Under the pieces are notes generated by a model. That model ran no database searches. It worked only from the letters and a program-made list of their open reading frames with translations, and was not told the DNA's origin. A DNA stretch of 64,000 bases from Flavitalea plasmicola (GTDB lineage Bacteria; Bacteroidota; Bacteroidia; Chitinophagales; Chitinophagaceae). A program made the translations under genes and the position numbers. Below are positions 1 to 64,000 of this stretch, piece after piece (position 1 is the first letter of the stretch; the number at the start of each line of letters is the position of its first letter). The stretch lies in NCBI RefSeq assembly GCF_030546645.1, contig NZ_JAUOTO010000010.1, forward strand, positions 62,001-126,000, given 5' to 3'.

Positions 1-309
1 GGGGACTGCGACGTATGCTGCCCAGGTGTTGTAGTAATAAATGTCCACCAGGGTTCCTATGGCCAGGCTGGCGCCGGGGCCTTTTTCCACGACCACTCCG
101 GCGCCGCTGTTGCCTGCGATCTGCCCGGGCAGGGACGGTTTCTTCGGATCAGGATAGAGACTTTGGATAAAGAGAAAATCACCGGGATTGATGGGCGCGC
201 TCAACATTTTTACCAGGACCTCACCGGGACCGGGTCGCGGTCTTTCTACTTCCCGGAGCTGCAATACTTCAGTTGGCAGTGCCGACTTGTCAAATACGAT
301 CGCTTGCAT
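1..309 (-). CDS. MDR-superfamily oxidoreductase, partial (N-terminal 103 residues)
   Basis: This is the N-terminal part of a medium-chain dehydrogenase/reductase (quinone oxidoreductase-like, GroES-type domain). The gene runs off the left edge, so the Rossmann domain is not in the window. The start is the ATG at 309-307, giving MQAIVFDK and then PGEVLVKM, a typical MDR beginning, and the frame is open to base 1. It lies 12 nt downstream of the MDR gene at 322-1299 on the same strand. The two proteins align without gaps over this stretch (MQAI start, EVLVKML, AxPIxPxD, a late WAxYVxVP), so they are tandem paralogs, probably in one operon. No zinc-ligand pattern is visible, which fits the zinc-independent quinone reductase branch. 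The substrate is unknown. Confidence 0.85.
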   Translation of the reverse strand, partial: MQAIVFDKSALPTEVLQLREVERPRPGPGEVLVKMLSAPINPGDFLFIQSLYPDPKKPSLPGQIAGNSGAGVVVEKGPGASLAIGTLVDIYYYNTWAAYVAVP

Positions 310-321
310 AAAAAGAATGCT

Positions 322-1299
322 TTAATTTATTTTAAGTAAAATTTTTCCGCCGCGTCCACTCCGGTCATTCTCCCGGATCGCCTCCTTGAATTGATCCAAC
401 CTATACGATTGCGCTACGGGCAATTGAAAGGCCGGATCCCCGAGGGCTTCGACCAGGCCTTTTATCATAGCTGCCCGCTGGCTGGCGGTCTGGTCATTCA
501 GATAAGCCCGAACGCCGAAACCTTTTACCAGGAGATTCTTGTACACCATCTGCGCATTGAAGTATTGCGCCGGCTCTTTTTTCGTCGATCCATACAGGAC
601 AAACCTTCCGAATGGTGCGATGAGCTCGAAGATCTTCGTGCCGATGGCGCCGCCGATAGCATCCAGCGCCACGTTAAAGCCTTTGCCGCCCGTCAGTTCC
701 TGCACGCGCTTACCAAGGCCTTGATCTTCTATATCCAACACTTCATCCGCGCCCAACGCACGCAACCCATCCGCCTGCGCGAGGTCACGCACCAGCGCGA
801 TGATCCGCACGCCGCTTCGATGCGCCAGCTGTATGAGGATCTGCGATACGGAGGAGTTGGCGCCTGTCAGCAGCATCCATTCCCCGGCAACGGGACGGGC
901 CGTCTCCAGCAATCCCCAGGCAGTAAATGGATTGAGGCTGAACTGCGCGGCTTTTTCCACGGGAAAGCCGGCGGGCAGCACGGCCAGCTCCCCAGCCGGT
1001 ACCGTGACATATTCCGCCCAGGCTCGCCTGCCAAAAAAAGCCACCAACGACCCGGCAGCGACCGTAACGCCTTTGCCTACCCGCTCTACGATACCCGCAC
1101 CTTCAAAGCCCGCCGTCTCATCGGGGAATTCGGGCTGGAAACGATAGGTGCCCTGGATGAAAAAAGTATCGGCCGGATGGATCGGGCTTGCCAGCATCTT
1201 TACCAGCACTTCGCCCTCCGCCGGAACGGGCTGCTCCTTTTCGATGAGGGTCAACACTTCTGCCGGTGAGCCCACTTTATTAAACGCGATTGCTTGCAT
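322..1299 (-). CDS. MDR-superfamily zinc-independent quinone oxidoreductase-like protein
   Basis: A 325-residue NAD(P)H-dependent oxidoreductase of the medium-chain dehydrogenase/reductase family, probably acting on a quinone, enone or similar electrophile in the cytoplasm. The N-terminal GroES-like domain covers about residues 1-115. A Rossmann segment follows (LLTGANSSVSQILIQLA near residue 145, then the ADEVLDIED nucleotide-pocket region and a GGKGFNVALDAIGG stretch). The length is normal for the family and no catalytic-zinc cysteine cluster is seen. It is first in a two-gene unit with the paralog at 1-309 and divergent from an HxlR regulator. HxlR proteins commonly control neighbouring redox genes and respond to electrophiles or quinones, so control by that neighbour is likely but inferred. 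Confidence 0.88.
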   Translation of the reverse strand: MQAIAFNKVGSPAEVLTLIEKEQPVPAEGEVLVKMLASPIHPADTFFIQGTYRFQPEFPDETAGFEGAGIVERVGKGVTVAAGSLVAFFGRRAWAEYVTVPAGELAVLPAGFPVEKAAQFSLNPFTAWGLLETARPVAGEWMLLTGANSSVSQILIQLAHRSGVRIIALVRDLAQADGLRALGADEVLDIEDQGLGKRVQELTGGKGFNVALDAIGGAIGTKIFELIAPFGRFVLYGSTKKEPAQYFNAQMVYKNLLVKGFGVRAYLNDQTASQRAAMIKGLVEALGDPAFQLPVAQSYRLDQFKEAIRENDRSGRGGKILLKIN

Positions 1300-1334
1300 A
1301 ATTCCATTTTTAGAACCTCGAAATTATTTAGTTT

Positions 1335-1387
1335 GTATCTTTATAACAAGTATGCACCAAATAGTGATCTACACACCAAAAAGATAC
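1335..1387. promoter_or_regulatory. Divergent promoter/operator region with inverted GTATCTTT repeats
   Basis: Between the MDR gene (minus) and the HxlR gene (plus), GTATCTTT at 1335-1342 is repeated inverted as AAAGATAC at 1380-1387. With flanks, 10 of 11 positions match. Each arm also contains a candidate -7 element (TATCTTTA on plus at 1336-1343, TATCTTTT on minus at 1386-1379) resembling the Bacteroidota consensus TAnnTTTG. No convincing -33 TTG was found at the right spacing. The symmetry could be two promoters, a regulator site, or both. Confidence 0.4.
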
Positions 1388-1389
1388 TA

Positions 1390-1791
1390 ATGCTGAAAAC
1401 CAATACAATAAAAAATGAAAAAGTGCCGGTGGCACCCGGCCGGCCGGAGCAATGCAGCGTCGATTACGCCTTTCAGCGGATAGGGGGGAAGTACAAGGCC
1501 CGCATCCTCTGGCACCTGTACGACGGCACGAAAAGATACGGGGAGCTGCGGCGGCATCTGCCGGACATCACCGCTAAAATGCTGACCCAGGCCCTACGCG
1601 AGCTGGAAGCCGATCAGCTGATAAAAAGACAGGTTTATCTCGAAGTGCCTCCGAAGGTGGAGTACAGCCTGGACGGCAGCGGCAGGGACCTCGTTCCCGC
1701 CATCGAGCTCCTCAGTGGCTGGGCAAGGATCCAGATGGAAAAAAATAATATCCCCGTAATGCCATACAAGCACAGGGCTATTTCTTCTTAG
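1390..1791 (+). CDS. HxlR-family winged-helix transcriptional regulator
   Basis: A 133-residue DNA-binding regulator of the HxlR/MarR-like type. The diagnostic pattern is present: CSVDYAFQRIGGKYKARILW (helix 1 with the conserved cysteine), then GELRRHLPDITAKMLTQALR (recognition region), the ELEADQLIKR wing, and VEYSLDGSGRDLVP. The start is placed at the ATG at 1390. An upstream ATG at 1294 in the same frame would add 32 unrelated residues and lie inside the divergent promoter. The Cys near residue 22 is the position used for redox or electrophile sensing in several characterised HxlR proteins; its role here is inferred. The last 14 bases overlap the convergent tricorn protease gene. The divergent MDR pair is the likely target. 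Confidence 0.88.
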   Translation: MLKTNTIKNEKVPVAPGRPEQCSVDYAFQRIGGKYKARILWHLYDGTKRYGELRRHLPDITAKMLTQALRELEADQLIKRQVYLEVPPKVEYSLDGSGRDLVPAIELLSGWARIQMEKNNIPVMPYKHRAISS

Positions 1792-4700
1792 CCGGCGTCG
1801 AATAAGGCGGATGTTCCACAGTAGGGGTGGGCTCCTTTTCCAGCAAACGCAGGCATTCCTGCACGGCCTTTGCCAACTGGGGATCGACCCCTTTTGAAAG
1901 AGATATTGCATCCAGCCGCTGTTCGATGTCGGGAGCGATCCCTTCATTTTCGCCTATCCATATATGTTGTACAGGATCGAATACGGCATTGTCCGGCGCT
2001 GTCATCGCCCCGCCATCCACAAAGGCGTAATGGATCGAAGATTTTACCAGCCCGCCCCAGGTGCGGGTGCCGATCAGCGGCCCCACCTGCTGATGTCTGA
2101 AGGCCCAGGGAAAGAAGTCTCCGCCGGAGCCCGCCAGCTCATTGATCAACAGCACCTTTGGTCCCAGGATGCCGGCGGGCAGCCGAAAGGCCTTTCCACC
2201 CGGCACTTCATTGGTGATGGCCGCTCGCAGCCTCCGTATCATCAGGTCTACCATATAGTCATCCAACGATCCGCCGCCATTAAACCTTTCATCGATGACG
2301 GCCCCTTCCTTATCCTGCTGCGCAAAGAAATAGCGGTTGAAGCTGACGAAGCCGCCGCCGCCCGTATTGGGCACCCATACGTAGCCAAGCCTGCCGTGCG
2401 ATAATTCATCCACCTTTCTCCTGTTGTCCTCCACCCAGGCGCGCTGGCGCAGCGCATTCTCATTCTGGGCCGGTTCTACACGGATGGTCCAGGCTCCCTC
2501 AGCCGAAGGCTGGTGATTGATCTGCAGGACTGTCTGCTGACCAGCCTTGCCATCCAGCAGCGCATAGGGATCCTCATCCGCCGTCAGCTGCTTCCCGTCG
2601 ATGGAGAGTATATAATCTCCTTCCGAGACTTTCAGGTCCGGTTGCGCCAGCGGCGCCGCCAGCGTTGGGTTCCAGCTTTCAGTGGTATAGATCCTCCTGA
2701 TCTGCCACCTGCCTTGATTTTGTACAAGGTCGGCGCCCAGCACGCCTACGCGTGAAGTATCCAGCGCAGGATAATCGCCGCCGAAGACGAAGCTATGACC
2801 CACGGACAGCTCGCCTCCCAGCTGATCGAGCAGATAGCTAAGGTCGCTCCGGTGGCGTATAAACGGTATTTGCGGCGCATAATAATCCCACACTTCCTGC
2901 CAGTCCCTGCCATGGTGCGAAGGATCATAAAAATAATCCCGCTCGTAGCGCCACCCCTCTGTATAGATCTGTTTCCATTCCGCCAGCCTGTCCAGCTCCA
3001 TGCGTATGTTCATAGCTACAGCACCCTCCGTCGGGCTGGGTGGCTTGGCGGTGGAGACCACCTTCCAGCTTCCTCCCATACGCAGCAATATTTTTTCCCC
3101 GTTGGCGGACACGGCGGCTGCAGAGACGCCTTTTGCAAATTCGTCCAGCTTCTTGCTTTCCATGGTGAACTTGCTGAGGGTCTGGCCCGCCCCGATGAAT
3201 ACGGAACCTTTCGGCCCGCTGATCATCCGGTCATATTCCTCTACGGGAATGGGCAGCGCCACTATCCTGCGATCGAGGTGCTCGAAGTCTATGACGACGT
3301 TCTTCGCATCGGTCGAATCCTTCTTTTTGGCAGTGGCGGAATCTTTTTTGACATCGGTCTTTTTCGTGGTGTCAGGCTCCTCATCGCTTTTCAGCGGGAA
3401 AGGCGCAGGGTCTTTTGCACGCAGCACCGCGACATAGGCGCCAAAGGTGGGTTTCGCCTGTATGGCGCTGGTATTGGCCCACCCGGACCCCAATGCAAGA
3501 TCCGTGCTCGCCAGGAAATACAGGTGTCGTCCGCCCCTATCCCATGCGGGCGATATCGCATCCGCCATGGGATCGCTGAGTGCGGTGGCTTTTCCCGTTG
3601 CCAGCGACCAGACGGTGATCCGCCGGAAATTATTGGGCGCCGTTTTGGAATAGACAAGCCATTTGGAGTCGGGCGACCAGCTGATGTTCATATTCCCTCT
3701 TTCGATGTTGCTGCCGCCCGCGTCAGCCGTGCTGACCTTGCCGCCGGCCAGCTCCACGATCCTTATCCTCACCGCGTTGTCGACAAAAGCAATGTATTTT
3801 CCATCCGGCGACCAGACAGGCTCCCAGGCCATCTTCGACTCGCCAATGGAGATCCTGCGGGGAGCCTCTTTCCCTTCCTGGTCTGTTAGATATAATGCAT
3901 AGGTCCCGTCTTTGTCGGAGAACCAGGCTATCTGCCGTCCATCGGGTGACCATAAAGGTTGCCGGTCAGCTACATCGGAGCTATGAGTAAGGTTGCGGGG
4001 TGTGCCGTTCTCCACCGGTACCGTAAAGATCTCGCCCCGGGCCTCCAGCACGATCCTTTTGCCGGTGGGGGAGAGCGAGGCGTTGCTGATACGGGTGGTG
4101 ACATTTTCCCAATGCGATTCCGCCCAGGGAAAGTCCCCATGCACCGTGATCTCGATCTGTTTGCTTTTGCCTGTGGCGGGGTCCAGCAGAAAGATATAAC
4201 CTCCTTGCTCAAACGCCAGCTCCTTGCCATTGCCTGTAAGCCATTTGACATCTCCCTTTGTAAATTGGGTCACCTGCTTCAGGGCCGCGTTGCCAGTGCT
4301 ATAGGCCCAGACATTCATGATAAAATCCCTGTCGGAAAGAAAATAAATGTTGTCGTTCATCCACACCGGGTGCAGGTCCATGCTTCGTTCATTTGGCAGG
4401 GCCTGTTCCGCCAGGGAACCCAGGTCCATGATCTGCAGCGGCGTATTCTGCCCCCCGCGGTAATGCCTCCATTCGCTGTCCCACCGGCCCACACGATCCA
4501 ACACGATTTTTTTTCCGTCGGGTGAGAGAGATGCGTCGAAGCCCCAGGGGGCGGGCAATAAGGTGGACGGTCCGCCGGTCACCGGCACGGACCAGAGCCG
4601 GGCATAGCCCACCGGCGCCGTTTCGCGCGTGGAGGTATATATGATATGCTTGCCATCCGGCGTCCATCCGCGAACACTGGATCCCGCCGGGTACCAGGTC

Positions 4701-5014
4701 AGCCGGGTAGGTATCCCTCCTTCCGTGGGCACGACATACACTTCTGCAACGCCACAGCGATTGGAGGTAAAGGCGATCCATTTGTTGTCAGGAGAGAAAT
4801 GGGGATCGCTTTCCACGGCACCCGTACTGGTTATGCGTCTTGCTTCACCGCCATTCTTGTCCACGACCCAGATATCACCGCCATATACAAACGCAAGCTG
4901 TGCAACGCCCAGGCTGGGTTGGCGCAGCAGCCTTGTACCCTGAGCCCTGACGCCGATGGTGACAGCCAGGGATGCAAGGAATACGAACGATCTCATTACG
5001 ACTTTAATGGACAT
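1778..5014 (-). CDS. Tricorn protease homolog (TolB-like propeller + PDZ + S41 peptidase), exported
   Basis: A 1078-residue exported serine peptidase that would degrade oligopeptides in the periplasm or outside the cell. Residues 1-25 are a signal peptide ending VRAQ. About residues 30-560 hold repeated PD40/TolB-type blades (for example FSPDNKWIAFTSN, WSPDGRQIAWFSDKDG) forming the propellers. A Lys/Asp/Thr-rich linker follows (about 545-575). The core, PDZ and S41 peptidase parts fill the C-terminal half. The catalytic residues expected from archaeal tricorn are visible: SVGHS with His740, NELAGSGGD with nucleophile Ser963, and the GENEGIAPD glutamate near 1022-1024. The length matches the family. 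The Lys-rich C-terminus (PAKKK) is unremarkable. The gene is convergent with and overlaps the HxlR gene by 14 nt and seems monocistronic. The physiological substrate is unknown. Confidence 0.92.
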   Translation of the reverse strand: MSIKVVMRSFVFLASLAVTIGVRAQGTRLLRQPSLGVAQLAFVYGGDIWVVDKNGGEARRITSTGAVESDPHFSPDNKWIAFTSNRCGVAEVYVVPTEGGIPTRLTWYPAGSSVRGWTPDGKHIIYTSTRETAPVGYARLWSVPVTGGPSTLLPAPWGFDASLSPDGKKIVLDRVGRWDSEWRHYRGGQNTPLQIMDLGSLAEQALPNERSMDLHPVWMNDNIYFLSDRDFIMNVWAYSTGNAALKQVTQFTKGDVKWLTGNGKELAFEQGGYIFLLDPATGKSKQIEITVHGDFPWAESHWENVTTRISNASLSPTGKRIVLEARGEIFTVPVENGTPRNLTHSSDVADRQPLWSPDGRQIAWFSDKDGTYALYLTDQEGKEAPRRISIGESKMAWEPVWSPDGKYIAFVDNAVRIRIVELAGGKVSTADAGGSNIERGNMNISWSPDSKWLVYSKTAPNNFRRITVWSLATGKATALSDPMADAISPAWDRGGRHLYFLASTDLALGSGWANTSAIQAKPTFGAYVAVLRAKDPAPFPLKSDEEPDTTKKTDVKKDSATAKKKDSTDAKNVVIDFEHLDRRIVALPIPVEEYDRMISGPKGSVFIGAGQTLSKFTMESKKLDEFAKGVSAAAVSANGEKILLRMGGSWKVVSTAKPPSPTEGAVAMNIRMELDRLAEWKQIYTEGWRYERDYFYDPSHHGRDWQEVWDYYAPQIPFIRHRSDLSYLLDQLGGELSVGHSFVFGGDYPALDTSRVGVLGADLVQNQGRWQIRRIYTTESWNPTLAAPLAQPDLKVSEGDYILSIDGKQLTADEDPYALLDGKAGQQTVLQINHQPSAEGAWTIRVEPAQNENALRQRAWVEDNRRKVDELSHGRLGYVWVPNTGGGGFVSFNRYFFAQQDKEGAVIDERFNGGGSLDDYMVDLMIRRLRAAITNEVPGGKAFRLPAGILGPKVLLINELAGSGGDFFPWAFRHQQVGPLIGTRTWGGLVKSSIHYAFVDGGAMTAPDNAVFDPVQHIWIGENEGIAPDIEQRLDAISLSKGVDPQLAKAVQECLRLLEKEPTPTVEHPPYSTPAKKK

Positions 5015-5047
5015 AAAGGGGGTTTTAGAATGATAAAGGAAGCGTAA

Positions 5048-5055
5048 TAAATATA
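5048..5055 (-). promoter_or_regulatory. Candidate -7 element for the tricorn protease gene
   Basis: On the minus strand this reads TATATTTA, one base off the Bacteroidota consensus TAnnTTTG, about 33 nt before the start codon at 5014. No -33 element at the usual spacing was recognised. Confidence 0.35.
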
Positions 5056-5181
5056 GAGATTATTGATCAATGTGGAACACCCGTTGTATCGTATCCGGAC
5101 AGCCGGCCCTGTTATTGTCGAGATAGCGCTTTGTGGTACAGTAGGTTATAAATCCGGCATTTTATTGGCCGCAATGATCTC

Positions 5182-7551
5182 ATGTTTAAAGCATATGTGA
5201 AGACGGCGTGGCGGAATATCCGGCGCACACCCGGTTACAGCAGTCTGAATATTCTCGGCCTGGCCATTGGCATGGGCGTGGCGCTGCTCATCGGCCTGTG
5301 GGTATACGATCAGTATTCCTATGACAGGTCCCTCCCGGACAATGAACGATTGTACCGTGTCCAGCGCAACTTCGACAGCAACGGCGATACGCTGACCTTC
5401 CTGACTACTTCCCTGAAGCTGGCGGAAGTGCTTCGGACACAGATCCCGGAGATCGAATATGTGGCCGAGAGCGATTGGATGGGTTCGCATGGGCTCATGG
5501 CAGGAGACAGGAAAATTTACCAGGCCGGCGGTACGGTCGGCAGTGACTTCCTGAAAATGTTTCAATTTCCCCTGGTACAGGGCAATGCCGGCGTCATCCT
5601 GAATGATCCCTATTCCATCGTGCTCACCCAATCCACGGCAACGGCGCTTTTCGGTACGGATGATCCCATGGGCAAAATGGTCCGCTTCGACAATAGCCAC
5701 GATCTGAAGGTCACCGGGATCCTGAAGGACTTACCCGCCAATTCATCTTTTTCATTCAATTTCCTCGTACCATTCAGCTACCTGGATCAGACGCAGCCCG
5801 ACATAAAGAACCGCAGGACGGGCAGCTTTGGCGGCAATGGCTACCAGATCTTTGTGAAGTTGAAAAGGGGCGCGGAGTACGGAAGGGTCTATGCTAAAAT
5901 ACGCGATATCGAACATACGGAGAAGGGCAACAGGAACGCGATGAACTCTTACGTCACGCTGCAGCCCCTGCTCCGGTGGCATCTGTATTCCAACTATAAG
6001 AACGGCGAGGACCAGGCCGGCTTCCTGGAATACGTACGCATGTTCAGCATCATCGGGATATTGGTGCTGCTGATCGCCTGCATCAATTTTATCAACCTGA
6101 CCACCGCCCGGAGTGAAAGGAGAGCAAGGGAAGTGGGGGTGCGGAAAGCCATCGGCTCCCGACGGATAGACCTCATCATCCAATTCCTCACGGAATCCTT
6201 TTTCCTGACGCTGATATCCTTTGCCTTCTCGATGATCCTGGTACAGCTGGCATTGCCACCGTTCAATACGTTGACGGGAAGCAAGATCACCATGCCCTAT
6301 GGCAGCATCGTTTTCTGGATAGCGGCATTGGTTTTCGTAGTCATTACGGCTTTGATCGCCGGCAGCAGGCCCGCCTTTTATCTGTCCTCTTTCCAGCCCG
6401 TAAAAGTGTTAAAGGGCGCCTTACAGATCGGTAAGGCGGCCTCATGGCCGAGACGGATCATGGTCGTGCTGCAATTCACCTGCTCCGTCGCTTTCATCAT
6501 CAGTACGATCATCGTTTACAGGCAGATCCAATATGCGAAGAACAGGCCCAGCGGCTATGAACTGAACAGGCTGGTGCAGACGGAGGCAAGTCCGGACCTT
6601 CATAAAAATTTCACAGCGCTTAAAAATGAATTGCTGCAAACAGGCGTAGCAGAGAGCGTCACTTCGGCCACCAGCCCTGCCACGGATATCCATTGGCATA
6701 TGGACATCGATAACTGGCCGGGAAAACATCCGGGTGAGACCGTGGAAATGGGAGCGATCCAGGTCTGCGGAGATTATTTTAAGACAATGGGCATGGTGAT
6801 GAAGGAAGGCCGGGATTTTGAAGTGAATGATACATCCAAAATCATACTCAATGAGATGGCCGTCCGCCGGCTTCGGCTTAAGGACCCGGTAGGCCAGGTG
6901 ATGACTTTGGACGACAGGCCATTCAGGATCATCGGGGTGGTGAAAGATGCGCTGATGCTATCTCCTTTTGCGGGGGCTGACCCGACCATGTTCGCTTTTA
7001 GCCCGGAGGAACAGGGCAATATATTGTACCGATTGTCCGCTCGCATGGGAACGCAGGAGGCCGTATCCCGATCGGCGGCCATCTTTAATAAATATAATCC
7101 CGCTTTCCCTTACTCATATACTTTCGCGGACGAGCGCTATGCCGCAAAATTTAAGCTGGAAGTGCTCATCGGAAAACTGGCCGGTCTCTTCGCAGGCCTG
7201 GCCATCTTCATCTCCTGCCTGGGGCTGCTCGGTCTCGCCGCCTATGTCGCGGAAAGGCGGACAAAAGAGATCGGTATCCGGAAAGTGCTGGGCGCTTCCG
7301 TCTCCCAGGTATGGCTGTTGCTTACCAAAGATTTTCTCCTGCTGGTGGTCGTCAGCTGCGTCATCGCATCGCCGCTTGCATTCTATTTTCTGCACGGCTG
7401 GCTGGCGAAATATGATTATCGCATCAGCATCGGAGCAGGCGTCTTTATCCTGGCAGGCCTCATGGCAGTGGTGCTGACCATCCTTACTATTAGTTTTCAG
7501 GCCATCAGGGCTGCTACGGAGAACCCGGTGAAGAAGCTACGGGCGGAGTGA
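5182..7551 (+). CDS. ABC transporter permease, MacB_PCD/FtsX type (double module)
   Basis: A 789-residue inner-membrane protein with two MacB-like periplasmic core domains and two FtsX domains fused in one chain, the common Bacteroidota architecture. The N-terminus (AWRNIRRTPGYSSLNILGLA) gives the first membrane helix at about 20-42. The mid-protein FtsX block starts near residue 285 (LVLLIACINFINLTTARSER, then REVGVRKAIGS). The C-terminal block near 675-789 repeats it (FISCLGLLGLAAYVAERRTK, EIGIRKVLGAS). Such proteins act as mechanotransmitting subunits that need an ABC ATPase, and none is encoded nearby. It is one of three paralogs in the window (also 44183-46525 and 58401-60758). No promoter was recognised in the 167 bp upstream. 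Substrate unknown. Confidence 0.9.
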   Translation: MFKAYVKTAWRNIRRTPGYSSLNILGLAIGMGVALLIGLWVYDQYSYDRSLPDNERLYRVQRNFDSNGDTLTFLTTSLKLAEVLRTQIPEIEYVAESDWMGSHGLMAGDRKIYQAGGTVGSDFLKMFQFPLVQGNAGVILNDPYSIVLTQSTATALFGTDDPMGKMVRFDNSHDLKVTGILKDLPANSSFSFNFLVPFSYLDQTQPDIKNRRTGSFGGNGYQIFVKLKRGAEYGRVYAKIRDIEHTEKGNRNAMNSYVTLQPLLRWHLYSNYKNGEDQAGFLEYVRMFSIIGILVLLIACINFINLTTARSERRAREVGVRKAIGSRRIDLIIQFLTESFFLTLISFAFSMILVQLALPPFNTLTGSKITMPYGSIVFWIAALVFVVITALIAGSRPAFYLSSFQPVKVLKGALQIGKAASWPRRIMVVLQFTCSVAFIISTIIVYRQIQYAKNRPSGYELNRLVQTEASPDLHKNFTALKNELLQTGVAESVTSATSPATDIHWHMDIDNWPGKHPGETVEMGAIQVCGDYFKTMGMVMKEGRDFEVNDTSKIILNEMAVRRLRLKDPVGQVMTLDDRPFRIIGVVKDALMLSPFAGADPTMFAFSPEEQGNILYRLSARMGTQEAVSRSAAIFNKYNPAFPYSYTFADERYAAKFKLEVLIGKLAGLFAGLAIFISCLGLLGLAAYVAERRTKEIGIRKVLGASVSQVWLLLTKDFLLLVVVSCVIASPLAFYFLHGWLAKYDYRISIGAGVFILAGLMAVVLTILTISFQAIRAATENPVKKLRAE

Positions 7552-7597
7552 TTCTCTGTTGGATGAGCCGGCGGGGATCATTCTATGCGCGTACCCG

Positions 7598-8692
7598 TCA
7601 GGGGATCGTAGTATCCCCCTTTTTCTTTTGGGCCACCGGTATGAACGCGCCGTCCAGGTAGTCCAGCTTCATCAAAAAGGTCTTTTTCACGGAAGTATTC
7701 CAGAAAGCCACCGCAATGGGCATGCCCACAGCCAACTGGCTGATGGTCCATATCATAAACAAACCTGCGCTGGCAAAATTCGTTCCTGAAACTTTTATCT
7801 TGCCGATGTAAAAGAAGTCAGTGCCTTTCTTCACCAGCGGGTAATAGCCATAGGAGGTCGATAGATAGATCTTTCCATGGCGGACAAACGCATATAAGTC
7901 ATCATGTTCCAGATTTTTGTTTCGCTCTGCAGGGGTATTGGCAAGGACCTCGAGGACATTCTCACCGTCCATCGGCGCGATGAATTCGGGATAGCTGGGC
8001 CGGGCGGAGGAAAAAGCGGCGAAATCTTTATAAATGCCGTCCGGAAGGCTGTCCAGCTTGTATAGAGGAATGCTTTTTTTCTCTATTTCGTCAATATCCC
8101 TGATATCGTCCATGCCAAGATAGTCTGTATTGCCTGTCTCCAGGCGGAGGCTATTATATATGAAACGACAGAAGATGCTGTCACTGGCGGCAAAGAGACG
8201 TTTCCGCAGGCTGCTTTTGAAGATGGTGCCATAGTTGATCTCCAGTAAGGTATCCAGAACGGCCAGCTTCTGATAGCTATTCTCGCTGCGCACGTACAGG
8301 AATGCCCTGATGAACGAGCAGCCTTTATGGGAGAATCGGGTAGGAAGGTCGAAAAAGCTGAACCGCTTCAGCTGCAGCAGGAGCTCCACATCACGGGCCG
8401 TTGAATCTGTCATGTCGTGCAGCAGCTGGCTGAATTGCTCGCCCAAAGGCCGCGCCGGCATGACGACCTTGTCAAAAGCCGCATTCGCGGCAATAATGCC
8501 CAGGTTGGATGTATCCACCCTGCTGTCGATGAATTGCATACGCCGGTACAGGCTATGGGATACTTTCATGGCGGGGGTGGAGAGGGCGAAGCGCACCGTG
8601 TCCGGCTTTTCCGGTGTGACGTCGTCATCCTGGGCTTGTACAGTGAGATATAGCAGGCTCACAGCCGTAAATAGGGTCCAGCGTCTAAACAT
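7598..8692 (-). CDS. Uncharacterised exported protein
   Basis: A 364-residue protein I do not recognise. The chosen start (ATG at 8692-8690) gives a good signal peptide, MFRRWTLFTAVSLLYLTVQA, cut before QDDD. An in-frame ATG at 8752 would add 20 residues ahead of it and cross the promoter region. The mature part is mixed alpha/beta with many charged residues. A hydrophobic segment near residues 295-325 (around GLFMIWTISQLAVGMPIAVA) may anchor it in the membrane, followed by a short basic tail. There is no lipobox, heme motif or hydrolase motif. It is divergent from the purine permease gene and convergent with the FtsX permease gene. Function unknown. Confidence 0.72.
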   Translation of the reverse strand: MFRRWTLFTAVSLLYLTVQAQDDDVTPEKPDTVRFALSTPAMKVSHSLYRRMQFIDSRVDTSNLGIIAANAAFDKVVMPARPLGEQFSQLLHDMTDSTARDVELLLQLKRFSFFDLPTRFSHKGCSFIRAFLYVRSENSYQKLAVLDTLLEINYGTIFKSSLRKRLFAASDSIFCRFIYNSLRLETGNTDYLGMDDIRDIDEIEKKSIPLYKLDSLPDGIYKDFAAFSSARPSYPEFIAPMDGENVLEVLANTPAERNKNLEHDDLYAFVRHGKIYLSTSYGYYPLVKKGTDFFYIGKIKVSGTNFASAGLFMIWTISQLAVGMPIAVAFWNTSVKKTFLMKLDYLDGAFIPVAQKKKGDTTIP

Positions 8693-8721
8693 AGCAGGGG
8701 TTTGGGATGAGGGTTCGACCG

Positions 8722-8745
8722 TAAAGATATTACTTTGTATCTTTA
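8722..8745. promoter_or_regulatory. Symmetric divergent promoter pair (TAAAGATA-N8-TATCTTTA)
   Basis: A perfect 8-bp inverted repeat, TAAAGATA at 8722-8729 and TATCTTTA at 8738-8745, separated by 8 bases. Each arm read outward is TATCTTTA, a 7-of-8 style match to TAnnTTTG. It therefore looks like back-to-back -7 elements for the unknown gene (start 8692, minus) and the purine permease (start 8761, plus). It could equally be an operator. The plus element ends 15 nt before the permease ATG. Confidence 0.45.
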
Positions 8746-8760
8746 GCGGCAAGCATCCGC

Positions 8761-10047
8761 ATGACAGGTACTACACCACCCACCAAAGCTTCGACCGAAA
8801 TATTAGCGGGGATATCCACCTTCCTGGCTGCCAGCTACATCATCGTCGTCAACCCATCGATCCTCAGTCAGACAGGGATGCCCTTTTCAGCCGTGCTCAC
8901 CGCCACGGTGCTGGTGTCCTGCTTCAGCAGCCTGATGATGGGGCTGTACGCACGCAACCCTATCCTGGTGGCGCCAGGTATGGGACTGAACGCCTTCTTT
9001 ACTTTCTCGGCCGTCATCGGAATGAAAGTTCCCTGGCCCGTTGCATTGGGCGCCGTCTTCTGGTCCGGCATTATTTTCCTGCTCTTATCGGTCTTCAATA
9101 TACGTACCTACATCGTGCGTGCCATTCCCCGGCCCTTGCGTTATGCCATTGCCGCCGGGATCGGCCTTTTTATCACCCTGATAGGGCTGGTGAATGCGCA
9201 TTTCATTGTCGCCAATCCCGCCACCATCGTAGGGATAGGACGGCTGACGCCGGCATTGCTGACTTTCCTGGCGGGACTGCTGATCACGGCCGGCCTGCTC
9301 CTGAAGAAAGTGAAAGGAGGCCTTTTGCTGGGCATTCTCATCACGACCTTCCTGGCCTGGCCCCTGGGGCGCTGGTGGGGGACGGAGACGCTGGTCAATG
9401 GACAGGGCGTCGTGGCAGCGCCGGATTTTAGCCTCTTGTTCAGGCTGGACCTGGTGCATTCTCTAAAATGGTCCGTAGCGCCCGTGATCTTCGCCTTTGT
9501 GTTCACGGACATGTTCGACAGCCTCTCCACTTTTGTAGGATTGGCGGAAGCCGCCGACCTGCTGGATGACAATGGGGAACCACGCCATATCCAGCGCTCC
9601 CTGATCACCGACGCAGTGGCCACTACGCTGGCGGGACTCGTGGGCTCCAGCCCGGGCACCGCCTATATCGAGTCGGCCGTAGGCATCGAGTCGGGAGGAC
9701 GGCGTGGACTGACGGCAGTGACGGCCGGACTGTTGTTCCTGCCTTTTTTATTTTTAGCGCCGCTGCTGTCCGCAGTGCCTGCCATCGCAACGGCGCCGGC
9801 CCTGGTGCTGGTGGGAGTGTTCATGATCCGCCCCGTGATAAAGATCCACTGGCTGCAGCTGGAGGAAGCCATCCCCGCTTTTCTGGCCATGGTGCTGATA
9901 CCGTTTACTTATTCTATTACCCAGGGGATCACCTGGGGCTTCCTTAGCTGGACAGTCATGCAGGTGCTGGCCGGAAAGGGACGCACCATCAGCCCCGCAT
10001 TGTGGACAATAGACCTTTTTGCCATCGCAGCATTAATACTCGCATAA
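8761..10047 (+). CDS. NCS2-family purine base permease, AzgA-like
   Basis: A 428-residue polytopic inner-membrane transporter of the NCS2 family, AzgA/GhxP branch, which imports adenine, guanine or hypoxanthine with protons. Features: an N-terminal EILAGISTFLAASYIIVVNP helix, APGMGLNAFFTF in the third to fourth helix region, DMFDSLSTFVGLAEAADLLD near residue 250, and SSPGTAYIESAVGIESGGR near 300. These are characteristic AzgA-branch signatures. Roughly 12-14 hydrophobic helices are visible. The TAA stop is followed after one base by the ATG of an exported nucleosidase, so the two are almost certainly cotranscribed and translationally coupled. The pairing suggests the imported base comes from nucleosides split outside the cytoplasm. 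A base-specific assignment is not possible from sequence alone. Confidence 0.92.
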   Translation: MTGTTPPTKASTEILAGISTFLAASYIIVVNPSILSQTGMPFSAVLTATVLVSCFSSLMMGLYARNPILVAPGMGLNAFFTFSAVIGMKVPWPVALGAVFWSGIIFLLLSVFNIRTYIVRAIPRPLRYAIAAGIGLFITLIGLVNAHFIVANPATIVGIGRLTPALLTFLAGLLITAGLLLKKVKGGLLLGILITTFLAWPLGRWWGTETLVNGQGVVAAPDFSLLFRLDLVHSLKWSVAPVIFAFVFTDMFDSLSTFVGLAEAADLLDDNGEPRHIQRSLITDAVATTLAGLVGSSPGTAYIESAVGIESGGRRGLTAVTAGLLFLPFLFLAPLLSAVPAIATAPALVLVGVFMIRPVIKIHWLQLEEAIPAFLAMVLIPFTYSITQGITWGFLSWTVMQVLAGKGRTISPALWTIDLFAIAALILA

Positions 10048-10048
10048 C

Positions 10049-10909
10049 ATGAGACCTAAGTTTTTTCTTTTACTCACGCTGACATGCATCATCTTCACCG
10101 GCGCAGGCGCGCAGGTCACGGGCATCCTGGGCGCGTTTGGCGACGAGACCACCTTATTGCTGACCCAGGTACGGCAAAAGAAAGATGTTGTCATTCAACA
10201 GATCCATTTTACACAGGGAATGCTGAGAGGACGCCCGGTGGTCGTAGCCCTTTCCGGCGTGGGCAAAGTGAACGCCGCCATCACCACCACGCTGATGCTG
10301 GAACATTTTCACCCCTCGGAAATTATTTTCACGGGCATAGCGGGGGCGGTAGACCCGGCCTTATCGCCCGGCGACCTGGTCATCGGGACGGAGGTCGGCT
10401 ATCATGATTATGGCGCCTTACGGCCGGATAGCCTGGAACATTGGCGCACGCGCAACCCGGTGACGAATGAGCAAAACCCCTTGTATTTCCCCTGCGATAC
10501 GCGATTGGTACAGTTGGCCCTCATCGCCGCAAAGACGACGAAGCTGGAAAAGACGGGCGGTGAAAAGGACAGCGTCATGCCCAGGATCATCAAAGGACGT
10601 ATTGTCACCGGCGACCAGTTCATCTCTTCGGAGACAGCCACGGCGGCGTTATACAGACAGCTGCAGGCTTCGGCCACGGAGATGGAAGGGGCCGCGGTGG
10701 CCCAGGCCTGCCGGCAGCAGCAGGTGCCATTCGTCATCATCCGCAGCATGAGCGACAAGGCGGGTAACAATGCCCATGTCGACATGGAATCCTTTTATCA
10801 CATCGCGGCGCGCAATTCCGCCAACCTGGTGATGAACATGGTGGAGATGCTGGTCCGTCCTAATGCTTCACCAACTTCACCGTCCGCACATTCCCTTTCA
10901 CGTCCATGA
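10049..10909 (+). CDS. Exported MTA/SAH nucleosidase-like purine nucleosidase
   Basis: A 286-residue member of the PNP/UDP phosphorylase superfamily, closest in pattern to methylthioadenosine/S-adenosylhomocysteine nucleosidase, which cleaves the N-glycosidic bond to free adenine. Seen: ILGAFGDE (residues 26-33), SGVGKVNAA (69-77), TGIAGAVDP (95-103), EMEGAAVAQAC (211-221) and RSMSDKAG (232-239). By comparison with E. coli MTAN, Glu213 would bind ribose and Asp236 would be the general acid. The E. coli Glu12 position reads Asp or Glu here (Gly-Asp-Glu). Unlike the cytoplasmic E. coli enzyme, residues 1-21 form a signal peptide ending TGAGAQ, so it is probably periplasmic. The gene starts one base after the AzgA-like permease stop. 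Its last 50 bases overlap the convergent gene at 10860. Specificity could be broader than MTA/SAH. Confidence 0.85.
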   Translation: MRPKFFLLLTLTCIIFTGAGAQVTGILGAFGDETTLLLTQVRQKKDVVIQQIHFTQGMLRGRPVVVALSGVGKVNAAITTTLMLEHFHPSEIIFTGIAGAVDPALSPGDLVIGTEVGYHDYGALRPDSLEHWRTRNPVTNEQNPLYFPCDTRLVQLALIAAKTTKLEKTGGEKDSVMPRIIKGRIVTGDQFISSETATAALYRQLQASATEMEGAAVAQACRQQQVPFVIIRSMSDKAGNNAHVDMESFYHIAARNSANLVMNMVEMLVRPNASPTSPSAHSLSRP

Positions 10910-13358
10910 TCTGCAGCAGGTAAATACCTTTCGGCAGGGAGCCCATATTGAATAGTATGCTTCCATCGCCCGCCGGCGCCAGGACACGCAGCTTTTGTCC
11001 TGCGGTGCTGTACAGCGTCACCGACCGGATATATTTGCCGCCAGTGATCTGCACCATGTCGGTCACGGGATTCGGTGTTACGGTTAAGGCTGGCTGCACA
11101 TCTGGCAGCCCGATGGAGTTATTATAAAGAAGGACATGGGCTGCAGAAGATCCGCCGGACACATATTCCAATGCACCGATGTCACTGGCGGGCCCCTGCG
11201 GGCGGGTGACATAGTAATAGTCATAGGACACAGTGGGACTGGCGCCATCCGATGCATCGATCAGGGGGCTGCCGGACAGCAGTTGCCAGTTGGCCGTATC
11301 CAAACCTGCCGCAGCCGCTGTCTGATACACCCGGTTGTTACTCGTGTCGCAAACCTTTGGACCCGCAGGGAAGGAGATGACATAGCGGCCTCTGCCTGCC
11401 GGATCATAGGACCGGTCGATCTCCGGCGCTACGATGACATTATGCCGGACGGTTGAACTGTCTGAGTAGAGGTCTACCACCATTCCGTAATAGTCACCGT
11501 TGTAGGACGACCGGTGTGTGCTGTAAACGGTGTTATGATAGATCTCGCTCTTACAGGGTGAGATATATCCCATTCCATGATCTATGTCGCCTACGCCATT
11601 ATTGGGCGACATCTCCACCATGCTATAGGACAGCTTATGGTGCGAGATATTATTATAGATCCTGTACCTGGCGCTGGTACCACTATATCCCGGCAGCCCG
11701 TTGAATTGGAGGGGCACCAGCCTGAGATCGTTGGCATAACTGTTGGAAAATACGTTGTTGCTGAGATCTCCCCAGCCATGTAGAACGACAAAGCCCGTAT
11801 GCGTGCCTTTAAATGACCCGTTGTCGGCGAGGATATTATCGCATTTATTGTTGATGAACCTGACATTGAAGGCCTTCATTACCACGGCCGCAGGGGCTAT
11901 ATTGCCCGTATTGGTCATATTTTTAAATGTATTGCCGACAATGCTGATATCGAGCAGCAGGTTCCAGGTGCTGTCGGCATTGTTCTGGATAAAAGTCGCG
12001 TTGGTGGCGCCATCGAAGATATTGTTATACCAGCCGATGCCATAAATGGTGGTCTTTTTTGTGCCGTCGAAATAGAGCCTGGCCCATTTATCTCCCAGGG
12101 CGAACATATAGTTATTGTTAAGGTTCCGGAACGTCCCGTTCCAGAAGGAGATGTCATGGCAATAGTTGTCTATTTGCGCAAAAATACCGGCATAATTATT
12201 CACGTTGACCCCCAGCACCTTTACGAAAGACACGCTGTCCCAGGTGCCTGAAACGAAACCCCAGGTGGTGGTGAATACGCTGCCCGGCAAAAATTTGAAT
12301 ACGATAGTGTCGGCGGATGTCCCATTGATATGATCGACGCTCAGGTGGTCCCAGGTACAGCTGCCGGAGAAGACCAGGGTGTCGCCGGCCTGGAGACTGA
12401 TGCCGGCTGCCGACAAACTACCGGGGTTGATCGTCAGGCTGGTGCCGCATCCGGGCCAGTTATAAGAAGCGTGTGTGGCAGGCGGAGGGGACGTGGTCCC
12501 CCTGTTCTTGCTGAGGAACCACTCGTACAGGTTAGGGGCTGCAGTGAAATAAGCTACAGCAGGTCCTCCCCCGGAAAAGGAGCTGGAGCTGTCAACGCTC
12601 CGGGTGATATGCCCTGTATCGTAAGCATTGATCCAGGCGCCGGCATGTCCGCCTGAAGTGTAGTAGGTTGTCCTCAGCCGGGGACTGTCCGAAGGACAGT
12701 TATACGCTTCCACCAACATCCCATGCTGAGTAGCGCCTACAGATACGGTGGCGTCATCCTTGCAATGAAAAGCCCATACGGGCAAGTGGGATGTCCCGAT
12801 GGTAGAACAATATTTAGCGTCGTTCATTTCCTGGAGGCCGGCTACGGGTGCCGCCGCTGCGATCTGCTGATCCCAGGACAGGCTGTCGGTGATAAAATTC
12901 CACGTGCCTCCGCCACCGAGGCTCAATCCTGTGAGGTAGATGCGGTTGGTATCCACATTCAGGTTGGCCTTCGCATAGGCGATCATGTTTTTCACCGGTG
13001 CGAGATCCCAGGAGCCATTGCCGCCGGCGTATTTCTTTGGGGACAGTACATAAAAGGTGGAAGTAACGCTTCCTGCGGTAAACCGCATGGAAGCGCCGTG
13101 GGCGCAGTAATAGGGGATGGTCCCGCTGACGGAGGCAATGACGGAAGGATCAGTGCCCGCCACTTCTCCGGCGCCATGTAAAAAAATGATCAACGGATGT
13201 TTGGTGGAACTGGCGGAATCCGCCGGCTTGAAAAGCAGGAAGTCCGTCGTTCCCGACCCATACACATTTGTCATCGTGCGGGCATACTGACTGCCAGGAG
13301 CTTGCGAAAGGCAGGACAATGGCAGTAAAAATAAGAGGAGGTGTAATGATTTTTTCAT
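10860..13358 (-). CDS. Type IX-secreted esterase-like hydrolase fused to a beta-helix domain
   Basis: An 832-residue secreted protein. Residues 1-19 are a signal peptide. About 25-285 form an alpha/beta-hydrolase of the PHB depolymerase/carbohydrate esterase type: oxyanion region IIFLHGAGE (57-65), nucleophile elbow TGLSLGGGG with Ser146, acid Asp201 or Asp202 (HCKDDATV), and His238 (SGGHAGAW). About 300-720 are asparagine-rich repeats typical of a right-handed parallel beta-helix (INGTSADTIVF, FINNKCDNI, NNISHHKL), the fold of pectate lyases and related polysaccharide-active proteins. The last 75 residues are a type IX sorting domain (LTVTPNPVTD to VKLVKH). The likely role is deacylation or cleavage of an extracellular polysaccharide; this is inferred. 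It precedes the LytTR/histidine-kinase operon on the same strand, 109 bp apart. Confidence 0.83.
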   Translation of the reverse strand: MKKSLHLLLFLLPLSCLSQAPGSQYARTMTNVYGSGTTDFLLFKPADSASSTKHPLIIFLHGAGEVAGTDPSVIASVSGTIPYYCAHGASMRFTAGSVTSTFYVLSPKKYAGGNGSWDLAPVKNMIAYAKANLNVDTNRIYLTGLSLGGGGTWNFITDSLSWDQQIAAAAPVAGLQEMNDAKYCSTIGTSHLPVWAFHCKDDATVSVGATQHGMLVEAYNCPSDSPRLRTTYYTSGGHAGAWINAYDTGHITRSVDSSSSFSGGGPAVAYFTAAPNLYEWFLSKNRGTTSPPPATHASYNWPGCGTSLTINPGSLSAAGISLQAGDTLVFSGSCTWDHLSVDHINGTSADTIVFKFLPGSVFTTTWGFVSGTWDSVSFVKVLGVNVNNYAGIFAQIDNYCHDISFWNGTFRNLNNNYMFALGDKWARLYFDGTKKTTIYGIGWYNNIFDGATNATFIQNNADSTWNLLLDISIVGNTFKNMTNTGNIAPAAVVMKAFNVRFINNKCDNILADNGSFKGTHTGFVVLHGWGDLSNNVFSNSYANDLRLVPLQFNGLPGYSGTSARYRIYNNISHHKLSYSMVEMSPNNGVGDIDHGMGYISPCKSEIYHNTVYSTHRSSYNGDYYGMVVDLYSDSSTVRHNVIVAPEIDRSYDPAGRGRYVISFPAGPKVCDTSNNRVYQTAAAAGLDTANWQLLSGSPLIDASDGASPTVSYDYYYVTRPQGPASDIGALEYVSGGSSAAHVLLYNNSIGLPDVQPALTVTPNPVTDMVQITGGKYIRSVTLYSTAGQKLRVLAPAGDGSILFNMGSLPKGIYLLQIMDVKGNVRTVKLVKH

Positions 13359-13467
13359 GGCAGGTTTTATGCCATGTAATTTATGCTAATCAGGAACTTC
13401 TATGGAGTCCGTTTGACAATCGCCGCTGTTGCCCGGCTAAGTGAGCCTATTGCCTGATAACTGCAAC

Positions 13468-14223
13468 TTATCCGGCGTTGGGCAGGAACCTGTCCATGAA
13501 TTCCGCCTTCCTCCGCTGGGACACCTGTAGCTTCATGCCATCCGCCAGGACAACGGAACCCCCTTTCCCCTTTACGTATTGTGTTACCCAGCGCATATTG
13601 ATCATAATGCTGTGATGAATACGAAAAAAGTTGTTTTGAGCCAACTGGTGTTCAAACGTGCCGAGGTTGCGGGAGGATATCACTTTTGACTTATTGGAGA
13701 GATAAAACGTCGTGTACATGCCGTCCGACTTGCACCAGAGGATGTCTTCCAGATGGATGAAATCAAAGCCGGAAGCCATGGGGATGGCTATTTTTTCCTG
13801 TCCCCCCTGTTGAACCAGTTTTTTTAGCAGGGTTTCCACCGTATTGTATTGCACCTTTTCAGCCAGCCTTTTTCGCAGCCTTTCCACAGTCGTTTCGAAT
13901 TCGACGACGCCGATGGGTTTCAGGAGATAGTCGATGGCTGAGTGCTTGATGGCCTCGAGGGCATAGCTGTCATAGGCCGTGACGAATACCAGCTCGAATT
14001 GATGGGAAGATAGCTTATGCAAAACATCGAAACCCGTACCGTCGGCAATACGGATGTCGATAAAAACGACCTGGGGCCGAACGTCTTCTATCAGCCGGAC
14101 AGCATTGCTCACATGGCCTGCCGTGCCGCATATATTACACTCCGCGGCATATTCTTTAATGAGCTGCTGCAGCACATGAGCAGATTTCTCTTCATCTTCG
14201 ATGATAACGGTATTGATGGACAT
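13468..14223 (-). CDS. LytTR-family response regulator
   Basis: A 251-residue two-component response regulator. The receiver domain (residues 1-120) has acid pocket Glu9/Asp10, phosphoacceptor Asp56 (VVFIDIRIADG), the Thr of FVTAYDSYAL and Lys of DYLLKPIG. Residues about 145-250 are a LytTR DNA-binding domain (LEDILWCKSDGMYTTFYL, RIHHSIMINMRWV, QVSQRRKAEF). It lies 10 nt downstream of the histidine kinase at 14234-17203 and is last in a three-gene operon with two kinases, so it is the likely partner of one or both. Members of this pairing in Bacteroidota usually regulate nearby genes; the secreted esterase just downstream is one candidate target. Confidence 0.93.
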   Translation of the reverse strand: MSINTVIIEDEEKSAHVLQQLIKEYAAECNICGTAGHVSNAVRLIEDVRPQVVFIDIRIADGTGFDVLHKLSSHQFELVFVTAYDSYALEAIKHSAIDYLLKPIGVVEFETTVERLRKRLAEKVQYNTVETLLKKLVQQGGQEKIAIPMASGFDFIHLEDILWCKSDGMYTTFYLSNKSKVISSRNLGTFEHQLAQNNFFRIHHSIMINMRWVTQYVKGKGGSVVLADGMKLQVSQRRKAEFMDRFLPNAG

Positions 14224-14233
14224 GGTCAGTCAG

Positions 14234-17203
14234 TTAAATAGGAAAGAATATTTGTACCAGGGTGCCGGTGGTGGCTGACCCGGACGAACGTTTGTCGGTT
14301 ATTAAGATATGAATCTTTTCTTTTTGCAATGCATTTAAGGCATGGATTCTTCTCTCCGTAATACTTTTCCCCATGGATTGATGGCCGTCGTTGGCGGGCT
14401 CGTTTTGCCTGGATGCGTCCATTCCGGGACCATTGTCTTCGATGGTGCAGCAAATGGCGTTACCGACCCTTGTAAACCCGACAAGAAGGATCCCTTTGAC
14501 GTCTTTCAGGGGGCTGATGCCGTGCTTGATCGCATTTTCCACATAAGGCTGAATGATCATAGGGGGCATCAGCTGCTGGCTGGGGTCTAGTTTCGGGGAA
14601 AGCTCGATGCGGTATTCCATCCTGTCTCCCAGGCGCAATTTTTCCAGATCAAGGTACAGCTGCAATAGTTTGATCTCATCGCGTAGCAGGATCATGGTAG
14701 CCGTGCTGTTCTGGAGGGTTTGCCTGATCAGGGTAGAAAACTTATGCAGGTAGGCGCTGGCGTTCTTTACGTCCGCGGTCATGATGTGATATTGAATGGA
14801 TGCCAGGCAGTTGAAGATGAAATGCGGGTTCATCTGCGCCCGCAGCGCCATCACCTCAAGGTCCTGCATTCTCTTATTCAGCTGATCGTCCTTTTCTCTC
14901 TTCTGGCGCCTGTGGCGATGGAAAATATAGACGCCGGCGCCTGCTGCCAATGCCATGAGCAGATAGGAAGATAAAATGAACCAGGTGGTCAGCCAGAAGG
15001 GAGGCGGATGCATAATGAATATCGTCCTGGAACGTTCGCTTCTTTTTCCCCATCTGTCGATGGCCCTTACTTCCAGCGCATAATTTCCGAATGGCAGGCC
15101 GGGAAATTCAATGCTGTTATTGGTGATGTGATTCCAGTTGCTGTCCGGGCCCTTCAGGCGGTATTCATAGGATATTTCCTTCCCGCTGCGAAAGGAAATG
15201 CCGGACAGCTCGATCAGCAGCCTCGTTTTTTGCGGCCCCAGCGATAGGGTGTCTTTTAGGTCCAATGCCGAGTCACCTGCTACGATGCGGGTAATATTGA
15301 TCAGGGGGCGCCAGACGGAATGACTGACATAATCCTTTGAAAAGAATGAAATGCCTCTTGCAGTAGCTGCCCAGATATATTGGCCCGCGACAACGGTCTG
15401 GTTCACGTCACTGGCAGTAAGGCCATCCTCTTCAGTGATGTTCGACAGTGTACGCGTCAGCCGCCCGTGATCCCAATGGTAATTGATCCTGCAGATACCT
15501 TTGTCTGTGGAAACCCAGCAGGTGCTGTCGTTGAAAGAAATGTGCTTGCAAAGGTTGCTGGGAAGACCTTGTTCCCGGGTGAGCTGCAAGGTCTTGCCGT
15601 TTTTCAGGATTACCACACCCTGATCGGTGGAGACCCAGAGGGAAGAGTCGGGGGCTATATCGATGTGATTGATCACACCGGCGAGCGAAAGGTTATTTTC
15701 ACCCAGGTTGGTGGTGGAGTCTCCGGTAGTGAGATACAAGCCCTGCAGGCTGCCCCAATAATAGTAGTGCTCATTCCATCCTGTGATGCAGGTGGCGCGA
15801 ATTCCCTTTATCGAGCCTGTCCACCGTCCGGTTGTTTTCAGTACAATTATCCCGGTGGCGGTGGCAAGCGTGATAATACTGTCGGACGACGTATATAATG
15901 CTTTGATGGCCGCCCGCTGAAGTAAGGCCTTACTGTTTCCTCCGGGCCCGATCCGGTACAGTCCTACATCCGTGGCTGCCACCATGCCATGGGTGCCGAA
16001 AGAACCAATATCCAGGATACGATTGTTCTTATTCAGGACAGCCCATGGAGCCAGCACGCTCGCGTTGAGCCGCGCATTGTCAATGATCATGATATTGCCG
16101 TTGGAAAAGCCCGCCGCTATCCGCTGCCCGTCCAGGGCATGGATGCACCTGACGCTTTTAATAGCCAGATCGGGAGGCCCGGACACTGGATGAAAAGAAA
16201 GATTGGGTAAATAATAAACCCCATCGCTATGAGTGGTGATCCAATAGCCGCCTTCCCTGTCCTTCATGATAGAGGTGCAGAAGCTTTGGCGGAAATAGTT
16301 GAGGACAACCATTCTCCGGCCGGAGGAATACTTGATGCATTGTAACCCCTGGCTCCGGCTGCAGATCCACAGGGTCGAGTCATTTTCACTGAACAGCCGG
16401 TTGAGATCGTCCTTTTTGGATTGCTCCAACCCCAGGTCCTTCAACAGCAGCACCGGGCGGATATCTCGCATGTCCGCATGATAAAGTGAATCCCGGGTTA
16501 TAAAGAATACCCCCTTCGCATCGCTTGAAATACTGGCGTATTGCTGCCAGCAGTAAGGGAGCCATGTATGGAGAATTTCAGACGTAAAGCTGTAATGTGC
16601 TTCACCCTCCCTGTTCTTTAGTGTCACCGTCTCGATCGAGTTGTTTACAATTGTAAAAAAGACATCCATATCCTTGGCGGATGCCCGCAGGCAAGGCAAG
16701 CCACGGCCATCAGGTGTCGGACGCGTATGATGAGTGAAGCTCCATTTGCCGGGCTTGTTGGCAGACTGGTAATACCCGCATAGGCGGGCTTTCCAGTCGA
16801 CCTTTACCATTACGAGGGAATCTGTCAGCGCGTCCTCGCAGACAGTTCTGACGCCCAGGAGGCTGTCAAATCTGATGATGGAATTATTGTAGAAGACAGA
16901 CGGCGTTCCCATCACCGAAATGAACCAGACGTTATTGTGCCTGTCGAGGTACAGCTTCACAATGTCATTGTCGGGCAGCCCATCCTCTTTGGTGAAGTTC
17001 CTGAATGTCCTGCCGTCAAACCGGCTTACGCCCTGGTTCGTGGCGAACCAGATAAACCCGTTCCTGTCCTGCAGGCTATGATAGACGATGGAACCCGGCA
17101 GCCCATCCTTTACAGTGAATTGCCGGTAGGAGAGTTCCTGGCAGCAGCAGCTGAGGCCGGTGAGTATGAACGTCAGGAGTAACGAACCACGTAATGCAGC
17201 CAT
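14234..17203 (-). CDS. Propeller-sensor histidine kinase (LytS/YehU-like), copy 2
   Basis: A 989-residue membrane sensor. Residues 1-21 are a signal peptide ending CCCQ. About 22-650 carry periplasmic two-component-regulator propeller repeats (DRNGFIWFATNQGVSRFDG, then KEDGLPDND). A Y_Y_Y domain follows (SYEYRLKGPDSNWNHI), then one membrane helix (TTWFILSSYLLMALAAGAGV near 735-755) and a short linker. The transmitter is of the His_kinase/LytS type with QMNPHFIFN and phosphoacceptor His794, N-box PYVENAIKHG and G-box DNGPGMD. The start lies 2 nt after the stop of a close paralog at 17206-20178. The two copies match closely at the N-terminus and through the C-terminal half but differ at about residues 105-310, so they may sense different ligands. 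Confidence 0.93.
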   Translation of the reverse strand: MAALRGSLLLTFILTGLSCCCQELSYRQFTVKDGLPGSIVYHSLQDRNGFIWFATNQGVSRFDGRTFRNFTKEDGLPDNDIVKLYLDRHNNVWFISVMGTPSVFYNNSIIRFDSLLGVRTVCEDALTDSLVMVKVDWKARLCGYYQSANKPGKWSFTHHTRPTPDGRGLPCLRASAKDMDVFFTIVNNSIETVTLKNREGEAHYSFTSEILHTWLPYCWQQYASISSDAKGVFFITRDSLYHADMRDIRPVLLLKDLGLEQSKKDDLNRLFSENDSTLWICSRSQGLQCIKYSSGRRMVVLNYFRQSFCTSIMKDREGGYWITTHSDGVYYLPNLSFHPVSGPPDLAIKSVRCIHALDGQRIAAGFSNGNIMIIDNARLNASVLAPWAVLNKNNRILDIGSFGTHGMVAATDVGLYRIGPGGNSKALLQRAAIKALYTSSDSIITLATATGIIVLKTTGRWTGSIKGIRATCITGWNEHYYYWGSLQGLYLTTGDSTTNLGENNLSLAGVINHIDIAPDSSLWVSTDQGVVILKNGKTLQLTREQGLPSNLCKHISFNDSTCWVSTDKGICRINYHWDHGRLTRTLSNITEEDGLTASDVNQTVVAGQYIWAATARGISFFSKDYVSHSVWRPLINITRIVAGDSALDLKDTLSLGPQKTRLLIELSGISFRSGKEISYEYRLKGPDSNWNHITNNSIEFPGLPFGNYALEVRAIDRWGKRSERSRTIFIMHPPPFWLTTWFILSSYLLMALAAGAGVYIFHRHRRQKREKDDQLNKRMQDLEVMALRAQMNPHFIFNCLASIQYHIMTADVKNASAYLHKFSTLIRQTLQNSTATMILLRDEIKLLQLYLDLEKLRLGDRMEYRIELSPKLDPSQQLMPPMIIQPYVENAIKHGISPLKDVKGILLVGFTRVGNAICCTIEDNGPGMDASRQNEPANDGHQSMGKSITERRIHALNALQKEKIHILITDKRSSGSATTGTLVQIFFPI

Positions 17204-17205
17204 AG

Positions 17206-20178
17206 TCAGGTACTTGAAATAGGAAAGAATAGTTGTATCAGGGTTCCGCAGGTAGGATATCCGGACGAACGTTTGTCGGTGATCAGGATATGGATCTTTT
17301 CTTTTTGTAATGCATTAAAAGTATGGATCCTTTTTTCTGTAATGCTTCTTCCCATGGATTGGTGACCATTCTCCCCGGGCGCGTTATACCCGGATGCGTC
17401 TATTCCCGGGCCATTGTCTTCGATGGTGCAGCAAATGCCGTTGTCGACCTTTTTAAACCCGACCAGCAGGATCCCTTTGACGCCTTCCAGGGGGCTGATA
17501 CCGTGTTTGACCGCATTTTCCACATAAGGCTGAACGATCATAGTGGGTATCTGCTGCCGGTCGGGGTCCAGTTCCGGCGAGACTTCGACGCGGTATTCCA
17601 TCCTGTCGCCCAGACGCAGCTTTTCCAGGTCAAGGTACAGCTGCAATAGTTTGATCTCATCGCGAAGCAGGATCATGGAGGCCGTGCTGTTCTGCAAGGT
17701 CTGCCTGATCAGGGTGGAAAATTTATGCAGGTAGGCGCTGGCATTCTTTACGTCCGCGTTCATGATGTGATATTGAATGGATGACAGGCAGTTGAAGATG
17801 AAATGAGGGTTCATCTGCGCACGGAGGGCCATCATCTCGAGGTCCTGCATTCTTTTGTTCAGCTGGTAGTCCTTTTCTCTTTTCTGCCGCCTGTAGCGAT
17901 GGAAGATATAGACGCCTGCGCCTGCCGCCAATGCCATCAGAAGATAGGAGGATAAGATGAACCATGTGGTCAGCCAGAAAGGGGGGGAATGTCGGATATA
18001 GATCATACGGGGACTATCGCTCTTTTTTCCCCATCTATCGATGGCGCTTACCTCCAACGTATAGGTGCCGAAGGGCAACGCGGGGAATTCGATACTGCTA
18101 TTGGTGATGTGCCTCCAGCTGCTGTCCAGTCCTTTTAACCTGTATTCATAGGATATTTCCCTCCCGCTGCGGAAGGAAATGCCGGACAGCTCGATCAACA
18201 GCCTCGTTTTTTGCGGTCCCAGCGATAGGGTGTCTTTTAACGCCAATGCCGAGTTATCTGCCACGATGCGGGTAATATTGATCAGCGGCAGTAAGGCGGA
18301 ATGGCTGACGTAGTCCTTTGAAAAAAATGAAATGCCTCTTGCCGTAGCTGCCCAGATATACTTGCCCGCGGCAACGGTCTGGTTGACGTCATTGGCTGTA
18401 AGGCCGTCTTCTTCTGTGATGTTTGACGTCGTATGCACCAGGTGTCCGTGGTCCCAGCGGTAGTCGATCCTGCAGAGGCCTTTGTCTGTCGAGACCCAGC
18501 AGGTGCTGTCATTGAAAGAAATGTGCTTGCATAGATTGCTCGGGAGACCTTGTTCCCGGGTGAGCTGCAAGGTCCCGCCATCTTTCAGGATCACGATGCC
18601 CTGCCCGGTGGAGACCCAGACAGATGAGTCAGGCGCTATATCGATGTGATTGATGACGCCGGCAAGCGCAGGAATTCTTTTACCCAGGTTGGTGGTAGAA
18701 TCCCCCCTGGTGAGATACAAGCCCTGCAAACTACCCCAATAACAATAGGTCTCATTCCATCCCGTGACGCAGGTGGCACGGGCTAGCATTATTTTTCTTT
18801 TCAATTCTCCGTCCGCAGATGCTAAAAAGACTCCATCATGAGCAGCCACCATCATGGTGCTGTCTGAGGAAGCATAAAACTCCTTAATGGCCAGGGTTAA
18901 TATCCTCTTCCTGTTCCCATTCTTTTGGACGCGGTACAACCCGCCATCAGTGCCCAACAGCAATTCCTGCGTCCCCCAGGGACCTATATCCATAATACGG
19001 TTGTTCTTTTTCTGCGCGACCAACCCGGGTAGTATGCTGCTATTGAGCTGGCGATGATCGATAAGCATTACGTTGCCATCGGAAAACCCTGCCGCCACTT
19101 TCCCGCTATCCAACGCCCGGATACAGAGGACGCTCTGAGCAGCCAGGTCGGGAAAACCGGACACGGAATAAAAAGAAAGGTTGGGCAGATAGTAGACCCC
19201 ATCGCTATGGGTCGTGATCCAATACCCGCCTTCCCGGTCTTTTATCAAAGAGGTACAGAAGCTTTTGGGGAAATAGGTTTGGATGACCCTGTCCCGGCTA
19301 AGCGGATAGCGTATGCGCAGTAAACCTCTATTCCTGCTGCAGATCCACAGCGTCGAGTCATTTTCGCTGAACAACGAGCTGAAATCATTATTTAGCCTTT
19401 CATCCAACCCGATGTCTTTAAGGCACAACAATGGGAGAAGCTGGTGGATATCTGCGTAATAAAGTGAATCCGTGCCTATGAAGAATACCCCTTTCTGATC
19501 GCTGGAAATACTGCTGAATTGCGGCCATCCGAAGGACAGCCAGGTATGGTTTGTGATGGCCCTGAACTGATAGTGGCTTTCCTTATACAGGCTTTTTACG
19601 ACCAATTTCTGGATCGAGTCGCCACCCGTACCAGAAAAATAGACATTTATCTTTTCGGCAGCGGATGACCGCAGCACAAAAAAATCCGTACGAGCCATGA
19701 TAGCGCATGAGTGGAATACAAACTTCCATTGACCAGGCCTGTTGACTGACTGGTAGTATCCTTGCTCTCCTCCGGTGGATTTGAACTGTACCATTACGAT
19801 GCCATCCGTCAATCCATCCTCACATATGGAATTTATCCAGGAGCAGCTGTCGATCCGGATGATGGAATCATGATAAAATACGGAAGGGATACCCATCAGG
19901 GATATAAACCAGACATTATTGTGCTTGTCCAGGTAGAGTTTTACAATTTCATTATCCGGGAGCCCGTCCTCTTTGGAGAAATTCCTGAATGTCCTGCCGT
20001 CAAACCGGCTCACGCCCTGGTTCGTGGCAAACCATATGAACCCATTCCTGTCCTGCAGGCTTTGATAAACAATAGCGCCCGGCAGCCCGTCCTTCACAGT
20101 GAATTGCCTGTAGGAGAGTTCCTGGCAGCAGCAGCTGAGGCAGGAGAGGATAAGTGTCAGGAGCAGTGAGCCACGCAT
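17206..20178 (-). CDS. Propeller-sensor histidine kinase (LytS/YehU-like), copy 1
   Basis: A 990-residue paralog of the next gene with the same order: signal peptide (MRGSLLLTLILSCLSCCCQ), propeller repeats, Y_Y_Y domain, one membrane helix, and a transmitter with QMNPHFIFN (His792), PYVENAVKHG and DNGPGID. The ATG at 20178 is chosen because it gives the same N-terminus as the paralog. The reading frame stays open up to 20634, but that extension runs antisense to the M24 peptidase gene and lacks a signal peptide. It is first in the operon with the paralog (2 nt gap) and the LytTR regulator. A -7-like TACATTTG lies 10 nt before the ATG. The C-terminus has three extra residues (SST) compared with its sibling. 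Confidence 0.93.
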   Translation of the reverse strand: MRGSLLLTLILSCLSCCCQELSYRQFTVKDGLPGAIVYQSLQDRNGFIWFATNQGVSRFDGRTFRNFSKEDGLPDNEIVKLYLDKHNNVWFISLMGIPSVFYHDSIIRIDSCSWINSICEDGLTDGIVMVQFKSTGGEQGYYQSVNRPGQWKFVFHSCAIMARTDFFVLRSSAAEKINVYFSGTGGDSIQKLVVKSLYKESHYQFRAITNHTWLSFGWPQFSSISSDQKGVFFIGTDSLYYADIHQLLPLLCLKDIGLDERLNNDFSSLFSENDSTLWICSRNRGLLRIRYPLSRDRVIQTYFPKSFCTSLIKDREGGYWITTHSDGVYYLPNLSFYSVSGFPDLAAQSVLCIRALDSGKVAAGFSDGNVMLIDHRQLNSSILPGLVAQKKNNRIMDIGPWGTQELLLGTDGGLYRVQKNGNRKRILTLAIKEFYASSDSTMMVAAHDGVFLASADGELKRKIMLARATCVTGWNETYCYWGSLQGLYLTRGDSTTNLGKRIPALAGVINHIDIAPDSSVWVSTGQGIVILKDGGTLQLTREQGLPSNLCKHISFNDSTCWVSTDKGLCRIDYRWDHGHLVHTTSNITEEDGLTANDVNQTVAAGKYIWAATARGISFFSKDYVSHSALLPLINITRIVADNSALALKDTLSLGPQKTRLLIELSGISFRSGREISYEYRLKGLDSSWRHITNSSIEFPALPFGTYTLEVSAIDRWGKKSDSPRMIYIRHSPPFWLTTWFILSSYLLMALAAGAGVYIFHRYRRQKREKDYQLNKRMQDLEMMALRAQMNPHFIFNCLSSIQYHIMNADVKNASAYLHKFSTLIRQTLQNSTASMILLRDEIKLLQLYLDLEKLRLGDRMEYRVEVSPELDPDRQQIPTMIVQPYVENAVKHGISPLEGVKGILLVGFKKVDNGICCTIEDNGPGIDASGYNAPGENGHQSMGRSITEKRIHTFNALQKEKIHILITDKRSSGYPTCGTLIQLFFPISST

Positions 20179-20188
20179 AAGGATGCAA

Positions 20189-20196
20189 CAAATGTA
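20189..20196 (-). promoter_or_regulatory. -7 promoter element of the kinase/regulator operon
   Basis: On the minus strand this reads TACATTTG, an exact match to the Bacteroidota consensus TAnnTTTG, 10 nt upstream of the kinase ATG at 20178. That spacing implies a very short leader. No -33 TTG at about 19 bp was found. Confidence 0.5.
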
Positions 20197-20228
20197 TGTG
20201 GAAAACAAATGTTGCCCCCGAATATTTT

Positions 20229-20240
20229 GTACTTTAGTAC
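20229..20240. promoter_or_regulatory. GTACT-TT-AGTAC palindrome in a divergent intergenic region
   Basis: A perfect 5+5 bp inverted repeat with a 2-nt centre lies between the divergent kinase operon and the M24 peptidase gene. It may be an operator or part of the peptidase promoter. There is no further evidence. Confidence 0.25.
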
Positions 20241-20263
20241 ACCATACTTTAAAAGACTGTCTC

Positions 20264-21583
20264 ATGAGCTTAAAACGAAGATCATTTCTCCGCCTGTCCG
20301 CATCCACCGCAGCCACCGGCGCGGCCCTGTTTTCCGGCTTGTCCTCTTTTACGAAGACCTCCGGCCCATCCTCCACAAGATCCTCCGGCTCCCCCGGCGG
20401 ACCTGACAGCGCCCGCATCCTCGACGACCTTCGTCCCATGACGGACGACGTCGTCCCCATTACCCTGGAGGAGCGCATCGCCCGCATCCAGAAGGCACAG
20501 CGGCTCATGACGGAAAATAAGATCGAGGCCCTGATCCTGGACACCGGCACTTCCATGCAGTATTTTACAGGCGTCGGATGGTGGCCCAGCGAGAGGACGA
20601 TGGTGGCCATCATCCCGGCAAAAGGCGAGATCAAATACGTCGGTCCGGCCTTCGAGGCTCAGCGGCTCCGTGAATTAATGAAGATAGGTACGGACCTGCG
20701 CGTATGGGAAGAGCATGAAAGCCCTTACAAACAGATCGCCACCGCCATAAAGGACATGGGTATCCGCATGGGTAACATAGGGATCGAGGAGCGGCTGCGG
20801 TTCTTCATCTTCGACGGGGTGAAAAAAGAAGCCTCCCATCTGAATTATGTCAGCGGCGATCCCGTCACGATGCAATGCCGCCTTATCAAATCACCCGCCG
20901 AGATCGCCCTGATGAAAAAGGCCAACGACATCACCATTGCAGCTTATAAGGCGGGCGTCGCATTATTGCATGAAGGGATGAGCCCGGCGGATTTTGGGGC
21001 CATCACGGCAGACGCGCATTCCAGGCTGGGCGCAGAGGGGGAGATCGGCGTCAACTTCGGCCAGGCATCCGCCTTCCCTCACGGCAGCATACAACCGCAG
21101 CACCTGAAAAAAGGTGACATCGTACTGATGGACGGAGGCTGCAAGGTGCAGGGATATTCTTCCGACATCAGCAGGACCATCGTTTTCGGCGCGGCCCCGA
21201 CCGACCGGCAACGGCAGGTATGGGACATCGAGAAAAGATCGCAGGCGGCGGGCTTTGCCGCAGCCAGGATCGGCGCCCCTTGTGAGAATGTGGATATCGC
21301 AGCGCGGAAGGTGTTGACGGACGCTGGTTTCGGACCGGGCTATAAGATCCCGGGCTGCCCCCACCGTACGGGTCATGGCATTGGGATGGACGGTCATGAA
21401 TGGGGAAATATGGTTTTGGGGAACAGGCAACCCTTGCAGCCTGGAATGTGTTTTAGTATAGAGCCCACCATCGCCATCTATGGTGAGTTCGGCATCAGGT
21501 TGGAAGATTGCGCTTATATGACGGAAGATGGCCCCCGGTGGTTCTCGGAGCCGAGCCCATCCATCGACCAGCCTTTTGCCTGA
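20264..21583 (+). CDS. Tat-exported M24B metallopeptidase (Xaa-Pro dipeptidase/aminopeptidase type)
   Basis: A 439-residue prolidase-like peptidase, expected to cleave Xaa-Pro bonds with two metal ions outside the cytoplasm. The ATG at 20264 gives the twin-arginine signal KRRSFLRLSASTAATG; the same frame is open from 20183, but that adds an unrelated segment. Residues about 68-205 are a creatinase/prolidase N-terminal domain. Residues 210-430 are the pita-bread catalytic domain with the five metal ligands in place: Asp290 (LMDGG), Asp301 (SSDISRT), His371 (RTGHGIGMD), Glu400 (SIEPTI) and Glu414 (RLEDCA). A Ser/Pro/Gly-rich linker (33-50) follows the signal. Tat export implies folding with metal in the cytoplasm. 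Divergent from the kinase operon. Confidence 0.9.
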   Translation: MSLKRRSFLRLSASTAATGAALFSGLSSFTKTSGPSSTRSSGSPGGPDSARILDDLRPMTDDVVPITLEERIARIQKAQRLMTENKIEALILDTGTSMQYFTGVGWWPSERTMVAIIPAKGEIKYVGPAFEAQRLRELMKIGTDLRVWEEHESPYKQIATAIKDMGIRMGNIGIEERLRFFIFDGVKKEASHLNYVSGDPVTMQCRLIKSPAEIALMKKANDITIAAYKAGVALLHEGMSPADFGAITADAHSRLGAEGEIGVNFGQASAFPHGSIQPQHLKKGDIVLMDGGCKVQGYSSDISRTIVFGAAPTDRQRQVWDIEKRSQAAGFAAARIGAPCENVDIAARKVLTDAGFGPGYKIPGCPHRTGHGIGMDGHEWGNMVLGNRQPLQPGMCFSIEPTIAIYGEFGIRLEDCAYMTEDGPRWFSEPSPSIDQPFA

Positions 21584-21781
21584 TCAGGGGGTGCTCTTGG
21601 GACGTTTCAAACCCTCTGATAGTCAAAATAATAAGCTGAAATATCGACGGAGAGGCGCTATGTGAATAAATTTCCTTAAATTCAATCGAGAAGAAGCTCT
21701 CTCCTAAACATCCCCAATATCCGTAAAGAACGCATTAACCCGGCCTGTCGTTAAACTACAATCTAATTTATTCACTGCTAA

Positions 21782-22387
21782 ATGAGAATGAAAATGAAAA
21801 GTTTTTCCCGATTATTGGCTGCCTGCGCTATCACTATAGCAACGGTAAGTATGATCTCCTGTAAAAAAGGCGACACAGGCCCGGCCGGACCGGCAGGACC
21901 CGCGGGCCCCGCAGGCGTAGCGGGCGCAATAGGGCCGACCGGACAGTCCGGCAACGCCAATGTGATGGAATATTTCTTTATCCCTAATGACAGCATCGAC
22001 CTTACGCAGCCGTCGCCGAACAATGGCATCGGTCTTCTTCTCTCACTTCCCAACGATACGCTGGACCTCTCTGCCTGGTTCATGTACGTTTACAAGTTTC
22101 CCCTTTGGTATGCCATTCCCGGACACGGCGAGAACGATGCCAGCCAATACAGCTTTTCGTTCGGATACCTGGATCGGGCTAACCCCGTGGATTCGGCCTT
22201 CTTTTTCATAGACAGGGTCTCGGGCCCCGGCGAAAAATACGAAGCGCTCAAGCTGGTGCGCATTTTGACGAATGACCTCATTACCAACAGCACCGGTGGC
22301 ACAGGCAGCACCGGCAGACGGCGCGGCCTGCCCAACATCGACTTCGGGAATTACGAAGAGGTCAAAAAATACTATCATCTGCAATAA
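21782..22387 (+). CDS. Lipoprotein with a short collagen-like Gly-X-Y segment
   Basis: A 201-residue predicted lipoprotein. The signal peptide ends in a lipobox with Cys27 (VSMISC), followed by KKGDT. Residues 30-56 form nine uninterrupted Gly-X-Y triplets (GDT, four GPA, GVA, GAI, GPT, GQS), a collagen-like stretch directly after the lipid anchor. The rest (residues 58-201) is an unrecognised globular domain rich in Asn, Asp and aromatic residues, with a second Gly/Thr-rich patch near 165-180. Bacteroidota encode many such collagen-like lipoproteins of unknown function; they may form a stalk on the cell surface. A strong terminator follows at 22411. An alternative start at 21794 would shorten the signal peptide by 4 residues. 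Confidence 0.8.
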   Translation: MRMKMKSFSRLLAACAITIATVSMISCKKGDTGPAGPAGPAGPAGVAGAIGPTGQSGNANVMEYFFIPNDSIDLTQPSPNNGIGLLLSLPNDTLDLSAWFMYVYKFPLWYAIPGHGENDASQYSFSFGYLDRANPVDSAFFFIDRVSGPGEKYEALKLVRILTNDLITNSTGGTGSTGRRRGLPNIDFGNYEEVKKYYHLQ

Positions 22388-22410
22388 GATTTCCCGTTGC
22401 AGAAAAAACC

Positions 22411-22447
22411 AGGCGCCTCCTCCCGGAGGTCGCCTTTCTTTGTTTTT
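22411..22447 (+). terminator. Rho-independent terminator after the collagen-like lipoprotein gene
   Basis: AGGCGCCTCC (22411-22420), loop TCCC, then GGAGG-T-CGCCT (22425-22435). This is a 10-bp GC-rich stem with one bulged T, followed by TTTCTTTGTTTTT. It separates the lipoprotein gene from the SusC gene at 22479. Confidence 0.8.
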
Positions 22448-22478
22448 CCAGTCATTCAATCAAAACTGCTGTTAGCAT

Positions 22479-25400
22479 ATGAGACCTGCCAGCACAATCG
22501 TACTTCTCTTATTATTGTTCTGCCTCCATGCAGCCGGCCAGACCCCTGGCCAGACCGTGAAGGTGCATGTCGCGGATGAGGCCGGGCTGCCGCTCGCGGG
22601 CATTACTGTCCAGGTGAAGGGGACGCCGAGAAAATATGTCACCAATGCCTCAGGGGATGTCACCATCAACAGTGTTCCGACGGGTGCGGTCCTTGTCTTT
22701 TCCGGGGTCAATGTCGAGGAGATCGAACTGGCCGTAGACGGCAGGGCCGAACTGACCACCCGCCTGAAGCGGAAAGTAGCGGCCCTGGAAGACGTTGTCG
22801 TCACCGGGTTCCAGCGGATCGATCGCAAAAAGTTCACGGGATCGGCGGTAACGGTGAAAGCAGACAGCATCAGGATCGACGGGGTCACCGACATCAGCAG
22901 GATGCTGGAAGGCCGTGCGGCGGGCGTTTCCATACAAAATGTGTCCGGCACTTTCGGTACTGCGCCCAAGGTGCGCATCAGGGGCGCCACTTCCATCAAC
23001 GGGGAGAATAAACCGCTTTGGGTCATCGACGGAGTGGTGCTGGAAGACATCGTCAATGTCTCGAACGAGCAGCTGACCAGCGGCGATGCCAGCACGTTGC
23101 TCGGCTCTTCCGTCGCAGGGCTGAACATCAATGACATCGAAACCTTCGACATCCTGAAGGACGCTTCTGCCGCAGCCCTCTACGGCGCCCGCGCGATGAA
23201 TGGCGTCATCGTCATCACTACGAAGAAAGGTAGATCAGGCACACCGGCCATCGCATACACAGGTAACTTCGGCCTTCAGTTAAGACCTTCCTATACCACG
23301 TTCGACATCATGAATTCAGCGGACCAGACATCGCTGAACGCGGAGTTGGAGCGAAAACTGATCATTTCCTATCCTCAGCTGGTGAATTCCTCCAGCTCGG
23401 GGATATACGGCGAGCTGGCCAGACTGCTGCAAACCCCCGATGCCAATGGCAATTTCGGGGTCGCCAACACCCCCGCAGCCAGGCAGGCGTGGCTGATGAA
23501 ATATGCCAATATCAATACGGACTGGTTCAAGCTCCTGTTCAGGAATTCCATCACCCAGCAACACACCTTGAGCGTCTCTTCCGGGAACGACAAGGCCCAG
23601 TCCTACATCTCCACCAGCTTTTTCTACGATCCGGGATGGAGTGTAGCCGACAATGTAAAAAGCTATACGCTCAACTTCCGCCAGGATTATAACCTGACCA
23701 ATAAATTGTCCTTCGGCTTTTTAGTGAATGGCAACGTCCGCCAGCAAAGGACCTCGGGGACAGAGAACAGGAATTCGGACCCGCTCGTAGGGGCCTATTC
23801 ACGGGATTTCGATATCAACCCGTTCAGCTATGCCCTGAACACTTCCCGGACCCTGCCCGCCCGTAATGACGACGGCTCCTATAACTACTCGACCAAGGAC
23901 TATGCTCCTTTCAATATCCTCTATGAGCTGCAGAACAACTTCACCAAACTGAACGTCCTGGACGGCAAGCTGCAAGGCCGCCTGACCTATAAGATCACCC
24001 CCCACCTCACCTATGACTTCGTCGGCGCCCTTCGCTATGCCAAGACCACAGAAGAACATGACGTACTGGATAATGCGAATGAAGCCAACGCTTACCGTGT
24101 CGGCGATCCGAACCAGCCGGGATATAACACCATCCTCAATGCAGCCAACACCCGCCTCTACCAGGACCCGGCGTTGCCTTTCAACCAGGCGGTGTCCGTA
24201 TTGCCCTACGGCGGATTTTACAAGCGGGTCGACAGGACCCTGTCCAACTATACTTTCCGCAACGTGATCAGCTATTCCCAAAGCTTCGACGACAGGCAGC
24301 ATCAGATCACGGCCCTGATAGGACAGGAGTATCGTTCTGTGGATCGGCAGACGGCCAATAACATCGGCGTAGGCTACCAGTATAACACAGGCGGCACACC
24401 CTTCATCAATTATCTTTTCTTCAAGAAGATGAGCGAGAGCAACGATACCTATTACGGCATGTTCTATGAGTACGAGCGGGCGGCGGCCTTCTTTGCCAAT
24501 GCCCAGTATACCTATGCGGGCAAATACACCGTCATGGGTACGGTGCGCACGGATGGGTCCAACAGGATGGGGAATTCTTCCCGGGCCCGCTGGCTGCCAA
24601 CCTGGACGGTGGCAGGCGTGTGGAATATCGACCAGGAAAAGTTCATGGAAGGCGTGGACAATACGCTGAGCCACCTGATGCTGAAAGGCAGCTACGGGCT
24701 GAATGCCAGCGTAGGCAATGCCATCAACAGCACTACCATCTTAAAATCCCAGATCACCAACAGGCAATACCAGGTGGACCAGCAGACTGCCATCAATATC
24801 CAGGACCTGCAGAACAAGGACCTCACCTGGGAGAAGAAATATGAGCTCAACGTAGGTGTGGACGCAGGCTTTCTGAAAGAGCGGGTCGGTCTCACCGTCG
24901 ACTGGTACCATCGTAAAAGCTTCGACCTCATCGGCCTGGTACGGACGGCCGGCATCGGGGGGCAGGTGAATCAATATGCCAACTATGCCGATATGACCTC
25001 CCATGGCCTGGATGTATCCATCACGGGGAGGATCGTAGTGGCAAAGGATTGGGGGCTCAGCAGCACACTCACTTTCGGATGGAATGTAACAAAGATCACC
25101 AATCTCAGGAATACCCCCAACCTCTGGCAACTGGTGGCGGAAGGCGGCGGCGCCAAACAGGGATTTCCCGTCCGCGGCCTGTTCTCCCTTGCCAACAGAG
25201 GGCTGGACCCTTTCTGGGGCTACCCCTTATTCGTCAATGACAGCGGCAATGTAAGCCCGCAGGTCAACCTGTTAAGCCTGAACACTTCCTATCTGAAGTA
25301 CGACGGGCCCGCCGATCCGACCATTACGGGCGGCTGGACCAACAACATACGGTATAAAGATTTTTCCCTGAGTGCGCTCGTGACCTACCAGGCCGGCAAT

Positions 25401-25838
25401 AAGGTGCGGCTCCGGCCCGTCTACAGCACCTATTATTCCGACCTGGATGCATTGCCCAACGAGTTCAAGAGAAGGTTTGAAGTGATGGGGGATGACAAAC
25501 TGACCAATATCCCGTCTGTGGTGATGTACCCGCAGGCCGGCTATATTTTACAGCAGCGATCGGCATTCCCCTATAATAATTATAACTATTCGACAGACAG
25601 GGTGGCGGACGGCGGATTTGTCCGGCTGAAGGCAGTGACCTTCTCTTACCTGCTGCCGCCAGCCCTTATGACCAGGGTGGGGCTGAGGACCGGTTCCGTC
25701 TCCGTTACAGGCAACAATTTATGGCTGATCTATTCCGACAGCCGCCTGCATGGACAGGACCCGGAATTTTTCACCACTGGCGGGGTCGCATTGCCAGTGA
25801 ACAAACAGATCACTTTTTCACTAAAGCTTGGGCTGTAA
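22479..25838 (+). CDS. SusC/RagA-family TonB-dependent receptor (no STN domain)
   Basis: A 1119-residue outer-membrane transporter. Signal peptide 1-20 (ending HAAGQ). A carboxypeptidase-regulatory-like beta-sandwich lies at about 27-95 (VADEAGLPLAGITVQVKGT). A TonB box-like EDVVVTGFQ sits near 106-114. The plug has the RagA signature around 200-260 (IETFDILKDASAAALYGARA), and the barrel follows to the C-terminal Phe-rich strand (ITFSLKLGL). It lacks the STN domain that receptors use to signal to FecR, and no sigma/anti-sigma pair is adjacent, unlike the second SusC here. It is followed 2 nt later by its SusD partner, then HExxH and DUF4302-like lipoproteins in one operon. The cargo is unknown and may not be a glycan. 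Confidence 0.93.
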   Translation: MRPASTIVLLLLLFCLHAAGQTPGQTVKVHVADEAGLPLAGITVQVKGTPRKYVTNASGDVTINSVPTGAVLVFSGVNVEEIELAVDGRAELTTRLKRKVAALEDVVVTGFQRIDRKKFTGSAVTVKADSIRIDGVTDISRMLEGRAAGVSIQNVSGTFGTAPKVRIRGATSINGENKPLWVIDGVVLEDIVNVSNEQLTSGDASTLLGSSVAGLNINDIETFDILKDASAAALYGARAMNGVIVITTKKGRSGTPAIAYTGNFGLQLRPSYTTFDIMNSADQTSLNAELERKLIISYPQLVNSSSSGIYGELARLLQTPDANGNFGVANTPAARQAWLMKYANINTDWFKLLFRNSITQQHTLSVSSGNDKAQSYISTSFFYDPGWSVADNVKSYTLNFRQDYNLTNKLSFGFLVNGNVRQQRTSGTENRNSDPLVGAYSRDFDINPFSYALNTSRTLPARNDDGSYNYSTKDYAPFNILYELQNNFTKLNVLDGKLQGRLTYKITPHLTYDFVGALRYAKTTEEHDVLDNANEANAYRVGDPNQPGYNTILNAANTRLYQDPALPFNQAVSVLPYGGFYKRVDRTLSNYTFRNVISYSQSFDDRQHQITALIGQEYRSVDRQTANNIGVGYQYNTGGTPFINYLFFKKMSESNDTYYGMFYEYERAAAFFANAQYTYAGKYTVMGTVRTDGSNRMGNSSRARWLPTWTVAGVWNIDQEKFMEGVDNTLSHLMLKGSYGLNASVGNAINSTTILKSQITNRQYQVDQQTAINIQDLQNKDLTWEKKYELNVGVDAGFLKERVGLTVDWYHRKSFDLIGLVRTAGIGGQVNQYANYADMTSHGLDVSITGRIVVAKDWGLSSTLTFGWNVTKITNLRNTPNLWQLVAEGGGAKQGFPVRGLFSLANRGLDPFWGYPLFVNDSGNVSPQVNLLSLNTSYLKYDGPADPTITGGWTNNIRYKDFSLSALVTYQAGNKVRLRPVYSTYYSDLDALPNEFKRRFEVMGDDKLTNIPSVVMYPQAGYILQQRSAFPYNNYNYSTDRVADGGFVRLKAVTFSYLLPPALMTRVGLRTGSVSVTGNNLWLIYSDSRLHGQDPEFFTTGGVALPVNKQITFSLKLGL

Positions 25839-25840
25839 TC

Positions 25841-27328
25841 ATGAACACCATTGAAAAGACAACAAATAACTCCGTGAACAAGAGAATATTTTATCCGATA
25901 TTCTGTTTGGGTGTCTGCCTTGCAAGCTGCAATAAACAGCTGGATAAGCTCCCGGACAACAGGACCGTCATCAGCCATGTAGACCAGGTGACACAGTTGC
26001 TGACATCCGCCTATCCCCATGCGGTCTATATGGCATTCACGGAACCGCTGAGCGATAACGCGGAAGATAAAGGCACGGCGCCTGCGTCAGCCGATCCGGA
26101 ATCCTACCAGATCAATTCGCAGTCTTATCGTTATGAGGATGTCACCAGCGTAAAATACGATTCCCCCATCGCTTATTGGGATTCCTGCTACAGGGCCATC
26201 GCAGTCGCCAACCAGGCGCTCACCTATTGCAATGGTCCGGATTCCGCAAATTTTGCGGCGCAGAAAGGGGAGGCGCTCGTATGCCGGGCCTATGCCCATT
26301 TTATGCTGGTATGCCTGTTCGCCAAGCCGTATGATCCCTCCACTGCGGCGGCTGATCCCGGCATTCCTTATGTCACCAAACCTCAGGGCACTGTATTTGA
26401 GAAATACCAGCGAGGCACCGTCCAGTCCGTATACGACAATATAGAGAGCGACCTCACCCGGGGCCTGAGCCTTATACAGGATAAAACCTATGGGACGGCT
26501 CCCAAGTTCCATTTCACCCTGCAGGCAGCGCATGCTTTTGCTTCGAGGTTCTATTTGTTCAAGCAGGACTTAGCCCGGGTGATCACCCATGCATCGGCCG
26601 TCTTCGGCACTGCCAATCCCGCCAGCCTGATCCGGAACCCGGTGGTGGATTACGCGACCCTGCAGTACCAGCAGCTGGCCATCAAGTATGTCTCCTCTTC
26701 AGAGAATGCCAATATCCTGCTGCAGGAAGCCCAGAGCAGCTATTTCGACAACTACGCCCAATACAGGTATGGCTACGGCCAGGGCCTGAATGCCAATTTC
26801 TTTAACGGGCCCAACGTCACCGGCGGCGAAATCGGCATCATCACCTATGGCGCTACGCCGCAGGTGTTCAACTTCCCCAAATGGAGCCCCTATTCCACAG
26901 GCAACGGCAGATATGGATTATTTCCCCTTTTCAGCATGGAAGAAGTGTTGATGAACAGAGCGGAAGCCTACGCCCGGACGAACAATACCACTGCCGCCCT
27001 CGCTGATCTGAACACATGGGTAAGCAGGAACATCAATAACTACAATCCGTCCAGCCATAACGTCACCGCGACAAAAGCCAGGAATTTTTACGGGACATCC
27101 AACACTTCGCTCGCCCTGGTCCTGGCGGCCCTGGACTTCAAGCGCTTTACGTATATGCAGGAAGGTTTAAGATGGTTCGACGTCATTCGCCTGGGGATCT
27201 CGGTGGTAAGATATGCCGGCTCCGACTTTTCGACTGTCGTGGAGGTCATCCGGTATGATGACAAAAGAAGGGTACTACAGCTGCCTCCGGAAGCCGTCAA
27301 TGCCGGTCTTGAACTGAATCCAAGGTAG
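25841..27328 (+). CDS. SusD/RagB-family substrate-binding lipoprotein
   Basis: A 495-residue surface lipoprotein that would cap the preceding SusC and capture its ligand. The ATG at 25841 is chosen; the frame is open from 25721, but that part lies inside susC. The lipobox is CLASC with Cys30. Hallmarks are the early SHVDQVTQLLTSAYP helix, YWDSCYRAIAVANQALTYC, then KGEALVCRAYAHFMLVCLF (TPR region), and a C-terminal RAEAYARTNNTTAALADLN. It looks like the RagB side of the family. It starts 2 nt after the susC stop, and a 43-nt gap separates it from the metallopeptidase-like lipoprotein gene downstream. Confidence 0.92.
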   Translation: MNTIEKTTNNSVNKRIFYPIFCLGVCLASCNKQLDKLPDNRTVISHVDQVTQLLTSAYPHAVYMAFTEPLSDNAEDKGTAPASADPESYQINSQSYRYEDVTSVKYDSPIAYWDSCYRAIAVANQALTYCNGPDSANFAAQKGEALVCRAYAHFMLVCLFAKPYDPSTAAADPGIPYVTKPQGTVFEKYQRGTVQSVYDNIESDLTRGLSLIQDKTYGTAPKFHFTLQAAHAFASRFYLFKQDLARVITHASAVFGTANPASLIRNPVVDYATLQYQQLAIKYVSSSENANILLQEAQSSYFDNYAQYRYGYGQGLNANFFNGPNVTGGEIGIITYGATPQVFNFPKWSPYSTGNGRYGLFPLFSMEEVLMNRAEAYARTNNTTAALADLNTWVSRNINNYNPSSHNVTATKARNFYGTSNTSLALVLAALDFKRFTYMQEGLRWFDVIRLGISVVRYAGSDFSTVVEVIRYDDKRRVLQLPPEAVNAGLELNPR

Positions 27329-27371
27329 CTCCTGTGAAACTAAAAATATAATGATAAAAATGTTTTTATAA

Positions 27372-28277
27372 ATGAAATCGAGCGCAAAAAATAGTTTTCT
27401 CTCAGTGCTATGCATCGGCCTGCTGGCCGGCATGGTCGCCTGTAAGAAAGATTCCTTTACGCCGCTGACCACGCCTCCGCCGGGCCTGGGCGGGGATACA
27501 TGGGCGCAGGACTCCGTAGACAAATTCATCTACGACAGCATGACGGTGCCTTACAACGTGGCCGTCTATTATAAATGGCTGCCCGGCCAGCTGGACTTCC
27601 CCAGCGACATCACGCCGCCTGACGCATCCAAGGTGATACCTGTGCTGAAGGCCCTGCTGAACGTAGCGTATGCCCCCTACAACCAGCAGACGGGCAGTAC
27701 CGTGTTCTTACGGCGATATCTTCCCAAAGCATTGGAGATGGCCGGCAGCGCGGAATACCTGCCGAATGGCGCCCGGTTCCTTGGCCAGGCCGAAGGCGGA
27801 ACGTCCATGCTCCTGTACGAGGTGAATTACTTCAGCCGGAAAAAAGTGGATTCCAACGCATTCAAGCAAATGATGCACACCATGCACCACGAGTTCGGGC
27901 ACATCCTACACCAGAATGTACTCTATCCCGTGTCCTTCAAGACCATCTCCACGGGATATACGGGCAACTGGTACAATATTTCCGATGCCGAAGCGCGGAC
28001 GTTGGGGTTCATCACTTCCTATGCCCAGGCAGCCCCCGATGAAGACTTCGTGGAGATGATCAGCACGATGCTGGCCGGCGGCGAGGGTGGGCCCAGCGGG
28101 GGATATGACGAATACGAAGCATTGCTGACACAAACAGGCGGCCCCGGAACTACAGCTTATGCAACCATCAAACAGAAAGAAGCCGTTGTGGTAGATTATT
28201 TCCAAAGGGTATGGAATATCGACTTCTATGCGCTGAGGGCCAAATGCCGCACCGCCTTTGTGAACTATCTGCAATAA
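27372..28277 (+). CDS. SusCD-associated HExxH zinc metallohydrolase-like lipoprotein
   Basis: A 301-residue lipoprotein with lipobox MVAC (Cys24). The zinc motif is HEFGH at residues 173-177, followed by ILHQ, within MHTMHHEFGHILH. Downstream acidic residues (for example SDAEARTLGF and PDEDFVEMIS near 205-225) could supply the third ligand. This matches the family of substrate import-associated zinc metallohydrolase lipoproteins that recur beside SusC/SusD pairs in Bacteroidota. It would act at the cell surface, perhaps releasing a peptide or chelate for the adjacent receptor; the substrate is not established. An in-operon position between susD and the DUF4302-like gene is the usual context for the family. 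Confidence 0.85.
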   Translation: MKSSAKNSFLSVLCIGLLAGMVACKKDSFTPLTTPPPGLGGDTWAQDSVDKFIYDSMTVPYNVAVYYKWLPGQLDFPSDITPPDASKVIPVLKALLNVAYAPYNQQTGSTVFLRRYLPKALEMAGSAEYLPNGARFLGQAEGGTSMLLYEVNYFSRKKVDSNAFKQMMHTMHHEFGHILHQNVLYPVSFKTISTGYTGNWYNISDAEARTLGFITSYAQAAPDEDFVEMISTMLAGGEGGPSGGYDEYEALLTQTGGPGTTAYATIKQKEAVVVDYFQRVWNIDFYALRAKCRTAFVNYLQ

Positions 28278-28297
28278 GATCGCTTAAATTGATGCAA

Positions 28298-29674
28298 ATG
28301 AAAAGAGCAATTATATATATGGCGGCTGCTGCGATGATCGTAAACGCCGGCTGTAAAAAAACATATGACGACACGGTTGGGGGCAAGACGGCTGACCAGC
28401 GGGTATCCGAAGTAATGGCCGCTTACCAGAAGAAGCTGATGGGCGCGACCTACGGCTGGATCTTCGTGGAGAGCACCACCGGCATCGCCTATAACCAGGG
28501 AGTGAGCCAGACGGGCCCCAGCATCGTGCTGGCCTATTATATGCAGTTCGTCGACAGCACCAAGGTGCTCATGCTTTCCGACTTCGACACATCGATGGCA
28601 GCTACGCCCAAGACCTCCGGCTATCGTGTAAAGGCGCTGACGAGGCCCGCGTTGATCTTCGACACCTACAACTATCTCCATGTACCCTGCGATCCCGACC
28701 CGAGGATATCGAAAAGCCCGTTCGGCACGGGTTATGGCTGGGGGACGGATTTCGAATATACATTCGCGGACAGCACGGTGCCCACGGATGCAGGCGATAC
28801 GCTCCGGCTGGTGGGTAATCTCAACGGCGCGCAGGGGCTGCTGATAAAGGCCACCCAGGCACAGCACGATGCCTACCTGCAGGGGAAGCTGAAGGATGAA
28901 ATGGCTGGGTTAGAGAATATCAATAGCATATTGAACTATTTCAAACGGCTTTCCATCGGAGGTGTCAATTATGATATACGGGTCGATGTGGCCAACAAGA
29001 CCATTACCTTTACATGGGCGGATGGTTCCGGCAATATCCAAAGCCAGACTGTCAACTATTACGTAACTGCCACGGGGCTCTTCTTTTTTACCCCCGTCGT
29101 CAACGGCAGCCAGACCATTACCAGCATAGAAAATATTACCTTGAATGGTTCCACCGTCACTGTCACCATCAATGGGCAGCAGGGGCAGATCGTTGGGGCT
29201 ACGACCCCCGTGAAGGTGGATGTCGGTGCGCCTCAGAGATGGTGGACCTACTCCCGTGACAACGGGTATTTCTGGGGTTCCTGGCAAGGTTTTCATATCA
29301 ATGGGGTGGATGATGCGTTTGGTGTGGAGGGCGTCTCTTCTGCCGCGGGTGATTTTTATGTTTATTCCTACTGGGCTAATTATTTTACTAATATTGACCT
29401 GTTCATACCTATCATGTTTAGCGGCAATTCTCTGTTCTTCAATAATTATGGATCGGAGCCAAGAACGCCCCAGTTCGCAGGCGGGAAGGCCTTTTTCACA
29501 AAATTACAGGACGCAACAGCTACCCCCACTCCGCCAGGAGGCCCCATAGATCAGTCGGAGCAGATGTTGTATAACCCGGCGGGATATTACCTGATCCAGA
29601 CGGGGGATAAGAGCTATGATATGGTGCTGGCGACGGATGCGAAGACGTGGATATCGTGGTTTTGGCCGCGGTAG
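28298..29674 (+). CDS. DUF4302-like lipoprotein of a SusCD operon
   Basis: A 458-residue lipoprotein. The start is placed at the ATG at 28298 ([12 protein letters not shown]), giving lipobox VNAGC (Cys19); an ATG at 28292 adds two residues. The mature protein begins with [22 protein letters not shown], a characteristic start of DUF4302 proteins, then beta-rich sequence with [14 protein letters not shown] and [14 protein letters not shown]. No catalytic motif is seen. DUF4302 proteins co-occur with the HExxH lipoprotein and SusCD genes, so a surface ligand-binding or structural role is probable but unproven. This is the last gene of the operon. The T-rich run at 29692-29699 has no hairpin before it. 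Confidence 0.78.
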
Positions 29675-29707
29675 GGCATTGAAACCAATATTTTTTTTAC
29701 CTATTAC

Positions 29708-30730
29708 CTATTTTCCCAGCATCTCTTGTAATTGCCCGAAGTCGATGTGCTCCCGGATCGCACGATCGATGCTGACGGAGCCAGCGTCCGCCGGATCATA
29801 GCTCCAGCTGACAAGGAACAGCTGTGCACGCTCGCCGCTGAGACTGGCATTGAAATAAGCAGGGTTCATGCGCACCAGCATATTGCGGTCGGCGGCATTA
29901 TCCTCAAATCCCCGGAAGTCGATGGCCTCCACGGACACCATTGCGGGCTTGTTGAGCTCCACGGCCGTGCTGCGAAGGGCCAGGCTGTCCATCAGGCGCA
30001 GCGTTTTATCCAGATGGGCCGTCGCTTGATGAATGGCGCCCTGCAGATAGGCCTCATCGCTCTGGTAGTTCTGCTGAAAGAGCCGCATCCTCACCTGCAG
30101 ATCGGTGCCTGAATAGTGACTGCTGAGCTCATCGATGGACGCTTTTTTCTCCGCCTCCTGGATGGCTGCCCCGCGGACAGGCGTTTTGAGCCTGACGTCT
30201 GCGATGATGCCATCCTTTATTTTGTTCAGCTCCGCACGGGCCTCCTGCAAATATTCTTTCCGGGTGATCTCGATATAAGGGAGCTGCTCACGTTTGTTCG
30301 TCACCAGCCAGGTGATGGTCCGGACCTGGTCCTCATTTTCGTATTCAAAATAACGGCAGTCATCCTGTATGCCGGCAACGGGCCGGATGCCGGCGACCTC
30401 CTTGCCATTCACCGTCAGGTAACGCAGCAGGGGAGAGAAGTCATTGGCCATAATGGCGAGCTGGCTTTTATTGTTCGCGGTCCTGCACTGTATGCCGAAT
30501 TTCCCGGAGGAATATTCACCATGCCAGATGGGCGAAAAGTCTATGTCCGAAAAACAGGAGTCATGGAGGAAGGCAATCATGTCATCCGTTGTGCGCTGCA
30601 TTTTTGTAAGCTGCGTGCGGGAGATGCGTCCATTGATCTGATCCTTTTCCTTCACCCATTCACGGGGCGCAGGGGCAGGCACTGACATGATCAATGCAAG
30701 GGAGAGTGTAGACACGGAAAAAAGGTTCAT
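29708..30730 (-). CDS. Uncharacterised exported protein
   Basis: A 340-residue protein I do not recognise. Residues 1-22 are a signal peptide (MNLFSVSTLSLALIMSVPAP). There is no lipobox and no further membrane helix. Three Cys are scattered (for example SCFSDIDF, IQCRTANN, DDCRYF). The central part, about 165-265, is helical and charged with several Glu/Lys/Gln-rich heptad-like stretches (EYLQEARAELNKIKDGI, AAIQEAEKKASIDELS, TAHLDKTLRLMDSLAL), suggesting a coiled coil. It is convergent with the DUF4302-like gene and divergent from the sigma factor gene. It is not obviously part of either operon. Function unknown. Confidence 0.7.
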   Translation of the reverse strand: MNLFSVSTLSLALIMSVPAPAPREWVKEKDQINGRISRTQLTKMQRTTDDMIAFLHDSCFSDIDFSPIWHGEYSSGKFGIQCRTANNKSQLAIMANDFSPLLRYLTVNGKEVAGIRPVAGIQDDCRYFEYENEDQVRTITWLVTNKREQLPYIEITRKEYLQEARAELNKIKDGIIADVRLKTPVRGAAIQEAEKKASIDELSSHYSGTDLQVRMRLFQQNYQSDEAYLQGAIHQATAHLDKTLRLMDSLALRSTAVELNKPAMVSVEAIDFRGFEDNAADRNMLVRMNPAYFNASLSGERAQLFLVSWSYDPADAGSVSIDRAIREHIDFGQLQEMLGK

Positions 30731-31024
30731 ATATCTTGCTTGTAGGGTTTACGGATCGCAAGATTTTTCCAGGACTTACAATGGGATTCTTTCCGGTTTT
30801 AGATAAATATTGAATGGAAGGCGGATATGGAAGAAAACAGGGGGATATTGAAGAGGGATATTGAAAGGACTGAAGTGACCAACAAAATACACATTGAAAC
30901 CGGTATTTGCAATAACCTGCCACAGATGGCTGGTCATCAGTTAATTATCCCCCCGGAATGATGGAAATAATCTATTTCAAAACATTTTCTGTAGTTTTAT
31001 GCGCCGGAACCAACGGACAAAAAT
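30731..31024. other. Intergenic region between the unknown exported gene and the ECF sigma gene
   Basis: 294 bp without a gene. It holds two direct copies of GGGATATTGAA with a 13-bp period (30842-30852 and 30855-30865) and the candidate sigma-gene -7 element at 30992-30999. No hairpin terminator, small ORF or RNA gene was recognised. Confidence 0.5.
30992..30999 (+). promoter_or_regulatory. Candidate -7 element for the ECF sigma factor gene
   Basis: TAGTTTTA, one base off TAnnTTTG, 25 nt before the proposed TTG start at 31025. An A/T-rich stretch precedes it; no clear -33 TTG. Confidence 0.35.
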
Positions 31025-31624
31025 TTGGCCATACTACTGTCATATGAAGAGAAACGCCTTTTGAAACAGATCTCAAAAGGTGATGAAAAGGCATTCAGGG
31101 CCCTTTATGACGCGTACTTCAACCATCTTTCCGCCTTTGTTTTTAAAATGTGCAAATCGCCGGCGGCAACGGAAGAGATCGTACAGGACATCTTCGTCAA
31201 GCTTTGGATCAACCGCCAATCGCTTACTCGGTTCGACTCCCCGGAAGCTTACATCTTTTCCATGGCGCGCAACGGGACCATCGACTATCTGCGCCGGCTG
31301 GCAAAGGACACGAACCTTATGAGTGTATTGGCGGGGGAACCATCAGCATGTAATAATGACATCGAGGAACAGTTGAACGCCAAAGATCTCCGGCGCCTGA
31401 TCGAAGAAGCGCTGGGGCAATTATCCGTGCAGAAGCAGACCATCTTCCGGCTGAGCAAGGACGAAGGGCTTGATCACGATCAGATAGCAGCCATCATGCA
31501 ACTTTCCAAAAGTACCGTGAAGAACCACCTTTCCGAAACACTCCGCCATATCAGGGAACACCTCAGCCAGCAGCCCAACTCGGAAGCCACCCTGCTGATC
31601 TTCCTGCTCCTCGCGCTTCATTGA
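31025..31624 (+). CDS. ECF RNA polymerase sigma-70 factor (Bacteroidota SusCD-regulating type)
   Basis: A 199-residue extracytoplasmic-function sigma factor. Region 2 is at about 20-95 (DEKAFRALYDAYFNHLSAFV, then QDIFVKLWINRQSL and AYIFSMARNGTIDYLRR). Region 4 is at about 125-185 (LGQLSVQKQTIFRLSKDEG, then QIAAIMQLSKSTVKNHLSE). It probably directs RNA polymerase to the SusCD operon when the FecR anti-sigma is signalled by the STN-bearing SusC. The frame contains no ATG near the conserved start. The in-frame upstream codons run to a stop at 30992-30994, so the start is most likely TTG at 31025. The C-terminal tail is hydrophobic (LLIFLLLAL), which is seen in this subgroup. The fecR gene begins 122 bp downstream. 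Confidence 0.92.
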   Translation: MAILLSYEEKRLLKQISKGDEKAFRALYDAYFNHLSAFVFKMCKSPAATEEIVQDIFVKLWINRQSLTRFDSPEAYIFSMARNGTIDYLRRLAKDTNLMSVLAGEPSACNNDIEEQLNAKDLRRLIEEALGQLSVQKQTIFRLSKDEGLDHDQIAAIMQLSKSTVKNHLSETLRHIREHLSQQPNSEATLLIFLLLALH

Positions 31625-31746
31625 CCCGCAGCGCCTCCGCGGAGCAAAAAAATCTTCCCACCAGGCAGTACGTTTCCTTTTCTACGCCGTCTACTTCACA
31701 AGGACGATTGTAAACCTTATCCGCCAGGGTAACCAATGCCATACTT

Positions 31747-33039
31747 ATGCAGATTTCTCCCGAAAGACTTCGTTATTTACTACAACAATATGCGGCTGAC
31801 AGCTGTACCAGGAAAGAATTGCTGGAGCTGCTCCGGGCCGTCGATGAAGGAAAGGAAGACAAGGCCATAGAAGATTCATTGCAAGCCATCTGGCTGGACC
31901 TGACAGGCTCCGGCACACCGCCCTCCATCGATAAAGAGCGCGTATTCAGCCATATTATCAGCGACCCTGCGTTCCTGCCCTCCGAAAAAAGGCGCTGGTG
32001 GCCTCGCCGGATGGCGGCCGCTGCCATGCTTATCCTTATAGCAGGGACATGCGCCTACTTTTATCTCACGCTCAAGTCACCACAAAAGATAGCCGGGACT
32101 CCGGCAGGTATCAAACAGGATGTCAGCCCCGGCGGCAATAAGGCCATCCTCACCCTGGCCGACGGCTCTACCATTTTGCTGGACAGCGCACACAACGGGA
32201 CACTCCGCCAACAAGGCACCACAAAGCTGATCAAGCTGGACAGCGGACAGCTCGCCTACCAGGCAACTACGGACGACGAACGGGGAGCTGCAAGCGACAA
32301 GCTACAAGCTGCAGGCAACAAGCTACAAGCTGCAAGCAACAAGCTGCAAGCTGCAAGCTTGGTTGGTTATAATACCATCACGACGCCCAGGGGCGGACAA
32401 TACCAGCTCGTATTGCCCGATGGTACCAGGGTGTGGCTGAATGCCTCTTCTTCCCTGAGATTCCCCACCGCTTTTAATGGTAGTGGACGCGCCGTCGACC
32501 TGGCAGGGGAGGCCTATTTTGAAGTGGCCAAAGAAAAAACGCCGTTCAAAGTGCATATCTATTCCTCCTCGACCGGCATTGCCGCGGGTAGTGACGGACA
32601 TCCGGCACATACGATAGAAGTGCTGGGTACGCATTTTAATGTAAACGCCTATGAAGACGAGGCTGCCCTCGAGGCCACGCTGCTGGAAGGCAGTATAAAA
32701 CTGGAAAAGGGAAATGAACAGGTGCTGTTGAGGCCGGGGCAGCAGGCCATAAGCGCTAAGTCAGGAGGCGCCATCCGCGTCATCCCGGATGCCGATGTGG
32801 ACGCCGCCATCGCATGGAAGAACGGGTATTTCCAGTTTGAAGGAGCAGGTATCCAGGCGGTGATGCGCCAGCTGGCCCGATGGTATGATGTGGACGTAAG
32901 GTACGAAGGACCCGTCACGGAAAGACAGTTTGGCGGCCAGATGCCACGCGGGGTCAACTTGTCGGAAGTTCTGCGCATCCTGGAAGAAAGTAATGTTCAT
33001 TTCAGGATCGAAGGAAGAAAATTAGTGGTGATGCCATAG
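31747..33039 (+). CDS. FecR-family anti-sigma regulator with a tandem-repeat insertion
   Basis: A 430-residue inner-membrane transducer. The cytoplasmic N-terminus (1-85) should bind the sigma factor. A membrane helix lies at about 94-111 (MLILIAGTCAYFYLTL). The periplasmic FecR domain is recognisable by DGSTILLDSAHNG, the TPRGGQYQLVLPDGTRVWLN signature near 212-230, and GEAYFEVAKEK, with a C-terminal DUF4974-like part (GIQAVMRQLARWYDVDVRYE). At residues 182-203 three 7-residue repeats (ASDKLQA, AGNKLQA, ASNKLQA), encoded by 21-bp tandem DNA repeats, interrupt the link before TPRGGQ. It sits between the sigma factor and the STN-bearing SusC, the canonical order. Confidence 0.92.
   Translation: MQISPERLRYLLQQYAADSCTRKELLELLRAVDEGKEDKAIEDSLQAIWLDLTGSGTPPSIDKERVFSHIISDPAFLPSEKRRWWPRRMAAAAMLILIAGTCAYFYLTLKSPQKIAGTPAGIKQDVSPGGNKAILTLADGSTILLDSAHNGTLRQQGTTKLIKLDSGQLAYQATTDDERGAASDKLQAAGNKLQAASNKLQAASLVGYNTITTPRGGQYQLVLPDGTRVWLNASSSLRFPTAFNGSGRAVDLAGEAYFEVAKEKTPFKVHIYSSSTGIAAGSDGHPAHTIEVLGTHFNVNAYEDEAALEATLLEGSIKLEKGNEQVLLRPGQQAISAKSGGAIRVIPDADVDAAIAWKNGYFQFEGAGIQAVMRQLARWYDVDVRYEGPVTERQFGGQMPRGVNLSEVLRILEESNVHFRIEGRKLVVMP
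32290..32358 (+). repeat. Tandem 21-bp repeat inside the fecR gene (three copies plus a partial)
   Basis: Units at 32290-32310, 32311-32331 and 32332-32352, followed by a partial GCAAGCT. All share the pattern GCARGCRACAAGCTRCAAGCT (R is A or G) with three or fewer differences. They are in frame and encode the heptads ASDKLQA, AGNKLQA and ASNKLQA. Such short in-frame repeats can change copy number by slippage. Confidence 0.9.
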
Positions 33040-33084
33040 CCAAAAGCGGACCACATAAAATAAGTGGTTAACTAAAAAGAAAAA

Positions 33085-33110
33085 CCGGAAGTGAGTGAGA
33101 CCACTTCCGG
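33085..33110 (+). promoter_or_regulatory. Stem-loop in the fecR-susC intergenic region
   Basis: CCGGAAGTG (33085-33093), 8-nt loop, CACTTCCGG (33102-33110): a perfect 9-bp stem. No T-tract follows, so it is not a standard terminator. It could slow RNA polymerase, act as a processing or stability element that adjusts susC versus fecR expression, or be an attenuator part with the next repeat. Confidence 0.55.
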
Positions 33111-33118
33111 CGAGTAGC

Positions 33119-33174
33119 TTGGGTTAACCCGTTTATTTCAATCGTTCTACGGACTGCTTTATTGTTTAACCCAA
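33119..33174 (+). promoter_or_regulatory. Inverted repeat TTGGGTTAA...TTAACCCAA before the STN-SusC gene
   Basis: TTGGGTTAA at 33119-33127 pairs perfectly with TTAACCCAA at 33166-33174, enclosing 38 nt and ending 13 nt before the susC ATG at 33188. The left arm is also half of a palindrome GGGTTAACCC (33121-33130), so mutually exclusive pairings are possible. This may be a leader structure or a regulator site. Confidence 0.45.
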
Positions 33175-33187
33175 ACACAACAAATGT

Positions 33188-36100
33188 ATGCATTTAAATG
33201 CCAGGATCCGCCATGGATGTTATCCAGGGGCTAAAACGCTGCTGATCATGAAGCTGACTGCTATTTTATTACTTGCTGCCTGCCTGGAAGTATCCGCCAG
33301 CGGGCGCGCGCAACAGGTTACGCTTTCGGAGACGAACACCCCGCTGAAAAAAGTATTTGCGGCAATGCACCGACAGACAGGCTACCTGTTCTTTTACGAT
33401 CTGAAAGACCTCAAAAATTCCCGGCCCGTGACCATCACGGTGAACAACGCCGGGCTGGAAGCGGCGCTGGACCTCTGCTTCAAGGACCAGCCCCTCACCT
33501 ATACCATCGTCAACAGGACCGTGGTTGTAAAGAAGAAGATAGAAGAAGCAAAAGCCTCTGTTCCAGCTCCTGTCGCAGCTCCACCCATCGAGATCACCGG
33601 TACGGTGACCAATGGAAAAGACGAGCCCCTGGCAGGCGTCACCGTTTATGTTAAAGGCACCAGGAAAGGAGGGACCACCGACGAGCACGGGAACTTCAAA
33701 ATAATCGTCACCGCCTCGAATGACCTGGCGCTGGAATTTTCCATCGTAGGGTATGAATCACAGACAGTAAAAGTGGGTAGCCAGACCTCGCTCCGGGTAG
33801 TGCTGAAAGAAGCGATCGCAGACCTCAGCTCCATCGTCATTGTCGGCTATGGCACGCAAAAAAGAGAGAACCTCACAGGCGCTGTAGCGACAGTAGGCGC
33901 CAAAGAGCTGGAAAATAGGCCGTTGGTCAATGTGGCGCAGGGCCTGCAGGGATTGATCCCCAATCTGAATATCGACCTGGGCACCGGCCGGCCAGGCGCT
34001 TCCGCAACGTTCAATATACGAGGCGTTACTTCCATCAACTCCGGCAGTGGCAACAATGGCGGCCCGCTGATAATGGTGGACGGGGTACAGATGGACCCTA
34101 ACCTCATCAATCCCGGAGACATCGAAAGCGTCACGGTATTGAAAGATGCCGCATCTGCTGCTATCTATGGAAGCCGCGGGGCTTATGGCGTCATGTTGAT
34201 CACCACCCGCAACGGTAAGAAGAACAGCCCGACACATCTCAATTACACCGGGTCTTACGCTATCACTCGTCCTACCCGGCTGCCCAAACACCTCAACTCG
34301 GTAGACTATATCAATATGCATCGGGAGGCGGACAGGAACGGCCAGTTGAGCGGAGGGAATACCGCATCCTTCCCTTTCACCGAAGAGGATTCCATCATGG
34401 CGGCCAAATATTTTGCCGATCCGAAAAACAATCCCACAGGTTATCCCGATCCCGGCAACTCCTCCAAATACCGTTACGTGGGGAACACCGATTGGGTAAA
34501 AGTGCTCTATCCCGGCTGGGCCCCTCAGCAGCAGCATAATCTTTCCGTCGCCGGTGGCTCCGATAAGACTTCTTACATTGGCTCCCTCGGTTATTTTAAC
34601 CAGAAAGGCATGCTGAAGCTGGGGCATGAAGATTACCAGCGTATCAACCCCAGCATAAGGGTAAGTACGGAAGCTACGCCGTGGCTGAGCCTCAACCTGA
34701 AGACAACGCTGAACCATATCCGCAACGACAGGTCGAATGCACCCACCAACAGTAATTCCAACAGCTATATACAGGGCGACGGCAGGCCGAATATGCCGGT
34801 GTATAACCCCGGCGGCAACGACTATTCAGGGCAGGGCAACTGGACGAACCCGGTGGCCGTCCTGGCGCAGAACGGCCGTGACATACTCACTGCCAACGAT
34901 CTCTGGCTCACCGGCGGGGCCGTGCTGACCCCTGTGAAACATGTCAGGGTCAATGCCGATTACACTTTCAACAGCTACTCCGGTTTTGAACAACAGGTGC
35001 AGAAACAATTCTCCGAATATGGCGTCGACCACGTATTCGTGGACTATTATCCCTGGACCTATCCCGACGCTACGACGGAGATCAGCAATAACAATAACTA
35101 CACGGCCCTGAACCTGTATGCCAATTATGAGAACACCTTCAATAAGGTGCATTATTTCAAGGCCACCGTGGGCTACAACCAGGAATACAGGCATTATAAA
35201 ATGATCAATACGCAGGCCAAGAACCTCATCGACCCCGGCACTCCCTTCATCGGGCTGAACTCCGACCCGAAGCCCCTGGTAAAAGGCAATGAATTTGAAT
35301 GGGCGTTGAATGGGCTGCTCTACCGGCTGAATTATATTTTTTCCGATAAATATCTCCTGGAAGTGGATGGCCGCTATGACGGTACGTCTGCATTCCCCAA
35401 TGGAAAAAGATATGTATGGTCCCCCTCCGCCTCGGCCGGCTGGCGGATCTCCGAAGAGCATTTTTTCGCCTCCGCCAAGGATGTTGTCAATGATCTGAAG
35501 CTTCGCGTCTCCTACGGGAAACTGCCCAACCAGAAATTCGATCCTGCAAATCCCACCGATGGAACGGTCTATCCCTATGTAGGCCTGATGTCGTACGGTC
35601 AATCCAATTATATCTTCGGGTCCCAGCAAAACACGGCCGTGGGTGCGCCGGGCCTGGTATCGCCGGGGTTCACCTGGGAGACGGTCACCACCAGGGATGC
35701 GGGCCTGGATCTCACTGTGCTGAACCAGCGGCTGACAGGCAGCTTCGACTGGTACGCAAGAGAAACCAAGAATATGCTGGTAAGCGGTCAGCCCTTACCC
35801 GGCGTCCTGGGGACAGCGCCTCCCAGCAAGAATGCGGCCAGCCTGATGACGAAAGGCTGGGAGCTTAACCTCACCTGGAGCGACAAGATCGGCAAGGACC
35901 TTTCTTATTCCGTACGTGTCGGATTGTCGGATTATACAGCGAAGATCACCAAATATGACCTGAACCCCACCGGCTCCCTGGGAGACTATTATGTAGGGAA
36001 GAAATTCAATGAGATCTGGGGCCTCGTCACAGACGGATACTTCAAGACGGACGCAGAAGCTGCTGCCTATGATCAATCGCAATTGTCTGGGGTTACCCAA

Positions 36101-36676
36101 ATGGCCGGCGATATAAAATACGCCGACCTGGATAAGAATGGGAAGATCTCCTATGGAGACAATACCGTATCCAATCCCGGCGATCAGCGGGTCATCGGTA
36201 ATTCGACCCCCCGCTACCAGTACGGGCTCAATCTCAAGGTTCAATATAAGCGCTTCGACCTGGCCGTATTCGTACAGGGTGTGGGGAAAAGGGATTATAT
36301 GCCCGGCGACAATGCCTTTTGGGGTTTCCAGTCGGAATGGAGCGTACCCTTTGTCTATATGAAAGACCATTGGACACAGCAGAATCCGAACGCTTATTTT
36401 CCCCGGCTGCGTTTTGGCGGAGGCAGCAATTTCCAGACCCAGACCAAATATCTGCAGAGCGCCGCTTACGCCAGGTTGAAGAACCTTTCCATCGCATATA
36501 CCCTGCCGGCAGAGATGCTCAGCCGCGCCAAAATAAAAAGCATACGGGTATATGTCACCGGGCAGAATCTTTTCGAGATCACCAAAATGTTCAAGGCATA
36601 TGATCCGGAGACCATCGGTTTCGGGACTTATCCGTTGAGCCGTTCCGTCTCATTCGGTCTTCAGTTAGGCTTATGA
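33188..36676 (+). CDS. SusC/RagA-family TonB-dependent receptor with STN signalling domain
   Basis: A 1162-residue outer-membrane glycan transporter. A start at 33188 (MHLNARI) is preferred because long N-termini of the MHLNA type are common in this group; an ATG at 33248 (MKLTAILLLAACLEVSA) also gives a full signal peptide. After the signal (cut near GRAQQ) comes an STN domain (about 45-105, TPLKKVFAAMHRQTGYLFFY), a carboxypeptidase-regulatory-like domain (about 137-210, GTVTNGKDEPLAGVTVYVKG), TonB-box-like SSIVIVGYGTQK, a plug with IESVTVLKDAASAAIYGSRG, and the barrel ending SVSFGLQLGL. STN would contact FecR to activate the sigma factor on substrate binding. SusD follows 22 nt later. The neighbouring glycosidases indicate that the cargo is a galactose/fucose/rhamnose-containing oligosaccharide. 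Confidence 0.93.
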   Translation: MHLNARIRHGCYPGAKTLLIMKLTAILLLAACLEVSASGRAQQVTLSETNTPLKKVFAAMHRQTGYLFFYDLKDLKNSRPVTITVNNAGLEAALDLCFKDQPLTYTIVNRTVVVKKKIEEAKASVPAPVAAPPIEITGTVTNGKDEPLAGVTVYVKGTRKGGTTDEHGNFKIIVTASNDLALEFSIVGYESQTVKVGSQTSLRVVLKEAIADLSSIVIVGYGTQKRENLTGAVATVGAKELENRPLVNVAQGLQGLIPNLNIDLGTGRPGASATFNIRGVTSINSGSGNNGGPLIMVDGVQMDPNLINPGDIESVTVLKDAASAAIYGSRGAYGVMLITTRNGKKNSPTHLNYTGSYAITRPTRLPKHLNSVDYINMHREADRNGQLSGGNTASFPFTEEDSIMAAKYFADPKNNPTGYPDPGNSSKYRYVGNTDWVKVLYPGWAPQQQHNLSVAGGSDKTSYIGSLGYFNQKGMLKLGHEDYQRINPSIRVSTEATPWLSLNLKTTLNHIRNDRSNAPTNSNSNSYIQGDGRPNMPVYNPGGNDYSGQGNWTNPVAVLAQNGRDILTANDLWLTGGAVLTPVKHVRVNADYTFNSYSGFEQQVQKQFSEYGVDHVFVDYYPWTYPDATTEISNNNNYTALNLYANYENTFNKVHYFKATVGYNQEYRHYKMINTQAKNLIDPGTPFIGLNSDPKPLVKGNEFEWALNGLLYRLNYIFSDKYLLEVDGRYDGTSAFPNGKRYVWSPSASAGWRISEEHFFASAKDVVNDLKLRVSYGKLPNQKFDPANPTDGTVYPYVGLMSYGQSNYIFGSQQNTAVGAPGLVSPGFTWETVTTRDAGLDLTVLNQRLTGSFDWYARETKNMLVSGQPLPGVLGTAPPSKNAASLMTKGWELNLTWSDKIGKDLSYSVRVGLSDYTAKITKYDLNPTGSLGDYYVGKKFNEIWGLVTDGYFKTDAEAAAYDQSQLSGVTQMAGDIKYADLDKNGKISYGDNTVSNPGDQRVIGNSTPRYQYGLNLKVQYKRFDLAVFVQGVGKRDYMPGDNAFWGFQSEWSVPFVYMKDHWTQQNPNAYFPRLRFGGGSNFQTQTKYLQSAAYARLKNLSIAYTLPAEMLSRAKIKSIRVYVTGQNLFEITKMFKAYDPETIGFGTYPLSRSVSFGLQLGL

Positions 36677-36698
36677 TACAACATGTAAAATTTCAAGT

Positions 36699-43000
<6,302 letters not shown>

Positions 43001-43153
43001 TGTCACGCTGATACGCCGAACGCCCTCAATCACCGGGTGAAAAGCCCGATCCGTTGAAATCTTACCATCTCATGCAACCCTTTTAGCTATCCCATTGTCA
43101 TGCTCCTGATAACGAATTGGGAGTTTCGGGGGTATTTGGGACAGGATTGTTTA

Positions 43154-43163
43154 TATTGCAATA
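43154..43163. promoter_or_regulatory. TATTGCAATA palindrome upstream of the GlxA-type regulator gene
   Basis: A perfect 10-bp palindrome about 40 nt before the ATG at 43204, in the 203-bp gap after the GH29 gene. It could be an operator, for instance for autoregulation. No experimental support. Confidence 0.25.
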
Positions 43164-43203
43164 CGAATAACGTTTCATTGCTTAAACTGCTAAAACGATT
43201 GAG

Positions 43204-44229
43204 ATGGTACAGCTGGGAGTTTTATTGACGCAGTATCACCGCCTGTTGAGTGTGGCCGCCATATTGGATGTCTTCGAGACGGTGAACGGCTTTTATGAAG
43301 AGGAAGGCCGCGCCCCCTTTTTTAAGATCCATGTGATCAATGACGGCACACACCCCTCCACCTACGGCGCCTATCAGCTGCAGAAGCTGGATGGCAGCGT
43401 CTGTTATGACCTGATCCTCATCCCCGCCTTCGCCAGCACCGATATGCGGAAAGCCATCCGGGATAACAAGGAATATATAGAATGGCTTTGCGGCCAGCGC
43501 CGCCAGGGCGCCTCCATTGCCAGTGTCTGCACCGGCGCATTCCTGCTGGCAGCCACGGGTCTGCTGGATCATAAGACGGCTACCACCCATGTAGACGCTT
43601 CCGGTTCTTTTGCAGCCTCCTTTCCTTCCGTAAAGCTGCAGGCGCATGCCGTAGTGACCCAGGACCAGGACATTTATACCAGCGGTGGTTCCACCAATAG
43701 CTTTCACCTCCTGTTGCTGCTGATCGAAAAATATTGCGGCCGGGAGATCGCCATCCGTACGGCGAAGTATTTCGCCATCGACATGGACAGGGAGCAGCAG
43801 ACCTACTTCGCCACTTTCCGGCCCGCCCCTTCGCACAATGACGAGCTGGTGAGCCAGCTGCAGCAGCGTATCCGTAAGGACTATGCGGATGTGAATACCA
43901 TCGAGGAGCTGATCAATGACATCCCTTCCAGCCGTCGCAACCTCGCACGCAGGTTTAAACAGGCCACGGGCGTGACCTTTATCGAATACTTACAACGGAC
44001 AAGGATCGAGGCGGCCAAAAGGGTGCTGGAGCAGGCTTCCGGCGGCGTCCTGGAATCCATGATCGCCTCGGGATATAATGATGAAAAAACTTTCCGGCAA
44101 TTGTTCAAGAAGACAGTGGGCATGACGCCCAGCAGCTACCGGGATAAATACAACCTACGTACGACATCCACACGACAGTCGCTTACTCTGTCCGAAGCGC
44201 CTTTACAGGATTCTCCACGGCAGCCCTGA
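43204..44229 (+). CDS. GlxA-type AraC-family transcriptional regulator (DJ-1/PfpI + HTH)
   Basis: A 341-residue regulator. Residues about 1-175 are a DJ-1/PfpI (class I glutamine amidotransferase-like) domain with Cys109 in the nucleophile elbow ASVCTGAFLLA and His residues nearby (KTATTHVDA). In GlxA-type regulators this domain is thought to sense small ligands and is generally not catalytic. Residues about 225-325 are two AraC helix-turn-helix motifs (SSRRNLARRFKQATGVTFIE, then ESMIASGYNDEKTFRQLFKK and GMTPSSYRDKY). It sits between the SusCD/GH2/GH29 operon and further GH genes, so it may give ligand-specific control beyond the sigma/FecR pair. Its last 47 bases overlap the convergent FtsX gene. 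Confidence 0.9.
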   Translation: MVQLGVLLTQYHRLLSVAAILDVFETVNGFYEEEGRAPFFKIHVINDGTHPSTYGAYQLQKLDGSVCYDLILIPAFASTDMRKAIRDNKEYIEWLCGQRRQGASIASVCTGAFLLAATGLLDHKTATTHVDASGSFAASFPSVKLQAHAVVTQDQDIYTSGGSTNSFHLLLLLIEKYCGREIAIRTAKYFAIDMDREQQTYFATFRPAPSHNDELVSQLQQRIRKDYADVNTIEELINDIPSSRRNLARRFKQATGVTFIEYLQRTRIEAAKRVLEQASGGVLESMIASGYNDEKTFRQLFKKTVGMTPSSYRDKYNLRTTSTRQSLTLSEAPLQDSPRQP

Positions 44230-46525
44230 TACCCTGGAAGCTGACGGTGGCCAGGGCAACGAGGATGGATAGCAGCCCACCGGCCGCGAACATCCACCAG
44301 GCCAGCCCGATGCGATAATCCAACTGTTGCAGCACGGCATGCAGCACCCATGCAGCTATCGGGATCACGATCAGGCAGGCCAGCAGCACGGGCTGAAGGA
44401 ACTCCCTGGTCAGGAGGAACCACACCCTTGCCACCGTCGCGCCCAGCACTTTGCGGATGCCGATCTCCTTTGTACGCCGCTCCGTGAGAAAAGCGGAGAG
44501 ACCGAATAGCCCCAAACAGGAGATAAAGATGGCAAACGTTCCGGTGATGTTCAGCATCAGCTTCGCGGAATGGGCGCCCTCGAACTCTTTTTCGTATTCT
44601 TCCTTTATAAAATGAAATTCAAAAGGGTAGTTGGGGTCGATCTTTTTCATCGCCTGTCCGATGCGGTCAAGGTTCTCATGCCAATGCGCATCGTTTTGCA
44701 ATCGCACAAAGAAATGGTCCATCCTACCCTTGCTGAGAAAAATGAACAAGGGTTTGTAAGACCGGCTGGGGTCGTTGAAAACAAAGTCTTCCAACACGCC
44801 AATGACGGTGGAGCTTCCCAATTTGGTGCCCGCCACCGGTCCCTTAAGTCCCATCCTTCTCACCGCCTCCTGGTTCAGGAGACAGGCACTCGTATCTGCT
44901 CCATAGGCCGGACTGAAATCCCTTCCCTCCACCAGCCGCAACCCTGCCGTACGCACCCAATCGTAGCGCACCGCGCTGATATTGATGAGGAAATTCTGGT
45001 CCGGCGTTTTTCCCGGCCATTCGACGCCATCAGTAGCACCATTAAAACGGACCAGGTTATCGTTCCCCGCGGATACATCGGCCACGCCGGGGATCTTTAC
45101 CAGTTCATGCTTCACCAGGTCGAATTTATCCGCCATGTCTCCCCGCGCCGGCAGCTCGATAAGGTTCGTATTGTCATACCCGATAGGGCGATCTTCCACA
45201 TGCTTCACCTGCAGGTAAGCGACGAGAATGCTGGTGATCAGGAAAATGGAAATGACGAACTGGAAGGTCACCAAAGATTTACGGACCAGAGATCCGCCTT
45301 TTCGCGCGTTGCCCGGTCCCTTTAAAACCTTCACAGGCCGGAAGCTGCTGAGAAAAAGCGCGGGATAGCTGCCTGCCACCAGGCCCGTGAACAGCCCCAT
45401 ACCCAGAATGCTTCCCCAGGTGGAGAAATTCGAGGCGTCGAAAGAAAGATGCACGTCCACAAAACCAGAGAAATAGGGGAGGACCCATGATGCAAGGGAA
45501 CAGGCCAGCACCAGCGCCAGGAAGGTCATTAACAGCGCTTCACTAAGGAACTGGAGAACGATGCGGCCCCGGGACGCCCCCAGCGTTTTCCGTACCCCCA
45601 CTTCCCTTGCCCTGTATTCGCTGCGGGCCGTGGTAAGGTTCATAAAATTGATGCAGGCTATCAACAGGACAAAAAGCCCGACAGCGGCTAAGATCCCGAC
45701 GAGGATGATCTTTCCTCCTTGTGGATGGCCGTTCTTGAATTGGCTATGCAGGTATTTGTCAGCCAGGGGATAGGCAAAGAGCTCCGTCCCATTTTCTCCG
45801 TGCTGCTTCAAGAGCTCCTTCAATTTTTTATTCAATCCTGTCAGGCTGACGCCGGGCTTGCACTGCATCCAGGTGGCGAGTGCATTATAATCCCAACGCT
45901 TTACCCAGTCATTCTCTTTCTCAAAAAGTGAGAAGGGGAGGATGATGCCAAAACGGCTGGTGCTGTTCTCCGGCACATCGCGAATGACGGCACCCACCTT
46001 CAGCGTGTGCGTATTATTGTGGATCAGCACCTTTCCTATGGGGTCTTCATTGCCAAAAAGCTTGAGGGCAGTAGATTGCGTGATCACCACGGACCCCGCA
46101 TCCTGCAGCGCCGTCACCGGATTGCCCGCGACGGCCGGAAAGGTCATCATATTGAAATAGTCCGGTTCGGCATACATGCCCCGCTCATACAGGCTCTTGT
46201 CACCCACCCGCATCAGTTGGGGGGTCTCGCCGGTGGTGCGCACCACGTATTTCAGCTCGGGCATCTCCTGCCGCAGCATCGGCGCCAGCGGTCCGCAAAC
46301 ATTGTCTCCCGTATGGATGTCCCCGCCCCGGTCCTGGTTCAGCATCAGCCGGTGAATAGCAGGCAGGTTGGCATGAAATTTATCCATGCCCAGCTCACGG
46401 GCGATCCAAAGCATCATCACAATGCTGGTCGCCAGTCCGACAGATAAGCCGACGATATTGATAACGGACGCGACCCTGTTGCGTACCAGGTTGCGCCATG
46501 CGAGCTTGATGTAGTTCTTCAGCAT
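44183..46525 (-). CDS. ABC transporter permease, MacB_PCD/FtsX type (double module)
   Basis: A 780-residue paralog of the permeases at 5182 and 58401. The N-terminus (LAWRNLVRNRVASVINIVGL) gives the first membrane helix. A periplasmic core lies about 50-270. The middle FtsX block has LFVLLIACINFMNLTTARSE and REVGVRKTLGAS near 285-325. The second core covers about 430-640. The C-terminal FtsX block has FISCLGLFGLSAFLTERRTK then EIGIRKVLGAT. It contains both module halves but no ATPase domain, and none is adjacent. It is convergent with the AraC regulator gene (47-nt overlap) and divergent from the GH2 gene at 46768. Substrate unknown; stress, lipid or lipoprotein export are all possible. Confidence 0.9.
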   Translation of the reverse strand: MLKNYIKLAWRNLVRNRVASVINIVGLSVGLATSIVMMLWIARELGMDKFHANLPAIHRLMLNQDRGGDIHTGDNVCGPLAPMLRQEMPELKYVVRTTGETPQLMRVGDKSLYERGMYAEPDYFNMMTFPAVAGNPVTALQDAGSVVITQSTALKLFGNEDPIGKVLIHNNTHTLKVGAVIRDVPENSTSRFGIILPFSLFEKENDWVKRWDYNALATWMQCKPGVSLTGLNKKLKELLKQHGENGTELFAYPLADKYLHSQFKNGHPQGGKIILVGILAAVGLFVLLIACINFMNLTTARSEYRAREVGVRKTLGASRGRIVLQFLSEALLMTFLALVLACSLASWVLPYFSGFVDVHLSFDASNFSTWGSILGMGLFTGLVAGSYPALFLSSFRPVKVLKGPGNARKGGSLVRKSLVTFQFVISIFLITSILVAYLQVKHVEDRPIGYDNTNLIELPARGDMADKFDLVKHELVKIPGVADVSAGNDNLVRFNGATDGVEWPGKTPDQNFLINISAVRYDWVRTAGLRLVEGRDFSPAYGADTSACLLNQEAVRRMGLKGPVAGTKLGSSTVIGVLEDFVFNDPSRSYKPLFIFLSKGRMDHFFVRLQNDAHWHENLDRIGQAMKKIDPNYPFEFHFIKEEYEKEFEGAHSAKLMLNITGTFAIFISCLGLFGLSAFLTERRTKEIGIRKVLGATVARVWFLLTREFLQPVLLACLIVIPIAAWVLHAVLQQLDYRIGLAWWMFAAGGLLSILVALATVSFQGIRAAVENPVKALRTE

Positions 46526-46639
46526 AAATCTGTAGGTGCTGTTTTGTTTGTAGAGGGTGTTGAGCCAAAGGCGCCAAGAGAGTGCCAGAGTATTAAGTGA
46601 TTTAAAACCAGTAATATAACAGACACATCACACTCGATG

Positions 46640-46649
46640 ACTGTACAGT
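46640..46649. promoter_or_regulatory. ACTGTACAGT palindrome between divergent FtsX and GH2 genes
   Basis: A perfect 10-bp palindrome within the 242-bp gap between the genes at 46525 (minus) and 46768 (plus), about 119 bp before the GH2 start. The flanking TCGAT/TTCGAT repeats are only imperfect. A regulator site is plausible but unsupported otherwise. Confidence 0.25.
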
Positions 46650-46767
46650 TTCGATACACCGTGTGTTCACAATCATCCTGTCGCTGCAATAATATTGTCC
46701 AGCAAATTCATAAAAATCTCCATCCTGACAGCACTTTCTATAGGATACAGATTGCCTATTTTGCGGT

Positions 46768-49599
46768 ATGAAAACCAAAATAGCATGCTTGCTGGTCTAT
46801 CTCTTCACCCGAAGCCTTCAGCCCTATGCGCAACAGGCGATGTCGCTGGCGGGACAGTGGGGCGTCCGGCTGGACGAGCAAAAGACAGGGCAGCGGGAGC
46901 AATGGTACAAGCAGACCTTTGAAAGGAAGATCCATTTGCCAGGGACGCTGGATGACGCGGGCATCGGCACGCCACCCGCGCTGACGGATGAACGGCTGAC
47001 CAGGGACGTGCTGCTGCATCTTACCCGCAAGCATACGTATATAGGATACGCATGGTATACCAGGGAGGTGAATATTCCACAAAGCTGGAAAGGGAAAAGT
47101 ATCTCGCTCTTCCTGGAAAGGGTCCTATGGACCACCCGGGTATGGGTGGATGGGCAGGAGGCCGGAGCCTGCGAAAGCCTCTCTGCTCCCCATGTTTACG
47201 AGCTGGCACAATGGCTGACACCGGGCAGGCATATCATTGCCATCCAGGTGGACAACAGCAAAAAATACGACATCTCCCACCTGGATATGGCGCATGCTTA
47301 TACGGAGGGTACCCAAATAGTGTGGAACGGCATCATCGGAAGTCTGCAGCTGATAGCCCGGAGCCCGGACCATATAGATGCGGTGCAGGTGTATCCGTCG
47401 GTGAAGGATAAAAAGATCTCGGTGACCACCACGCTGATCCATCCATCCGGAGCTCCCGCCAAGGGCACCCTGCTCCTCCAGGTGCTCGACAACCTCCAAA
47501 ACCTCGTGGCCACCCGGCAAATGACGGTAGCCCTCGCTGCCGGAGGATCTAAACAATCCTGTACGATCTCCCTTCCCGCAAGTAAGGAATGGGACGAATT
47601 TACTCCCCGCCTGTATAAGGTACGCGCCAGGCTGGTGACTGCCGGGGGAGCAGATGAAGCTTCCGTCACATGGGGCATGCGACAGCTGGGCATCGAAAAG
47701 GAAATCTCCACGGACCCGGGAGCTTCATCCGGCAATGGCAACGGTGTCCTGTGGATCAACGGTCATCGCCTGTTCCTGCGGGGTACGCTGGAATGCAATA
47801 TCTTCCCGCTGACCGGCCATCCCCCCATGGATAAGAAAGGCTGGCTGAAAGAATTCGTCACCGCAAAAAATTATGGCCTCAACCACCTCCGTTTCCATTC
47901 CTGGTGCCCGCCGGCGGCGGCCTTCGAAGTGGCCGACTCCATGGGGTTCTATCTCCAGGTGGAGCTGCCTTTCTGGAATAAGAATGCCGGCAGGGATACG
48001 GCCATGGACAGGTTCCTGGAAGAAGAAGCTCATCGTATCAGCAACGTATACGGCAATCATCCTTCTTTCTGCCTTTGGTCGATGGGCAACGAGCTGGAAG
48101 GCGACTTCGGTTGGCTCAACGGCATGGTAAGCACTTTAAAACAGGCCGATCCCCGTCATCTGTATACGGCCACCTCTTTCAGCTTTCAGGCCGGTCATGG
48201 GAAGTGGCCCGAGCCGGGGGATGATTTTTATATCACGCAATACACGAAGAAAGGGTGGGTGAGAGGACAGGGGATCTTCAATACCTATCCGCCCGACTTT
48301 AAAAGCGACTATACTACGGCGGTAGACAGTCTGCCGGTGCCCCTGATCGTCCATGAGATGGGACAGTATTCCGTTTATCCCGACATGCGGGAGATAGATA
48401 AATATACGGGCGTGCTGGACCCACTGAACTTTAAGGCCATCCGCAGGGACCTGGAACATAAGGATATGCTGCGCCTGTCGTCCTCCTTTACGCAAGCCAG
48501 CGGAAAATTTGCCGCACGCCTTTATAAAGAGGAGATAGAAAGAGTTTTGCGAACACCCGGGACCAGTGGTTTCCAGCTGCTGGACCTGCATGATTTCCCC
48601 GGGCAGGGTACGGCGCTCATCGGCATCCTGGATGCTTTCTGGGATAGCAAGGGACTGGTGACGCCGGAAGAGCATCGGATGTACTGCTCGGCCGTGGCGC
48701 CGCTGATCCGCTTTGAAAAAGCCGTCTATACCAGCAACGAAAAGTTTACGGCTATGGCGGAGGTCGCCAATTTCAGCAAGGGTGTGCTGAAGGGCGTGAT
48801 CCCGGAATGGATGGTGGAGGACCAGGCAGGTCGACGTGTCGCCGGTGGGGTCCTGCCCCGCCAGGATATTGCCACAGGCAATGGCCGTCAACTGGGCGCT
48901 TTTTCCGTGGCGCTGGGAACCTTACGGCAGGCCACCGAATTGACCATCACGCTGCAGCTGAAAGGGACTCCCTATAAGAACAAATGGAACATTTGGGTAT
49001 ACCCGGCCAGGCTGGCCCTGACCGCCGATCTTGCCCGACCCGGCGCCGCTGAACCACCGGTCGTATTCGACACCACACTGGACGACGCGCTCCGACACCT
49101 GCAGGAAGGGAAAAATGTATTGCTCAATCCCGACACGGCTGTCGTCAATGGCGTCACGGGCAGATTTGCGCCCGTGTTCTGGAGCCCCGTGCATTTTCCC
49201 AACCAGCCCGGTACCATGGGCCTCTTATGCGATCCCGGCCATCCTGCCCTGAAGGATTTTCCCACCCGGTCGTACTCCGACTGGCAATGGTGGGACCTGG
49301 TCACCTCCTCAAAGACGATTATACTGGACTCGCTGCCCGTCATCGATCCCATCGTAAGAGTGATCGATAATTTTTTTAAGAACAGGAAGATGGCCGAAGT
49401 GATAGAAGCCAAAGTGGGCAAAGGAAGGCTCGTCCTCGTGTCCGCCGATATATCGCATGACCTGGAACGCAGGCCGGAAGCAAGACAGCTGCGGTATAGC
49501 CTGGAACGATACATGCGCGGAGATGCTTTCCATCCCGCCGTCGAGCTGAGCGCCGGGCAGCTGGAGCGGCTCGTCAGCCGTGTTCCTGCACCCCGCTGA
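46768..49599 (+). CDS. GH2-like glycoside hydrolase of unassigned specificity, exported
   Basis: A 943-residue exported protein with the GH2 layout. Signal peptide about 1-22 (ending QPYAQQ). A sugar-binding jelly-roll (WYKQTFERKIHLPGTLDDAG, GYAWYTREVNIP) is followed by an Ig-like domain (about 200-310) and a TIM barrel (WINGHRLFLRGT, NYGLNHLRFHSW). Candidate acid/base Glu442 is in LWSMGNELEG and candidate nucleophile Glu530 in LIVHEMGQYSVYPDM. About 640-943 form an unrecognised beta-rich C-terminal region. It is much more distant from LacZ than the enzyme at 38380. The Glu-Met-Gly-Gln-Tyr pattern marks a subgroup seen in other Bacteroidota polysaccharide loci. The sugar could be beta-galactose, glucuronate or another residue. 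It is first of a five-gene run ending with GH78. Confidence 0.85.
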   Translation: MKTKIACLLVYLFTRSLQPYAQQAMSLAGQWGVRLDEQKTGQREQWYKQTFERKIHLPGTLDDAGIGTPPALTDERLTRDVLLHLTRKHTYIGYAWYTREVNIPQSWKGKSISLFLERVLWTTRVWVDGQEAGACESLSAPHVYELAQWLTPGRHIIAIQVDNSKKYDISHLDMAHAYTEGTQIVWNGIIGSLQLIARSPDHIDAVQVYPSVKDKKISVTTTLIHPSGAPAKGTLLLQVLDNLQNLVATRQMTVALAAGGSKQSCTISLPASKEWDEFTPRLYKVRARLVTAGGADEASVTWGMRQLGIEKEISTDPGASSGNGNGVLWINGHRLFLRGTLECNIFPLTGHPPMDKKGWLKEFVTAKNYGLNHLRFHSWCPPAAAFEVADSMGFYLQVELPFWNKNAGRDTAMDRFLEEEAHRISNVYGNHPSFCLWSMGNELEGDFGWLNGMVSTLKQADPRHLYTATSFSFQAGHGKWPEPGDDFYITQYTKKGWVRGQGIFNTYPPDFKSDYTTAVDSLPVPLIVHEMGQYSVYPDMREIDKYTGVLDPLNFKAIRRDLEHKDMLRLSSSFTQASGKFAARLYKEEIERVLRTPGTSGFQLLDLHDFPGQGTALIGILDAFWDSKGLVTPEEHRMYCSAVAPLIRFEKAVYTSNEKFTAMAEVANFSKGVLKGVIPEWMVEDQAGRRVAGGVLPRQDIATGNGRQLGAFSVALGTLRQATELTITLQLKGTPYKNKWNIWVYPARLALTADLARPGAAEPPVVFDTTLDDALRHLQEGKNVLLNPDTAVVNGVTGRFAPVFWSPVHFPNQPGTMGLLCDPGHPALKDFPTRSYSDWQWWDLVTSSKTIILDSLPVIDPIVRVIDNFFKNRKMAEVIEAKVGKGRLVLVSADISHDLERRPEARQLRYSLERYMRGDAFHPAVELSAGQLERLVSRVPAPR

Positions 49600-49645
49600 T
49601 AATTGCTGAATTTTCACTATATTCGTCATGTTCATACAATAGAAC

Positions 49646-51973
49646 ATGCCTTCCAGAAGACTAACGATACTTGCCATCATAGCGGTAGCAATCTGCATCG
49701 CTTCCTCGTGCCTGCACAGTGACAAAAATATACAACATACCGAGTCCTTACCGGACATCGTAAGCTATAATTTCAACATCCGCCCCATTCTCTCCGACAA
49801 GTGCTTCAAGTGTCACGGCCCTGATGCCAGTCACCGGCAGGCGAGCCTTCGGCTGGACATCGCCGACAGCGCGTATGCGCCGCTGAAAAATTCGAAAGGG
49901 TTATTTGCCATCGTACCCGGTAAACCCGGCCGGTCAGAACTGGTGAAAAGAGTCACCTCCACCGACCTGACCTATATGATGCCCCCTCCCGATGCACATC
50001 TGGGGATGCTGACTGACTTTGAGAAAAAGCTATTTACCAAATGGATAGAGCAGGGCGCCAAATATGAAAGGCATTGGGCCTTTACGCCCCCTTCCGCGAC
50101 GCCTCTCCCGGAAGTGCGCGACAAGACATGGCCAAAGAACGAGATCGACTATTTTATCCTCCACCGGATGGAATCGGAGGGACTCACGCCGAACCCGCAG
50201 GCCGACAAGGAACGCCTGCTCAAAAGGCTTTGCCTGGATATCACCGGCCTTCCTCCCTCCCTTGAATTGATGGACCGTTTCCTGTCCGGACAGGATGAGC
50301 ATGCTTACGAAAAAATAGTCGACAGTTTGCTGAACACAGCTCAATACGGTGAAAAAATGGCCGTGCATTGGCTGGATGTCGCGCGCTATGCGGACAGCTA
50401 CGGCTACCAGGACGACAATATACGGACACAATGGCCCTGGCGGGACTGGGTGATCCATGCATTCAACGAAAATCTTCCCTACGATCAATTCGTGTCATGG
50501 CAGATCGCAGGCGATATGTTGCCCAATGCGACGAAGGAGCAAATACTGGCCACCGGCTTTTTCCGCAACCACAAATACACGGAAGAGGGTGGGGTCGTCC
50601 CCGAAGAATACCGCATCGAATACCTGGTCGACAAGACCAAGACATACGGGAAAGGCATGCTCGGCGTTACCATCGAATGCGCGCAATGTCACGACCACAA
50701 ATATGATCCTTTTAAGCAAAAGGATTATTACAGCCTGCTGGCTTTCTTCAACAATACCAAAGAGGTCGGCTATGAAGGCGACGTCGGCGTATCGAAACCC
50801 GCCAAGATGCCAAAGCTGTCCATAGACAGCAACGACAGGAAGAATATCCTGTCGTTCATGTACAATAAAGATACGTCGACCCTGTCGGTCTCCGTGATGG
50901 GCGAGCGGGACACGCTCCGGAAAACCTATTTGCTGAACAGGGGCCGCTATGATGCGCCCGGCGCCGAGGTACAACCCAACGCCTTACCTGCCGTCATGAA
51001 GTTCGACACGAGCCAGTACCCGCGCAACAGGCTGGGGCTTGCAAAATGGACCGTCAGCAGGAACAATCCCCTGACGGCAAGGGTCTTTGTCAATCAGCTG
51101 TGGCAGGAATGCTTTGGCAGAGGGATCGTAAAGACCACGGGAGATTTCGGCATGCAGGGCGAGCTGCCCACGCATCCGGCCTTGCTGGACTGGCTGGCAG
51201 TGGACTTCATGGATCATGGATGGAACATAAAAAGGCTGGTGAAACAGATCGTCTTGTCGGCGACCTACCGGCAATCTGCACAAATAACACCTGAAAAACT
51301 GACCCGGGACCCGGAAAATATTTATTTGTCGAGAGGACCGCGCAACAGGCTGCCGGCCGAATTCATAAGAGACCTTGTCTTATCCAGCAGCGGGCTCCTG
51401 GTGCGTACGGTGGGCGGACCCAGCGTAAAGCCTTATCAACCCGACGGACTTTGGGAAGGGGCCACTTCAGGCCGGGGAGTGCTCGCCACCTACCGGCAGG
51501 ACCACCAGGATTCTCTCTACCGGCGCGGTATGTATACATTTATAAAGCTCACCGTCCCGCCGCCCTCCATGGTCATGTTCGATGCCAGCAACCGGGATCA
51601 ATGCGAAGTAAAAAGATTGAAGACCAATACACCCCTGCAGGCTTTGATCATGCTGAACGATCCCACGGTGCTGGAAGCCGCCCGGGTGCTGGCAGAACGA
51701 TTGTCATTGGAGCAGTCAGCGCCGAAGGAAAAAATAACAAAGGCTTTCCGGCTGATCCTTTGCCGCACGCCTGCAGACCAGGAATTAAAGACCTTACTCG
51801 ATTATTACGACCAACAACTGCAGGAATTCACCAGCCGGAAACTGGATGCCCGCAAAACATTGGACGTGGGGGAATACAGACAGGAGCAGCATATCGATGA
51901 GCACAGCGCGGCGGCCCTGATGAAAGTCGCCACCGTATTATACAACCTGGAGGAAACCATCACAAAAACCTGA
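49646..51973 (+). CDS. PSCyt2-type lipoprotein with cytochrome c, DUF1549 and DUF1553 domains
   Basis: A 775-residue putative redox protein. Lipobox SSC (Cys22). A heme c motif CFKCH lies at residues 53-57 (planctomycete-type cytochrome c, followed by GPDASHRQASLRLD). DUF1549 is at about 165-370, with a second CAQCH at 345-349 inside IECAQCHDHKYDPF, a hallmark of this family. DUF1553 is at about 470-730 (NPLTARVFVNQLWQECFGRG, TYRQSAQITPEKL). In Planctomycetota and some Bacteroidota such proteins sit beside DUF1501 and other cytochrome proteins, as here, and often near glycosidases. The biochemical role is not established; electron transfer linked to sugar oxidation is one hypothesis. It is 2 nt upstream of the DUF1501 gene. 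Confidence 0.88.
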   Translation: MPSRRLTILAIIAVAICIASSCLHSDKNIQHTESLPDIVSYNFNIRPILSDKCFKCHGPDASHRQASLRLDIADSAYAPLKNSKGLFAIVPGKPGRSELVKRVTSTDLTYMMPPPDAHLGMLTDFEKKLFTKWIEQGAKYERHWAFTPPSATPLPEVRDKTWPKNEIDYFILHRMESEGLTPNPQADKERLLKRLCLDITGLPPSLELMDRFLSGQDEHAYEKIVDSLLNTAQYGEKMAVHWLDVARYADSYGYQDDNIRTQWPWRDWVIHAFNENLPYDQFVSWQIAGDMLPNATKEQILATGFFRNHKYTEEGGVVPEEYRIEYLVDKTKTYGKGMLGVTIECAQCHDHKYDPFKQKDYYSLLAFFNNTKEVGYEGDVGVSKPAKMPKLSIDSNDRKNILSFMYNKDTSTLSVSVMGERDTLRKTYLLNRGRYDAPGAEVQPNALPAVMKFDTSQYPRNRLGLAKWTVSRNNPLTARVFVNQLWQECFGRGIVKTTGDFGMQGELPTHPALLDWLAVDFMDHGWNIKRLVKQIVLSATYRQSAQITPEKLTRDPENIYLSRGPRNRLPAEFIRDLVLSSSGLLVRTVGGPSVKPYQPDGLWEGATSGRGVLATYRQDHQDSLYRRGMYTFIKLTVPPPSMVMFDASNRDQCEVKRLKTNTPLQALIMLNDPTVLEAARVLAERLSLEQSAPKEKITKAFRLILCRTPADQELKTLLDYYDQQLQEFTSRKLDARKTLDVGEYRQEQHIDEHSAAALMKVATVLYNLEETITKT

Positions 51974-51975
51974 CA

Positions 51976-53427
51976 GTGCATATGGAAAAAGAGATCATAG
52001 AGCACGCCCTTCATATCAACCGACGCAAGTTCCTGTCCAGGCTGAGCCTTGGCATCGGCAGCATTGCCCTGGGCTCCCTGCTTATCCCCGATCTGTTCAA
52101 GGGCGGAGAGGAAGAGGCTGCTATCACAGGCCTTCCCCATTTCGCTCCCCGTGCTAAACGCATCATCTATCTTTTTCAGAACGGGGCGCCGTCACAACTG
52201 GACCTCTTTGATTATAAGCCCCTGCTCCAGAAGATGCAGGGAGAAGACCTGCCTGCCTCCATCCGGCAGGGTCAGCGGCTCACGGGCATGACGGCCGACC
52301 AGGCGAAGTTCCCGTTGGCAGGTACGGTGTTTCAATTTTCTCAGTATGGACAATCAAGGGCATGGCTTAGCGAGCTTTTACCCCATACTGCCCGGGTGGT
52401 GGACGACATCTGTTTCATAAAAACCATGTACACCGAGGCCATCAACCATGATCCCGCGCTGACATTTTTCCAGACAGGAGCGCAGCAGGGCAATCGTCCC
52501 AGCATGGGCTCCTGGCTTAGCTACGGTCTCGGCAGCGAAAATAAGAACCTCCCCTCTTTTTGCGTGCTGCTTTCAAAAGGAAAAGGGAATGGCCAGGGGG
52601 TATATTCCAAACTATGGTCAAATGGATTCTTAGATTCCATCTACCAGGGCGTCCAGTTCAGCAGCGGGGAAAATCCAGTACTGTACCTGAATGACCCCGC
52701 TTCCATTACCCGGCAGGACAGGAGAAAGATGCTCGACCAGATCGCCGCGCTGAACGATCAGTCCTATAAAGCATTCGGCGACCCCGAGATCGCCACCAAG
52801 ATCCAGCAGTATGAAATGGCTTACCGGATGCAGACCATCGTGCCTGAGATCACAGACACATCCAAAGAACCTGAAGATACGCTGAAGCTTTACGGACCCG
52901 AATGCCTGGTGCCAGGCACCTTTGCAGCCAATTGCCTGCTGGCAAGGAAACTATCCGAGAGCGGTGTTCGATTCGTTCAGCTCTACCACCAGGGATGGGA
53001 TGGACACAACAACCTTCCCGGGGAGATAAAGGGGCAGGCCAAAGATGTGGACCAGGCTTCCGCCGCGTTGATCACCGACCTCAAGCAACGGGGTTTGCTG
53101 GATGAGACATTGATCATCTGGGGCGGAGAGTTCGGAAGGACGAATTATTGCCAGGGTAAGCTGACAAAGGATAGTTATGGCCGTGACCATCATCCCCGCT
53201 GTTTCACGGTCTGGATGGCCGGCGGAGGCGTGCGGCCCGGCGTATACGGCGAGACCGATGATTTCGGTTACAACATCGCCAAAGACCCCGTTCACGTACA
53301 TGATTTTCACGCAACCATTCTCTATTTAATGGGATTGGACCATGAAAAGCTTACATTCAAGCACCAGGGACGGCGCTACCGGCTGACGGATGTGGCAGGC
53401 AAGGTGGTCAACGGATTGATTGCTTAA
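51976..53427 (+). CDS. DUF1501 protein with twin-arginine signal
   Basis: A 483-residue exported protein of the DUF1501 family, a fold related to alkaline phosphatase/sulfatase enzymes. Near the N-terminus is the Tat signal INRRKFLSRLSLGIGSIALG, with possible start 51976 or 51982 (6 nt later). The family segments FQNGAPSQLDLFDYKP, EAINHDPALTFFQTGAQQ and GWDGHNNLPGEIKG are visible, as is GEFGRTNYC near residue 388, with the C-terminal YLMGLDHEKLTFKHQGRRY. Several His and Asp residues could bind metal, but the catalytic role of DUF1501 is unproven. It is cotranscribed with the PSCyt2-type cytochrome before and the membrane cytochrome after. Tat export suggests a cofactor or folded state. Confidence 0.88.
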   Translation: MHMEKEIIEHALHINRRKFLSRLSLGIGSIALGSLLIPDLFKGGEEEAAITGLPHFAPRAKRIIYLFQNGAPSQLDLFDYKPLLQKMQGEDLPASIRQGQRLTGMTADQAKFPLAGTVFQFSQYGQSRAWLSELLPHTARVVDDICFIKTMYTEAINHDPALTFFQTGAQQGNRPSMGSWLSYGLGSENKNLPSFCVLLSKGKGNGQGVYSKLWSNGFLDSIYQGVQFSSGENPVLYLNDPASITRQDRRKMLDQIAALNDQSYKAFGDPEIATKIQQYEMAYRMQTIVPEITDTSKEPEDTLKLYGPECLVPGTFAANCLLARKLSESGVRFVQLYHQGWDGHNNLPGEIKGQAKDVDQASAALITDLKQRGLLDETLIIWGGEFGRTNYCQGKLTKDSYGRDHHPRCFTVWMAGGGVRPGVYGETDDFGYNIAKDPVHVHDFHATILYLMGLDHEKLTFKHQGRRYRLTDVAGKVVNGLIA

Positions 53428-53435
53428 CGACACAC

Positions 53436-55661
53436 ATGAACTGGAAAAATATGCTCAGCGGCCTGACATTGGCCGCCAACTGTCTTCTTTGTTTTTTCCT
53501 GCTTTTCTATGACCGCCTGGTCGTACCTTCCTTTCTGCAGGTGATGGGACGGGCGCATCCCCTGTTCCTACATTTTCCCATCGTTCTGTTTGCTTTGTTC
53601 ATCATCTGGATATGGGTCATTCCAAAGCAACGGTTGCATGCTGTTGGTTTGTCGGATGAAGTCGGCGAATGGCTGCTGCTGTCGGTGGCTTTTACTTCCG
53701 CCATCACCGCGTTGATGGGTGTCCTTCTTTCAAGGGAACCGGGCTATAACGAAGAATCTCTCTGGTTGCATAAATGGAGCGGCGCCTGTCTGTCATTCAT
53801 CGTTTTTGTATGGTATTTGTTTCACCGGCGGCTGAACAGGTCGCGGCCGTCATTGGCGGCAGTAAGCCTGACAAGCCTCCTGCTATTGGTCATTGCCGGC
53901 CACCAGGGGGCGACCATCACGCATGGAGATAATTTCTTGCTGGCCCCCGTGTATAAGGACCGGGCAAAGGAAAAAGTGCCGTTCGACGAAGCCATCGTTT
54001 TTCGTGACATGGTGCAGCCCGTCCTGGATGCAAAATGCCTGGGCTGCCACAACAGCGGCAAGGCAAAGGGCGGACTGGTGATGACCACGCCGGAGCTGCT
54101 GCTCAAAGGAGGCAGGAACGGCCCGGTGCTCGATACGTCCGATGCCAATATGAGCCTGTTATTACAACGCATTCACCTGCCGGAAGAGGACCGCAAGCAT
54201 ATGCCGCCAAGAGGCCGGCCGCAACTGAATGACCAGGAGATGGCCGTTTTATATAATTGGATCAGGCGGGGAGCGAGCTTCACCGTGAAAGTGGATTCGC
54301 TGGAGCCGACAGATACCTTGCGGACCATCGCAAGCAATATTTTCAGGACTTCCGGGGATCAGGAAACGTATGACTTCGCCGCAGCCGGCGAGGAAAAGGT
54401 CCGGCAGTTGAATACGGACTACCGGGCGGTGTATCCACTGGCAACGGGCTCCCCGGCCGTTGCCGCCGACTTTTTCGGCGCGTCTTTTTATAAGCCCGGC
54501 CAGCTGAAAGACCTGCTCGCGATAAAGACGCAGCTGGTCTCTTTAAACCTGACCCGCATGCCTGTCACCGACGATGAGCTGTCCGTCATCGGCCAGTTTG
54601 CCAACCTGCGGGAACTGGATCTCTCATTCACGCGGATCACGGGGCGCACCCTGTCGGCCCTGGAAAAACTTCACCACCTCAAACGCATTTCGCTGACCAA
54701 TACAACCGTGCGCCGGGAGGATATTGCTAAATTGCTTGTGCTGAAGGAGCTTCGTCAGATCTACGTCTGGAACGCAGGCCTGAGCTTCGCCGACGCAAAT
54801 GAGCTGAAGCGGAAATACCCCATGCTGGATATCCAGACAGGCGCCCGCACGGATACAATGTCCCTGAAAATAAATCCACCCCTCAATCAGACCAGCGCAC
54901 AGGTGATCAGCGATACGCCCATCCAGCTACGGCTCAAGCACTTCGTTCCGGGCACAACGATCCGCTATACCCTGGACGGCACGGACCCGGACAGCCTTCA
55001 CTCGATGGTGTACGATGGCCGGACGTTCATCGACAGCCAGGTGCTGATGAAGGCGCGGGCCTTCCGGAAAGGATGGCGTCCCAGTGAAGTGGTCCAGGCA
55101 CAGTTCTACCGCGCGACCTTTAAACCCGACACGATCATCCTGATGACGCCCGCCGATTCATCCTATATGGGAAAGGGGGGAACGACCCTGAAAGACCTGC
55201 AGAAAGGATCGCAGAATTTCGGGGACGGCAAATGGATCGCCTTCCGGCGCAATCGAATGGAATGTATGCTGCAATTCTCAAAACCCGTACGCACGCGGAG
55301 CATTACGGTCAGCTCCCTGGTCAATGTAGGCGCGATGATCTTCCCTCCAAAGAACATCCGTATCATGGGGGGAAATGATCCTTCGAACCTACGGTTGCTC
55401 TATCAGCTCGCTCCCCCCGCGGATACGCTGCTTACCTCCAATTATCTCATTCCCTATGAATGTAAATTCCCGCCCGTCTCGGCTAAATATATCCGGGTAA
55501 TAGTAGAACCCGTCGGCAAACTGCCGGTGTCCATGCTGCCGTCACAGCCGGCGCCACCGAAAAAAGATGAAAAGGCGCCGTCACTGGCACAGAAAAAGGA
55601 AAAACCAAAGCCGGCGAATGACAAAGGGTGGTTCTTTGTCGATGAGCTGTTTGTGAATTAA
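53436..55661 (+). CDS. Membrane cytochrome c with LRR, hexosaminidase-C-like and discoidin-like modules
   Basis: A 741-residue mosaic protein. About four membrane helices lie within residues 8-155 (DUF2231-like, with RAHPLFLHFPIVLFAL histidines 41 and 46). A heme c motif CLGCH at 201-205 is followed by NSGKAKGGL (PSCyt1-type). Leucine-rich repeats occupy about 360-460 (LVSLNLTRMPV, LRELDLSFTRI, LKRISLTNTTV). A chitobiase/hexosaminidase-C-like strand module covers 490-560 (GTTIRYTLDGTDPD). A discoidin-like sandwich follows (about 590-700) and a Lys/Pro-rich tail. Histidines 41 and 46 could bind a second heme. It closes the three-gene cytochrome/DUF1501 unit. The domain series is unusual but known in Planctomycetota-like gene clusters; its function is unknown. 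Confidence 0.83.
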   Translation: MNWKNMLSGLTLAANCLLCFFLLFYDRLVVPSFLQVMGRAHPLFLHFPIVLFALFIIWIWVIPKQRLHAVGLSDEVGEWLLLSVAFTSAITALMGVLLSREPGYNEESLWLHKWSGACLSFIVFVWYLFHRRLNRSRPSLAAVSLTSLLLLVIAGHQGATITHGDNFLLAPVYKDRAKEKVPFDEAIVFRDMVQPVLDAKCLGCHNSGKAKGGLVMTTPELLLKGGRNGPVLDTSDANMSLLLQRIHLPEEDRKHMPPRGRPQLNDQEMAVLYNWIRRGASFTVKVDSLEPTDTLRTIASNIFRTSGDQETYDFAAAGEEKVRQLNTDYRAVYPLATGSPAVAADFFGASFYKPGQLKDLLAIKTQLVSLNLTRMPVTDDELSVIGQFANLRELDLSFTRITGRTLSALEKLHHLKRISLTNTTVRREDIAKLLVLKELRQIYVWNAGLSFADANELKRKYPMLDIQTGARTDTMSLKINPPLNQTSAQVISDTPIQLRLKHFVPGTTIRYTLDGTDPDSLHSMVYDGRTFIDSQVLMKARAFRKGWRPSEVVQAQFYRATFKPDTIILMTPADSSYMGKGGTTLKDLQKGSQNFGDGKWIAFRRNRMECMLQFSKPVRTRSITVSSLVNVGAMIFPPKNIRIMGGNDPSNLRLLYQLAPPADTLLTSNYLIPYECKFPPVSAKYIRVIVEPVGKLPVSMLPSQPAPPKKDEKAPSLAQKKEKPKPANDKGWFFVDELFVN

Positions 55662-55703
55662 GGGAGTCGCCGGGGCAGGGAGGTACAGGATGGATCATCC
55701 ACG

Positions 55704-55721
55704 TAAGATGTCCTATCTTAG
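55704..55721 (+). promoter_or_regulatory. TAAGAT...ATCTTA repeat and -7-like element before the GH78 gene
   Basis: TAAGAT (55704-55709) and ATCTTA (55715-55720) form a 6-bp inverted repeat. TATCTTAG (55714-55721) resembles the -7 element but differs at the seventh position. It lies 6 nt before the ATG at 55728, so a promoter here would give a near leaderless transcript. Confidence 0.25.
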
Positions 55722-55727
55722 GGCCCT

Positions 55728-58394
55728 ATGATGCGAACCATATTCCTCTTTACGCTGGGTAATTTGCTTTCCAGCCTGGCGCCGGCCGCCACACCTCCCT
55801 GTCAGCCTGTTTTTCTTCGCTGCGAATACTTGCAGCAACCGCTGGGGATCGACGCTCCGCATCCCCGCCTGTCCTGGCAGCTGGAAGACCACCGGCCCGG
55901 CGCTTTGCAGAAAGCATATGTCGTCACCGTAGGCACGGATTCCCTGGCCCTTGCCGGTGGCGCCACCGGCAGCTGGTCCACGGGCCGCCGCGATTCCCCC
56001 GACCAGCTGACGTCCTATGAAGGTCCCGCCCTGCAGCCTTTCACCCGCTACTACTGGCGGGTGGACATATGGGGTAAGGATGGCGTACGTGCCGCCGGTC
56101 CCATCGCGTCCTTCGAGACGGGCATGATGGATGCCGCCAGCTGGAAAGGCGCCTGGATCAGCGATTCGCGTGACAGGGACCTGCGTCGCGCCCCTTATTT
56201 CAGGAAAGGTTTTGTCACTACGAAAAAGATCCGCTCAGCACGGGCCTATATAGCCGCCGCCGGCTTGTACGAACTGTATATCAATGGAAAAAAAATAGGC
56301 GATCACCGCCTGGACCCGATGTACACCCGCTTTGACCGGCGCAATCTCTATGTCACCTATGACGTCACTGGAAATATACAGTCTGGCGATAATGTCGTCG
56401 GCGTCCTGCTGGGCAATGGCTGGTACAACCACCAGTCCACTGCCGTATGGTATTTTCATGAGGCTCCCTGGCGGAGCCGGCCCTCTTTTTGCCTCGACAT
56501 CCGTGTGACCTACGAGGACGGCTCGATGGAGACCATCTCCTCCGATCGGGGCTGGAAGACAGCGCTCAGTCCCATCGTCCTCAACAGCATCTACACGGGT
56601 GAGCATGTCGACGATCGCCTGGAGCAGGCTGGCTGGAACAACACCGGCTTTGCCGACAGCGCATGGAAAGAAGTGATCTATCGTCCCGTGCCGTCTTCCA
56701 ATGTGGTCTCCCAATCCATGCATCCCATCCGCCAGGTGGAAGAGATCCGCCCCGTGTCCGTCAAACACCCCGGCGATTCCGTCTGGGTATTCGACCTGGG
56801 AAGGAATATCGCCGGCGTCAGCCGCCTTCAGGTGCATGGTCCTGCGGGGACAAAGCTGGTGTTGAAACATGGCGAACGCCTCTATCCCAATGGAAGGGTG
56901 GACCAGTCGAATATCTCCGTACACTATCGTCCCACGGATGACACCGATCCATTCGGCACCGACATCTATACGCTCAATGGGAAAGGAGAAGAGGAATTTA
57001 TGCCCCGCTTCAACTACAAGGGGTTCCAGTATGTGGAGATCATCACTGCTCCCGGCATCCAGCTGACGAAAGAAAGCCTGACAGCTTATTTCATGCATAG
57101 CGATGTGCCGCCCGTGGGCAGGATCAGCTCTTCCAACCCGGTGCTGGACAAGATCTGGAAGGCCACGAACAACTCCTATTTATCCAATCTTTTCGGCTAT
57201 CCCACCGATTGCCCCCAGCGGGAAAAGAACGGGTGGACGGGAGATGCCCACATCGCTTCCGAGACCGGCCTCTACAATTTCGATGGCATCACCATCTATG
57301 AGAAATGGCTGGCCGACCATCGGGACGAACAGCAGCCCAATGGCGTACTGCCCTCCATCATTCCCACCGGCGGCTGGGGCTATGAATGGGGCAACGGTCC
57401 GGACTGGACCAGCACCATCGCCATCATTCCCTGGAATATCTATCTCTTTTACGGTGATAAGAAATTATTGACGGACTGCTACGATAACATCCGCCGCTAT
57501 GTGGACCATATCACGGATATCAGTCCCTCGGGGCTTACCACATGGGGGCTGGGAGACTGGATACCCGTCAGCACAAAGCCGCCGGTGATCTTCACCTCTT
57601 CGGTTTATTATTATGTGGATGCCAGCATTCTTGCCAGGGCAGCTGCATTGCTGGGTAAGTCGGAGGACCAGGCAAAGTATACGGCCCTGGCCGAAAAGAT
57701 CAAAACGGCCTTTAACGAAAAGTTCCTGGTCCCCGCCACGGGTAGCTATGGCCAGGGCATGCAGACGGAGCTGGCCATGCCCCTGTATTGGGGACTTGTC
57801 CCGGAGGATATGAAAAACAAGGTGGCCGGCAACCTGGCGGCGAAAGTAGCGGCCGACGGCAATCATCTCAATGTGGGATTGCTGGGAACCAAGGCGCTCC
57901 TGGGAGCGCTGAGTGAGAACGGATATGCCGATGTGGCCTACCGCATCGCGTCCAGCGAGACATTCCCGTCCTGGGGATGGTGGATCGTGAATGGTGCTAC
58001 TACGCTATATGAGAACTGGCCCATCGATGCAAAGAGCGATATTTCGTTAAACCATATCATGTTCGGCGAGATAGGAGCGTGGATGTATAAAGGACTGGCC
58101 GGCATCCTGCCCGATCCTGCACAGCCGGGATTCAAGCATGTGCTCCTGCGTCCGCATTTTGTAAAGGGGCTGGACAGGTTCGAGGCTTCGCATGAATGTC
58201 CTTACGGGACGATCAGTTCGTCCTGGAAGCGCGAAGGGAGTGTCATCGTCTACAAGGCAGTGATCCCGCCCAATACGTCGGCGACCTTGCAATTGCCGGG
58301 GCAGGCGGCCATTCCGGGCGTGCAACCTGGTCAGCCGGCGCAGGTGATCGAGCTGGGGGCGGGGGAGTATACCTATAAAGTGAAGGTACAGTAA
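55728..58394 (+). CDS. GH78 alpha-L-rhamnosidase, exported
   Basis: An 888-residue inverting alpha-L-rhamnosidase. Signal peptide to about residue 21 (LAPAAT). The domains follow the GH78 pattern: an N-terminal beta-sandwich (PVFLRCEYLQQPLGIDAPHP), a second sandwich with RKGFVTTKKIRSARAYIAA and GLYELYINGKKIGDHRLDP, a (alpha/alpha)6 barrel, and a C-terminal sandwich. The catalytic motif is at 494-506: DCPQREKNGWTGDAH, with Glu499 as the expected general acid, and Asp494 and Asp506. The general base glutamate would be in WPIDAKSDISLNH or nearby and is not assigned. It acts on terminal alpha-rhamnose of plant or microbial glycans and flavonoid glycosides. It follows the cytochrome trio by 66 nt and is convergent with the FtsX gene downstream. 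Confidence 0.93.
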   Translation: MMRTIFLFTLGNLLSSLAPAATPPCQPVFLRCEYLQQPLGIDAPHPRLSWQLEDHRPGALQKAYVVTVGTDSLALAGGATGSWSTGRRDSPDQLTSYEGPALQPFTRYYWRVDIWGKDGVRAAGPIASFETGMMDAASWKGAWISDSRDRDLRRAPYFRKGFVTTKKIRSARAYIAAAGLYELYINGKKIGDHRLDPMYTRFDRRNLYVTYDVTGNIQSGDNVVGVLLGNGWYNHQSTAVWYFHEAPWRSRPSFCLDIRVTYEDGSMETISSDRGWKTALSPIVLNSIYTGEHVDDRLEQAGWNNTGFADSAWKEVIYRPVPSSNVVSQSMHPIRQVEEIRPVSVKHPGDSVWVFDLGRNIAGVSRLQVHGPAGTKLVLKHGERLYPNGRVDQSNISVHYRPTDDTDPFGTDIYTLNGKGEEEFMPRFNYKGFQYVEIITAPGIQLTKESLTAYFMHSDVPPVGRISSSNPVLDKIWKATNNSYLSNLFGYPTDCPQREKNGWTGDAHIASETGLYNFDGITIYEKWLADHRDEQQPNGVLPSIIPTGGWGYEWGNGPDWTSTIAIIPWNIYLFYGDKKLLTDCYDNIRRYVDHITDISPSGLTTWGLGDWIPVSTKPPVIFTSSVYYYVDASILARAAALLGKSEDQAKYTALAEKIKTAFNEKFLVPATGSYGQGMQTELAMPLYWGLVPEDMKNKVAGNLAAKVAADGNHLNVGLLGTKALLGALSENGYADVAYRIASSETFPSWGWWIVNGATTLYENWPIDAKSDISLNHIMFGEIGAWMYKGLAGILPDPAQPGFKHVLLRPHFVKGLDRFEASHECPYGTISSSWKREGSVIVYKAVIPPNTSATLQLPGQAAIPGVQPGQPAQVIELGAGEYTYKVKVQ

Positions 58395-58400
58395 GTGCAC

Positions 58401-60758
58401 TCACTCCGTACGAAGCGACTCCATCGGGTTGGCCATTGCCGCTCTTATTGCCTGGAAACTAATGGTGACACAGGATATAAGTAACATCACCGACGCCGTT
58501 ATAATAAATATCCAGGCGCCTCCGGGCGATTGATAGGCAAAGGATGCCAGCCATTCATGCACTGCCCAGTAAGCCAGCGGAAAAGCAATGGCCATTGAAA
58601 TAATGATCGTTTTCAATGACTCCATGGAAAGCAGCCTGACAATGCCAGCGACGGACGAGCCCAGCACTTTGCGAATACCGATCTCTTTCGTACGCCTTTC
58701 GGCGCTGAAGGCAACCATGCCAAACAACCCCAAACAGGAAATGACCATGGCCAGTAATCCAAAATATTTCGTCAGGGCGCTCACCTGCATTTCGCTTTTG
58801 TACATTTGGTCGTAAGTTTCATCGGCAAAATGGTATTCAAAAGGATACGCAGGATTGAAATTTCTTGTAACGCTATTGATGGCAGCAAGCGCTTCTTTTA
58901 TTTTCGCCGTATGCAAACGGATCATCATGTAGCTGGTGTTGGATGGCACCAGGCACAGGATCAATGGCTTTATAGGTGTATGCAGGGAGGCTATGTGAAA
59001 ATCTTTCATCACTCCTATGATCTTTCCATCGCCATTCCAGAAATGTACCTGCCTGCCCACTGCATTATTTTGCATGCCCATCATCCTGGCGGCAGATTCA
59101 TTGATCACATAGCTTAAGGAGTCGCTATGATCTCTTGAGAAATCGCGCCCTTCCGCCATGGTTATCCCAAGTGTTTTTGTAAACCCATAACCGGTCCAGG
59201 TGGCAACGATCTCCGTTTGCAGGTCATCCGGTTTGCCCGGCCACGACAGATCCCCGGAGGTGGAATTCAGATCCATCGGGAGTGAATTGACGGGGACTGA
59301 AGCCTCCACATACGACAGGTTATTCAGCTCATTTTGATAGGCATCTGTTTTCTTATAGAGATCCCCTTCGAGTGGTAAATAAATAATATGGTCCTTGTCG
59401 AAGCCGAGATTCTTGTTCTGAATATAATTCACCTGTTTGGATACGGCCAGCATCCCAACGATCAAAAAGGCAGATAAAGCAAATTGAACAATGACGAGGC
59501 CTTTGCGCACCGATGCGACATTGCCGCTTTGAGCAACCATATTCCCTTTTAATATGCGGATTGGCTTAAAAGAAGCCAGGAACAAGGATGGGTAACTGCC
59601 GGCGATGATGGAGGTGACAGTTACAAGAACTATCAGGGAAACCCATAGGGCAGGCCGGGAAAAGTCTAATTGAATTTGCTTGTCGAATACGTGATTGAAA
59701 GCAGGCAATATGAGCGATGTCATCACTATGGAAAGCAGTGTTGCCAGCAGGCAGGTGAAAAGCGCCTCAGCCATAAACTGCCCGACCAGCGATCTTTTTC
59801 CGGCGCCGGAAACTTTTCGTATGCCTATCTCTTTGGCACGCAGGGATGCTCTTGCCGTAGCCAGGTTCATAAAATTCATGCATGCGATCAGCAAAATAAA
59901 AATAGCTATCCCGGAAAAGATCTTTACATATTCAATGCGGCCACTCCCGGTGGGCTTTCCATTCTTATAGTCGGCATACAAATACACATCCGTGATGGCC
60001 TGCAAGGTTGGATAGTTGCGCCTGAAACCCTCGGGCGCAAACTTGGGATAAATAGAACGCAAACCCCGGGCGGTGTTTAACAGGTCTGCATGGGGTTTCA
60101 ACCTGACATAAATAGAAAAAGAGATATTACCCCAGGTCTTCATCCAGTCCTGCTCCTGCTCTGAAAAGTTGATCATCCAGCCGAATTGTATCGTGCTGTT
60201 ATGCGGAATATCTTCTATCACGGCGCCCACCCTGTAGTCCTTTTTGTTATCGATCCTTATTGTTTTGCCGACAGCTTTGGAAGTAGAAAAATATTTTTCG
60301 GCAATTTTTCTTGTAATAACGATTTGATCGATGGAGGCAACCGATTTGTCAGCATCGCCATCGATTGTTTTAAACGGGAACACTTTGAAAAAACCTGAGG
60401 TAGCGTAGGCTCCTTTTTCTTTCAACGACTTATCGCCGGCAGTAAGCAAAACATCCCGGGTGTAGATCATTTTAGTAGCCTGCTCCACCTGGGGGATGTT
60501 ATTTTGGATCGCCTCCGCCAGCGGTCCCGGACCTGCAGTCAACGTTAAGGTGTCGCCATTGAAAGGCGCATTTACATGCACCTCATAAATGTCTTTTACG
60601 CCGGGTATAAAGCGGTTGTAGCTCAATTCATCGCTTACCCAGAGCCAGATCAGCAAACTGCAGGATAAACCAATCGCCAGACCGAAAACATTGATGAATC
60701 CGGTGAGCTTGTTCCTTGTCATGTTCCGCCAGGCGGTTTTGAAAAAGCTTTTGATCAT
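58401..60758 (-). CDS. ABC transporter permease, MacB_PCD/FtsX type (double module)
   Basis: A 785-residue paralog of those at 5182 and 44183. Start ATG at 60758 (MIKSFFKTAWRNMTRNKLTG). The middle FtsX block has FILLIACMNFMNLATARASL and KEIGIRKVSGAGKRS near residue 300. The C-terminal block has VISCLGLFGMVAFSAERRTK and EIGIRKVLGSS. MacB-type core domains occupy about 50-270 and 430-660. No ATPase gene is adjacent. The gene is convergent with GH78 (6-nt gap) and divergent from the GH29 gene at 60996. The role is unknown; its presence among sugar-utilisation genes may be coincidental. Confidence 0.9.
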   Translation of the reverse strand: MIKSFFKTAWRNMTRNKLTGFINVFGLAIGLSCSLLIWLWVSDELSYNRFIPGVKDIYEVHVNAPFNGDTLTLTAGPGPLAEAIQNNIPQVEQATKMIYTRDVLLTAGDKSLKEKGAYATSGFFKVFPFKTIDGDADKSVASIDQIVITRKIAEKYFSTSKAVGKTIRIDNKKDYRVGAVIEDIPHNSTIQFGWMINFSEQEQDWMKTWGNISFSIYVRLKPHADLLNTARGLRSIYPKFAPEGFRRNYPTLQAITDVYLYADYKNGKPTGSGRIEYVKIFSGIAIFILLIACMNFMNLATARASLRAKEIGIRKVSGAGKRSLVGQFMAEALFTCLLATLLSIVMTSLILPAFNHVFDKQIQLDFSRPALWVSLIVLVTVTSIIAGSYPSLFLASFKPIRILKGNMVAQSGNVASVRKGLVIVQFALSAFLIVGMLAVSKQVNYIQNKNLGFDKDHIIYLPLEGDLYKKTDAYQNELNNLSYVEASVPVNSLPMDLNSTSGDLSWPGKPDDLQTEIVATWTGYGFTKTLGITMAEGRDFSRDHSDSLSYVINESAARMMGMQNNAVGRQVHFWNGDGKIIGVMKDFHIASLHTPIKPLILCLVPSNTSYMMIRLHTAKIKEALAAINSVTRNFNPAYPFEYHFADETYDQMYKSEMQVSALTKYFGLLAMVISCLGLFGMVAFSAERRTKEIGIRKVLGSSVAGIVRLLSMESLKTIIISMAIAFPLAYWAVHEWLASFAYQSPGGAWIFIITASVMLLISCVTISFQAIRAAMANPMESLRTE

Positions 60759-60995
60759 GACAGATTTTACTAAGAACCATGCCGTTCATTCAGTTGATTG
60801 ATTTTCAGTGAGTAATATTTTTCGGGCATTTGCCCCTATGTACGAATCCGTACAATCATCGTCCGCAGACGGGGCACCCTATCACGAAGGGAGCCCTCCA
60901 TTTACCCTTTACGGATGAACTTCCTTCCGCCTTCATCGAAAGACAGACCAATGATATTTGTGATAAATCCATATATTAGCCCCTTTAAATCAAAC

Positions 60996-62330
60996 ATGAT
61001 GGGAAGATTTCTCGTTGCCTCCTTATATCTCATAGTATCCGTCCACCTCACCGCACAGACCTACACACCGGCCGAAGCAAATGTAAAAGCCCGCGAATGG
61101 TTCAATGATGCCCGGTTTGGGCTGTTTATCCACTGGGGACCGTTTAGTATACCCGGCTCCGGCGAATGGGTCATGAATGAAAGGGGCATCACGGTGAAGA
61201 ACTACACCCGCCTCATGGACTTCTTCAATCCCATCGAATTCAATGCCGCCCAATGGGTAAGCATGGCGAAGGACGCCGGCATGAAATACATCACCCTGAT
61301 CACCAGGCACCACGACGGGTTCAGCATGTGGGATACGAAATACAGCGACTTTTCCATCATGCACACGCCGTATAAGAAAGACGTTGTGAAAATGATGGCC
61401 GATGAATGCCACAAACAAGGTATCAAACTCTTCTTGTATTATTCTTTACTGGACTGGCGGCGTGAAGACTATCCCCATGAGACCGGGCGTACGGGACAGA
61501 AGTCCGGCCGGACAGGTAAAGGCGACTATCCCCATTACCTGCAATTCATGAAAGATCAGTTGACAGAGCTGCTCACCAACTATGGCGAGATCGCCGGCAT
61601 CTGGTTTGACGGCCATTGGGACCAGACAGCCCCTGAAGGATCTGCCGATCGCTCGTCCAGGATCGACTGGCATTATGATGAAATATATGGCCTGATCCAC
61701 CGATTGCAGCCCCAATGCATGATCGGTAATAACCATCACCTGCCCCCCTTTGCAGGAGAAGATTTTCAAATGTTTGAAAGAGACCTTCCGGGAGAGAACA
61801 AATCCGGCCTGAGCTTTCAGAAAGCCTCCGCACAGTTGCCGTTGGAAACCTGTGAGACCATGAATGGCTCCTGGGGATTTAACATCACGGACACCAACTA
61901 CAAGTCCGCCAAACAGATCATTCATTACCTGGTCAATGCCGCGGGCCGCAACGCCAATTTATTGCTGAATGTAGGTCCCATGCCGAATGGTAAGATCCAG
62001 CCGGAGTTTACGGATACGCTGGCGGCCACGGGCAAATGGCTGCAGCAAAATGGCCAGACCATCTATGGTACTACAGGCAACCTGGTCGCTCCTCAGCAAT
62101 GGGGCGTGGTGACAGGGAAAGGTAAAACGCTGTACGCCCATATCATTAAGCCTTCCGGGGCAGGTGCGTCCATCTTCATTCCCCTGACAGCGCAAAAGGT
62201 ATCCGCTGTGGCGGCCTATGCGGGTAAAGGGAAATTAAAATTCAAGCAGGACGGGACAGGCGTGACGGTCTATCTGGAGGGGGTTACGATGGATGACATC
62301 GATACGATTGTTCAGTTGGAGCTCAAATAG
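60996..62330 (+). CDS. GH29 alpha-L-fucosidase, exported (second copy)
   Basis: A 444-residue retaining alpha-L-fucosidase. The ATG at 60996 (MMGRFLVASLYLIVSVHLTA) is chosen for its signal peptide; the frame is open from 60915, but that adds a hydrophilic leader. GH29 motifs: ARFGLFIHWGPFSIPGSGEW, LITRHHDGFSMWDTKYSDF, KLFLYYSLLDWRREDYP, and the nucleophile Asp205 in IAGIWFDGHWDQ. A candidate acid/base Glu lies in LPLETCETMNGSWGF. A short beta-sandwich C-terminal domain follows (about 375-444). This copy is closer to the A-type layout and lacks the discoidin module of the copy at 41549, so the two fucosidases probably have different linkage preferences. Confidence 0.93.
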   Translation: MMGRFLVASLYLIVSVHLTAQTYTPAEANVKAREWFNDARFGLFIHWGPFSIPGSGEWVMNERGITVKNYTRLMDFFNPIEFNAAQWVSMAKDAGMKYITLITRHHDGFSMWDTKYSDFSIMHTPYKKDVVKMMADECHKQGIKLFLYYSLLDWRREDYPHETGRTGQKSGRTGKGDYPHYLQFMKDQLTELLTNYGEIAGIWFDGHWDQTAPEGSADRSSRIDWHYDEIYGLIHRLQPQCMIGNNHHLPPFAGEDFQMFERDLPGENKSGLSFQKASAQLPLETCETMNGSWGFNITDTNYKSAKQIIHYLVNAAGRNANLLLNVGPMPNGKIQPEFTDTLAATGKWLQQNGQTIYGTTGNLVAPQQWGVVTGKGKTLYAHIIKPSGAGASIFIPLTAQKVSAVAAYAGKGKLKFKQDGTGVTVYLEGVTMDDIDTIVQLELK

Positions 62331-62332
62331 GT

Positions 62333-63268
62333 TTAAGGCTCCATAGCTCTGACCTCGACAAAATAAATATCGCCCAGTCCATTGCCGGCGCTGCGCGACC
62401 TCCGCTCAAATTGCTTTATGTCTTCCCGCTGTGGCAGCGCATCCGTAATTTTATTCCTGCTGCTGCCAAAGAAAAAATATTTACCGTCCCGGGTTACCTT
62501 TCCTCCCCATTCTGTTGCCGATGAATTAATGGGCTCGGGGAGCTTCCTGGCTTTGCTCCATTTGCCGTCGACGCGATGGCTTATATAAAAATCCGCATTG
62601 TAAAGTCCATTTGGATAGGTCGCCATAAAGATCAGGTAACTTTCGTCCGGGGCGATATAGGGCTCGTATTCATTGTCAACCGTATTGATGGAATCTCCTA
62701 AATTCTCGGGTGGAGCGTATTTGCCATTGACCCATCTTGAAACATACAGATCCCCCCGGCCTTTGCCACCTTTCCTGCCTGAGCCGAAATAGAGATTGCC
62801 ATTATCCGCCAGGGTGGGGAAGTATTCGCTGTTGCTGCTATTGATCGTGCTGTCTAAATGTACGGGCGTTCCCCAGCCATTGGGCGTAAGGGTCGTTTTC
62901 CAGATATCCCAGTCGGGTTTCACCGGTTCGCCCTCATTGACGGGCCGGTTGGAAACAAAATAAAGGGTCTGGCCATCCCTGGTCACAAAAGGATCTGCAT
63001 CCAGGTATTTTCCGGAGAACGAAGCGATTTGCGGCGCCGACCACTTGCCATTCTTTTTATAGGACACGCAAATAGAGAAGAAATTTGCATCCGGAAGGCC
63101 TTTTAAAAAATACAAGGTATCTCCTGAGGGTGAAAATGCCGGATGGGTTTCGTAATCGCCTGTGGAGATAATCCCTTCTTCAAATATACGGGGTTGTGAC
63201 AGGGCGCTTTCGCTATAGCCAGTCAGCAATAGGACGGCCAGCAGGAGGAGGATGGTTCTTTGGGTCAT
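62333..63268 (-). CDS. Exported PD40/TolB-like beta-propeller protein
   Basis: A 311-residue protein with signal peptide MTQRTILLLLAVLLLTGYS, cut before ESALSQ or a little later. The mature part consists of PD40-type (WD40-like) propeller strands: HPAFSPSGDTLYFLKGL, DPFVTRDGQTLYFVSNRP, EYFPTLADNGNLYFGSGRKG, YEPYIAPDESYLIFMATYPN and GGKVTRDGKYFFFGSSRN. These are the typical Bacteroidota PD40 blades, five or six in number. There is no enzymatic motif. It probably binds a peptide, glycan or partner protein in the periplasm. Its 3' end is 2 nt from the GH29 gene on the other strand. Function otherwise unknown. Confidence 0.87.
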   Translation of the reverse strand: MTQRTILLLLAVLLLTGYSESALSQPRIFEEGIISTGDYETHPAFSPSGDTLYFLKGLPDANFFSICVSYKKNGKWSAPQIASFSGKYLDADPFVTRDGQTLYFVSNRPVNEGEPVKPDWDIWKTTLTPNGWGTPVHLDSTINSSNSEYFPTLADNGNLYFGSGRKGGKGRGDLYVSRWVNGKYAPPENLGDSINTVDNEYEPYIAPDESYLIFMATYPNGLYNADFYISHRVDGKWSKARKLPEPINSSATEWGGKVTRDGKYFFFGSSRNKITDALPQREDIKQFERRSRSAGNGLGDIYFVEVRAMEP

Positions 63269-63284
63269 GAATGGAATTTGTGAT

Positions 63285-63292
63285 TAAAAGTA
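63285..63292 (-). promoter_or_regulatory. Candidate -7 element for the PD40 propeller gene
   Basis: On the minus strand this reads TACTTTTA, one base off TAnnTTTG, about 17 nt upstream of the ATG at 63268. No -33 element identified. Confidence 0.35.
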
Positions 63293-63397
63293 GTGATTGC
63301 CGGGAAATCTGCCTCAATCCATCTCTCTCTTTCCCCAACTGATACACCCCATCCTTCCCCGGCCCGCGCCGGCATCCTAGCTTGGCGGAAAAAAGAT

Positions 63398-64000
63398 ATG
63401 AAAATCCTTTTCGCCAATTTCCCTGCGGACGGTCACTTCAACCCCCTGACAGGACTGGCCATCCACCTGCAGGAGCAGGGACACGAAGTGCGCTGGTATA
63501 CCTCGCAGGTCTATGCCCCGAAGCTCCGGCAGATGCAGATCGCCCATTATCCTTTCAAAAGAGCCATGGACCTCTCCGGTGATCACCTGGAAGAGCTCTT
63601 CCCCGAGCGCAACAAGAAGACCTCCCAGCTCAGCAAGCTGAAATTCGACCTTATCAATGCCTTTATTTTAAGAGGCCCCGAATATTACGCGGATATTCAG
63701 GAGATCCGAAAGGAATACGCTTTCGATCTCCTGGTGGCCGACTGCGCTTTCACGGGCACGCCGTTCGTAAAGGACCTGATGAAGATCCCCACCGTATCCA
63801 TCGGGGTATTCCCCTTGACGGAAACTTCCAAAGATCTGCCTCCGGCCGGTCTGGGCATGACGCCCTCCGGCTCCCTCATCGGAAAAGCCCGCCAGGCGCT
63901 GCTTCGCCGGTTTGCCAACACGGTGATCTTCCGCGAGCCCAACCGGGTGCTCTATCAACTGCTGGATGAATACAAGATACCGCACAATAGCGAATCACTC
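63398..64000 (+). CDS. GT1-type glycosyltransferase (UGT/YjiC-like), partial N-terminal domain
   Basis: The first 201 codons of a glycosyltransferase, cut by the right edge of the window. The protein starts MKILFANFPADGHFNPLTGL, in which the early Gly-His-Phe-Asn-Pro motif is the conserved acceptor-side loop of UDP-glycosyltransferases and macrolide-type glycosyltransferases. Continuing features: EQGHEVRWYTS, then FDLLVADCAFTG and IPTVSIGVFPLT of the N-terminal Rossmann-like domain. The donor-binding C-terminal half with the PSPG-like motif is outside the window, so the sugar donor and acceptor cannot be inferred. It is transcribed divergently from the PD40 gene, with 129 bp between the starts. 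Confidence 0.88.
   Translation, partial: MKILFANFPADGHFNPLTGLAIHLQEQGHEVRWYTSQVYAPKLRQMQIAHYPFKRAMDLSGDHLEELFPERNKKTSQLSKLKFDLINAFILRGPEYYADIQEIRKEYAFDLLVADCAFTGTPFVKDLMKIPTVSIGVFPLTETSKDLPPAGLGMTPSGSLIGKARQALLRRFANTVIFREPNRVLYQLLDEYKIPHNSESL

Follow-up and report, generated by a model that had tools for sequence, protein, structure and literature searches.

Within the window, the stretch of 64,000 nucleotides analysed here, two adjacent genes probably encode a two-protein adenine-salvage module of the periplasm and cell envelope. The first step, which is well supported, would be export of the nucleosidase by the Sec pathway and its cleavage by signal peptidase I before Gln22, so placing it in the periplasm. 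There, as judged from its family and the residues it retains, it may hydrolyse 5'-modified adenosines (MTA, 5'-deoxyadenosine and SAH) to adenine and a sugar. An AzgA-type permease in the inner membrane would then take the adenine into the cell where, from the content of the genome, it is likely to be deaminated to hypoxanthine. Most of the substrate is probably of extracellular origin. The features on which this proposal is built are:

8761..10047, + strand: AzgA-type (NCS2) purine-base permease, 428 aa (PF00860, similarity to AZG1/AZG2, fold)
10049..10909, + strand: MTA/SAH-nucleosidase-family enzyme with export leader, 286 aa (PF01048, NF004079, TIGR01704)
10049..10111, + strand: predicted signal peptide, residues 1-21, cleavage between A21 and Q22 (Bacteroidota Q-rule pattern)
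10145..10147, + strand: Glu33, equivalent to Glu12 of E. coli MtnN (alignment)
10400..10498, + strand: clade-specific loop, residues 118-150, D120-[YF]121-...-T134-x-N136-...-N143-P144-x2-F147-x2-D150 (alignment)
10679..10687, + strand: Glu211-Met212-Glu213, equivalent to E. coli 172-174 (alignment)
10751..10756, + strand: Ser235-Asp236, equivalent to E. coli Ser196-Asp197 (alignment)

The initial annotation had described an AzgA-like permease followed, after a one-base spacer, by a nucleosidase, and this is what is found: a single base (10048) separates the two open reading frames and both products pass the cut-offs of their domains. The permease scores 136.7 bits against PF00860 (cut-off 27, E 1.1e-39); none of the NCBIfam models matched it at E 1e-3 and its nearest solved structures by phmmer are the plant proteins AZG1 (4.1e-57) and AZG2 (2.6e-39). 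The nucleosidase scores 168.3 bits against PF01048 (cut-off 25.1, E 2.3e-49), passes the MTAN equivalog models NF004079 (223.8 bits, cut-off 169, E 2.1e-66) and TIGR01704 (149.5 bits, cut-off 73.8, E 1e-43) and matches solved MTAN structures with E down to 4.8e-39. PF01048 was its sole match at E 1e-3 in Pfam, where a type IX C-terminal sorting domain was also looked for. The long reading frames on either side (7598-8752 and 10860-13358) run on the strand opposite to the pair, so the unit here probably consists of two genes. Scans for promoters (three promoter-like sites against 1.2 expected) and terminators (one terminator-like site against 2.3 expected) gave none usefully placed for the unit, and no RNA element reached the gathering threshold in positions 8500-11100 or at 14 further loci.

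MTANs are usually described as cytoplasmic housekeeping enzymes. Solved MTANs mostly align with the window enzyme, which begins MRPKFFLLLTLTCIIFTGAGAQVTG, from residue 20-26 onward, making its first 21 residues an extension. This leader, MRPKFFLLLTLTCIIFTGAGA followed by QVTG, has a positive start, a hydrophobic core containing the only Cys (residue 13) and an A-x-A motif immediately before Gln22. In a study of Bacteroidetes, most signal-peptidase-I substrates are stated to expose a Gln (PMC5837995). Using a script based on hydropathy and motif, a leader was called at 82 of the 102 homologous loci tabulated and was absent from the other 20; in each of the 82 the core is followed by the motif of a small residue and Gln. 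Reading frame starts were assigned mechanically at these loci, so some leaders will be over-long and some overlaps with the permease (-80 and -196) not real. By its sequence pattern the nucleosidase is a signal-peptide-bearing MTAN, in line with the clear signal peptide noted in the initial annotation.

Residues were mapped against E. coli MtnN, in which Glu12 is catalytic and Ser196-Asp197 recognise adenine; alignments to solved MTANs agree with the mapping. Glu12, Phe151 and Ile152 of the E. coli enzyme correspond to Glu33, Phe191 and Ile192, and the equivalents of the residues used to recognise an MTAN (Glu12, Glu172-Met173-Glu174 and Ser196-Asp197) are all there, including the two motifs already picked out from the sequence, Glu211-Met-Glu213 and Ser-Asp236. 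Among the 82 homologues with a leader Glu33 is invariant, while Met212, Glu213, Ser235 and Asp236 are each found in 81, the remaining row being gapped. At position 211, 79 have Glu and two have Asp; the branch made up of G001, G021 and the fused protein described below has Asp at the equivalent of Glu172, a point that counts against the proposed reading. The Gly-Asp-Glu at the Glu12 position had been read as a hint of changed specificity. These residues, Gly31-Asp32-Glu33, align with Glu10-Glu11-Glu12, the third of them being the retained catalytic Glu, and the hint fails because the equivalents of both Glu12 and Asp197 are intact.

The window enzyme has the family, catalytic residues and NCBIfam equivalog models of cytoplasmic MtnN/Pfs. 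It differs from the leaderless cytoplasmic MTANs aligned with it at residues 118-150, where these are shorter and unlike it. Within the 82 homologues with a leader this loop is well conserved (D120 in 82, T134 in 81, N136 in 78, N143 in 81, P144 in 81, F147 in 79 and D150 in 80). In E. coli MtnN the corresponding region lies next to the partner subunit's 5' site, so the loop could alter this site and, with it, the 5' group that is preferred. Phe takes the place of E. coli Met9 in 69 of the 82.

The initial annotation had proposed surveying homologues for signal peptides and for NCS2 neighbours. At 65 of the 102 loci an AzgA permease gene on the same strand immediately precedes that of the nucleosidase, and every one of these paired nucleosidases has a hydrophobic leader and the small-residue-Gln motif. 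A further 17 are unpaired with a leader, 20 are unpaired and leaderless, and none is paired and leaderless, where unpaired means no AzgA within 2-8 kb upstream for the 17 and none within the covered DNA for the 20 (about 1.4-1.5 kb on each side for 17 of them). Fisher's test of leader against pairing over the 102 loci gives p 1.9e-11, but the loci are related by descent, so that the counts are not independent and the value, which ignores kinship, is descriptive only. The 17 unpaired homologues with a leader mean that the leader does not require the linkage. In the 65 pairs the genes overlap in nine, lie 1-12 bases apart in 38, 19-135 apart in 15 and 203-476 apart in three, giving 47 with an overlap or a gap of 12 bases or fewer. 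The same gene order and strand, the short spacing and the leader are seen again in many genomes, so the adjacency goes beyond chance. Chance adjacency was considered and ruled out from this recurrence, the agreement of the trees (see below), the differing flanks and the gap sizes.

The 102 loci include identical or near-identical ones from different genomes (for example L084 and L086), and leave out 20 duplicate locus identifiers, the fusion (L010), G234 (L028) and L035 (from G120), where the nucleosidase is readable only from about residue 65 and there is no AzgA match in the 15 kb of the locus. L062-L091 are the 30 best-scoring places of the scan in the family of G512 and not a random draw. 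Thirty-nine usable further regions, chosen by hand across genera, gave 25 pairs (three repeating L013-L015) and 14 unpaired loci, and a further scan of contigs gave five loci, with one short match from Elusimicrobia left out.

In the genus of the window the nucleosidase is present in six of the 33 genomes scanned at E 1e-20 (its own included). In each of the six the permease comes immediately before it in the same orientation, as a separate gene in five and fused in one. Loss of the pairing in close relatives, which would have counted against the initial annotation, is not seen within the genus. In the family sample the nucleosidase matches in 11 of 244 genomes (own included). Beyond the genus it is paired in G085 and in G243, where the permease is in two pieces in different frames; G055, G067, G098 and G141 have the leader without an adjoining permease, G119 and G146 are leaderless, G120 is broken at its 5' end and G234 is cut by the end of a contig. 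With four of the 11 genomes having a predicted exported enzyme but no adjoining permease, the linkage is not universal. Matches in the order sample are found in 11 of 248 genomes, namely the window's own, G067, G120 and eight that are leaderless, and in the phylum sample in 13 of 392 at E 1e-20. Of the latter the window's own genome, G343, G512 and one copy in G614 are paired; G453 is unpaired with a leader, and the second copy in G614 and those in the other eight genomes are unpaired and leaderless. The family of G512 is much richer, with a homologous nucleosidase in 144 of 181 genomes at E 1e-20, though a few of these resemble ordinary leaderless MTANs, and for G855, G856 and G887 at least the match is no better than 1e-28 to 1e-34. 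In one of its genera, g342, all 30 loci analysed are paired. Of what was first proposed for these genes, the predicted export and the AzgA/NCS2 linkage, both conserved in relatives, are supported by the sequence, and the specificity hint is not.

Trees were calculated for 100 nucleosidases and 65 permeases and compared over the 64 loci they share. The patristic distances correlate with r 0.91 over these loci, the highest of 999 permutations reaching 0.25. In both trees the eight Chitinophagaceae pairs (the fusion included) and the 30 g342 loci form one exclusive node, with support of 0.96 and 1.0. As the distribution in the family is patchy besides (11 of 244 genomes), this node suggests, without proving, that the pair was transferred as a single unit. 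The flanking genes, compared by eye from mechanically called reading frames at 26 loci, vary by lineage and are common only to close relatives such as L017/L018 and L125/L127.

The genome of the host (8.7 Mb, estimated to be 100% complete) has five places matching PF01048: an inosine/guanosine PNP, the window enzyme, an AMP nucleosidase, a uridine-phosphorylase-like protein that falls under every NCBIfam cut-off, and a futalosine hydrolase. With these five typed, no other MTAN is recognisable, and the best score in the genome for MTA phosphorylase (TIGR01694), 90.8 bits against a cut-off of 274.85, falls on the PNP. The permease is the only match of its kind at E 1e-5, and so the host's single AzgA gene and its one recognisable MTAN gene lie side by side. 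SAH hydrolase is present. AdoMet decarboxylase (PF02675), a usual source of MTA, was not found in the genome by a search that was positive in eight of 14 control genomes. As internal SAH has another route and spermidine-derived MTA is not expected, a source of substrate outside the cell is favoured. An adenine deaminase is also present, and adenine phosphoribosyltransferase (Apt) was below the cut-off, the weak match being PyrR; in the control genomes the same search gave a match in 13 of 14 with only six passing the cut-off, making the absence weaker than it looks. It is because the deaminase was found, and no Apt over the cut-off, that we expect the adenine to be deaminated in the cytoplasm. 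The genome also contains an adenosine deaminase with a leader-like N-terminus, a further point against the proposed reading.

Based on its domain cut-off and the 14-helix NCS2 fold of its model, the permease is a member of the AzgA/NCS2 family, whose bacterial members include adenine and hypoxanthine/guanine permeases. AzgA proteins can prefer hypoxanthine or guanine, and such a preference here would break the step of adenine import. The protein has 15 hydrophobic segments, corresponding to the 14 helices of the AZG/UraA fold and a 15th helix at the C-terminus, which spans residues 412-427 in the AlphaFold model (pLDDT 81.5, pTM 0.80). Using VIA-align, residues 4-409 of the model superpose on AZG1 (T440Y, 8wo7_A) with Z 39.6 and an rmsd of 2.8 over 400 aligned residues; the AZG1 chains give Z 39.6 and 36.2 with 34% identity over about 400 residues. 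The permease is thus like plant AZG1 and AZG2 in fold and sequence, but differs from AZG1 in having a nucleosidase partner, once fused to it, and the extra C-terminal helix, which lies outside the aligned part at an end that, as the aligner notes, its rows barely test.

In AZG1 and UraA the 14 helices leave both termini on the inside. A 15th helix would carry the C-terminus to the other side, and the distribution of Lys and Arg, averaged over 64 aligned permeases (one repeating that of the window), points the same way. The means are 1.77 at the N-terminus, 2.75, 2.06, 2.66, 1.05, 2.02 and 1.80 in loops 4/5, 6/7, 8/9, 10/11, 12/13 and 14/15, and about 0 in loops 1/2, 9/10, 11/12 and 13/14 and at the C-terminus. 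Less clear are loop 2/3 (inside by parity), with 0.5, and loops 3/4 and 5/6 (outside by parity), with about 1; the long outside loop 7/8 has 2.6 Lys/Arg and 3.0 acidic residues, and loop 8/9 has 4.2 acidic residues. By the positive-inside rule the N-terminus is therefore placed inside and the C-terminus is predicted to face the periplasm.

This topology bears on a natural fusion in G002 (L010), where permease and nucleosidase, in that order, share an uninterrupted reading frame of 641 codons. The stop codon and the signal-peptide stretch of G001 and G021 have gone here, and the enzyme domain starts about 11 residues after the last hydrophobic segment of the permease. The sequence comes from a single contig of 3156 bases in one draft genome that is 83% complete, and lacks the N-terminus of the permease. 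A plain frame error of the draft genome was judged unlikely, the stretch encoding the signal peptide being missing as well. The AlphaFold model of the fusion is poor (pLDDT 60.7, pTM 0.42). With a predicted outward C-terminus, and TM15 lying beyond the part aligned to AZG1, the nucleosidase part of the fusion most likely sits on the periplasmic side, to which the leader directs the enzyme in relatives. The fusion bears on topology independently and could be used as it is to study direct hand-over.

It seems very improbable that the leader is non-functional, with both proteins acting on the cytoplasmic side and the linkage reflecting only shared purine regulation, given that all 65 paired nucleosidases have the Gln-motif leader, none of the 20 leaderless ones is paired, and in the fusion the enzyme follows TM15 at its predicted outward-facing end. 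A more serious alternative, though still rather unlikely, is that the differing loop has changed the substrate to adenosine or another 5'-substituted nucleoside, in which case the module would still salvage a purine base. The greater length of the loop relative to cytoplasmic MTANs, its conservation among homologues with a leader and the Phe at the Met9 position would all fit with this, but the enzyme passes the MTAN equivalog cut-offs and keeps the catalytic and adenine-recognising residues, and the part assigned to the loop is carried over from E. coli MtnN rather than computed.

The source of the substrate may also be other than we propose. 5'-deoxyadenosine and MTA produced by radical-SAM and other SAM enzymes could leave the cytoplasm, where no enzyme for them is recognised, and be cleaved in the periplasm, the adenine then being retaken. 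A cyanobacterial mutant without MTA phosphorylase excretes both MTA and 5'-deoxyadenosine (PMC8102628), making the cell's own waste a live rival source; also in favour, the window enzyme is the sole MTAN recognised in the host genome, where MTA phosphorylase stays below its cut-off. Against this, most relatives manage without the enzyme, a homologue being found in only 13 of the 392 phylum genomes (E 1e-20), and the presence of SAH hydrolase with AdoMet decarboxylase not found would lower the internal supply; on balance we consider such recycling unlikely. More doubtful still is a closer form of the module, an enzyme–transporter relay in which the nucleosidase, docked or fused at the outward-facing end of the permease, hands adenine over directly, and which is the sole path by which the cell deals with 5'-deoxyadenosine and MTA. 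If true, a housekeeping step in the removal of SAM by-products would have moved out of the cytoplasm.

The preferred reading, salvage of adenine from substrates that are mainly extracellular, has a precedent in Borrelia burgdorferi. There Bgp (BB0588), which is found at the cell surface, and MtnN (BBI06) are MTANs with signal peptides that are active on MTA, and they are suggested by the authors to supply transportable adenine (PMC7557402). By its sequence pattern the window enzyme is like these in being an MTAN with a signal peptide. Borrelia has a cytoplasmic MTAN, Pfs, as well, and Bgp binds glycosaminoglycans, whereas in the host of the window no MTAN is recognised besides the predicted exported one, whose gene lies next to that of a permease. 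In a plasmid collection 99 records match the nucleosidase, 53 of them from Borrelia and Borreliella. Three of the records, from Persicobacter, Cetobacterium and Mycetohabitans, have no AzgA in the 8.7-8.8 kb covered of each and are outside the 102 loci; in the Persicobacter nucleosidase the leader ends in KAQ.

Since exported MTANs are known from Borrelia burgdorferi, the biochemical idea is not new. No account of an exported MTAN linked to AzgA, of its spread in Bacteroidota or of a fusion was found in the literature searched, which covered few subscription papers. A conserved, predicted exported MTAN tied to a purine-base permease points to the harvesting of adenine from 5'-modified nucleosides, released by neighbours or by the cells themselves, in many Bacteroidota and chiefly in the G512 family (a homologous nucleosidase in 144 of 181 sampled genomes), and it makes testable the question of which organisms consume extracellular MTA and 5'-deoxyadenosine.

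Several homologs depart from the pattern of a leader-bearing nucleosidase paired with AzgA. The leader-bearing nucleosidases of the family-sample genomes G098 and G141 (loci L031 and L032) have no AzgA gene nearby. In both, about 20 additional residues separate the leader from the domain (GLLAKQESPNNYFPV... in L031), and the gene lies just 3' of another, the proteins of these upstream genes being similar; in L031, a profile scan matched the upstream gene to MiaE (PF06175). Two near kin of the exported group, the second copy in the phylum-sample genome G614 (L052) and the nucleosidase of G910 (L101), are apparently leaderless, and no AzgA gene was found adjoining either in the flanking DNA examined at both loci. 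In G243, also from the family sample, AzgA reads as split, which may reflect either a true break or a draft error:

L036 (G243), 5676-6976, AzgA gene in two overlapping pieces in different frames, upstream of the nucleosidase

A natural fusion of permease and nucleosidase occurs in G002, a relative in the window's genus:

L010 (G002 contig C191), 1230-3155, minus strand, 641-codon fused gene for permease and nucleosidase, lying at a contig end

The Asp in the last permease helix of G001, another relative in the genus (LLVIDALALLSLLL), is Val in the fusion, where the equivalent of E. coli MtnN Glu172 is Asp. A search of a plasmid collection gave homologs of the nucleosidase in 99 records, of which 53 belong to Borrelia or Borreliella.

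The final 17 or so residues of the window nucleosidase have no counterpart among the rows of the nucleosidase alignment. Its 3' end (10860-10909) overlaps the terminus of a convergent ORF (10860-13358), whose weak match to the Por secretion tail falls below cut-off (25.8 bits versus 27).

Elsewhere in the window's own genome, a futalosine hydrolase gene (L005) adjoins an MqnD-like one, and menaquinone is therefore probably made via the futalosine route in this organism. The same genome encodes another purine enzyme:

L138, 1480-2571, minus strand, adenosine deaminase (TIGR01430, over cut-off)

Its N-terminus is leader-like, ending ...RPAPCQS, and, judged from this sequence, it may be a second purine enzyme acting outside the cytoplasm.
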